35,903 nt of DNA from Thermoanaerobaculia bacterium (GTDB lineage Bacteria > Acidobacteriota > Thermoanaerobaculia > Gp7-AA8): positions 1-35,903 of the forward strand of contig JAENWF010000179.1 in assembly GCA_016650215.1 (NCBI GenBank). Reading direction: 5' to 3'. Shown here piece after piece: positions 1 through 35,903 of this stretch (the first letter of the stretch is position 1; every line of letters starts with the position of its first letter). The translations under genes and the position numbers were made by a program. A model generated the notes under the pieces. The model ran no database searches. It was not told the origin of the DNA and saw only the letters and a program-made list of their open reading frames with translations.

Positions 1-95
1 CCGGCTGAAGCCGGCGCCACGTCATGCATGGCTCATGGCAGCATTCGTAAGCGACGTAGCGCCGGCTTCAGCCGGTGGCTTTTCGCTTTCTGTTG
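1..95. repeat. Palindromic repeat family A, copy 1
   Basis: The window opens inside an imperfect palindrome. The arms at 1-17 and 59-75 are exact 17-bp reverse complements (CCGGCTGAAGCCGGCGC and its complement), followed by a GGCTTTTCG-type flank at 77-95. The same arms and flank recur at 29825-29943 and 35800-35842, and the arms alone near 33593. The left edge may be cut by the window boundary. The repeat is noncoding and REP-like. Confidence 0.85.
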
Positions 96-194
96 TTTTC
101 GAATCGAGAGGCAGGTTCGTTAGAAGCTCTGGGGATGGACGCCAAATGCTGCCACAATGTGCGCCTCTTCCATCTGCTGGCACGGAGGTTTCGA

Positions 195-449
195 ATGCGA
201 AACATATTGATTTTTGCGATCGCGTTTCTGATGCTCGCTGCATGCAACCGCAGCGAAGTCGTTTCGACCGACACCACTGCGACTACGACCGGGATCTCTC
301 CGGCCGACATCGAGGCAGCCGCGGCGAAAACCGGTACGGCCGCGCCGAGCAGCGTGACGATGCCCTCAGGTCCTGCCTCGCCGACTCCGACTGCGACCGC
401 CGCGATCCCCGCCGACAACACAAGTACCACGGGCACCTCGAGACCTTGA
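195..449 (+). CDS. Small Thr/Pro/Ala-rich lipoprotein
   Basis: The product is an 84-residue predicted lipoprotein of unknown function. The N-terminus (MRNILIFAIAFLMLAACNRS) has a charged n-region, a hydrophobic core and an LAAC lipobox with Cys at residue 17. The mature part is short, unstructured and rich in Thr, Ser, Ala and Pro, like a periplasmic linker or spacer lipoprotein. I chose ATG 195 because GGAGG lies at 184-188 with a suitable gap; upstream in-frame Met codons would put the signal peptide inside the protein and would read out of the repeat. The next gene starts 23 nt downstream on the same strand and may be co-transcribed, although it has its own -10-like box. No family was recognised. 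Confidence 0.65.
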   Translation: MRNILIFAIAFLMLAACNRSEVVSTDTTATTTGISPADIEAAAAKTGTAAPSSVTMPSGPASPTPTATAAIPADNTSTTGTSRP

Positions 450-458
450 CGCTTCGGG

Positions 459-464
459 TAGCAT
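459..464 (+). promoter_or_regulatory. -10-like box TAGCAT before the CoA-transferase
   Basis: TAGCAT ends 8 nt before ATG 473, and no Shine-Dalgarno lies between them. This fits a leaderless or near-leaderless transcript. No clear -35 was found. Confidence 0.35.
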
Positions 465-472
465 CCCGCGGC

Positions 473-1753
473 ATGAGCGACTGGACACAACGCGCGGTCA
501 GCGCGGAGCAGGCAGTTTCCCTGATTCAGAGCGGGATGACCGTCTTTCTGCACGGCTCCGCGGCGACACCGACATCGCTGATCGACGCTCTTGCCGCGCG
601 GGGCGATCTGGAGAACGTCCGCACCGTCCATCTGCACCTCGAGGGACGCATCGCCGTCGCGGATGAGAAGGGCTTTCGAACGAACTCCCTCTTCACCGGC
701 GCATGTCTTCGGAAGCCGATCGAGGAAGGACGCGCCGACTTTACGCCGATCTTCCTCTCCGACATCCCTCGCCTCTTCACGACGGGACGCATCCGGCTCG
801 ACGCCGCGATCCTCCAGCTCTCGCCGCCCGATCATCACGGTTACTGCACCCTCGGCACCTCGGTCGATGCAGCGCTTGCCGCCTCGCGGATGGCCGGGAT
901 CATCATCGCGGAGATCAACGAGCAGATGCCGCGCACGCACGGCAATACGCTCGTACCGTTCAGCAGCGTCACCGCGTTCATTCACACGAATCGCCCGCTC
1001 CCGTCGCATGCCCCCGGTGAGCCGACCGACGCCGAGTCGGCGATCGGAGGGCACATCGCGCCACTGGTTCCGGACGGCGCGACGCTGCAGATGGGTATCG
1101 GAGCGATTCCAGACGCCGTGCTGCGCCGTCTCTTCGACAAAAAGGATCTCGGCATCCACACCGAGATGTTCTCAGACCGCGTCGTCGACCTCGTCGAGGC
1201 AGGCGTCATCACGAACCGCCGCAAGAAAGTGCACCCGGGACGCATCACGACGAGCTTCTGCGTCGGATCAAAGAAGGTTTACGACTTCGTCGACGACAAT
1301 CCTTTCACCGAGTTCTATCCGGCGGATCACACGAACGACACGGCGGTGATCCGGAAAAACGACAACGTGGTCGCAGTGAACTCGGCGATCGAAGTCGATC
1401 TCAGCGGCCAGGTGGTGGCCGACTCGCTCGGGCATCGGATCTATTCAGGCATCGGGGGTCAGATGGACTTCATGCGCGGCGCCGCGCTGTCGAACGGCGG
1501 CGTGCCGATCATCGCGTTCCCGTCGACTGCGGCCGGCGGCAAGATCTCGCGAATCGTCTCCACGCTCCAGCCCGGAGCGGGCGTCGTCACCACGCGCGGC
1601 CATGTCCATTGGGTCGTGACTGAATTCGGCGCCGTGGATTTATGGGGGAAGTCCCTGCGGGAGCGCGCCGACGCCCTGATCTCGATCGCGCACCCCGATT
1701 TCCGAGCGGAACTCGCGAGGGAGATCGCCGGGATCCGCCACTTCGTGATTTGA
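473..1753 (+). CDS. Acetyl-CoA hydrolase / 4-hydroxybutyrate CoA-transferase family protein
   Basis: This 426-residue cytoplasmic enzyme belongs to the acetyl-CoA hydrolase/transferase family (4-hydroxybutyrate or acetate CoA-transferase type). It moves CoA between acyl groups through a glutamyl-CoA thioester. The N-terminal half (about 1-190) and C-terminal half (about 190-420) are the two NagB/CoA-transferase-like domains. The motif GIHTEMFSDRVVDLVEAG at 227-244 carries the probable catalytic Glu231, and GIGGQMDF at 326-333 is the usual glycine-rich CoA-binding loop. The open frame runs upstream to about 35, but that part overlaps the lipoprotein gene and the repeat and has no family match, so ATG 473 is preferred. 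The length is normal for the family. The acyl substrate cannot be read from the sequence, and no other catabolic genes flank it. Confidence 0.9.
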   Translation: MSDWTQRAVSAEQAVSLIQSGMTVFLHGSAATPTSLIDALAARGDLENVRTVHLHLEGRIAVADEKGFRTNSLFTGACLRKPIEEGRADFTPIFLSDIPRLFTTGRIRLDAAILQLSPPDHHGYCTLGTSVDAALAASRMAGIIIAEINEQMPRTHGNTLVPFSSVTAFIHTNRPLPSHAPGEPTDAESAIGGHIAPLVPDGATLQMGIGAIPDAVLRRLFDKKDLGIHTEMFSDRVVDLVEAGVITNRRKKVHPGRITTSFCVGSKKVYDFVDDNPFTEFYPADHTNDTAVIRKNDNVVAVNSAIEVDLSGQVVADSLGHRIYSGIGGQMDFMRGAALSNGGVPIIAFPSTAAGGKISRIVSTLQPGAGVVTTRGHVHWVVTEFGAVDLWGKSLRERADALISIAHPDFRAELAREIAGIRHFVI

Positions 1754-1810
1754 ACCAGCTGCCCGCAATTCGCAAAGAGCGCTAGAATCGCGCCCACAAA
1801 ACCCAATCCA

Positions 1811-1840
1811 ATGCAGTTCGTGAAGGCTCCCCGCGCGTAG
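1811..1840 (+). other. Possible 9-codon leader ORF upstream of the DUF4242 gene
   Basis: A TAGAAT box at 1783-1788 is followed 22 nt later by ATG and nine codons (MQFVKAPRA), ending with TAG at 1840. The real gene begins 51 nt further on. An ORF this short may well be chance; it is noted because it falls within the likely transcript. Confidence 0.2.
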
Positions 1841-1891
1841 CTGCACTCGCGGGAGATCAATCAACGATTGCCTGAAGAACACGGAGGGAAG

Positions 1892-2173
1892 ATGCCCAAG
1901 TACGTGATCGAGCGGAAGATTCCGGGTGCGGGAAAGTTGTCCGGCGGCCAGCTCCAGGAGATTGCGGCAAAATCGTGCGGCGTGCTCGCCCAGCTCGGCC
2001 CGAGCGTTCAGTGGGTCGAAAGCTTTGTGACTGACGACAAGCTTTACTGCGTCTACATCGCACCCGACGAAGCCGCAGTCAGGAAACACGCGCAGATGGG
2101 CGGCTTCCCTGCAGACTCGGTAAGCCAGGTGCGCACCATGATCGATCCGACGACCGCGGAACACGCACGCTGA
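1892..2173 (+). CDS. DUF4242 family protein (SCO4226-like)
   Basis: This 93-residue small soluble protein matches the DUF4242 pattern: it starts MPKYVIERKIPGAG, has a central WVESFVTDDKLYCVY strand pair and ends with HAQMGGFPADSVSQV. The family adopts a ferredoxin-like fold; a Streptomyces member (SCO4226) was described as nickel-binding, but the physiological role is not settled. ATG 1892 is preferred over the upstream TTG at 1868 because GGAGGGA lies at 1883-1889 with correct spacing and family members begin at this Met. The gene is probably transcribed alone from the TAGAAT box at 1783, which gives a leader of about 100 nt. A long hairpin downstream separates it from the convergent SPFH gene. 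Confidence 0.85.
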   Translation: MPKYVIERKIPGAGKLSGGQLQEIAAKSCGVLAQLGPSVQWVESFVTDDKLYCVYIAPDEAAVRKHAQMGGFPADSVSQVRTMIDPTTAEHAR

Positions 2174-2216
2174 AGCTGCGGAACTTCGCGATCGTCGTTC
2201 CGAGCTGACGCAAACG

Positions 2217-2262
2217 GCGAGAAATTCGGGTGGCGTGAGTCTCCACCACCCGGATTCCTCGC
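2217..2262. terminator. Hairpin between convergent DUF4242 and SPFH genes
   Basis: Positions 2217-2233 pair with 2246-2262 as a roughly 17-bp stem with one mismatch and one G-T pair; the core is CGGGTGG/CCACCCG and the loop is 12 nt. There is no strong T-run, so it is a terminator-like hairpin that could serve both converging genes. Confidence 0.5.
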
Positions 2263-2279
2263 TTACGCTCGGAATGACT

Positions 2280-3245
2280 TTAGGCGCGCACTTCGGGGGC
2301 GACTCTCGCCGACAGCTTCGGCTCGTTGATCGCGTGCGGAACGCGGAGCGCGTTCGTCGCGAGCGTCAGCATCGCGCCGATGTCGGCGAGATTCGCCGGG
2401 ACGATCATCGACGTGCCGACCTTGGCAAGCTTGCCGAACTGCTCGATGTACTGCTCGGCGATCCGGAGCTGCATCGCCTCATGTCCGCCCGCGACCTTGA
2501 GCGCGTCGGCAACCCGGCGGAGGCCTTCCGCCGTTGCGGTCGCGACCGACAGGATCGCTTCCGCCTGACCTTCAGCTTCGTTGATCGCCTGCTGCTTCTT
2601 CGCCTCGGAGGCTTTGATCGTCTGCTGCTTGTCGCCTTCGGCGGAGTTGATCGCGGCGTCGCGCTGGCCTTCCGACTGAAGGATGAGGGCGCGCTTCTCA
2701 CGCTCGGCGCGCATCTGCTTCTCCATCGCCGACAGGACATCGTGCGGCGGCGTGATGTTCTTGATCTCGTAGCGCAACACCTTCACGCCCCACGCCTCGG
2801 AAGCCTTGTCGACCTCGAGCACGACCTGCGTGTTGATGTTCGTCCGCTCTTCAAATGTGCGGTCCAGATCGAGGCGACCGATCTCGCTGCGGAGCGTCGT
2901 CTGCGCGAGCTGCGAAATCGCGTACATGTAATCGGTAATGCCATACGAAGCGCGCTCGGGATTGAGAACCTTGATGTACAGAACCCCGTCGACCCCGACC
3001 TGCACGTTGTCCTTCGTGATGCAGACCTGCTCGGGAATGTCGAGCGAGACCTCCTTGAGCGAGTGCCTGTAGCGGATCTTGTCGAGGAACGGCACGAGGA
3101 TGTGGAAACCGGCGTGGAGCGTCGTACTGTACTTGCCGAGGCGCTCGACGACCCAGGCCTGTTGCTGTGGGACGACTCGCGCGATCTTCGACACGACAAC
3201 GATCGCGAAGACGGCGATGACTGCTGCAACGATCAGGTTTTCCAT
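2280..3245 (-). CDS. qmcA: SPFH/Band 7 (stomatin-like) membrane protein, QmcA type
   Basis: This 321-residue protein is anchored by one N-terminal membrane segment (about 2-19, LIVAAVIAVFAIVVV). A Band 7/SPFH domain follows at about 20-200 (VPQQQAWVVERLGKY, FLDKIRYRHSLKE, GVDGVLYIKVLNPERASYG). Next come a coiled-coil of Ala/Glu/Lys/Gln repeats (about 190-260) and the conserved tail AEQYIEQFGKLAK. Family members form ring-like oligomers in membrane microdomains and take part in membrane quality control with proteases. The start at 3245 matches the family N-terminus and has GGAG just upstream; the longer frame to 3455 reads into the preceding gene. It is the second gene of an NfeD-SPFH pair, 28 nt after the NfeD stop, which is the classic arrangement for this family. 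Confidence 0.92.
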   Translation of the reverse strand: MENLIVAAVIAVFAIVVVSKIARVVPQQQAWVVERLGKYSTTLHAGFHILVPFLDKIRYRHSLKEVSLDIPEQVCITKDNVQVGVDGVLYIKVLNPERASYGITDYMYAISQLAQTTLRSEIGRLDLDRTFEERTNINTQVVLEVDKASEAWGVKVLRYEIKNITPPHDVLSAMEKQMRAEREKRALILQSEGQRDAAINSAEGDKQQTIKASEAKKQQAINEAEGQAEAILSVATATAEGLRRVADALKVAGGHEAMQLRIAEQYIEQFGKLAKVGTSMIVPANLADIGAMLTLATNALRVPHAINEPKLSARVAPEVRA

Positions 3246-3273
3246 GAGAGATCTCCGTGGCGTTTCACGCCGT

Positions 3274-3699
3274 TTAACCGCGAATGTGCAGTTGCAGACC
3301 GTCGACCTTCTCGACCGCGCAGCGCTGCCCTTTTGTAATTGAGCTCGCTCCAACATTGCGCGCGCTCCATGTACTTCCGCGAAGCTCCGCTTGTCCGATG
3401 GCGCCGGAGGCGATCTCGTCCATCGCAATCGCCTGCTGTCCGACGATGGCGTCAACCTCGTGACCGTCGCCGCGCAGCTTCAGTTTCCGCATGACGATCG
3501 GCCGAAAGACGACAAGAGCCAACAGCGAAGTAACCGTGAAGGCGATGATCTGCGCCGAGAGCGAGCTATTCCAGCCGAGCGCGACCGCGAGCGCGACGAG
3601 AAAGGCTCCCGCCGCGAAAAATCCGATGTGCATGGTGGTCGAGGCAAACTCGATCACCAGCAGCGCGAAACCAACCAGAACCCAGATCCACCAGGCCAT
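3274..3699 (-). CDS. NfeD-like membrane protein
   Basis: This 141-residue NfeD1b-type protein partners SPFH/stomatin proteins. Two to three hydrophobic helices occupy about 4-70 (WWIWVLVGFALLVIEF; IGFFAAGAFLVALAVALGW; IIAFTVTSLLALVVF). A C-terminal OB-fold follows at about 85-141, with the typical VGQQAIAMDEI and RGSTWSARN strands. No ClpP-like protease domain is present, so this is the short form. ATG 3699 starts directly at the first helix, with GGAAAG upstream. It is followed after 28 nt by the SPFH gene and is almost surely in one operon with it. The pair probably organises membrane domains; the substrate is unknown. Confidence 0.9.
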   Translation of the reverse strand: MAWWIWVLVGFALLVIEFASTTMHIGFFAAGAFLVALAVALGWNSSLSAQIIAFTVTSLLALVVFRPIVMRKLKLRGDGHEVDAIVGQQAIAMDEIASGAIGQAELRGSTWSARNVGASSITKGQRCAVEKVDGLQLHIRG

Positions 3700-3817
3700 T
3701 GCAATTCTTTCCGTTTGGGGGTTAGGAGCGAGAGGTTAGCACATCGCTTGTTCACAGCGATGTAGCGCGCACCGCGGTCCGGCTCGCTATGATCCACGCC
3801 GGTAAGAAGGAGGATTC

Positions 3818-4945
3818 ATGAGGAAACTGGGATACATCACGCTCTTCGCGATGATCGCGATCAACGCGTTCGGCCAGGGGATCACCACTCCCCCGAACGG
3901 CGACAATCAAAAATCGTCAGTCACGCAGTACATCGGGCCGGTGAAGGTCACCGTCGACTACAACAGCCCGGACGTGCACGCGCCGAACGGCGACGACCGC
4001 CACGGAAAAATCTACGGCACGGATGTGGCGCACTACGGCCTGAAGGACCTCGGCTTCGGAACCTGCAAAGCGTGTCCGTGGCGCGCGGGCGCCAACGAGA
4101 ACACGGTCTTCACAACTTCCCATGACGTGCTGATCGAAGGACAGAAGCTTCCCGCCGGATCGTACGGCCTGTTCCTGATGGGCGACCCTGCGGAGTGGAC
4201 AGTGATCTTCTCGAAGAACTCGACGTCGTGGGGAAGCTTCTTCTACGACCCTTCGGAGGACGCACTGCGCGTCAAGGTCAAGCCGTCAAAGGCGGAGTAC
4301 AACGAGTGGCTCACCTTCGAGTTCACCGATCGCAAGCCCGACAAGGCGACCGTCGCGATGAAGTGGGAGGATCTGCAGGTCCCCTTCACCATCAGCGTGC
4401 CGAACATCCCGGACATCTACATGAGCGAAATTCGCAACGATCTCCGCTCCGCGAAAGGCTTCCAGTGGCAGAACTGGGTCGCGGCGTCACGCTACGCGCT
4501 CGACAACAAACGGTTTGACGACGCGCTCGAGTTCGCACAGGCGGGCGTTGCGAGAACGTTCATCGGTCAGGAGAACTATCAGACGCTGACGATGCTCGCC
4601 GAAGCGCAGGATGCGAAAGGGATGACGGCGGAAGGAAAGGCGACGCGCGACAAAGCGTTCAGCCACGCGACCGCAACACCGGTCCAGCTGCATCAGTACG
4701 CACGTCAGCAGTTGCAGAACGGCAACAAGGCCGAGGCAATCCGTGTGTGGGAACTGAACGCGAAGCGCTTTCCGAATGTGTGGCCCGTGAACGTCGGACT
4801 GATGCGCGCGAACTCGGCGGCCGGCAAGTACAAGGACGCGCTGAAATACGCGAAGCTCGCACTCGCGCAGGCGCCGGATGAGCTGAACAAGAAGTCCATC
4901 ACGGCCTCGATCGCAAAACTCGAGGCGGGTAAAGACGCGAACTAA
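3818..4945 (+). CDS. Exported DUF2911 and TPR protein
   Basis: This 375-residue protein has an N-terminal signal peptide (MRKLGYITLFAMIAINAFGQ, probable cleavage after residue 19 or 20). The DUF2911 domain spans about 30-195 and shows the family features VTVDYNSPDVH, GKIYG, a YGL-to-W stretch, AGANENTVFTTSHDVLIEG, LPAGSYGLFLMG and the EYNEWLTFEFTD strand. From about 205 the chain becomes helical with TPR-like repeats (ASRYALDNKRFDDALEFAQAG, NGNKAEAIRVWELNAKRFP, AAGKYKDALKYAKLALAQAP). DUF2911 has no established biochemical role. ATG 3818 has a strong GAAGGAGG just upstream, and a TATGAT box lies near 3789. The gene stands alone, divergent from the NfeD-SPFH pair across about 117 bp. Confidence 0.9.
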   Translation: MRKLGYITLFAMIAINAFGQGITTPPNGDNQKSSVTQYIGPVKVTVDYNSPDVHAPNGDDRHGKIYGTDVAHYGLKDLGFGTCKACPWRAGANENTVFTTSHDVLIEGQKLPAGSYGLFLMGDPAEWTVIFSKNSTSWGSFFYDPSEDALRVKVKPSKAEYNEWLTFEFTDRKPDKATVAMKWEDLQVPFTISVPNIPDIYMSEIRNDLRSAKGFQWQNWVAASRYALDNKRFDDALEFAQAGVARTFIGQENYQTLTMLAEAQDAKGMTAEGKATRDKAFSHATATPVQLHQYARQQLQNGNKAEAIRVWELNAKRFPNVWPVNVGLMRANSAAGKYKDALKYAKLALAQAPDELNKKSITASIAKLEAGKDAN

Positions 4946-4975
4946 ACATTCCGAGCCATCAGTGGTCATTCGAAA

Positions 4976-4999
4976 GCGGCGGGCGAGGGCGCCCGCCGC
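4976..4999. terminator. Perfect GC-rich hairpin between convergent genes
   Basis: GCGGCGGGCG at 4976-4985 pairs perfectly with 4990-4999 around an AGGG loop. It sits between the stop codons of the DUF2911 gene and the MFS gene. No T-run follows on either strand. Confidence 0.55.
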
Positions 5000-5019
5000 C
5001 ACACGAACGATGATCACGG

Positions 5020-6204
5020 TTAACGGCCATCGGTTCTCCCGAGCCGCATCATCGCGATGATGCCGAGGATCGGGCCGGGAGCCAGGGATACGAAGGCCCA
5101 CTGCCAGCCGATGCCCGCGGCAAGACGCGGTACGAGTGCGATCGAGACGGTCGTGATGAGGAATCCGATGCAGGTCTGCATCGTGAGCGCGGTGCCGAGG
5201 TAGCGCGGGTCGCCGAGCTCGGTCACACAGGCTGAAAACTGCGCGGAGTCCGCGACCACGCTTGCGCCCCAGATCGTCGCAACGATGAGCAGCGGCCAGG
5301 GCGATCCGCCGAAGAGTGGGCCGATCAGAAGGCAACAGGCGCCGCTGACGGCCATCGCTGCCGATGCGACAACCGCGCGGCCGATGCGGTCGGCGACGAT
5401 TCCCGCGATCACGCAGCCGATTGCTCCCGCGCCGATCACGGCGAACGCGCCGGCATCGGCAAGCGATGTCGTATGCCCACTCTTCGCCATGCTCGCGCGC
5501 AGCATGACCGGAACCCACGTCCACATCGCGTAGAGCTCCCACATGTGACCGAAGTAGCCAAAGTTCGCGAGCCGGACGCCGCGGTTGGCGAAGACTTTGA
5601 CGATCTGCGTGATGTCGAATCGCTGATTCGGAAGTGCGAACGGACCTTCCCCGACGAACAGGGCCACGATCGCAGCGCCGGCGGCAGCGAGCAGCGATGC
5701 GAGCGCGACGTTGAACCGCCAGTTGCTCGACCCGAGGACGTTGACGAGATACGGCGATGCCTTGCCAAGAGTCAGCGCGCCGATCAGCACGCCGAGCGCA
5801 AAGCCGCGGCCCGCCCGGAACCAGGTCGCCACGATCTTCATCCCCGGCGGATAGACGCCCGCGAGGCAGACGCCAGTCAGAAACCGGAGCGCAACCGCGG
5901 TTGAAAGCGAGTGCGCGAACAGCGCGAACGCGGCATTCGCGCCCGCACCGAGAAGCGCGGAGACGACGAAGAGATGCCGCGCGCGAACGATGTCGGGAAG
6001 ATTGGAGATCGCGCTCAGCAGCGTGCCGGCGACAAAGCCCGCCTGCACTGCGAGCGTGAGCGGCGCGGCCGATCGCAGCCCCCACTCCGCGACGATCTGA
6101 GGCGCGACCGCGGAGACTCCGAACCAGAGTCCCATTGCGAGCAGCTCTGCGAGCGCAAGGAACCCGAGGGCGCGGAAGCGATGAGCATCCACGCCCTCGA
6201 TCAT
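5020..6204 (-). CDS. MFS transporter
   Basis: This 394-residue polytopic membrane protein has about 12 hydrophobic segments, typical of the major facilitator superfamily. The first helix (ALGFLALAELLAMGLWFGVSA) and the LRFLTGVCLAGVYPPGMKIVATWF stretch between helices 4 and 5 recall an MFS subgroup related to nitrate/nitrite and sugar-phosphate carriers. A VADRIGRAVV loop near residue 270 is the second-half copy of the MFS signature between helices 8 and 9. The substrate cannot be inferred: the gene is alone on its strand, with unrelated RNA-binding and DUF2911 genes beside it. The start at 6204 has no clear Shine-Dalgarno; a GTG at residue 5 is an alternative. The length is normal. Confidence 0.88.
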   Translation of the reverse strand: MIEGVDAHRFRALGFLALAELLAMGLWFGVSAVAPQIVAEWGLRSAAPLTLAVQAGFVAGTLLSAISNLPDIVRARHLFVVSALLGAGANAAFALFAHSLSTAVALRFLTGVCLAGVYPPGMKIVATWFRAGRGFALGVLIGALTLGKASPYLVNVLGSSNWRFNVALASLLAAAGAAIVALFVGEGPFALPNQRFDITQIVKVFANRGVRLANFGYFGHMWELYAMWTWVPVMLRASMAKSGHTTSLADAGAFAVIGAGAIGCVIAGIVADRIGRAVVASAAMAVSGACCLLIGPLFGGSPWPLLIVATIWGASVVADSAQFSACVTELGDPRYLGTALTMQTCIGFLITTVSIALVPRLAAGIGWQWAFVSLAPGPILGIIAMMRLGRTDGR

Positions 6205-6238
6205 ACGGGACGGTTAGATCGTTAAACGGCTTGACGCG

Positions 6239-6703
6239 TCAGAGGCTGCGCTTTTTGCCACGGATGTTGCGCCGGCTTCCCTTCGCCTTGCCGCCGCCAC
6301 CACCGTAGCCGCCGCCGCCGAAGTCACCACCGCCGCCACCTTCGTAGCCGCCGCCACCGCCACCGCCGCCGTAGCCACCGCCACCACCACCACCGGCGTA
6401 CCCGCCACCACCGCCACCAAAGCCGCCTCCGCCAGGACCACCGCCGGTGCGGCGCGGACGATCCTCAGCGGCATTCACACGCAGCGCCCTTCCGGAAAGC
6501 TCGTGTCCGTTGAACTTCTCGATCGCCTTCACCGCATCCTCTTCGGCTGCGTACTCGACAAAGGCGAAGCCGCGCGGACGCCCGGTCTCGCGGTCGGTCG
6601 GAAGGAAAACGTCCTTCACCTGACCCACCTGACCCATGAGCGTTTCGAGCTCTTCCTTCGTCGTATTGAAGTTGAGATTACCCACAAATATCTTTGACGC
6701 CAC
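6239..6703 (-). CDS. RRM-domain RNA-binding protein with Gly-rich tail
   Basis: This 154-residue single-RRM protein resembles cold-inducible Gly-rich RNA-binding proteins of plants and cyanobacteria. The RRM (about 3-82) carries RNP2 (IFVGNL) and RNP1 (RGFAFVEY), both intact. Residues from about 88 to 145 are nearly all Gly with scattered Tyr, Phe and Asp, a flexible tail that commonly promotes RNA annealing and condensation; a basic end follows (KGSRRNIRGKKRSL). I prefer GTG 6703 (MASKIFVGNL) over the GTG at 6709, because AAGGAG lies about 5 nt before the former and abuts the latter. The gene diverges from a RhlE-type helicase over about 140 bp, a functionally sensible pairing for RNA structure remodelling at low temperature. 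Confidence 0.92.
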   Translation of the reverse strand: MASKIFVGNLNFNTTKEELETLMGQVGQVKDVFLPTDRETGRPRGFAFVEYAAEEDAVKAIEKFNGHELSGRALRVNAAEDRPRRTGGGPGGGGFGGGGGGYAGGGGGGGYGGGGGGGGYEGGGGGDFGGGGYGGGGGKAKGSRRNIRGKKRSL

Positions 6704-6843
6704 GTACACTCCTTTTGACGGACACGAGAATAACCGATCCTGACCCGCCGTTGATCACTACCAGACTAGCCTTTCGCTGTCGCGGTTCTCGCGACGACAT
6801 CCCTGACAGTGCGGCAGTACTCAATCGAAGGGGATTTTTCACA

Positions 6844-8133
6844 TTGTCATTTCAAACACTCGGACTCGGTCCGAAACTACTCCAGGCTGTGAGCGAGCTC
6901 GGGTATTCAACGCCAACGCCAATCCAGCTCGCTGCGATTCCGCAGGTGCTCGAAAAACGCGACCTGATCGGAATCGCCCAGACAGGAACCGGCAAGACGG
7001 CTGCCTTTGCGCTGCCACTGCTCGAGCTCATGACACAACATCCATTGCAGGGGGCGCGCCCGCGCCTGCTGATTCTGGCCCCGACACGGGAACTGGCGCT
7101 TCAGATCGACGAAAGCGTCCGAACACTCTCCAAACACCTCCGCCTCCGCTGCGTCGCGATTTTCGGCGGCGTCGGCGAGCGCCCGCAGATTGACGGCCTC
7201 CGCCGCGGCGCCGACATCATCGTCGCGACCCCCGGCAGGCTCATCGATTTGATGGGCTCCGGACACGTGAATCTCCGCCACATCAGCTACCTCGTGCTCG
7301 ATGAAGCGGACCGGATGCTCGACATGGGCTTCCTCCCGCAGATCCGACGCATCGTCGGCTCGGTTCCGAAGCAGCGCCAGACGCTGCTCTTCTCAGCCAC
7401 TTTGTCGAAAGAAATCGAGAAGGTCACGGCCGAGATGCTTGTCAATCCGAAGATCATCGAGATCGGAGGCCGCGCGAATCCCGCCGACACGGTCGCGCAG
7501 TTCCTCTATCCCGTCTCGAAAGCGCGCAAGGTCGAGCTGCTGATTCACATGCTGCGCGATCAGAAACTCGACTCGGTGCTCGTCTTTTCGCGCACCAAGC
7601 ACGGCGCAGACAAGATCGCGCGCAAGCTGGACGCCGCACGGATTCCGACGGCAGCTCTGCACTCGAACCGCTCGCAGAGCCAGCGCATCCGCGCGCTCGA
7701 TGCGTTCAAGGACGGACAGGTCCGCGTGCTCGTCGCGACCGACATCGCGGCGCGCGGCATCGACGTACAGGGGATCTCGCACGTCATCAACTTCGACTTT
7801 CCGATGAATCCGGAAGATTACGTTCACCGCATCGGCCGCACCGGCCGCGCGAATGCGATCGGCGACGCGATCAGCTTCGTCACGATCGAAGACGGCCCGT
7901 ACGTGCACGACCTCGAGAAAATGATCGGCAAGAAGATCGAGCGCCGCAACGTCGAAGGCTTCAACTACGGCGAAGAAGCACGATCGGCGACGTCGCACGC
8001 ATCACCCGCGCACACGTCACGCTCGCAGCGCCCAGCCGCAGCACGCCCGGGAGCCGGGCGGGCGCGGGCGGGGGCTGGGCGGGCGGGAGCGGGGCGGAGT
8101 GGGGCGCCGCGGCGGCGGGAGCGGACCTGGTAG
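6844..8133 (+). CDS. rhlE: DEAD-box RNA helicase, RhlE type
   Basis: This 429-residue ATP-dependent RNA helicase carries all core motifs: Q motif (YSTPTPIQ, 21-28), motif I AQTGTGKT (45-52), PTREL, TPGR, DEAD (153-156), SAT, then the second RecA domain with VATDIAARGIDV and HRIGRTGR. The C-terminal tail after about 375 is low-complexity Ala/Arg/Gly/Pro, a probable RNA-binding extension. No Met precedes the Q-motif region in a sensible place. TTG 6844 gives MSFQTLGLGPKLL, the normal family start, and has GAAGGGG upstream; the longer frame back to 6694 overlaps the divergent RRM gene. A 6-bp hairpin (6779-6795) lies in its probable leader. Likely roles are ribosome assembly and mRNA unwinding. 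Confidence 0.93.
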   Translation: MSFQTLGLGPKLLQAVSELGYSTPTPIQLAAIPQVLEKRDLIGIAQTGTGKTAAFALPLLELMTQHPLQGARPRLLILAPTRELALQIDESVRTLSKHLRLRCVAIFGGVGERPQIDGLRRGADIIVATPGRLIDLMGSGHVNLRHISYLVLDEADRMLDMGFLPQIRRIVGSVPKQRQTLLFSATLSKEIEKVTAEMLVNPKIIEIGGRANPADTVAQFLYPVSKARKVELLIHMLRDQKLDSVLVFSRTKHGADKIARKLDAARIPTAALHSNRSQSQRIRALDAFKDGQVRVLVATDIAARGIDVQGISHVINFDFPMNPEDYVHRIGRTGRANAIGDAISFVTIEDGPYVHDLEKMIGKKIERRNVEGFNYGEEARSATSHASPAHTSRSQRPAAARPGAGRARAGAGRAGAGRSGAPRRRERTW

Positions 8134-8147
8134 GTTGGGAGGGGGGC

Positions 8148-8170
8148 GCAAAATGCAAAATGCAAAATGC
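8148..8170. repeat. Tandem GCAAAAT heptamer repeat
   Basis: Three copies of the AAAATGC heptamer sit head to tail just after the rhlE gene. The same motif in inverted orientation occurs at 8421-8452. Confidence 0.8.
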
Positions 8171-8202
8171 GCTCTTCGAGAGTTGGGCGTTCGCGGAACA
8201 GG

Positions 8203-8226
8203 TCAATGTTGAATGTTGAAAGTTGA
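8203..8226. repeat. Short TTGAATG tandem repeat
   Basis: The stretch contains three degenerate head-to-tail units of the form (T)CAATGTTGAATGTTGAAAG. It is low-complexity and noncoding. Confidence 0.6.
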
Positions 8227-8256
8227 ACCGGCGCGGCGGTCCTTCTCTATCCGCTT

Positions 8257-8285
8257 GTCATCCTGAGCGAAGCGAAGGATCCCCC
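8257..8285. repeat. Repeat family B, single arm
   Basis: The core CCTGAGCGAAGCGAAGGATC matches the arms of the element at 20441-20598 and the copies near 35690-35716. Only one arm is present, flanked by GTCAT and CCCCC. Confidence 0.8.
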
Positions 8286-8420
8286 GCGGGGATACGGTGC
8301 TGATCCGGTCAAGTGGATTGGGGTAAGAGGTTCGAGGTAAGAATTGTGAATTGAGAGTGACTATTCAGTCACAACTTTTCCCTCGAATCTCGAACGAACG
8401 CGCAACGACGCGCTCTCTTT

Positions 8421-8452
8421 TTGCATTTTGCATTCTGCATTTTGCATTTCGC
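8421..8452. repeat. Inverted GCATTTT tandem repeat
   Basis: Four degenerate GCATTTT units form the reverse complement of the block at 8148-8170, about 250 bp away. Confidence 0.75.
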
Positions 8453-8647
8453 CTCTCCACCCTCACCCCGCTTTCCATCACTAATTTTTAGTCGCTATTT
8501 CCCATCACCTTTTCACGCTTGCTTTATCATCTGAATTCACCAATACTGCGTGAGGCTGCGGGGTCTGCGGCTGCCTTCCGTGGAGCTCTTGGGTGAGTGT
8601 GTGACGGTGAAGAGAGCCAGGCGCCTTGATGCGCCGGAATCCGCGTG

Positions 8648-10660
8648 ATGCCTAGCCTTCCCGCCATCCAGGCTGTCGGCCTTCATCTCCTTGGCCCTTT
8701 CACGCTCACTCTTCTCCTCTACCAGCTCTATCGTCGATTCCACTCGAGCTACCTGCTCCAGTGGGCGCTGAGCTTCGGATGTCTCGCCGCATTCCACGGC
8801 GCGACTGCGGCGCTCGTGCTGCAGGGGGATGCGAGCGTCACGCTGAAGATCCTCGCCTCTGTCACCGCGGGCAGCGCCGCCTATCTGCAGATCGGATTCT
8901 TCGCCTGGGGTTGCCTCGAACTTGCGAAGCGCAAACCGGTGAAGCTGCGCGACTCGCGCCGCATCGGCGTGTTTCTCGGCGTTGCAGGCGTCCTCTCCGG
9001 CCTCATTCCGTACCTCGTCGCCGCCGATGCGTCGATGCATCGCTTCTTCAACCTCGGACTGCACGCGCTCGCGGCCGCCGCCGCGTTCACGGTCGCCGGA
9101 CTTGCGATTGGACGTCTGCGCGGCGCGGGATTCACCATGCCCGCCATCACGTTCGTCCTCTACGGAATCGTGCAGCTCGATGGCTTCGTCATGATCATGC
9201 GAAGCCTCGTCGGCCGCACCGCGCCGGTTCCGCTTCTCTCGATCGCGATCGCCGATCTCGCAGGAAGCGCTGTGATCGCAGTCGGCGCGATCCTGGCGCT
9301 CCTCGAGGATCAGCGCGAGGCAACGGCAGCCGCCAGCTCGCAGGTCGAACAACTCGCCTACTACGACACGCTCACCGGCCTTCCCAACCGCTCCCTCTTC
9401 GCGGACCGCCTCAGTGTCGCGCTGACCCACGCGCACCGCCATCGCTACAAGCTCGCCGTCCTCTTCCTCGACATCGACCGGTTCAAGCAGATCAACGACT
9501 CACTCGGCCACACGGTTGGCGATCGGTTGCTCAAAATCGTGGCCACGCGCATCCGCAATGCCGTCCGTGAGGAAGACACAGTCGCGCGTTTCGGAGGCGA
9601 CGAGTTCACCGTGCTCATTCACATCGTCGGCAAGATCGAGGATGCGGGAAAGATCTCGCAGAAAATCCTCGACTCGCTGAAGGCCCCGATCACCATCGAC
9701 GAGCGCGAGTTCGTCGTGACGAGCAGCATCGGCGTGTCGATCTTCCCGGTCGACGGCACCGACGGCGAGATTCTGATCCGCAACGCTGACACCGCGATGT
9801 ACCGCGCGAAAGATCTCGGCCGCAACTCGTTCCAGTACTACGCCGCGATCATGAATCACAAGGCGCTCGAGGCGCTCGAAGTCGAGAATGGCCTCCGCCG
9901 CGCGCTGGCGCAGAACGAATTCATCCTCTACTACCAGCCGCTTGTCGATGTGAAAGCCGGCACGGTCTTCGGACTCGAGGCGCTGATCCGGTGGCAGCAT
10001 CCCGAGCTCGGCCTGCTGCGTCCCGACAAATTCATCCCCGCGGCCGAGCAGTCCGGGCTCATCATCGCGATGGGTCGCTGGGTGCTGCGCGAAGCCTGCA
10101 AACAGGCCGCGGAATGGCACCGGCAGGGACACCGGGTCATCATGGCCGTCAATCTCTCCGGTCGGCAGTTTCAGGATCCGGAGCTGACAACGCAGGTTGC
10201 TGATGCGCTGGAGATCTCCGGCCTTCGCGCCGAGTTCCTCGAGCTCGAGATTACCGAAGGCTACGCGATGCAGGACGTGCAGAAAGCGATTCAAACTCTC
10301 CGCGAGCTCAAGAAGCTCGGGGTGCGGATCGCCATCGACGACTTCGGGACCGGCTACTCCTGCCTCAGCTACCTCAAGCAGTTTCCGATCGACACGCTGA
10401 AGCTCGACAGCTCGTTCGTGCGCGATCTCAACACTCCTGAGGATGCGCAGATCGCCCTCGGCGTGATCGCGCTCGCCCACAGCCTCAAGTTGAAGGTCAT
10501 CGCCGAAGGAGTCGAGACCATCGGTCAGCTCACGTTCCTCCGCGAGCACGCATGCGATCGTCTGCAGGGCTACCTCTTCAGCCGGCCGATGCCGCCGGCG
10601 AACTTTGACGGGTTCATGATGCAGAAGGATGCGTTTCGCTTCGCAACGGCGTCTCACTGA
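8648..10660 (+). CDS. Membrane-bound GGDEF-EAL cyclic-di-GMP enzyme
   Basis: This 670-residue protein has an N-terminal integral membrane sensor of about seven hydrophobic segments (about 1-220), a short helical linker (about 222-240), a GGDEF domain (about 240-400) and an EAL domain (about 420-665). The cyclase signature GGDEF is intact at 316-320, and an RxxD inhibitory-site motif (REED) lies exactly five residues before it. The phosphodiesterase signature EAL is intact at 444-446 (FGLEALIRWQHP), with the EITEG, DDFGTGYS and KLDSSFV motifs also present. Both activities are therefore possible, and the net direction cannot be predicted. ATG 8648 follows an in-frame GTG at 8645; neither has a clear Shine-Dalgarno. 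It converges on a PilZ receptor gene, a plausible partner. Confidence 0.94.
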   Translation: MPSLPAIQAVGLHLLGPFTLTLLLYQLYRRFHSSYLLQWALSFGCLAAFHGATAALVLQGDASVTLKILASVTAGSAAYLQIGFFAWGCLELAKRKPVKLRDSRRIGVFLGVAGVLSGLIPYLVAADASMHRFFNLGLHALAAAAAFTVAGLAIGRLRGAGFTMPAITFVLYGIVQLDGFVMIMRSLVGRTAPVPLLSIAIADLAGSAVIAVGAILALLEDQREATAAASSQVEQLAYYDTLTGLPNRSLFADRLSVALTHAHRHRYKLAVLFLDIDRFKQINDSLGHTVGDRLLKIVATRIRNAVREEDTVARFGGDEFTVLIHIVGKIEDAGKISQKILDSLKAPITIDEREFVVTSSIGVSIFPVDGTDGEILIRNADTAMYRAKDLGRNSFQYYAAIMNHKALEALEVENGLRRALAQNEFILYYQPLVDVKAGTVFGLEALIRWQHPELGLLRPDKFIPAAEQSGLIIAMGRWVLREACKQAAEWHRQGHRVIMAVNLSGRQFQDPELTTQVADALEISGLRAEFLELEITEGYAMQDVQKAIQTLRELKKLGVRIAIDDFGTGYSCLSYLKQFPIDTLKLDSSFVRDLNTPEDAQIALGVIALAHSLKLKVIAEGVETIGQLTFLREHACDRLQGYLFSRPMPPANFDGFMMQKDAFRFATASH

Positions 10661-10718
10661 CTGAGGGCACACATGGCCCACTCTGAAGCAGTAGTCGCTG
10701 CGTGGAAGAGGGCGCGCG

Positions 10719-11036
10719 CTACGAGTCGTTGGACGAGAAGAGCTCTCGCAACCGCTCGGCCGACTGACGGTCGGCGGCGATGATCTGCAGACCCGTCTGG
10801 TAAAGCTCCTGCTTCGTGATCGTGCGGACGACTTCGCAGTCGAGCTTGATCGGCCCGATCTCCGATGGCATCTCCACTCGACAGAATGCACCGGGCGACG
10901 GCAGCGGTGCCTTATGCGCCACTCTCATCCCGCCCACGGATGCGTCGAGGATGTAGACGCTCGAGTCTCCTACGGCTCCGCGGACGGGCTGATCGAGGGT
11001 AATGCGTCGGAAACGGCGGCGCTCCTGGGCGTTCAT
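10719..11036 (-). CDS. Single-domain PilZ protein
   Basis: This 105-residue predicted cyclic-di-GMP receptor consists of little more than a PilZ domain. The N-terminal arginine-rich motif (ERRRFRR, residues 5-11) and the DASVGG loop (about 31-36, a D/NxSxxG motif) form the ligand pocket of the family. The strands IKLDCEVVRT and TGLQIIAAD complete the barrel, and a C-terminal helix follows. It is clearly paralogous to the protein at 35097-35438, sharing ILDAS-GG-RVAH, LP-PGA-CR and LDC-VRT in the same order. A TACACT box lies 20 nt before ATG 11036. It faces the GGDEF-EAL gene tail to tail, so regulation by that enzyme is plausible but not shown. The downstream effector is unknown. Confidence 0.88.
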   Translation of the reverse strand: MNAQERRRFRRITLDQPVRGAVGDSSVYILDASVGGMRVAHKAPLPSPGAFCRVEMPSEIGPIKLDCEVVRTITKQELYQTGLQIIAADRQSAERLRELFSSNDS

Positions 11037-11094
11037 GGGCAGGGATGGGTCGCGGGAGTGTACTGCCGCCGGCGATCGAGGGCAAAGGGCGGGG

Positions 11095-12894
11095 TTACCC
11101 GCTCCCCACCCGTCCCTCCAACTCCGACCACCTGGCGTACAGCCGCTCGAATTCCGTCTGAGCGGCGGATAGATCGGCGAAGCGTTGCTGGAGCGCGGCC
11201 GCGTCGGCGGCGATCGACGGGTCTTCTACGCGCTTCTGCGCCTCCGCCAGTTTCGTTTCTGCGGCGAGCATGGTCGCCTCCATCGAGTCCCATTCCCTCT
11301 GCTCGAGGTACGAGAGCCGCTTGCTGCGGGTCCGTTCCGCTGCCTGCGGTTGTTTCGCTGAGGAATACACGGCGGTCTTTCGCGATGCTTCCCACTGCGC
11401 GTAGTCGGCGAACATCTCCGTGCCGCCCTCGCCGTCGAGCGCGAGGATCTGCGTAGACACGCGATCGATCATGTAGCGATCGTGCGTGACGAGAACGAGG
11501 GCACCGGGAAAGTCGAGCAGCGACTCCTCGAGCACGTCGAGCGTCGGGATGTCGAGATCGTTCGTCGGCTCGTCCATCACGAGCAGATCGGCCGGCTGCA
11601 ACACGAGGCGCGCGAGGACGATGCGCGCCTTCTCGCCTCCGGACAGGCGCGACACGGAGGTGTCGAGCTGTTCGGGGCGGAAGAGGAAACGCTTGGCCCA
11701 CGACACGATGTGCAGCGCGCGATCGCGATAGACGACGGTGTCGCCTTCCGGTGCGAGGGAGCGCCGCAGTGTCAGCGTCTGATCGAGACTCTCGCGGTTT
11801 TGCTCGAAGTAGACGACTCGCAGTCCTTCGGCGCGCTCGACCTGGCCCGCATCGGGTGGAATCTCGCCGGTGATCATTCGCAGCAGCGTCGTCTTTCCCG
11901 AGCCGTTGGGCCCGAGGACTCCGAGCCGCATGCCGGGCGTGAGTAGGAGATCGAGATTGCCGACGAGCATCCTCTCCCCCATCGCCTTCCGCAGGCCGCG
12001 GCCGCTCCAGAGCCGCTTGGTCTTCCGATCCGATGAGGTGAAGTCGATTTTCGCCGACGAAGTCGCTACGCGCGCGCGCCCTTCTTCGCGCTCGCCGATG
12101 AGCCGCTCCGCGTTCTGGATGCGCGCTTTTGCCTTTGTCGTGCGCGCCTTCGCGCCGCGGCGCAGCCATTCGACTTCGCGGCGGACGAGGTTCGCGAGCG
12201 TCTCCTGATACGCCGCCTCATTGCGCAGCAGGTCGTCGCGCTTTTCGAGGAACTCGAGGTAGCCGCCGTCGCTCTGGAAGAGACCCGCCGGATAGACACG
12301 ATTCAGCTCGAGCATCCGCTTCGCGACGTTCTGGAGAAAGTAGCGGTCGTGACTGACGGCGATGAACGCTTCGGGCTCGTTTCGGAGCAGCGTCTCGAGC
12401 CACAGGATCGCATCGACGTCGAGATGGTTCGTCGGCTCGTCGAGCAGGAGCACATCGGGCTCGAGCGCGATCTCGCGCACGATTGCGAGACGCTTTCGCC
12501 ATCCACCGGAGAGCGACTCGCTCCGCTGCCCGGGGTCGATGAAGCCCCCTTTGCCGAGAGTGATGCTGCTTCGCGCGCTGATTTCGTGGTCGTCCATGTG
12601 CGGCAGCGTCGCGACCGCCTCGCGCACGACATCCTCGACCGTTTTTCCGGGCGAAAAGACCGGATCCTGCGGCACGTACCCGACACGAAGATTCTTGCGC
12701 ACCGCGCGCGTGCCGGAGTCCGCCTGCTCCGCGCCGGCGAGGATCCGCAGCAGTGTCGACTTGCCCGACCCGTTCGGCCCCACGAGGCCGACGTGATCGC
12801 CTTCAGCGAGAGCGAATGAGAGATTCTCGAACAATGGGCGGGAAGTGAACGATTTCGAAAGCGATTCGCAGGAAAGGAGAACGGTCGGTGCCAT
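11095..12894 (-). CDS. uup: ABC-F family ATPase, Uup type
   Basis: This 599-residue soluble protein has two ABC ATPase domains and no membrane segment. Domain 1 has Walker A GPNGSGKST (39-47), signature LSGGWRKR and Walker B LLLDEPTNHLD. Domain 2 has GPNGSGKTT, LSGGEKAR and LVMDEPTNDLD. Between them lies the charged helical linker characteristic of ABC-F proteins (REVEWLRRGAKARTTKAKARI). The C-terminal part (about 515-595) is a coiled coil as in Uup, which binds DNA and the ribosome. ABC-F proteins act at the ribosomal E site on stalled or maturing ribosomes. The start at 12894 follows a CAGAAT box by 10 nt with no Shine-Dalgarno. It diverges from deaD across 83 bp, which strengthens the ribosome/RNA theme. 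Confidence 0.93.
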   Translation of the reverse strand: MAPTVLLSCESLSKSFTSRPLFENLSFALAEGDHVGLVGPNGSGKSTLLRILAGAEQADSGTRAVRKNLRVGYVPQDPVFSPGKTVEDVVREAVATLPHMDDHEISARSSITLGKGGFIDPGQRSESLSGGWRKRLAIVREIALEPDVLLLDEPTNHLDVDAILWLETLLRNEPEAFIAVSHDRYFLQNVAKRMLELNRVYPAGLFQSDGGYLEFLEKRDDLLRNEAAYQETLANLVRREVEWLRRGAKARTTKAKARIQNAERLIGEREEGRARVATSSAKIDFTSSDRKTKRLWSGRGLRKAMGERMLVGNLDLLLTPGMRLGVLGPNGSGKTTLLRMITGEIPPDAGQVERAEGLRVVYFEQNRESLDQTLTLRRSLAPEGDTVVYRDRALHIVSWAKRFLFRPEQLDTSVSRLSGGEKARIVLARLVLQPADLLVMDEPTNDLDIPTLDVLEESLLDFPGALVLVTHDRYMIDRVSTQILALDGEGGTEMFADYAQWEASRKTAVYSSAKQPQAAERTRSKRLSYLEQREWDSMEATMLAAETKLAEAQKRVEDPSIAADAAALQQRFADLSAAQTEFERLYARWSELEGRVGSG

Positions 12895-12904
12895 GTGCGG
12901 CGCG

Positions 12905-12910
12905 ATTCTG
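12905..12910 (-). promoter_or_regulatory. -10-like box CAGAAT before uup
   Basis: On the minus strand CAGAAT ends 10 nt before ATG 12894, with no Shine-Dalgarno between. It resembles the TAGAATC boxes at 1783 and 18607. Confidence 0.3.
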
Positions 12911-12962
12911 CCATTGAAGGCCCCTCATCCGCCGAGCGGCGCACCTTGGAGCCTTCCTCCGT

Positions 12963-12968
12963 TATAGT
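12963..12968 (+). promoter_or_regulatory. -10 box TATAGT before deaD
   Basis: TATAGT ends 9 nt before ATG 12978. The spacer has no Shine-Dalgarno, so the transcript would begin within a few bases of the start codon. Confidence 0.45.
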
Positions 12969-12977
12969 GCCCGCTTC

Positions 12978-14957
12978 ATGACTGACTCACCGTCCGATTT
13001 CCGTTCGCTCGGACTGAGCGAGACCATTCTCACCACTCTCGCCGCGCTCGGCTACGAAGCACCCACCCCGATTCAGGCGCGCACCATCCCGGTGCTCCTG
13101 TCGGGGAAAGACGTGATCGGTCAGGCTCAGACTGGCACCGGCAAGACTGCGGCATTTGCCCTTCCGATGCTCCAGCGCCTCGATCCCTCGAAGAGCGAGA
13201 CCCAGGCTCTCGTGCTCACGCCAACGCGCGAGCTTGCGATGCAGGTTTCTCAGGCGATTCATCAGTACAGTCGCGGCATCGGCGTCATCAACGTTCTGCC
13301 GGTCTACGGCGGCGCGCCGATCGTCCTGCAGATGAAGCATCTGCAGCGAGGCGCTCACGTTGTCGTCGGCACTCCCGGCCGGCTGATCGATCACCTCGAA
13401 CGCAAGACCCTCCGCCTCGGCAATCTGCAGATGATCGTCCTCGATGAAGCCGACGAGATGCTGAACATGGGATTCATCGACGACGTCGAGCGGATCCTCT
13501 CCGAAGCGCCGAAGCAGCGGCAGGTAGCACTCTTCTCGGCAACGCTGCCCGAAGAAGTGCAGCGAATCGCGAAGAAGCATCTCACCAATCCGGTGCGGAT
13601 CGAGATCGAGCAGAAGACGATGACCGCGCCGGCAATCGAGCAGCGGTTCCTCAACGTCTCCGAGGGGCAGAAGCTCGAAGTGCTGACCCAGATCCTGGAG
13701 CTCGAGTCGAGCGAAGGGGTGCTGGTGTTCCGGAGAACGAAGAATGGCGCGGCGGAGCTCGCGGAGAAGCTTCAGGGCCGCGGCTTCAGCACCGAGGCGA
13801 TGCATGGCGACATGACGCAGCCGGCGCGCGAGGCGGTGATCCGGAAGCTGCGCAAGGGTCAGGTCGAGATCGTGGTCGCGACGGATGTCGCGGCGCGCGG
13901 ACTCGACGTCGAATCGATCACCCACGTCGTGAACTACGACATCCCATACGACGTCGAAGCGTACGTACACCGCATCGGCCGGACTGGCCGCGCGGGCCGC
14001 AGCGGCGTGGCGACGCTCTTCATCACGCCGCGCGAGCGCGGAATGATGCGCCAGATCGAGCGCTTCACCGGCTCGGCGATCAAGCCGATGAAGATTCCGT
14101 CGGGTGCCGATGTTGCTGCCCGGCGGGTATCAGTATTCAAGGACGCGATCCGCAAGAGCATCAAAGAGGGCGAGCTCGACCTGTACGTCGAGCTCGTCGA
14201 GCAGCTCGCCGAGGAAGGTCCGTTCGATCTCGCCGAGGTCGCTGCGGCGGCGGCGAGGATGGCGAACAGCTCGCGATCGCTGGCAGCGGACAAGATCGCG
14301 CAGCCTGAACCGCGCGAACCGCGCGAGACGCGAGGACCGCGCGAGACGCGAGGACCGCGCGAAGAGAGATTTGCTTCAGGGCCGCGCCCGCCGCGTGATG
14401 CGTCCCACGACTCCGACGAGCCGAAGGTTCGCCTTTCGATGGCAGTCGGCAAACAGGATGGGATCCGACCTGCCGATGTCGTCGGCTCGATCGCGAACGA
14501 AGCAAATGTTCCGGGACGCGACATCGGTCCGATCGAGATCCGCGCGGACATCACGTTCGTGACGGTGCCGCTGCGCTATCGCGACCAGATCATCGACGCC
14601 GTAAAGAACGCGCGCTTTCGCGGACGACCGGTCGCGCTTCAGGTCGCCGACGATCAGCAGCCCGGCCCGCGACCTGGCGGCAAACCGGACTACAAACCGG
14701 ACTACAAGCCGCGCTTCAAGCCGGGCGGAAAGCCGGGATTCAAACCGGCGTTCAAGCCGGGATTCAAATCGGGTGAGAAGCCGGGATTCAAGCCAGGATT
14801 CAAACCTGGCGCGAAGCCGCGGTCGAGTGAAGGGTTCGCCCCTGCGTACAAACCAGGATTCAAGAAAAAGTTCGGTTCAGGCCCGAAGACGGCGGGCGGC
14901 GGGGCACGCCGCGACGCAGGACCCGGCGCCGGGCGCGGGCCGAAGCGGCCTCGATAA
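12978..14957 (+). CDS. deaD: DEAD-box RNA helicase, DeaD/CsdA type
   Basis: This 659-residue cold-shock/ribosome-assembly helicase has Q motif at 27-33, AQTGTGKT at 50-57, PTREL, TPGRLIDH, DEAD at 156-159, SAT at 187-189, VATDVAARGLDV and HRIGRTGRAGR. A helical region (about 370-430) precedes an Arg/Glu/Pro stretch with RETRGP repeats (about 443-462). A DbpA-type RNA-binding RRM follows (about 483-561, VRLSMAVGKQDGIRPADVVG through GRPVALQVA). The last 98 residues are a repeat-built basic tail of KPGFKP-like units. Such domain order is typical of DeaD; the repetitive tail is longer and more regular than usual. ATG 12978 follows a TATAGT box at 9 nt. The next helicase gene starts 18 nt after the stop. 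Confidence 0.95.
   Translation: MTDSPSDFRSLGLSETILTTLAALGYEAPTPIQARTIPVLLSGKDVIGQAQTGTGKTAAFALPMLQRLDPSKSETQALVLTPTRELAMQVSQAIHQYSRGIGVINVLPVYGGAPIVLQMKHLQRGAHVVVGTPGRLIDHLERKTLRLGNLQMIVLDEADEMLNMGFIDDVERILSEAPKQRQVALFSATLPEEVQRIAKKHLTNPVRIEIEQKTMTAPAIEQRFLNVSEGQKLEVLTQILELESSEGVLVFRRTKNGAAELAEKLQGRGFSTEAMHGDMTQPAREAVIRKLRKGQVEIVVATDVAARGLDVESITHVVNYDIPYDVEAYVHRIGRTGRAGRSGVATLFITPRERGMMRQIERFTGSAIKPMKIPSGADVAARRVSVFKDAIRKSIKEGELDLYVELVEQLAEEGPFDLAEVAAAAARMANSSRSLAADKIAQPEPREPRETRGPRETRGPREERFASGPRPPRDASHDSDEPKVRLSMAVGKQDGIRPADVVGSIANEANVPGRDIGPIEIRADITFVTVPLRYRDQIIDAVKNARFRGRPVALQVADDQQPGPRPGGKPDYKPDYKPRFKPGGKPGFKPAFKPGFKSGEKPGFKPGFKPGAKPRSSEGFAPAYKPGFKKKFGSGPKTAGGGARRDAGPGAGRGPKRPR
14679..14868 (+). 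repeat. In-frame 12-bp-unit repeat encoding the DeaD tail
   Basis: The unit GGATTCAAGCCG and its variants repeat imperfectly with a 6- to 12-bp rhythm, encoding K-P-G-F-K-P, K-P-D-Y-K-P and K-P-A-F-K-P units. Such tracts tend to vary in length between strains. Confidence 0.8.
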
Positions 14958-14961
14958 CGGT

Positions 14962-14967
14962 TACACT
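14962..14967 (+). promoter_or_regulatory. -10-like box TACACT before the second helicase
   Basis: TACACT ends 8 nt before ATG 14976 in the 18-nt gap after deaD, with no Shine-Dalgarno. It may be a separate promoter inside the tandem pair. Confidence 0.3.
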
Positions 14968-14975
14968 CCGCGCGA

Positions 14976-16178
14976 ATGCTGTCAGACAGAATCCCTCACC
15001 ATCCCGTCGAAACGACGAGACAGACCTTCGAGCAGCTCGGACTGAGCGCGGCGATACTCTCCGCCATCCGTGAAGTCGGATTCGAGCATCCGACGCCAAT
15101 TCAGGCAAGCGTGATCCCCCCCGCGCTCGAAGGGCGCGATCTGATCGCGCTCGCGCAGACCGGATCGGGCAAGACCGCCGCGTTCGTGATTCCGCTCGCT
15201 GAGAAGCTGACACACGGAAAGGGGCTGCGCGCGCTGATCGTCTCGCCGACGCGGGAGATCGCGCTGCAGACGCAGGCCTTCATCGAGTTGTTCGGCAAAA
15301 ATCACGAGCTCAATTCGGCGTGCCTGATCGGCGGCGTTCGGATGAAGCCGCAGTTTGAAGCGCTGAAGGAATCGCCCGACATCATCGTGGCAACACCGGG
15401 GCGGCTGCTGGACCACATCGAGCGCCGCACGATCGACGTTGGGGCAGTCGACGAGCTGGTACTCGACGAAGCCGATCACATGCTCGACCTCGGCTTTCTC
15501 CCGCAGATCCGCAAGATCGTGCAGCGGCTGCCGCGCACGCGGCGGACGATGATGTTCTCCGCCACCATGCCTCCGTCGATCGAGCAGCTCGCGCAGACGA
15601 TGCTCCGCGATCCGCTCCGCATCGACATCATGCCGAAGGGGAGAACAGCGGTCGGGATCAGCCACCGGTTGTATGTGGTCGCGCCCGAGAACAAGCGCGC
15701 GTGCCTGCTCGCGCTGCTGCATCAGGAGCTCGGAAGCACGCTCGTCTTCACGCGGCGCAAAGTCGATGCGGAGTGGCTGTTTCACATCCTCGAGCGGCAG
15801 GGACATCCTGTCTCGCGCATTCACTCCGACCGCTCGCAGGGCGGACGGACGCAGGCGCTCGATCAATTCCGTGAGGGCTCGCATCGCATCCTCGTCGCGA
15901 CCGACATCGCAGGCCGCGGCATCGACGTACCGGGGATCACGCACGTCATCAACTTCGACATTCCCGAAAGCGTCGAGGACTACATCCACCGCGCCGGCCG
16001 CACCGCGCGGGTAGACCTCGAAGGAATCGTATCGACGATCGCCACCTGGCAGGATCTGATGATGGTGCGCACCATCGAGTTGGAGATCGGCCAGCAGATC
16101 CCCCGCTGCACCGTCCCCGGCGTCGAGCCCTGGGTCGAAGGACCGAAGAAAGAAACGACGAAGCGCAGGCGGCTTTAG
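14976..16178 (+). CDS. DEAD-box RNA helicase, compact RhlE-like
   Basis: This 400-residue helicase has the complete core and almost no tail: Q motif (EHPTPIQ, 37-43), AQTGSGKT (60-67), PTREIAL, TPGRLLDH, DEAD (164-167), SAT, VATDIAGRGIDV and motif VI as HRAGRTARV. Motif V has AGRGID instead of AARGID, and motif VI ends RTAR instead of RTGR. These are tolerated changes seen in some RhlE/RhlB-like clades, but they mark this protein as different from the two other helicases here. The C-terminus is short and basic (PKKETTKRRRL). It directly follows deaD (18 nt) and is likely co-transcribed or driven by its own TACACT box. Its specific RNA substrate is unknown. Confidence 0.93.
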   Translation: MLSDRIPHHPVETTRQTFEQLGLSAAILSAIREVGFEHPTPIQASVIPPALEGRDLIALAQTGSGKTAAFVIPLAEKLTHGKGLRALIVSPTREIALQTQAFIELFGKNHELNSACLIGGVRMKPQFEALKESPDIIVATPGRLLDHIERRTIDVGAVDELVLDEADHMLDLGFLPQIRKIVQRLPRTRRTMMFSATMPPSIEQLAQTMLRDPLRIDIMPKGRTAVGISHRLYVVAPENKRACLLALLHQELGSTLVFTRRKVDAEWLFHILERQGHPVSRIHSDRSQGGRTQALDQFREGSHRILVATDIAGRGIDVPGITHVINFDIPESVEDYIHRAGRTARVDLEGIVSTIATWQDLMMVRTIELEIGQQIPRCTVPGVEPWVEGPKKETTKRRRL

Positions 16179-16213
16179 CGTCCTTAGCATCAGCCGAGAG
16201 CCATTTCATCTAC

Positions 16214-16219
16214 TACAAT
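16214..16219 (+). promoter_or_regulatory. -10 box TACAAT before the ketoacyl synthase gene
   Basis: TACAAT (5 of 6 matches to TATAAT) ends 8 nt before ATG 16228. The intervening bases TCCCCGGA contain no convincing Shine-Dalgarno. Confidence 0.45.
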
Positions 16220-16227
16220 TCCCCGGA

Positions 16228-17304
16228 ATGTCGGGCATCCGCTCTGTCGTCGTTGGTACTGGAAGCCACATTCCGTCGGTCGTCGTGCCGAACGCTCAGC
16301 TTGCGACGCGCGAGTTTCGCGGGCCCGATCAGAAGCCGATCGACAAGCCGAACGACAAAATCGTGGCGCAGTTCGAATCGATCACCGGAATCCGTGAGCG
16401 CCGCTACGTCCCCGACAATCTCGTAACGTCCGACATCGCAGCAGACGCCGCGGAACAGGCGCTCGCCTCCTCGGGCATCGACCGGGAGACGCTCGACTAC
16501 ATCATCGTCGCGCACAACTTCGGCGACGTACGCGCCGGGAGCAATCGATCCGATCTCGTGCCGGCCCTCGCGGCGCGCGTAAAGGCAAAGCTCCGAATCG
16601 CAACGCCGAGGACCGTGGCTTTCGACCTCGTCTTCGGCTGTCCGGGGTGGTTGCAGGGCGTCATCCAGGCCGACTACATGATCCGCTCGGGCGGAATCCG
16701 ACGCGCGATGATCATCGGCGCGGAGACACTGTCGCGCGTGTCCGATCCACACGACCGCGACAGTCTCATCTACTCCGACGGGGCCGGCGCGACGATTCTC
16801 GAAGGGCGCGAGACTGGCGGCGCCGCGGGAATCCTCTCGCATGCCGTTCGCTCGGACACGCTCGAGCACTCCTCGATGCTGTTCATGGGGCATTCCTACA
16901 AACATGAAGCATTTCTCGAAACGCTTTTCCTCAAGATGGAAGGGCGCAAGCTGTACAAATACGCGCTCAGCACAGTGGCCGGAGCGATCAAGGACGCGCT
17001 CGACAGCGCCGGCCTCTCGTTGAAGGACGTGAATAAGATCCTCATCCACCAGGCGAATGGAAAGATGGATGAGGCGATTCTCGACGCCCTCTATTCACTC
17101 TATGGCGCAGGGAAGCCGTCGCCCGACATCATGCCGATGACCATCTCATGGCTCGGCAACAGCAGCGTCGCTACGATCCCGACCCTGCTCGACCTGATTC
17201 TGAAGGGCAAAATGCCCGAGCATTCGATCGCAGCCGGCGACAACATCGTCTTCGCCTCCGTCGGCGCCGGCATGCACATCAACGCCGCGGTTTATCGGGC
17301 GTAG
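16228..17304 (+). CDS. 3-oxoacyl-ACP synthase III (FabH-like) family protein
   Basis: This 358-residue thiolase-fold condensing enzyme has the full FabH-type triad: Cys138 in DLVFGCPGWLQG, His274 in ILIHQANGKM and Asn311 in WLGNSSVATIP. The N-terminal half carries the active-site Cys and the C-terminal half the His/Asn pair. It is about 35 residues longer than housekeeping FabH, with extra sequence at about 30-45 and 215-245, as in FabH-like proteins outside core fatty-acid synthesis. FabH enzymes condense an acyl-CoA with malonyl-ACP; the acyl substrate here is unknown. No acyl carrier protein or other fab gene is nearby. The start is supported by a TACAAT box 8 nt upstream. The DUF2277 gene follows on the same strand after 52 nt. 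Confidence 0.9.
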   Translation: MSGIRSVVVGTGSHIPSVVVPNAQLATREFRGPDQKPIDKPNDKIVAQFESITGIRERRYVPDNLVTSDIAADAAEQALASSGIDRETLDYIIVAHNFGDVRAGSNRSDLVPALAARVKAKLRIATPRTVAFDLVFGCPGWLQGVIQADYMIRSGGIRRAMIIGAETLSRVSDPHDRDSLIYSDGAGATILEGRETGGAAGILSHAVRSDTLEHSSMLFMGHSYKHEAFLETLFLKMEGRKLYKYALSTVAGAIKDALDSAGLSLKDVNKILIHQANGKMDEAILDALYSLYGAGKPSPDIMPMTISWLGNSSVATIPTLLDLILKGKMPEHSIAAGDNIVFASVGAGMHINAAVYRA

Positions 17305-17356
17305 TTTGTCTGCGTCCACCCCATCGCAGGGTAAAGTATTTGCAGGAGCCTCCACC

Positions 17357-17629
17357 ATGTGCCGGAACATCAAAACCCTCTTCAATTTCGACCCTCCCGC
17401 CACTGACGACGAGGTCCGCGCGGCCTCTTTGCAGTTTGTCCGCAAGCTCTCGGGCTACAACAAACCGTCGAAAGCTAACGAGGAGTCTTTCAACGGCGCG
17501 ATCGAGGAAGTCGCCGCTGTCGCGAGAAAGCTTCTCGACTCGCTGGAGACGGCCGCCGAGCCGCGCGATCGGGAGGTTGAAGCCGAGCGTGCGCGCGAAC
17601 GAGCGGCCGAGCGATTCGGCAGCGCCTGA
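17357..17629 (+). CDS. DUF2277 family protein
   Basis: This 90-residue small soluble protein matches DUF2277 closely: MCRNIKTLFNFDPPATDDEV at the start, then AASLQFVRKLSGYNKPSKANEESF and EEVAAVARKLLDSLETAAEP. The charged, helical C-terminus (REVEAERARERAAERFG) is variable in the family. No function is established; the conserved Cys2-Arg-Asn may be important. ATG 17357 has AGGAG at 17344-17348, and the family always starts at this MCRNIK, so upstream in-frame starts are rejected. It may be co-transcribed with the ketoacyl synthase. Confidence 0.88.
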   Translation: MCRNIKTLFNFDPPATDDEVRAASLQFVRKLSGYNKPSKANEESFNGAIEEVAAVARKLLDSLETAAEPRDREVEAERARERAAERFGSA

Positions 17630-17671
17630 TCGCGGATGTTGTTCCACGCCGCGTCCGCTGCGGACGCCCGC

Positions 17672-17701
17672 AAAAAAAACGCCGGCTCGTGAGAGCCGGC
17701 G
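17672..17701 (-). terminator. Rho-independent terminator of the CsbD gene
   Basis: On the minus strand a perfect 9-bp stem (CGCCGGCTC/GAGCCGGCG, 17680-17701, loop of four) is followed by eight T residues (17672-17679). It lies 25 bp past the stop of the minus-strand gene. A second GC-rich hairpin (17651-17667) lies on the other side of the same A/T run, but on the plus strand it is followed by A, not T. Confidence 0.88.
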
Positions 17702-17726
17702 TCGAAAACTTCCTGGGGATGTCGAA

Positions 17727-18449
17727 TCAGCGTTTGAAACCGCGGAACTCGCGCGCGATGTCGGCTTCACGCCACTTCGCCTCGCCGTACTTCTCCTGAA
17801 TCTTGCCGACGATGCGCTCGCGCTCGCCCTTCATCTGGTCGATCTCGTCATCGGTCAGGTCATTCCACTTGGCCTTGACCGCGCCCTTGATCTGATGCCA
17901 GTTGCCTTTGGTCTGTTCCCACACCGCGTCGGCTTTCTCCGAGGCCTGGGTCATGCCGGGAGTCATCCGGGTCTGCACGCGCTCGAAAGCGTCGCGGGTC
18001 GCGGATTTCATGTCGTTCCACTCGTTCTTCGAGGTGCCTCGCGCCTTGTTCCAGTTGGCACCGAGGTCGCGCTCGATCTCGTCGAAGCGCCGGCCGTTGT
18101 AGACAGGCTTCGAGGCCGCTTCCCATCCATACCGGTACGCCGGAGCGTAGTGGTCGAATTCGCGATCCTTCTGGTGATACGGACGAGTCTTGTAGTTCGT
18201 CCGCCAGTACCCTTCCTCTTCGGTCGGGTTCACTGCCTCTGCTGCGCCCTTGCCGGCGAGACCGCCTGTAACTGCGCCGATCACGCCACCGACTGCCGCA
18301 CCGATCGGTCCGCCAACTACGCCGCCAATCGCCGCGCCCGCCAGGGCACCGCCGCTACCGCCACCTGCCACGCCGAGCGGATGTGCCCCTGGCTCTCCAG
18401 TGATCGGGTCAGGATTTGAATCGTGCTTCTTGATGTCTTTGTCTTTCAT
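17727..18449 (-). CDS. Glycine-zipper / CsbD-like stress protein
   Basis: The 240-residue protein begins with a charged segment (about 1-25). A glycine zipper follows (about 28-65, repeated GGxxG with AGAAIGGVVGGPIGAAVGG) that can insert in or associate with membranes. Next is an aromatic segment with YWRTNYKTRPY and YAPAYRYGWEAASKP. The C-terminus is a CsbD-like helical domain (about 180-235, NWHQIKGAVKAKWNDLTDDE and KIQEKYGEAKWREADI). CsbD proteins are general-stress proteins whose biochemical role is unknown. ATG 18449 follows AAAGGAG by a normal distance; the longer frame to 18518 is not supported. The gene is monocistronic, with its own strong terminator. Its upstream region contains TATAAA within TTGCT-N6-AGCAA (18503-18518), a possible -10/operator. 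Confidence 0.87.
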   Translation of the reverse strand: MKDKDIKKHDSNPDPITGEPGAHPLGVAGGGSGGALAGAAIGGVVGGPIGAAVGGVIGAVTGGLAGKGAAEAVNPTEEEGYWRTNYKTRPYHQKDREFDHYAPAYRYGWEAASKPVYNGRRFDEIERDLGANWNKARGTSKNEWNDMKSATRDAFERVQTRMTPGMTQASEKADAVWEQTKGNWHQIKGAVKAKWNDLTDDEIDQMKGERERIVGKIQEKYGEAKWREADIAREFRGFKR

Positions 18450-18606
18450 CGAAAGTCTCCTTTTAGGGTGATTTCGGTCTTGCGGCTGTGTTCTGCCGCT
18501 CATTGCTTTATAGAGCAACAGACAGGCCTGAAACGTCGTGACACACTCGAGACCGTTTAAAGTTTTTTCACGCCAATGGAGGAGGCGCCCGCCCGGTCGA
18601 ATCCGC

Positions 18607-18612
18607 TAGAAT
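18607..18612 (+). promoter_or_regulatory. -10 box TAGAAT before the second PilZ gene
   Basis: TAGAAT ends 12 nt before ATG 18625. The spacer is pyrimidine-rich (CCCTTTCCCTCA) and lacks a Shine-Dalgarno. Confidence 0.4.
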
Positions 18613-18624
18613 CCCTTTCCCTCA

Positions 18625-19356
18625 ATGTCACGACAACGCTCCGAGCGCCGCAAGAAACAGCGCATCCAGCTAGCACGCGGGATCATCGCGCGTCTCGGCT
18701 CACTCGGCGTGATCGTGCTCGACATCACTGATGGGGGCGCACGGGTGGAGCACTTCACCCGCCTCGACGTCGGTCGCCGCGCGCGCTTCCGCTTCGACTG
18801 GGAGGGGAAGGAGATTCAGGCCGACGCGCTCGTAGTCGGTTGCAAAGTGCATCGGTTCGCGCATGGTGATGAAGGGGGCACGGTCTATCAGTCGGGACTC
18901 TTTTTTGCCGAGTACATCGGCGACGCGGCGGCGCTCCTTCGCGAGATGGTGGCGAAACTCGTGTCGCGCTCGCTCGCCGAGCAGGTCGCGAACGCGCGCG
19001 GCATCGGTCCGGTGCTCGAGCGCAATATGCCGGTGTTCCGCTCCGGCGTAGTCGCGTCGACGGGACTCGATGCGAATCAGCAGAAATCGAAACGTCTCAT
19101 CCCCGCCACCGAGCTGACGCTCGACCGCGGCTTCGTCCGCTGCACCCTCATCGACAACCGGCGATTCGAGAAGAAGTGGAGCCGCGTGTCCGATCAACCC
19201 GAAAATGGGTTCACCGTGCTCGCGACCGAGAGCGTCGAGCACGTCGATCAGCTTTGCGAAACCTACCTTCGTGCGGGTCCGGAAGACCGCAAGCTGATTC
19301 AGCGGCTCGCGGAAATGAGCGTCGAGAAAAACGAAGAGACGCCCGAGCCGCTCTGA
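18625..19356 (+). CDS. PilZ-domain protein with C-terminal extension
   Basis: This 243-residue cytoplasmic protein has an N-terminal PilZ-like domain (about 1-110), with basic motif ERRKKQR (7-13) and loop DITDGGARV (33-41). Thr replaces the usual Ser of D/NxSxxG, so cyclic-di-GMP binding is likely but not certain. The strands continue with ARFRFDWEGKEIQADALVVGCKV and YQSGLFFAEY. The remaining 130 residues are helical and unrecognised, ending acidic (VEKNEETPEPL). It differs from the two short PilZ proteins in the window by this extension. A TAGAAT box lies 12 nt upstream of the start. The alkaline phosphatase gene follows after 28 nt, probably under its own TATCAT box. Confidence 0.8.
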   Translation: MSRQRSERRKKQRIQLARGIIARLGSLGVIVLDITDGGARVEHFTRLDVGRRARFRFDWEGKEIQADALVVGCKVHRFAHGDEGGTVYQSGLFFAEYIGDAAALLREMVAKLVSRSLAEQVANARGIGPVLERNMPVFRSGVVASTGLDANQQKSKRLIPATELTLDRGFVRCTLIDNRRFEKKWSRVSDQPENGFTVLATESVEHVDQLCETYLRAGPEDRKLIQRLAEMSVEKNEETPEPL

Positions 19357-19368
19357 CGGGAGTGACGC

Positions 19369-19374
19369 TATCAT
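19369..19374 (+). promoter_or_regulatory. -10-like box TATCAT before the phosphatase
   Basis: TATCAT overlaps the first candidate ATG (19373) and ends 10 nt before ATG 19385, supporting the latter as the true start. Confidence 0.35.
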
Positions 19375-19384
19375 GCGCGCCCGT

Positions 19385-20428
19385 ATGTCTTTTCGACTCC
19401 TGGCGGTCGCTACCGCCGCTCTCCTCTCTCTCCCCACCTCCGCAGCGACCGCCCCGAAGAGCGTCATTCTCATCATCGGCGACGGGATGGGTGTTGCGCA
19501 CTTCACCGCCGCGCGTTTCCTCGCCGGCAGCAACGCGCGCTTCACGAAGATGCCGGTCACCGGTCTCGTGATGACGCATTCCGCCGACTCGATCGTGCCC
19601 GACTCCGCATCAGCTGCCACCGCGATGGCGACCGGCGTGAAAACGAACAACAAAATGGTTGGAGTCGATCCGTCCGGCAGGAAGCTTCTGACCGTGCTCG
19701 AAGCAGCAGAAAAGAGCGGCCGCGCCACAGGTCTGGTGACGACGACGAATTTCTGGGACGCAACACCGGCGGCATTCGCCGCGCATGCAGCAAGCCGTCG
19801 GGACACGGCAGCGCTGATCCCGCAGATTCTTTCGAGCGGCGCGGAGATCGTCGCCGGCGGCGGAGCCGACAAGCTCGGAGTCGCTCCTCTGCCTTCACTC
19901 GAGGCGCTCGCACGCGAGTACAAGTACGCGCCGATCCGGACGGCCGCGGAGCTCGAGAGCGTGCGCGCGCAACGGATGCTTGCGGTCTTCCCCACCGAGG
20001 CGCGCGAAGTCGACTCGAAGCTTGTGGGTCTCCCGGTTCTCGCGGCCTGGGCAATCGAGCGTCTCGCCCGCGATCCCGACGGCTTCTTCCTTCTCCTCGA
20101 GCACGAGGGACCCGACGGCTCATCGCACGGCAGCGCTACGCCCGAACTCGAGGCGAGCCTCCTCTCGCTCAACGAAACCATCAACGTCGCGCTCGATTTC
20201 GCCGCGAAGAATCGCGATGTTCTCGTGCTCGTCACGGGTGACCACGAAACCGGAGGACTGCAGATTCATCCGGAGAAGCCAGGCGCGCCGCTCGAGCTTC
20301 GCTGGAGCAACGTCGGACACACCGGCGAGTTCGTACCGCTCTTCGCGCAAGGGCCGGGCGCCGAGTCATTCACGGGACTGCTCGACAACACAGACATCGG
20401 AAAGAAGCTGCTGCGATTCATGCGGTGA
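19385..20428 (+). CDS. Exported alkaline phosphatase (PhoA family)
   Basis: This 347-residue periplasmic phosphomonoesterase has a signal peptide at about 1-21 (FRLLAVATAALLSLPTSA). Family residues are visible in order: metal-binding Asp33 in IIGDGMG, nucleophile Ser74 in PDSASAATAMATG, the metal cluster EHEGPDGSSHG, the GDHETGG motif and the C-terminal metal His in GHTGEFVPLFAQGPGA. All are intact, so it should be a Zn/Mg enzyme releasing phosphate from organic esters. It is about 100 residues shorter than E. coli PhoA, largely in the second half where the crown domain would be, as in many compact bacterial forms. ATG 19385 is preferred to 19373 because the latter overlaps a TATCAT box. No Pho regulatory genes are nearby. 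Confidence 0.93.
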   Translation: MSFRLLAVATAALLSLPTSAATAPKSVILIIGDGMGVAHFTAARFLAGSNARFTKMPVTGLVMTHSADSIVPDSASAATAMATGVKTNNKMVGVDPSGRKLLTVLEAAEKSGRATGLVTTTNFWDATPAAFAAHAASRRDTAALIPQILSSGAEIVAGGGADKLGVAPLPSLEALAREYKYAPIRTAAELESVRAQRMLAVFPTEAREVDSKLVGLPVLAAWAIERLARDPDGFFLLLEHEGPDGSSHGSATPELEASLLSLNETINVALDFAAKNRDVLVLVTGDHETGGLQIHPEKPGAPLELRWSNVGHTGEFVPLFAQGPGAESFTGLLDNTDIGKKLLRFMR

Positions 20429-20440
20429 GGAAAATCCCGG

Positions 20441-20598
20441 AATCCTGAGCGAAGCGAAGGATCAATGGTGGCACCCGGGTTCCTCGCGCCTCGAGCAGAC
20501 CGTCCGATTCTGTGTGGCGCCGTCGACCCGCGGCGAAGGATCGTAAGTCGCATGTTCCGTCGCGGTGCCACCGTTGATCCTTCGCTTCGCTCAGGATT
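20441..20598. repeat. 158-bp palindromic element, repeat family B
   Basis: The arms 20441-20475 and 20564-20598 are 35-bp inverted repeats with one mismatch, starting AATCCTGAGCGAAGCGAAGG. The 88-bp centre includes TCTGTGTGGCGCCGTCGACC, also found inverted at 35653-35672. There is no ORF inside, so it is MITE- or REP-like. Its right arm overlaps the last codon and the stop codon of the rlmN-like gene. Confidence 0.9.
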
Positions 20599-21640
20599 GT
20601 TGTTGGGAACCACCAGCGAGCATCCCACACGCCGCATGTTTCGCGGCGCCGCCGGAGTAGCGGCGAACGACCGGGATGCCGAGCGTCCGCAGCTCATCGC
20701 GAAACGACGACAACTCCTCCGCACTCGCCCGCGCGAAACCGCCAACACGCGCATCGTTCACGTCGATGAGATTGAGCCGGAGCGGCACGCCATCAAACAG
20801 CTCGCGCAGAGCGTCGACTTCATCGCGCCCGGTGTTGATCCCGCCGAGGACGACCCATGCGACGGTGACACGCCCCCCGACAGCCTTCTGATAAACGCGG
20901 ACCGCATCAGCCAGTTCATGTACAGGCCATGCGGATGCCGACGGTAGCAAGGTGCGGCGGCGCTGATCGACGGCCGACGTCAGCGAGACGATGAGGCGGT
21001 AAGGTCGCCGCTCGCGTGCGTAGCGCAGAATCGCCGGGACCAGGCCGACGGTAGAGATGGTGATCGCCTTCGCCGCGATCCGCCCGCCGCACGGATGCGC
21101 CAGAATCGCGGCCGCCTGCATCACCTCAGCGTAGTTGTGCAGCGGCTCGCCCTCGCCCTGAAACACAACGCCGGTAACAACGCCGGGGGCTTCATCGCGC
21201 ACGGCGATGAACTGCGCGACCATCTCGTACGCATCGAGACTCCGTTCGAGTCCGAGCCGGCCGGTCGCGCAAAAGTCGCAACCCATCGCGCAGCCGGCCT
21301 GGCTCGAGATGCAGACGGTGAATCGCCCCGGCACTTCGAGGGGGATCCGCACCGCCTCGACGAGCCGTCCGTCCCGCAAGCGAAAGAGGTACTTCACAAA
21401 GCCGTCTGACGAATCGGTCGCACGCTCGACGATTTCGAGGCGCGAACGATCGACGAGCTTGTCGACCGCGGCTTCGACAGCGCGCGGAACCGGACGCGAA
21501 ACGGGATGGCCCTCCCGCCCGTGCGCGATGGCATGCGCGAGAATCCGCCGTGACTCCGCATCGCGAACGGCGACGCCATCCGCGCGCAGGTGTGCCGCCA
21601 GGTCCTCGGGCAGCATTCCGAACAGGTGCGGTAGCATCAT
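20591..21640 (-). CDS. rlmN: RlmN-like 23S rRNA/tRNA adenine-C2 methyltransferase
   Basis: This 349-residue radical-SAM enzyme is predicted to methylate C2 of an adenine in 23S rRNA and tRNA. The cluster motif is CAMGCDFC (Cys117, 121, 124). The conserved Cys110 lies seven residues before it (VCISSQAGC), and the C-terminal methyl-carrier Cys338 sits in KHAACGML. GEPLHNY is the SAM-binding GEP motif. The N-terminal accessory domain is divergent: the usual RAKQIFEW-type helix reads RDAESRRILAHAIAH. ATG 21640 was chosen; the frame reaches TTG 21652 and a second ATG lies at 21637. The gene ends in a palindromic repeat whose TGA is its stop (last residues QQQS). It is divergent from the TIP30-like gene, with starts only 15 bp apart. 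Confidence 0.88.
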   Translation of the reverse strand: MMLPHLFGMLPEDLAAHLRADGVAVRDAESRRILAHAIAHGREGHPVSRPVPRAVEAAVDKLVDRSRLEIVERATDSSDGFVKYLFRLRDGRLVEAVRIPLEVPGRFTVCISSQAGCAMGCDFCATGRLGLERSLDAYEMVAQFIAVRDEAPGVVTGVVFQGEGEPLHNYAEVMQAAAILAHPCGGRIAAKAITISTVGLVPAILRYARERRPYRLIVSLTSAVDQRRRTLLPSASAWPVHELADAVRVYQKAVGGRVTVAWVVLGGINTGRDEVDALRELFDGVPLRLNLIDVNDARVGGFARASAEELSSFRDELRTLGIPVVRRYSGGAAKHAACGMLAGGSQQQS

Positions 21641-21655
21641 CGCCGCGAACAACAG

Positions 21656-22300
21656 ATGAAGAGCCGTCGGATACTCCTTCTCGGCGCCACCGGCCTCGTC
21701 GGAAGCGAGTTGCTCTCACTGCTTCTCGCGGAGGACTCGGTCGAGCGAGTCACCGTCGTTGCCCGGCGAGCGAGCGGTCACTCGCACCCGAAGCTCAGCG
21801 AGAAGATCTTCGATCTGACGGAAATGGATCGCCACGCCGCTCTCTTTGCCGTCGATCAGATCTTCTGCGCCCTCGGCACGACGATCAAAGCCGCGGGATC
21901 GCAAGAACGCTTCCGGACGATCGATCACGATCTCCCGGTCGCGGCAGCACGCATCGGCCGGATGCGCGGCGCGACCCACTTTCTGCTCGTGAGCTCACTC
22001 GGCGCCGATCGCAACTCACGCGCCTTCTACACACGCGTGAAGGGCGAGACCGAAGACGACATCATCGCCCTCAACTACCCGGCGCTCACGATCGCACGCC
22101 CTTCGCTACTCCTCGGCCCGCGCAAAGAGCGTCGTCTGGGCGAAGAGCTCGCGAAGCCGTTCGGATGGCTCATGCCGAAAAAGTACCGGCCGATCGAAGC
22201 GGCAACCGTTGCACGCGCGCTGACGATTGCAGCACGCGAAGATCGCGCGGGAGTCAGAGTTCTCGAATCGAGCGAGATGAACTCAGGCACTAAGAGCTGA
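21656..22300 (+). CDS. NAD(P)-binding oxidoreductase, TIP30/HTATIP2-like
   Basis: This 214-residue Rossmann-fold atypical short-chain dehydrogenase has the nucleotide loop GATGLVGSELL at 10-20, then VARRASGHSHPK. It carries the family motifs FCALGTTIKAAGSQERF, FLLVSSLGADRNSRAFYTRVKGETE (with the active-site-like Ser and Tyr-x3-Lys arrangement YTRVK) and ARPSLLLGPR. Homologues in bacteria are annotated as NAD(P)H-binding or nucleoside-diphosphate-sugar epimerase-like; no substrate is established. ATG 21656 has no clear Shine-Dalgarno, and its promoter must lie within the divergent rlmN-like gene. The last 11 bp overlap the 3' end of the convergent membrane-protein gene. Confidence 0.85.
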   Translation: MKSRRILLLGATGLVGSELLSLLLAEDSVERVTVVARRASGHSHPKLSEKIFDLTEMDRHAALFAVDQIFCALGTTIKAAGSQERFRTIDHDLPVAAARIGRMRGATHFLLVSSLGADRNSRAFYTRVKGETEDDIIALNYPALTIARPSLLLGPRKERRLGEELAKPFGWLMPKKYRPIEAATVARALTIAAREDRAGVRVLESSEMNSGTKS

Positions 22301-22700
22301 TACCTGACCTGGTCACCCCACCGCTCTTCGCGTCAACCCTCCACTTTCCGAGCCGCACGCCCTTGCAGGAATCGACGGCTGTCAGCAGGTACGCGCCGTC
22401 ACGGAATCCCTGGCTCGTCATCGCGATGCATTCGCTCTTCACTTCCTGCGCGAGATGCCGGCGCAGCGTGATGATCGCTTCCGGCTCGCTGAGCAGTGCC
22501 CCCTTCGGCTTGAGCGCACCACCGGGACGCTGTTTCACGACGCGCACAGGACCAGGCGGGAGTCGCACGGTCCGCGGCCGCATCCACCACCACGCCGCGG
22601 CGGCCCCAATCACGATCACGGTTGCGATCACGATCCACCACGGAAACGGCCGCTCTCTGCGCGGAGGCCGGTCGTCGTAGATATCGGGCAGGTCGCTCAT
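22290..22700 (-). CDS. Small single-pass membrane protein, unknown function
   Basis: I do not recognise a family for this 136-residue protein. It starts with an acidic, Pro/Arg-rich cytoplasmic segment (MSDLPDIYDDRPPRRERPFP). One strong membrane helix follows at about 21-39 (WWIVIATVIVIGAAAAWWW), then a Pro/Arg linker. The roughly 85-residue extracytoplasmic domain contains two Cys (ECIAMTSQ, VDSCKGVRLG) that could form a disulfide, and the ending GKWRVDAKSGGV. The start is uncertain: ATG 22700 and 22703 are adjacent, and the frame continues to 22802. A TATGAC box (22707-22712, minus strand) just before them favours the short form. The stop overlaps the end of the TIP30-like gene. Confidence 0.65.
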   Translation of the reverse strand: MSDLPDIYDDRPPRRERPFPWWIVIATVIVIGAAAAWWWMRPRTVRLPPGPVRVVKQRPGGALKPKGALLSEPEAIITLRRHLAQEVKSECIAMTSQGFRDGAYLLTAVDSCKGVRLGKWRVDAKSGGVTRSGISS

Positions 22701-22853
22701 CATCACGTCATAACACACACCCGTTATCATTCCGGCGATGTCGTCCCGAAAGTCCGATGCGACGCCGCGGGGTGCGGGCGAGTCGTTTCGCGTTCGACCC
22801 ACTCGATGAGCAGGCCTGCCGCAACCTCATAGTTCAGGGACTGGTTCTGTGTG

Positions 22854-22877
22854 GCGGTGGGCGCCCCAGCCCACCGC
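22854..22877. terminator. GC-rich hairpin downstream of the kinase gene
   Basis: GCGGTGGGC at 22854-22862 pairs perfectly with 22869-22877, with a six-base loop. It lies 55 bp past the stop of the minus-strand kinase gene. There is no T-run. Confidence 0.45.
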
Positions 22878-22931
22878 TCGGACGGGGCGGAGGGTAGCAG
22901 AACGGCGGGCGAGCGCTGCAGAGAGTGCTGC

Positions 22932-24953
22932 TTACCGCCCTGCTGGGCGTGATCGCGCCTCGCGAAAATTGAGCGCATCACGCAGCAGCGGGTGGTAGAT
23001 GCTGATCTCGCGAAGATCGCCGGTTCTGGTAATGCGGATGAGGCGCGCGTTCTTGAGCGCGCGAATCGGCTCGTCGATCTCGAAGAGCTCGAGATCCCCC
23101 TCCGCCGATTCTTCTCCGATCGGTGACGACGCCTTCAGGGTCAACGCGAACAACCGGCGAGCGGCCGCCGAGAGCTTCGATGCCCGAGCCCCGATCGCGC
23201 GCGCGAGTAGCGCTTTCGGATCGCCGCCCGAATGCGTGAAGACATCCGACATCATCTCGATCAGCGCGGGGTTGCCGCCGCTCTGCTGGAAGATAGCGTC
23301 AGCCAGCCGCTTCCTGCGGATGCCTGCAGCGTCGCCGACCCTGCCAGTCATCGAGCGCGTGAGAGGCTTCAGCTCGACCTCACTCGTCGTCAGATTTCCA
23401 TTCAGCAGCGACTGGAGCAGCAGACTCGTTCTCCAGTCTTCGGTGCGATACGACAGGACGAGCATCAGCCGCTGGTCGCCCGCCCGCTGGAAGATCCGCG
23501 TCAGCACCTGAGCGCTCTGATAATCGCCCCACTGTGCGTCGTCGAGCAGGATGAGAATTGGCCGGTCGCCCGCGAGCTTGTGAACGATCGCGTTGAGCTC
23601 CGAGACCGCACGAGCGATCAGCTTCTCGCCGGTCGGCAGCGCGATCGTCGCTTCTCCAACGTCGCCCGAGGATTCGGTCGCCAGAGCCGGGAAGACTTCC
23701 GTCACCGAGATCGCACGACTCAGGATCTCATCGACCGCGGGACTCTTCTGCCGCCGGATCTCGCGCGATACGGCTTCGACGATCGAGTCGATCGCATTCA
23801 GCGGCATCGATTCGAACGCATGGCAGCACCCGGCGAGAATCAACGCTTTCCCCGACTCGCGCACCTCGTCCAGAAATCGCCCGGCAAGCGCGCTCTTTCC
23901 GACGCCGGGCGAACCGTGCAGCAGCACGATGCGCGGTGTTCCCGGTTCGAGCGAGTCGAGCAATCGATGCAGCCGCCGCTTCTCGCGGCCGCGGCCGATC
24001 AGTTCCGTTGCACGGTCGCGCGTCCGCTCCATGCGCTCCGGATCGAAGCTGCGCACGCGCATCCGCTCGAGGATCGCTTCGTCTGATGGCCTCTTCGACG
24101 GATCGCGCTGCAGACATTCATGCGCGAGCGCCGAGAGATCTTCGGGAACGCCTTCAACCACGTCCCCTGCACGCGGCGCCTCGTCGTGCATCTGATGCTC
24201 GACGATCTCGAGCGCGGTCTGTCCGCCGAACGGCATCTGCGCCGTCAGCGCCTGATAGAGCAATACTCCGAACCCGTACCAGTCATTCGGCGGCGCCGGC
24301 GGCGAAGCGATCACCTGCTCGGGACTCATGTAGCCGGGCGTCCCGACGACCGTGCGACGGTCGATCGTGTCCTCGAGCGAAACCTCGGCGACAAGTCCGA
24401 AGTCCAGAATCACGATCCGCCCCTCGCCTGTGATCATGATGTTCGAGGGCTTGATGTCGCGATGAACGACTCCGCGCGCGTGAAGCGTCGCAATCGCAAT
24501 CGCGATCTGGCGAAAGGTTTCCCGCACCTGTTCGACGTAGAGCGGGCTGATTGCCTTCGTCGTCTTTGCAGGGGCGCGAAGCACGATGGTCGCATCGCCG
24601 TCAAACTCCGGTTGCGTCGGCGTCCGCGCTTCGAGGAACGACTGCTGCAATTCGACGAACGCCAGATGCTCGAGCAGCTCCGTGCCGCGGATCAGCTCCA
24701 TCGACAGAACCCAGTACTCGCCGAGCACCGCGAGCTCGTAGAGGCTCACGAGATTCGGGTGGCGCAGCTCCGCAAGAACCCGGAACTCGCGCTTGAAACG
24801 CGCGATGCTGTCGGTCGAAACGCGTTCGAGCACTTTCAACGCGACGGTTCGATTTCGTTGATGGTCGAACGCTTCGTACACGGCTCCGAACGAACCGGAG
24901 CCGAGGAGCTTTCTGACCTCGAAACGACCCCCGGGAATCTGCGGCAACGACAT
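22932..24953 (-). CDS. Ser/Thr protein kinase fused to a STAND-like ATPase
   Basis: This 673-residue cytoplasmic protein has an N-terminal Hanks-type kinase (about 10-300) that looks active: glycine loop GSGSFGAVY (18-26), Lys40, Glu56, HRD (164-166), DFG (184-186) and GTPGYMSPEQ (204-213). A roughly 35-residue insert (about 105-140, FLEARTPTQPEFDGDATIV) separates the hinge from the HRD helix. After a basic linker an AAA_16/STAND-type ATPase follows, with Walker A GSPGVGKS (347-354), Walker B ILILLDDAQW (about 466-475) and a winged-helix-like end (ISIYHPLLRDAL). Related fusions often continue with several hundred residues of TPR sensor repeats; here the chain stops right after the ATPase. There is no membrane helix. 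It is monocistronic, with no obvious substrate nearby. Confidence 0.92.
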   Translation of the reverse strand: MSLPQIPGGRFEVRKLLGSGSFGAVYEAFDHQRNRTVALKVLERVSTDSIARFKREFRVLAELRHPNLVSLYELAVLGEYWVLSMELIRGTELLEHLAFVELQQSFLEARTPTQPEFDGDATIVLRAPAKTTKAISPLYVEQVRETFRQIAIAIATLHARGVVHRDIKPSNIMITGEGRIVILDFGLVAEVSLEDTIDRRTVVGTPGYMSPEQVIASPPAPPNDWYGFGVLLYQALTAQMPFGGQTALEIVEHQMHDEAPRAGDVVEGVPEDLSALAHECLQRDPSKRPSDEAILERMRVRSFDPERMERTRDRATELIGRGREKRRLHRLLDSLEPGTPRIVLLHGSPGVGKSALAGRFLDEVRESGKALILAGCCHAFESMPLNAIDSIVEAVSREIRRQKSPAVDEILSRAISVTEVFPALATESSGDVGEATIALPTGEKLIARAVSELNAIVHKLAGDRPILILLDDAQWGDYQSAQVLTRIFQRAGDQRLMLVLSYRTEDWRTSLLLQSLLNGNLTTSEVELKPLTRSMTGRVGDAAGIRRKRLADAIFQQSGGNPALIEMMSDVFTHSGGDPKALLARAIGARASKLSAAARRLFALTLKASSPIGEESAEGDLELFEIDEPIRALKNARLIRITRTGDLREISIYHPLLRDALNFREARSRPAGR

Positions 24954-25000
24954 CAGTGATGGACCTGTCCTCTAAGTGAGCAAGGGGAGTGCCGATTCGG

Positions 25001-25006
25001 TACGAT
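25001..25006 (+). promoter_or_regulatory. -10-like box TACGAT before a small gene
   Basis: TACGAT ends 7 nt before ATG 25014 and overlaps the alternative ATG 25005. A GGGGAG at 24983-24988 is too far upstream for either start. Confidence 0.35.
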
Positions 25007-25013
25007 GCACTTC

Positions 25014-25304
25014 ATGTCATGGCGCATCGATCGTCAATGGAACGGCAGGTTTGCAATCCATTCGAGCCGCATCGACGACTACATCGTAATCGATGCCGAC
25101 GAGCAGCAGATCGAGCAGATCTACGCTGACAAAGGTGTGAAGGTCTACCTCGCCAGCGCCCGCGCGCAGATGACCACGCGCGTGACGGAGACCGGCGAGT
25201 CGGGCGAAGCGAAGATCGAGGACAGCCGGCGCCGCGGCGCGCCGCCGAAAGAGGGCGCGGTTCCGATCGGCGTGACAGGATTCTCGACGGACGACTCTGA
25301 ATGA
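25014..25304 (+). CDS. Small hypothetical protein
   Basis: This 96-residue soluble protein has no recognised family. The first half looks like a compact alpha/beta unit (MSWRIDRQWNGRFAIHSSRI, DYIVIDADEQQIEQIYADKGVKVYLASARAQMTTRV). The second half is charged and Pro/Gly-rich (ETGESGEAKIEDSRRRGAPP), probably disordered. ATG 25014 is favoured over 25005 because a TACGAT box overlaps the earlier codon. High third-position GC supports it as coding. It is divergent from the kinase gene (61 bp between starts) and convergent with the DUF3592 gene. Confidence 0.65.
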   Translation: MSWRIDRQWNGRFAIHSSRIDDYIVIDADEQQIEQIYADKGVKVYLASARAQMTTRVTETGESGEAKIEDSRRRGAPPKEGAVPIGVTGFSTDDSE

Positions 25305-25335
25305 GGGGATCGTGGTGACTGGGATCGAAAGGCGT

Positions 25336-25776
25336 CTATTGTGAAGCCGGCGTAGACGACATCTTTAGAAACAGCATGACCGCGAAGAACAGTAACCCTC
25401 CAAGTATCAACGCCACTGCTTTTCCCCAACGGCCGACAATGATTTGCGCGTGCTCCGGGTGTGACTTGTTGTAGAGCACCGGTACCGGACTGCCGACTGC
25501 CCATTTTCGATCGCCGAACCCGTTCTCCGACTCGAAAGAAACGCGCTTGCCGTCAACTTGAAAATGCACGGTCGGATAGTAAATGTCCACTGTGCTCTCG
25601 CCGTCGCTCATACCGCCGACACTTTCTGTAGCCTTCGACCAATGAACGATCTTGCCGACAGCTCTTTTTCCTCCCAGCGAGAGTAAGAGGTTCTCCACGA
25701 CGATGGCGACTCCGTAGAGGACGATGAATGCGGCGCCGAGAAACAGGGCCTTGACGATGATGCCCGGCGCTGTCAT
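25336..25776 (-). CDS. DUF3592 membrane protein
   Basis: This 146-residue DUF3592-like protein has an N-terminal helix (about 7-32, VKALFLGAAFIVLYGVAIVVENLLL) and a C-terminal helix (about 118-138, AVALILGGLLFFAVMLFL). Between them is an extracytoplasmic beta domain with TVDIYYPTVHFQVDGKRVSFESENGFG and VGSPVPVLYNKSHPEHAQI, the family's hallmark. Function is unknown. The frame extends to ATG 25854, only seven bases after the SDR stop, but those extra 26 residues are polar and unlike the family, so 25776 is preferred. No Shine-Dalgarno was seen for either start. It may be the second gene of an SDR-DUF3592 unit. Confidence 0.75.
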   Translation of the reverse strand: MTAPGIIVKALFLGAAFIVLYGVAIVVENLLLSLGGKRAVGKIVHWSKATESVGGMSDGESTVDIYYPTVHFQVDGKRVSFESENGFGDRKWAVGSPVPVLYNKSHPEHAQIIVGRWGKAVALILGGLLFFAVMLFLKMSSTPASQ

Positions 25777-25860
25777 AGCGGCGATAACGAACGCATGTTC
25801 ATCATAGCGCTCATGAGAGTGATGACGCGGTTCGCGTCCGCTGAAGCGGAACATGAGCCG

Positions 25861-26790
25861 CTACTCGCCGGGCATGCCGTACGGCATCGCGCCCCAGTAC
25901 GTGTAGAAGGCTTCATCGAGTTTCTTCCAGCCTGCCGCGACCTCCGGCTCGTTTGCCTGCAACCACCGTACGAAATGGGGTCGCGTGCCGTCCGCATCGT
26001 TGATTCCGTACTCGTCACCGAGATCCCATGACGCGAAGACACGCCCGTTCTTCGTTGCGACGTTCGGATCAGCGGCAAGAGCTGCCACTGAGCGACCGAC
26101 GAAGAGTGGCGTCTCAGAAGCGATGAAGGGCTTCACGTTCTTCGCCGCGTCGCGCCAGTTTTCCTCGGTCACGCCGAAATGATCCAGCATCCATTCGGAC
26201 CGCAGAAATCCGGGAGTCACCGCAACGGCAGTGATGCCGCGCCCCTTCAGTTCCTGCGAGAGCGCGAATGCCATACGGATGACGGTGGTCTTCACGAGGT
26301 CATAAAAAAAATGTCCTCGATAAAAGAACGCATCGCCGTCTGTGATCTCGACGACCAGTCCTCCGTTTCGCATCCGCGGAAGGCCGTAGTAGCTGGTGAT
26401 GATGTGCGTCTTGATCGCGCGATCGATGAGCGTCAGCCCGTCTTCGAGCTTCGTCTCCCACAGCTTCTTTCCCCACTCGACGAGGTCGTCGCCTCCCCAG
26501 ATGTCATTGATCAGGATGTCGAACGCTCCGACCTGCTCGAACAAGCGCGCGACCTGATCGGGTGCTGTGTGATCGACCTGAACTGCGATCCCATGACCGC
26601 CTCTTGCTGTCACGATCTCCGCGGTTTCGTTGATCGTCTCGGGACGATTCTTCATGCCGGGTTTGCCGGGAACGCTGCGGCCGGTGCAGTAGACGGTTGC
26701 TCCCGCCTCACCAAGAGCAGTCGCGATGCCTCGCCCTGCACCGCGGGTTGCACCGGCAACGACTGCGATCTTTCCTTCGAGTGGTTTGAT
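25861..26790 (-). CDS. SDR-family oxidoreductase with probable AUC start
   Basis: This 309-residue classical-type short-chain dehydrogenase has nucleotide loop GATRGAGRG (13-21), YCTGRS, the LINDIWGG strand (Asn95) and the catalytic YDLVK (Tyr163, Lys167). Thr150 lies where Ser is usual (VVEITDG). The C-terminal part is long (DYGINDADGTRPHF-type region near 265-309). No ATG, GTG or TTG lies at the expected N-terminus. The frame reads on upstream to a GTG at 26874, but the promoter (-35 TTGACA, 17-bp spacer, -10 TGCAAT) lies downstream of that codon. AAGGAGGT (26795-26802) sits 4 nt before an ATC at 26790, giving (M)KPLEGKIAVVAGATRG, the normal family start. The substrate is unknown. Confidence 0.85.
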   Translation of the reverse strand: MKPLEGKIAVVAGATRGAGRGIATALGEAGATVYCTGRSVPGKPGMKNRPETINETAEIVTARGGHGIAVQVDHTAPDQVARLFEQVGAFDILINDIWGGDDLVEWGKKLWETKLEDGLTLIDRAIKTHIITSYYGLPRMRNGGLVVEITDGDAFFYRGHFFYDLVKTTVIRMAFALSQELKGRGITAVAVTPGFLRSEWMLDHFGVTEENWRDAAKNVKPFIASETPLFVGRSVAALAADPNVATKNGRVFASWDLGDEYGINDADGTRPHFVRWLQANEPEVAAGWKKLDEAFYTYWGAMPYGMPGE

Positions 26791-26829
26791 CTCGACCTCC
26801 TTCGCGACTCCTGATCGCGGGTGATGCGC

Positions 26830-26858
26830 ATTGCAGTCATCCGCGCCGGCGGTGTCAA
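26830..26858 (-). promoter_or_regulatory. Sigma-70-type promoter for the SDR gene
   Basis: On the minus strand a perfect -35 (TTGACA, 26858-26853) is followed by a 17-bp spacer and a -10 of TGCAAT (26835-26830, 4 of 6). Transcription would begin near 26823, about 33 nt before the proposed start and just ahead of the AAGGAGGT ribosome-binding site. Confidence 0.6.
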
Positions 26859-26900
26859 GCGGGACTGGGACCACGGACGCGCTCCGGAGCGGGCGGCGGC

Positions 26901-26921
26901 GGGTCAATCTGAAATTGACCC
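26901..26921. promoter_or_regulatory. Operator-like perfect palindrome GGGTCAAT-N5-ATTGACCC
   Basis: The 8-bp arms at 26901-26908 and 26914-26921 are exact inverted repeats around CTGAA. The palindrome lies between the divergent SDR and membrane-protein genes and covers the -35 position of a TAGAAT box (26931-26936) that would drive the rightward genes. The binding protein is unknown. Confidence 0.55.
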
Positions 26922-26970
26922 GGCGTCCATTAGAATGCTGGCCGAGTTGCCGGTACAAGCAACTGCACTG

Positions 26971-27456
26971 ATGTCTCGCTGGTCTCACTGCTCTCCCGGA
27001 CGACGTGTCGCCGCGCGCGTGTTCAGCGCGTCGTGGCGGATCGCGTTGATCGCGTTTCACGGCGTCCTGCTCGCCGGCCGTCTTTCCGATGCTTCGATTC
27101 TCGAGCCCGCGGTTCTCGTGCGCTGGGGCGGGGCACTCGCGCTGCTCCTGACGGCTTTTCTGTTCCAGCGCTTCGCGCCGTTCCGGCTCCGCGGACGACG
27201 CGCCATCATTGTCTTCTGGCTCCTGGCGGCGTTGCTTCATCTCTTCGGGCCGCTCGAACTCCTCGGGCGCGAGCTCGATGTGGAGTTGACGCTCGGCTTC
27301 GCCATTCCGGTGCTCGCCTTCGCGCTGCTGCTCGCCGCCGCGACGCGCGGCGCGTCGCGCGCCGTCGGCGCCTTCGTGCAGCGGTCCCTCATCCTTCATC
27401 TCGCGCCCGTCCTCATACCGACCGCACCACGCGGTCCTCCGTTGCGCGGCTTCTAG
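26971..27456 (+). CDS. Small polytopic membrane protein, unknown function
   Basis: I do not recognise a family for this 161-residue integral membrane protein. It begins MSRWSHCSPGRRVAARV and has about four hydrophobic helices (WRIALIAFHGVLLAG; VRWGGALALLLTAFLF; AIIVFWLLAALLHLFGPL; LGFAIPVLAFALLLAAA), with an Arg-rich loop between helices 2 and 3 (QRFAPFRLRGRR). The short C-terminal tail is Pro/Arg-rich. The start is uncertain: ATG 26935 is in frame but overlaps a TAGAAT box, so 26971 was taken; neither has a good Shine-Dalgarno. It lies 72 nt before the TonB-dependent receptor on the same strand and is probably in the same unit, so a role in the same uptake process is possible. Confidence 0.6.
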   Translation: MSRWSHCSPGRRVAARVFSASWRIALIAFHGVLLAGRLSDASILEPAVLVRWGGALALLLTAFLFQRFAPFRLRGRRAIIVFWLLAALLHLFGPLELLGRELDVELTLGFAIPVLAFALLLAAATRGASRAVGAFVQRSLILHLAPVLIPTAPRGPPLRGF

Positions 27457-27528
27457 CGCGCATTTTGAAACGACGGAGCAGAGCTACCGGCTGATCGCCG
27501 CCCCTCCGCTCTTCACTCGGAGACTTCC

Positions 27529-29811
27529 ATGAAATCGTTAATCACGAGCGCGTTCGCGCTCACGATCCAGCTTCTCCTTCCTTTCCCGGCAGTCGCACAG
27601 ACGCCAGCGGACGATCCCAAAACCGAGAAAACTGTCGATGCCGCAGAGGCGAAGGCGCCGGTTCCATCCTTCTTCTCGGAGACGACGGTCACTGCGACTG
27701 GCTCGAAACGTGATGTCTTCGAAATCGCGACGCCAGTCACGGTCATCCGCAGGGAACAGATCGAGCGCAAGGCTCCGCAGAACGCGGCAGACCTTTTGCG
27801 CGAAGAGCCCGGCGTTGACGTCGCAGGCGTAGGCCCCAATCAGATGCGGCCGGTGATCCGCGCGCAGCGCGGCCTGCGCATCCTTTTCCTCGAGAACGGC
27901 TTGCGACTCAACAACCCCCGCCGCCAGACCGACTTCGGCGAGATCTCCGGCCTCGTGGATCTTGGCAGCGTCCAGACGATGGAAGTCGTCCGCGGCCCGG
28001 CCTCGGTGCTCTACGGCAGCGACGCCATCGGCGGCGTGCTGAATCTCGTCTCTCGCGAGCCGGCCGCCGGCGCCTTCGCCGGCGCGCTCGATCTCTCCTG
28101 GGCGGATGCCGGCGACCGCCAGCGCGGCAGCGCGTGGGTCTCGGGCGCGACGGGCAAATTCTCCTGGCAGATTGGCGCGTCGAAGCGGAGCGCGGACGAC
28201 TACGAGGCGCCGTCCGGCGACTTCGGCGAGATCCGCCTGCCTCAGTCCACGCGCGTGCTCGACTCCGGCGTCGACGACAACACGCTCTGGGGCTCGCTCG
28301 GCTGGTCGATCAACGACCGAAACCTCCTCCGCTTCCGCCTGAACCGCTATGACGCCGGCCAAACCGGCTTCGGATACATCCCTGGCGAGCGGTACGGCAT
28401 CGAGGAAGAAGTGAAGATCCGCATCCTCTATCCCGAACAGCAGTTCGATCGCTACACGCTCTCCTACTTCGGCAACAGCGATGCGAATCGTTTCGCGAGC
28501 TCGATGAATATCCAAGCCTACTATCAGCGCAACAAGCGCCAACTCAACAACGAAATCGGCATCAATATCGGTCCGATCGCGCCCGGCTTCCCAGACTCGG
28601 CGGTCGAGGCCAACACCGAGAACCGCACGCTAGGATCGACGACGGGCTTGCGCGCCGACGCGGTGAAAGTCTTCGGCGGCGGCACTCATACGGTCACCTA
28701 CGGCGTCGAGGCATACCGCGACCGGAGCTTCAACACCGACTACTCCGTAACCACCACGCGTCTCCGTTTCGCCGGCCCGCCGTTCGAAGTCGTTCAGGTA
28801 TCGACGCGCGGTAAGGCGAATGCGCCGAATGCAACGAACACCAGCTCCGGCCTCTTCGTGCAGGACGAGATCACCTTCAACCCGCGGCTTCGCGTCACCG
28901 CAGGTCTGCGCTACCAATCGGTCGAGACCAGGGCCACGGGAACACCCCAATGGGACATCACCGGTCTCGACTTCATAGACAGCAACACCGTCGGATCCCT
29001 CACGGCGACCTATGAGCTCGCCCACTACATCAACGCCTTCGTTTCGTACGGCACCGCCTTCCGCGCGCCGAACATCATCGAGCGCCTCTTCAACGGGCCA
29101 ACTCCGGAGGGGAACGGCTATCAGCTTCTCAACCCGGCGCTCGCGTCCGAGACCAGCGGAAACTGGGACGTCGGCGTGAAGTACCGCCGCGCGAACGCGT
29201 TCATGGAGCTCGTCGGATTCCGCAACACGATCTCCGACGGGATCGTCCAGGACTTCCTCTCGCCCGAGGACGTGTTGCAGCTCCCGGCCGAGTTGCAGGC
29301 CGCCATCAGGGCGAGCGGTGCGCGCTTCGTCGTGCAGCAGGTCAACGCCGACCGCCTGCGCTACGAAGGAGTCGAGTTCGCCACCGGTTACCGCACGCAC
29401 GTGGGCATCACGCTCGGTGGCAATTTCACGTATATCAACGCCTCGCGGCTCGGCGCGACGACGATCCTTCCACCGGACGACGTCTATCGCACAAAGACGT
29501 TCCTCTACGCGCGCTACGAGCCGGAGGGATCGCGCTTGTGGGCCGAGGTCAACGCGCGTCACAACGGCAACGCGAAGGCCAATGTCGACCCCGACGAGCC
29601 GCCACCTCCGGTCGGCACCGAACTGCCGGCGTTCACCGTCGCAAATCTCGGCGCCGGCGCTCGCGTATACGCGCACGGTTCGTTCACACATGACGTCACG
29701 CTCTGGGTCGACAACCTCGCAGACACCCTCTATGCCGAATTCACGAACGCGTCATTTTTCCGTCCCGAGCCCGGACGGACGGTAAGAGTGGGGTACCGGC
29801 TGGGGTTCTGA
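27529..29811 (+). CDS. TonB-dependent outer-membrane receptor
   Basis: This 760-residue protein has a signal peptide (about 1-24, ending AVAQ) and a short linker. The plug domain spans about 50-170 (ETTVTATGSKRDVFEIATPVTVI, LLREEPGVDVAGVGPNQMRPVIRAQRG, EVVRGPASVLYGSDAIGGVLNLVSR). A 22-strand-type beta barrel reaches the C-terminus (VRVGYRLGF, ending in Phe as outer-membrane proteins do). The plug and barrel resemble the heme/hemoglobin/siderophore receptor branch, but the ligand cannot be stated. A NPRR segment follows the plug's loop (LFLENGLRLNNPRRQTDFGE). ATG 27529 has GGAG 7 nt upstream. No TonB, ExbB/D or periplasmic binding protein genes are present. The palindrome at 26901 may regulate the unit. 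Confidence 0.93.
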   Translation: MKSLITSAFALTIQLLLPFPAVAQTPADDPKTEKTVDAAEAKAPVPSFFSETTVTATGSKRDVFEIATPVTVIRREQIERKAPQNAADLLREEPGVDVAGVGPNQMRPVIRAQRGLRILFLENGLRLNNPRRQTDFGEISGLVDLGSVQTMEVVRGPASVLYGSDAIGGVLNLVSREPAAGAFAGALDLSWADAGDRQRGSAWVSGATGKFSWQIGASKRSADDYEAPSGDFGEIRLPQSTRVLDSGVDDNTLWGSLGWSINDRNLLRFRLNRYDAGQTGFGYIPGERYGIEEEVKIRILYPEQQFDRYTLSYFGNSDANRFASSMNIQAYYQRNKRQLNNEIGINIGPIAPGFPDSAVEANTENRTLGSTTGLRADAVKVFGGGTHTVTYGVEAYRDRSFNTDYSVTTTRLRFAGPPFEVVQVSTRGKANAPNATNTSSGLFVQDEITFNPRLRVTAGLRYQSVETRATGTPQWDITGLDFIDSNTVGSLTATYELAHYINAFVSYGTAFRAPNIIERLFNGPTPEGNGYQLLNPALASETSGNWDVGVKYRRANAFMELVGFRNTISDGIVQDFLSPEDVLQLPAELQAAIRASGARFVVQQVNADRLRYEGVEFATGYRTHVGITLGGNFTYINASRLGATTILPPDDVYRTKTFLYARYEPEGSRLWAEVNARHNGNAKANVDPDEPPPPVGTELPAFTVANLGAGARVYAHGSFTHDVTLWVDNLADTLYAEFTNASFFRPEPGRTVRVGYRLGF

Positions 29812-29824
29812 TGACTCCGGATCG

Positions 29825-29943
29825 TCAACGGGGACGGAAAACCGCCGGCTCAAGCCGGCGCCACGTCATGCACGGATAGCTTCCGTGAGCCATGCTCGAT
29901 GTGGCGCCGGCTCTCAAGCCGGCGGCTTTTCGTTCCCTGTTGA
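29825..29943. repeat. Palindromic repeat family A, full copy
   Basis: This 119-bp element has imperfect inverted arms of about 40 bp. The inner arms CCGCCGGCT-CAAGCCGGCGCCAC (29842-29864) pair with 29901-29925; the outer parts (TCAACGGGGACGG and CGTTCCCTGTTGA) also pair. It lies between the receptor gene and the HYR gene and is the most complete copy in the window. Confidence 0.88.
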
Positions 29944-29986
29944 TCCCTTGTCGCCAAGGCGCCATTTCTGGGAGGTATACAGAGTG

Positions 29987-31393
29987 ATGGAACGACGCCA
30001 TAATGCGCGGATGCGTTCAGTCAGTGTCGTCCTAGCCGTGCTCTGCCTTTGGCCCGCCCTTGTCTTCGCTGATTCGATCGACAGGGTGACCCCGAACCAA
30101 CTCTTCGTCGGAAGCGTCGAAGAGTTCATCACCGTTCACGGCACCGGACTCGCCGGCGCTCTCTCCACGATGGTCGAATATTCCGGACCCGTCGGGACGC
30201 ATGTGATCGAGCCGAATGCGATGACGGAAACAGGAACCGAAGTGACGAGCTGGCTGCCCGTCCAATTCGGAACGACGCTCGGACACTACTCCATCACCAT
30301 CCTGGCCATCGACTCGCCGACGGTGACGAGGCGGATCGGACCGGCGTTCTTCGATATCGTCGATTTCCCGATCGAGCAACCGCCGCTGATCAACGTACCG
30401 GAAATGGTGCTCGCCGAAGCCAATGACCCGACGGGAGCCATCGTCACATTCAGCGTGTTCGGTCTCAGCTTCGTCGATCCAGCTCCGGTGATCGCCTGCA
30501 GTCACCCTTCAGGTGCTCGCTTCCCACTCGGCTCCACCACGGTAGTCTGTTCAGCCACCGACAGTTTCTCGTCGACGACTGATGACTTTCAAGTGGTCGT
30601 GAGCGATACCGTGCGTCCCATACTTGTCGTTCCTGCGAGCTTCTCCACGACCGAGCCAATCGTCACGTTCACTGCGACAGCCACGGATGCGATCGACGGA
30701 ACGCTCACCCCGGTATGCTCGCCGTCGTCAGGATCGACGTTCGCGGAGGGCGTGACCAACGTAGTTTGCACGGCGACCGACGCGAACTCCAACACTGCGC
30801 TCGGGTCCTTCAATGTCACGCTGATCGTTCTGCCGGTTCTGACTCTTCCTGCGGACTTCAGCGTTGAAGCCACGGACCCGGAGACAGTCGTCACTTACCT
30901 TGCGACCGCCGAGGGAGGAACGATCAACTGCTCGCCGCCGTCGGGAGCGCTCTTCCCGATCGGTCTTACGACGGTGCATTGCACCGCCACCGGACCGGGT
31001 GGAACTTCGAGCGGTACGTTTGCCGTCACGGTCGAGGACAACACGCCGCCAACGATTCATCAGATCGTCCCGTCGCAAACCACTCTGTGGCCACCCAACC
31101 ATTCGATGATTCCGATCACCTTCCAGGTTGTTGCTTCCGATCTGGTCACCGTGGCTCTTATCTCGCACATCGAGTCGATCACTTCGAATCAGAGCGACAA
31201 CGGCGAAGGAGATGGCAATACGACTTCCGACTGGCGCATCACGGGCCCGTTGGCTGCCGAATTGCGGGCAGAGCGGTCCGGCGGTTCTGATCGTATCTAC
31301 ACGATCACGATCGTGACTGTCGACGAGAGTGGGAATCGCACCACCGGAACGGTTCAGGTCCGCGTCGCGCAGTCGCGCCGTCGGGCCGTCTGA
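29987..31393 (+). CDS. Secreted IPT/TIG and HYR domain protein
   Basis: This 468-residue exported beta-rich protein has a signal peptide at about 1-28 (MRSVSVVLAVLCLWPALVFA within it). An IPT/TIG-like Ig domain follows (about 30-110, DRVTPNQLFVGSVEEFITVHGTGL). Three HYR-like repeats come next (about 130-350), each with the C-S/T-P-x-SG, FPxGxTTVxCxATD pattern, for example IACSHPSGARFPLGSTTVVC. The end is a PPTIHQIVPSQTTLWPPNHSM domain often found after HYR repeats. HYR domains are linked to adhesion and surface binding. ATG 29987 has GGAGG at 29971-29975; ATG 30011 is an alternative, with CATAAT 6 nt upstream. No anchor or sorting motif is seen, and the C-terminus is basic (QSRRRAV). Confidence 0.88.
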   Translation: MERRHNARMRSVSVVLAVLCLWPALVFADSIDRVTPNQLFVGSVEEFITVHGTGLAGALSTMVEYSGPVGTHVIEPNAMTETGTEVTSWLPVQFGTTLGHYSITILAIDSPTVTRRIGPAFFDIVDFPIEQPPLINVPEMVLAEANDPTGAIVTFSVFGLSFVDPAPVIACSHPSGARFPLGSTTVVCSATDSFSSTTDDFQVVVSDTVRPILVVPASFSTTEPIVTFTATATDAIDGTLTPVCSPSSGSTFAEGVTNVVCTATDANSNTALGSFNVTLIVLPVLTLPADFSVEATDPETVVTYLATAEGGTINCSPPSGALFPIGLTTVHCTATGPGGTSSGTFAVTVEDNTPPTIHQIVPSQTTLWPPNHSMIPITFQVVASDLVTVALISHIESITSNQSDNGEGDGNTTSDWRITGPLAAELRAERSGGSDRIYTITIVTVDESGNRTTGTVQVRVAQSRRRAV

Positions 31394-31400
31394 AGCTGAG

Positions 31401-31431
31401 AGAGCGCCGGGCGCGATCGCCCCGGCGCTCT
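31401..31431. terminator. Perfect 11-bp hairpin after the HYR gene
   Basis: AGAGCGCCGGG at 31401-31411 pairs perfectly with 31421-31431 around a nine-base loop. It begins 7 bp after the HYR stop and ends 27 bp before the stop of the convergent DUF1905 gene. There is no T-run. Confidence 0.6.
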
Positions 31432-31458
31432 ACACCACCTCGGCAGCGAACGCCTGAT

Positions 31459-31773
31459 TCAAGCCGAGCCGCGAAGCGGCTTCGGCTTGGATGAATTGTC
31501 AGGCGCGATCTCGATGACAACGGAGTCACCAGTTGACGCACCCGCTTTACGCTCAGTCTCGGTAGACACTAAAAGCCAGAACCTGCGCGAGCGGGACACA
31601 ATTGCACTCTCGAAAGGCGTGCCGTTGATGGTGCCAGTTACCGCAAAGCCGCGACGACCAGGCCAAAGTTGCTGTGCCGAGATTGACCAGCGCTCGCTTG
31701 GATCAAACGGCACTTCCACCGCGTCCTCTTTGTGGCCGCCGCGAATTACCGCATTGAAATGCTCGAGTCTCAT
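31459..31773 (-). CDS. DUF1905 domain protein
   Basis: This 104-residue small soluble beta-barrel-like protein fits DUF1905: an initial strand FNAVIRGGH, the VEVPFDPSERW motif, then FAVTGTINGTPFESAIVSRSRRFWLLVSTE and the ending GASTGDSVVIEIAPDN. No activity is established; family members are often fused to or near YdeI-like proteins, absent here. ATG 31773 has no Shine-Dalgarno. The codons are less GC-rich at third positions than elsewhere in the window, as in the neighbouring lipoprotein gene. A TTAGGCGTCG motif lies immediately upstream (31780-31789). Confidence 0.75.
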   Translation of the reverse strand: MRLEHFNAVIRGGHKEDAVEVPFDPSERWSISAQQLWPGRRGFAVTGTINGTPFESAIVSRSRRFWLLVSTETERKAGASTGDSVVIEIAPDNSSKPKPLRGSA

Positions 31774-31779
31774 TTTGAC

Positions 31780-31789
31780 TTAGGCGTCG
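31780..31789. repeat. Left copy of inverted TTAGGCGTCG
   Basis: TTAGGCGTCG here is the exact inverted counterpart of 32421-32430. The two bracket the lipoprotein gene at 31852-32373. Confidence 0.5.
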
Positions 31790-31851
31790 CCTCACGACTC
31801 AATCGAGTTGTTGCCTTGGATTTCCGGGAATAGCTATCGCGGGCGCAAATG

Positions 31852-32373
31852 TCAGTTTGGGCGGCCAAACACAAGCTCCTTTTCATCATAGGCCTTTGGC
31901 TCGCGGGCAAAGCGGCCAACCACCTTTCGTAACTGCGAGGTGCCCACCGTTAGCACAGCCTGTTTCCTACCCTGATCAACGTCGGCTTCTTCGTGCGACG
32001 TCCGCGAGCGGAGCCATTCCGAGTCGAGGAAAGCCAAGTGAAGCTGGCCCTCGGTAACGCGAACTCTAAGAAACATGTGGCCGATGGCATCTACCCAGAG
32101 AGCGTCGGCAAAGCGGACGCCGTTGATGTCCACAAGATGGACTTCGTACTTTGCAAAGTCTGAGGGATCCTTCTTGGACTGCCATGTCACGTTATAGAGA
32201 TCCCCTTCGCGCTGTACCAGCAGGCGAACGCCCTCACTCTCCCACTGGCCTTCCAATCTGGCGTCAAACACTCGGTCCTGGGCCGTGTACAGTGCGTGCA
32301 ATGAGAGCAGTTCTCCACATCCGGTCACCAGAAGCGTCGCCGCAACGAGCGCCAACCAAATCAGCTTTCGCAT
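31852..32373 (-). CDS. Predicted lipoprotein, unknown function
   Basis: This 173-residue lipoprotein has signal MRKLIWLALVAATLLVTGCG with lipobox VTGC (Cys19). The mature domain begins with LSLHALYTAQDRVFDARLEGQWESEG, followed by a beta-rich segment (VRLLVQREGDLYNVTWQSKK, YEVHLVDINGVRFADALW, HLAFLDSEWL). The pattern resembles small lipoproteins that open with 'aLEG.W...d', but I assign no family. ATG 32373 has GGAGGA at good spacing; the longer frame to 32463 reads into the intergenic region. Base composition is lower in GC than the rest of the window, which hints at a separate origin with the DUF1905 gene. Confidence 0.75.
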   Translation of the reverse strand: MRKLIWLALVAATLLVTGCGELLSLHALYTAQDRVFDARLEGQWESEGVRLLVQREGDLYNVTWQSKKDPSDFAKYEVHLVDINGVRFADALWVDAIGHMFLRVRVTEGQLHLAFLDSEWLRSRTSHEEADVDQGRKQAVLTVGTSQLRKVVGRFAREPKAYDEKELVFGRPN

Positions 32374-32720
32374 CACCCTATCCTCCGGTTCGTAGAATGG
32401 CTGTGGCGCCGGCGGTTTTTCGACGCCTAACTCTTTACTGAGCCGATTGGACCTTCCAACCAAAAAGCCGTAGGCGGAACGGGGCCTCGTGCGGCTGTTA
32501 AACCGTCAACTCTTGGAGCGAGCGAATGTTAGCAGAGGTGCGGACCACTGCGGCCGATCGGCCAGGCCTTCCGATGGGGTGGCGATGGACCGATTGGGAT
32601 TCAGCCTGGCCTCGGCGGGACGAGTCTGGTTCCTGAGTCATCCCAGTTCCCCCGGCCTCTTTCTGAAGCTGGGTTCCGAAGGGCATGTTTTCTGCTCGAT
32701 GGCTCCGCAGGAGACCACCA
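32374..32720. other. 347-bp noncoding stretch
   Basis: No convincing gene was seen; a plus-strand frame from 32489 lacks coding character. It contains the right CGACGCCTAA repeat (32421-32430) and a short AGCCG/CGGCT inverted pair (about 32467-32496). A CAGGAG Shine-Dalgarno for the next gene lies at 32708-32713. No clear promoter was identified. Confidence 0.5.
32421..32430. repeat. Right copy of inverted TTAGGCGTCG
   Basis: CGACGCCTAA is the exact reverse complement of 31780-31789. The GCCTAAC at 32425-32431 fits the RYYYAAC consensus of integron attC ends, but no partner GTTRRRY with good pairing was found. Confidence 0.45.
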
Positions 32721-33584
32721 ATGACCACCAGACACAGCTTCAGATTCGCCGTGATCGCAGCGATGCTACTCCTTGCCGGCGCGTGCGCGTCGACGGATGA
32801 CGACGACGATTCTTACGGGCGCACTGCGGATGACGTTCGCGGCACGATCGAGTCGATCGATACGCGCAACAGTGAGATCGTCCTGAGCAACCGGATGGTC
32901 GTGGGATACGACGACGATACGACGGTCGAGTACGAAGGCCGCGAATATCGGGTCGAAGATCTCGAACGCGGCGACGAAGTGTTCGTCCGCGTCAATCCGT
33001 CCGGACGTCCCTTCGCGCGCAGCATCACCGTCACGCGCAGCGTGTCCGCCAGCGGATCGCAATCGTACGACACATCACTCCGCGGCACGGTCCGCAACAT
33101 CGACACACGCCGGCGAACGATCGAGATTGAGCGCGGCAACGCCGGCGACACCACGACCGTCGAATACGACTCCCGCACGTCTGTCTCCTACGACGGCCGG
33201 CGGTACACAGTCGAGAACCTCGAGCGCGGCGATGAAGTCGACGTCCGGACGAGCGGACGCGTCGCCGAGGCCATCGTCGTCACGCGAAGTGCGAGCGGCG
33301 GCGGCGGATTCGACCGCGACGGCGGATTCGGCGGCAACTCCGGCTCGACTGTTCGCGGGACCGTCCGCTACGTCGATACATCGCGGCGCACGATCGAGAT
33401 CGAAGAGTCGGGCCGAGTCGTCATGCTGCAGTACAGCAGCTCAGCCCGCGTCGACTATCAGGGACAGATGTACTCGCCCGAGAATCTCGAGCGGGGCGAC
33501 GAGATCGAAGCCGAAGTGCGCAGAGGAAGCGGTTCGCAGTGGATTGCGGACCGGATTTACCTCGTGCGCAACGTGAGACGGTAA
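32721..33584 (+). CDS. Lipoprotein with three tandem beta repeats (DUF5666-like)
   Basis: This 287-residue protein has an N-terminal signal MTTRHSFRFAVIAAMLLLAG followed by ACAST, with the lipid-modifiable Cys at about residue 22. After an acidic linker (DDDDDSYGR) come three homologous units of about 75 residues. Each starts with (V/L)RGT(I/V)xx(I/V)DTxxxxI(V/E)(L/I), continues with a YxGRxYxVENLERGDE-type core and ends with an R-x-I-x-VTR strand. Units 1 and 2 match this closely and unit 3 ends DRIYLVRNVRR. A Gly/Asp-rich linker (GGGGFDRDGGFGGN) precedes unit 3. The fold is probably a small OB/beta-barrel as in DUF5666. ATG 32721 has CAGGAG at 32708. Function is unknown; the location is the periplasmic membrane face. 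Confidence 0.8.
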   Translation: MTTRHSFRFAVIAAMLLLAGACASTDDDDDSYGRTADDVRGTIESIDTRNSEIVLSNRMVVGYDDDTTVEYEGREYRVEDLERGDEVFVRVNPSGRPFARSITVTRSVSASGSQSYDTSLRGTVRNIDTRRRTIEIERGNAGDTTTVEYDSRTSVSYDGRRYTVENLERGDEVDVRTSGRVAEAIVVTRSASGGGGFDRDGGFGGNSGSTVRGTVRYVDTSRRTIEIEESGRVVMLQYSSSARVDYQGQMYSPENLERGDEIEAEVRRGSGSQWIADRIYLVRNVRR

Positions 33585-33592
33585 AAAAACCT

Positions 33593-33672
33593 CCGGCTGA
33601 AACCGGCGCCACGTCGAGCATGGCTAGTGGCAGCATGCATGTCTGACGTGGCGCCGGTCCGCTCAGGATGAC
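33593..33672. repeat. Chimeric palindromic repeat (family A joined to family B end)
   Basis: CCGGCGCCACGTC (33603-33615) pairs exactly with 33645-33657. The right arm then breaks off after GGCGCCGG and continues as TCCGCTCAGGATGACA, the end of family B (compare GTCATCCTGAGCG at 8257). The repeat starts 9 bp after a stop codon. Confidence 0.7.
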
Positions 33673-33690
33673 ATGCGATATTCGCCGCCG

Positions 33691-33696
33691 CAGAAT
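33691..33696 (+). promoter_or_regulatory. -10-like box CAGAAT before the TetR gene
   Basis: CAGAAT ends 6 nt before ATG 33703. AGTGGG between them is at best a weak Shine-Dalgarno. Confidence 0.25.
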
Positions 33697-33702
33697 AGTG
33701 GG

Positions 33703-34179
33703 ATGACGACGATTCGAGGTCGCGGGCGGCCGCGGCGTGAAGAAGCCGGCGAGACGATTCTCGACGCAGCGCGCACTCTGATTCGAGAGCGCGGTTATCG
33801 CGGCTTTACTGTTGACGATGTCACTGCGCGGACCGGAATCGTGAAGACCACGATCTACCGGCGCTGGCCATCGAAGGCGTCGCTCGCGGCAGCCGCATTC
33901 GCGGGCGCATGCAGCGACGCGATCGCGCGTCTGACGACAAAGACGCCTGACGCGATCATCGCTAACCTCGAAGAGCTCCTCGCGAGCGATTTCGGCGCGA
34001 TCGCGGCGGCGGTGATCGCCGAGTCACAGAGCGACCTGTCGCTGCGTGAGACTGTGCGTTCATTCACCGAGCCGCATCGCGACCTGCTCGCGCAAGCGCT
34101 GTCCCCAGCCGAAGCCGATCAGCGGATCGGCGAAATCTGGTTCCGGCTGCTCGTGCCGCTCATCGACGCTCGATCGTGA
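33703..34179 (+). CDS. TetR/AcrR-family regulator, short
   Basis: This 158-residue one-component repressor has a basic N-terminus (MTTIRGRGRPRREEAGETIL) and a canonical TetR DNA-binding domain (about 14-62) with helix-turn-helix FTVDDVTARTGIVKTTIYRRWPSK. The ligand domain is helical (ASLAAAAFAGACSDAI, ANLEELLASDFGAIAAAVIAESQSD, LRETVRSFTEPHRDLLAQAL). It stops at IWFRLLVPLIDARS, about 30 residues before the usual end of the last two helices, so it seems shortened. The stop falls inside the 3' end of the convergent DUF3011 gene (20-bp overlap). ATG 33703 is preferred over 33673, since MTTIRGRGRPRR is the typical start. The target is unknown; no palindrome was found at its own promoter. Confidence 0.88.
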   Translation: MTTIRGRGRPRREEAGETILDAARTLIRERGYRGFTVDDVTARTGIVKTTIYRRWPSKASLAAAAFAGACSDAIARLTTKTPDAIIANLEELLASDFGAIAAAVIAESQSDLSLRETVRSFTEPHRDLLAQALSPAEADQRIGEIWFRLLVPLIDARS

Positions 34180-35104
34180 ATTCTGCCCGACATCCTTTGT
34201 CTACCCAGACGCTGTCGCGGTCGTAGCCCCAGCTGTCATGCCGGACACATCCCGCTTCGCTCAGTTTTGACGTCAGCCGGACGCCGTATCGCGTGTCGGC
34301 CGGGCAGTGAACACGTTTCCCTTCTCGCGACTCGCAGACGATCACGGTGCCTGGACCGGGGGCATCGTCGCGGTAGTCGTCGTTGAAACGGCCGCGATCG
34401 CGTCCTCTTCCGCGGCGGTCATCGCCGAGTACGAATTCGCCGCGGCATCCGCGCGTGACCCAGACGCCGTCGCGGTCGTAGCCCCATGTGCGTCCTTCGA
34501 CGCAGTCGTCGCCGCTGAGCTGTCGTCGCAGCCCGACGCCATCGCGCGTATCCGCGCTGCAGTGCGAGCGGCGGCCTTCGCGAGACTCGCAAACGATCGT
34601 GTCGAGGCCGCGCGAGGGAGGAATGCGGCCCGGACGCGAGGAGTCATTCCCCACTCCGAACTCCGCGCGGCAGCCGTTGTCGACCCAGATCCCGAAGCGG
34701 TCGTATCCCCAGTCGCGCCCGAACGCACACGGCTTACTGCTCAATTGCCGGATCACCTGCACGCCACCCTTCGTGTACGCCGGGCATTGCGCGCGCTTGC
34801 CGTCAGCGGACTCGCAGACGACGACCTCTTCGAGTTGCTCGAAGCGGCGAGCCCGCCGTCCACTGCCGACCACGAACTCCGCGCGACATCCGTCGTCGAC
34901 CCAGACTGCGCCCGCGAGGTAGCCCCACGTTCGTCCTTCGATGCAAGCGGTCCTGCTGAGCTGCTGCTCGATGATCACGCCACCACGCGTGTCAATCGGA
35001 CAGGTCTTACGCTTCCCCTCCTCCGACTCGCAGACGAGCGTCGTTTCGGCGAGTGCGGCTGTTGACGCAACGATGATGAAGAGCGCGATGATTGCATTAC
35101 GCAT
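34160..35104 (-). CDS. Exported DUF3011 protein with four repeats
   Basis: This 314-residue protein has a signal peptide (about 1-19, MRNAIIALFIIVASTAALA) and four DUF3011 units of about 60 residues (about 22-82, 93-152, 168-228, 252-312). Each unit shows VCES-x-(E/D)GKR-x2-C, a TRxGV-x5-QLS core, C-x2-GRxWGYDRxGVWVDxGCRAEF and four Cys that may form disulfides. The linkers are Arg/Asp/Gly-rich. The function of DUF3011 is unknown; the pattern suggests a secreted beta-structured binding protein. ATG 35104 lies inside the end of the upstream PilZ gene, which also provides the AGGAGG ribosome-binding site, so expression is very probably translationally coupled. The 3' end overlaps the convergent TetR gene. 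Confidence 0.9.
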   Translation of the reverse strand: MRNAIIALFIIVASTAALAETTLVCESEEGKRKTCPIDTRGGVIIEQQLSRTACIEGRTWGYLAGAVWVDDGCRAEFVVGSGRRARRFEQLEEVVVCESADGKRAQCPAYTKGGVQVIRQLSSKPCAFGRDWGYDRFGIWVDNGCRAEFGVGNDSSRPGRIPPSRGLDTIVCESREGRRSHCSADTRDGVGLRRQLSGDDCVEGRTWGYDRDGVWVTRGCRGEFVLGDDRRGRGRDRGRFNDDYRDDAPGPGTVIVCESREGKRVHCPADTRYGVRLTSKLSEAGCVRHDSWGYDRDSVWVDKGCRAEFTIERR

Positions 35105-35438
35105 CGGAATCCTCCTGCGGAAGACCGCACGCTTTTCGAATCTCCTCCGCCGCCTGCGGATCGTCGGAAACGATTTTGAGCCCGCTCTGAAAAAGCACCT
35201 CGGCCGCGGCGTTCGCGTGGTCGATCACCGTTCGAACAATCGCACAGTCGAGCGCGACCGCGCGGCCATCAACCGGCACGCTGATCCGGCAGATCGCGCC
35301 AGGTGGCGGAAGCTGCGAACGATGCGCCACACGCAACCCGCCCCGCGACGCATCGAGAATGAACACAGGCGTCGCCTCGGCAGAAGCCAGCACCGGCTTC
35401 CGCAGTGTCGTCCGCCGTTCGCGCCGTCGCTCTCGCAT
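35097..35438 (-). CDS. Single-domain PilZ protein, coupled to DUF3011
   Basis: This 113-residue predicted cyclic-di-GMP receptor is paralogous to the protein at 10719-11036. The Arg-rich N-terminus (MRERRRERRTTLRKP) and the ILDASRGGLRVAH loop form the binding motif. LPPPGAICRISVP, VALDCAIVRTV and SGLKIVSDD complete the PilZ barrel, followed by a C-terminal helix. An Ala-rich loop (DHANAAAEVLF) is longer than in the paralogue. ATG 35438 is preceded at 9 nt by TAGAGT and has no Shine-Dalgarno. Its stop overlaps the start of the DUF3011 gene by 8 bp, so a cytoplasmic second-messenger receptor and a secreted repeat protein are made together. Confidence 0.87.
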   Translation of the reverse strand: MRERRRERRTTLRKPVLASAEATPVFILDASRGGLRVAHRSQLPPPGAICRISVPVDGRAVALDCAIVRTVIDHANAAAEVLFQSGLKIVSDDPQAAEEIRKACGLPQEDSDA

Positions 35439-35447
35439 GGGGGTGTA

Positions 35448-35453
35448 ACTCTA
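35448..35453 (-). promoter_or_regulatory. -10-like box TAGAGT before the third PilZ gene
   Basis: On the minus strand TAGAGT ends 9 nt before ATG 35438; the spacer TACACCCCC has no Shine-Dalgarno. Confidence 0.35.
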
Positions 35454-35487
35454 CACCTCCCGTGCCACTGGGTCCGAGTGCTGCGGA

Positions 35488-35537
35488 CTGAGTGCTGGGT
35501 GCTGAGTGCTGGGTGCTGAGTGCTGGGTGCTGAGTGG
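35488..35537. repeat. 14-bp tandem repeat CTGAGTGCTGGGTG
   Basis: Three and a half perfect copies of the 14-mer sit head to tail. Each is itself two related heptamers (CTGAGTG and CTGGGTG). Confidence 0.88.
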
Positions 35538-35577
35538 GTGACGCGTTACGTGTGACGCCACACCAGATGTCACCCTG

Positions 35578-35696
35578 AGAGGCTGTGAAAAAATCCAACC
35601 CTGAGCGTAGCGAAGGGTCAGCGGTGCACCGCGGTAGGCCACCTCACGTGCGGGGTCGACGGCGCCACACAGAGGCCGGATTTCTTCACAGCCTCT
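35578..35696. repeat. 119-bp inverted-repeat element
   Basis: The end arms AGAGGCTGTGAAAAAATCC (35578-35596) and 35678-35696 are inverted with one mismatch. Inside is an arm CCCTGAGCGTAGCGAAGGGT and, inverted, the core TCTGTGTGGCGCCGTCGACC shared with the element at 20441-20598. It is a noncoding composite of family B parts. Confidence 0.8.
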
Positions 35697-35799
35697 GAGC
35701 GAAGCGAAGGATCCTTCGCGTCCTGGCGAGGGTCGTATCAGCGCGGGGGATCCCTCGCCGTCTTCGCGGCTTCTAATGAAGCTATCCTGCGATCAGGGG

Positions 35800-35842
35800 C
35801 AACAGGGGACGGAAAGCCGCCGGCTTGAGAGCCGGCGCCACA
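35800..35842. repeat. Palindromic repeat family A, left arm at window end
   Basis: This segment matches the reverse complement of the right arm and flank of the full copy at 29901-29943 (CAACAGGGGACGGAAAGCCG onward through CCGGCGCCAC). The opposite arm is not seen before the window ends. Confidence 0.75.
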
Positions 35843-35903
35843 TCGCTCGCGAATGCTGAATACCAGGCATGCCGGATGCGGCAGAACTCGAGCGCAGGGG
35901 ACG

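Follow-up and report, generated by a model that had tools for sequence, protein, structure and literature searches.

The SDR oxidoreductase gene on the minus strand of the window, by which we mean the whole analysed stretch of 35,903 nucleotides, is probably translated from an AUC codon at position 26790, with weak initiation supported by an extended Shine-Dalgarno (SD) sequence. This start is favoured because the codon occupies the start column of the homologues, because the surrounding frame offers no canonical codon from -27 to +44, and because an exceptional SD precedes a protein that is under constraint. In the proposed mechanism the 8-base SD located 4 nt ahead of the AUC would pair and hold the 30S subunit, the initiator fMet-tRNA would be accepted on AUC despite the mismatch at the third position, and the outcome would be low-level synthesis of an enzyme of normal length that begins with Met. 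We infer the AUC initiation itself, its low level and the discrimination by IF3. Points against this start are that ATC is found in no homologue examined, that AAGGAGGT is not a marker of starts, the codon statistics, and the draft status of the genome, a metagenome-assembled genome (MAG) of 247 contigs and 87.86% completeness. The relevant features are as follows.

25336..25854, minus strand: gene for a DUF3592 protein, with its ATG 6 nt past the SDR stop codon
25861..26790, minus strand: SDR oxidoreductase gene, 309 codons from the ATC plus stop
26653..26655, minus strand: ATG, codon 46, the first in-frame one downstream of the ATC
26734..26754, minus strand: GxxxGxG loop, read in the translation as GATRGAG
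26788..26790, minus strand: ATC, proposed start codon at the homologous start column
26795..26802, minus strand: AAGGAGGT, full-length SD, with a 4-nt spacer to the ATC
26830..26835, minus strand: TGCAAT, weak -10-like hexamer (4/6), 17 nt from TTGACA
26853..26858, minus strand: TTGACA, -35-like hexamer
26872..26874, minus strand: GTG, rival start and nearest in-frame canonical codon upstream (-28)
26885-26882, minus strand: GGAG, 7 nt ahead of the GTG

Read from the ATC, the product comprises 309 residues and scores 408.1 bits against NF006159/PRK08303.1, for which the curated cutoff is 364; it also matches Pfam adh_short and PDB 7bsx. Both GATRGAG (residues 13-19, near the N-terminus) and YDLVK are present, corresponding to GxxxGxG, which we take to be the dinucleotide-binding (cofactor) loop, and to YxxxK, presumably likewise a family motif. 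The gene is thus a full-length member of the PRK08303 SDR family, from which only its start codon sets it apart, and no stop or frameshift occurs anywhere else in the frame. Comparison with the copy in genome G011 gave a dN of 0.070 and a dS of 1.16, and with five other homologues the values were 0.085-0.117 and 1.02-1.21, respectively. Such a low dN relative to dS indicates that the protein is kept by selection, and it is under strong purifying selection, which does not show that the constraint has continued after the rise of the ATC.

The position of the start was examined with two overlapping sets of relatives (G011 is L034 and G007 is L040 in the second): eight copies read from a search of 60 genomes, and the best 80 of 468 relatives from a genome-contig collection. 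From the latter, L046 (80% identical) was left out of the start count since its alignment begins only at residue 44. This left 79 homologues of the best 80 of 468 with an aligned N-terminus. A canonical start lies between -7 and +1 codons from the ATC column in 78 of them, and in 69 this interval holds an ATG; the exception, L091, has its nearest upstream ATG at -20. At identities of at least 75% within this set, a canonical start lies within -4 to 0 in 14/14 homologues. In seven of the eight copies from the 60 genomes the ATG is exactly at the ATC column, and L009 carries it two codons upstream. The homologue starts thus cluster where a reading of the sequence without database searches (the sequence-only reading) had placed the family N-terminus, at a PRK08303-type start column, and its proposal to look for ATG at this position in close relatives was borne out by the closest same-family copies, those of G011 (88% identical) and G007 (82%), which both have ATG exactly there. 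ATC at the start column was found neither in the eight relatives nor in the 79 homologues, so the change to ATC looks lineage-specific. A search of the source genome for a second copy yielded only three other matches, which are SDRs of 29-36% identity. No copy closer than that of G011 was found in 148 genomes of the class or 396 of the phylum (E up to 1e-120), nor in the best 80 of 468 loci, from which records of the source genome itself may be missing.

In frame, neither ATG, GTG nor TTG occurs from codon -27 to codon +44 around the ATC. Upstream, the GTG at -28 is followed by a TTG at -39 and others up to an ATG at 27399; the GTG had been described as in frame and upstream of a promoter, which holds for the promoter-like site discussed below, and as the only such codon, which does not. 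Downstream, the next ATG is that of codon 46, at 26655-26653; it follows the GxxxGxG loop and agrees with the distance of about 45 codons given earlier, and a start at this ATG would cut off the loop and was rejected. Also discarded were a GTC two codons upstream, a codon of the type used by sigR (see below), which overlaps AAGGAGGT itself, and initiation at an out-of-frame ATG (26840 or 26831) followed by a frameshift, which would have to be -1 and would presumably give an N-terminus unlike that of any homologue. A model of the mRNA places the AUC in a hairpin loop, the fold being no better than that of shuffled sequences (z 0.70). Gene callers restricted to ATG, GTG and TTG must start the SDR gene either upstream, with an ORF of up to 512 amino acids from the ATG at 27399, or inside the gene.

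The perfect AAGGAGGT that had been reported 4 nt ahead of the ATC is indeed read at 26802-26795. This sequence occurs at 13 sites in 820,236 bases taken from the source genome, both strands included (some 8.6 kb of the bases being N), from which simple arithmetic gives a chance of ~6e-5 that it falls within the eight allowed spacings of a given codon; the window holds two sites where 0.35 are expected. To obtain a base rate, 148 non-overlapping reciprocal-best pairs were collected against stretches of G007 and G011, and after leaving out pairs with less than 45% identity (34), without a reference start at the homology edge (33) or at contig edges (8), a small sample of 73 was judged. A common canonical start column was found for 44 of these and a canonical start nearby for 25, while four, including the SDR gene, had none at -8 to +7. 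The longest SD match among the 44 canonical starts was 6 bases, against 8/8 at the SDR ATC. The other three pairs in the last group had an ATG at -10, at -9, and at +8 only within the stretch inspected, each with an SD match of at most 3 bases. Seven apparent split genes among the pairs look like shadow frames, since their coding scores (-0.54 to 0.04) are below the coding mean of 0.31. On its own AAGGAGGT does not identify starts in the source genome, because only 1/13 sites precedes a canonical start that opens at least 60 codons, compared with 18/143 for scrambled motifs. The SD argument rests on the coincidence of AAGGAGGT with a column that is fixed independently by homology.

A scan of the 820 kb for AUH or CUG codons behind AAGGAGGT or AAGGAGGA returned infC, the SDR gene and five more sites (three with AAGGAGGT and two with AAGGAGGA). 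At one of these five, L211, the frame is continuous with an upstream coding sequence, presumably that of an acetyl-CoA synthetase.

Similar to the SDR gene, infC, known for AUU, AUC and AUA starts, carries an AUH codon behind an extended SD. It is present in 20/20 related genomes (loci L175-L194). In the source genome (L188, G000:C14, 4992-5498), the frame contains neither ATG, GTG nor TTG from the upstream stop codon to the conserved part, and it opens at an ATT located 8 nt past AAGGAGGA. At or next to this column, 12/13 genomes of the family have ATT and one (G012) has ATC. More distant genomes have ATC in the case of G021, G023 and G024, and other families of the class have ATC or CTG. A canonical codon is absent in frame for up to 45 codons upstream in 15/20 genomes and present in G006, G008, G010, G018 and G021; the infC gene of G001 is spread over two contigs, with a stop. 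Because infC of the family opens at ATT or ATC, initiation at AUH codons seems to belong to the normal, though rarely used, abilities of this lineage, and the occurrence of these codons in 13/13 sampled family genomes bears on IF3 autoregulation in Acidobacteriota. Two differences should be considered. The AUH start of infC recurs across the family whereas the ATC of the SDR gene is in no homologue examined, and infC is autoregulated whereas the SDR gene has no feedback on IF3.

That the organism has an ATG which is translated in the ordinary way, with one wrong base in the MAG consensus, appears unlikely. The ATC is one base off the ATG of G011 and G007, the genome is a draft, there is no second copy of the gene for comparison, and the lack of ATC in any homologue examined would fit such an error as well. 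However, base-calling errors should strike genes with an ordinary SD, and the SD found here exceeds those of all 44 sampled canonical starts, so an error is less expected; the remainder of the gene is also free of stops and frameshifts. The isolated ATC could also reflect a recent mutation that silenced the SDR gene and set it on the way to becoming a pseudogene. We regard this as very improbable, although the lack of neighbours in common with the G011 contig and the broken or partial SDR copies in two genomes of family f7 point in its direction: apart from its first codon the frame is intact and under constraint, even if a very recent loss would look alike, and the ribosome-binding site is perfect.

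Loss of the ancestral start may instead have shifted initiation to the GTG at 26874, adding a translated N-terminal extension of 28 residues. This codon is in frame and has the GGAG 7 nt upstream. The codon bias of the extension (0.064) is not below that of the first 28 codons of the SDR gene (0.013), and lies between the means of coding windows (0.311) and of stop-free windows of other frames (-0.314); a score equal to that of the extension or beyond it is found in 7% of coding and 13.5% of stop-free non-coding windows. Codon statistics therefore do not reject an upstream extension. Its absence in relatives does argue against it: the G011 copy has an in-frame stop four codons upstream of the start column, nearly all homologues start canonically near the ATC column (the 78 of 79 given above), and conservation among orthologues up to the GTG, which was named earlier as an observation that would speak against the AUC, is not seen, as blastn similarity to the G011 copy stops at 26799. 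In addition, a promoter-like site (26858-26830) sits between the GTG and the ATC, and the perfect SD at the ATC would be left unexplained. For these reasons the GTG start is less likely, and we consider it rather improbable. The promoter-like site, TTGACA-N17-TGCAAT, is present as the sequence-only reading had it; it is missing from the list of a stricter promoter scan of the window, because the rule of that scan requires the second base of the -10 element to be A. TTGACA followed at 16-18 nt by at least 4/6 of TATAAT occurs at 9 sites in 820 kb, or 0.001 expected in 180 nt, for a pattern that was picked post hoc.

Translation of the SDR gene from AUC would have parallels in other bacteria. 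One report describes non-canonical starts with extended SDs for infC, cvfC1 and ccpN of Staphylococcus aureus (PMC13009471); there, ribosome profiling located the starts of ccpN, cvfC1 and citZ and reporters served to measure them, and in poor medium the reporters for cvfC1 (AUU), ccpN (AUA) and citZ (AUA) reached ~10% of AUG. Since AUU and AUA reporters perform at this level, low expression of the SDR gene is plausible. The genes ccpN and cvfC1 resemble the SDR gene in the extended SD, and citZ resembles it in that it encodes an enzyme and has a non-canonical start confined to a lineage, so that conservation of the codon is usual and not required; the three differ in having AUA or AUU with measured initiation, whereas the AUC of the SDR gene is known from sequence alone. 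In a second report, Streptomyces sigR has a GTC start with a very long SD (AGGAGGTG), is repressed by IF3 and is conserved in Streptomyces, where infC starts at ATC (PMC5472188). The codon ending in C and the very long SD are shared with the SDR gene, which unlike the conserved, IF3-repressed regulator sigR encodes a metabolic enzyme. According to a third study, the replacement of an AUG by GUG or UUG tends to be offset by a stronger SD (PMC5622118). IF3 regulation of the SDR gene is suggested by analogy only. A wider role in this Acidobacteriota lineage, in which IF3 would control more than infC, with the SDR gene, placed outside the neighbourhood of its relatives, under IF3-sensitive AUC initiation compensated by its perfect SD and with an output that follows IF3 or growth state, is doubtful. 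Besides infC, few bacterial genes are known to have an established start outside AUG, GUG and UUG (among them sigR, ccpN, cvfC1, citZ and pcnB), and an AUC-started SDR enzyme would, if true, widen this set. The phrase 'ATC start codon' is used in the literature mostly for mitochondrial genomes, among the matches listed, and AUC starts in bacteria may nonetheless have been described before. A lost canonical start paired with an SD of unusual length may serve as a criterion when uncultured genomes are searched for such genes.

The distribution of the SDR gene suggests horizontal spread, which is likely because homologues of 76-86% identity are found in Myxococcota-type and other groups (among the best 80 of 468, in records titled Archangium, Polyangiaceae, Anaeromyxobacter, Actinomycetes MAG and others). 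Of 18 genomes of the source family, just 7 have a match with an E-value of at most 1e-60, and the rest of the window had no blastn match to the 50.4-kb G011 contig, so the gene lies in a different neighbourhood here. SDR copies with an in-frame stop or matched in part were seen in two genomes of family f7 (L013, G037:C23; L025, G028:C1). In the window, the DUF3592 gene and the SDR gene possibly form one two-gene transcript. A divergent ORF on the plus strand encodes 161 codons with hydrophobic stretches (from the ATG at 26971 to 27453, in the region 26971-27456), for which a Pfam search gave no match, and it is preceded by a promoter-like site at 26909-26936 on the same strand.
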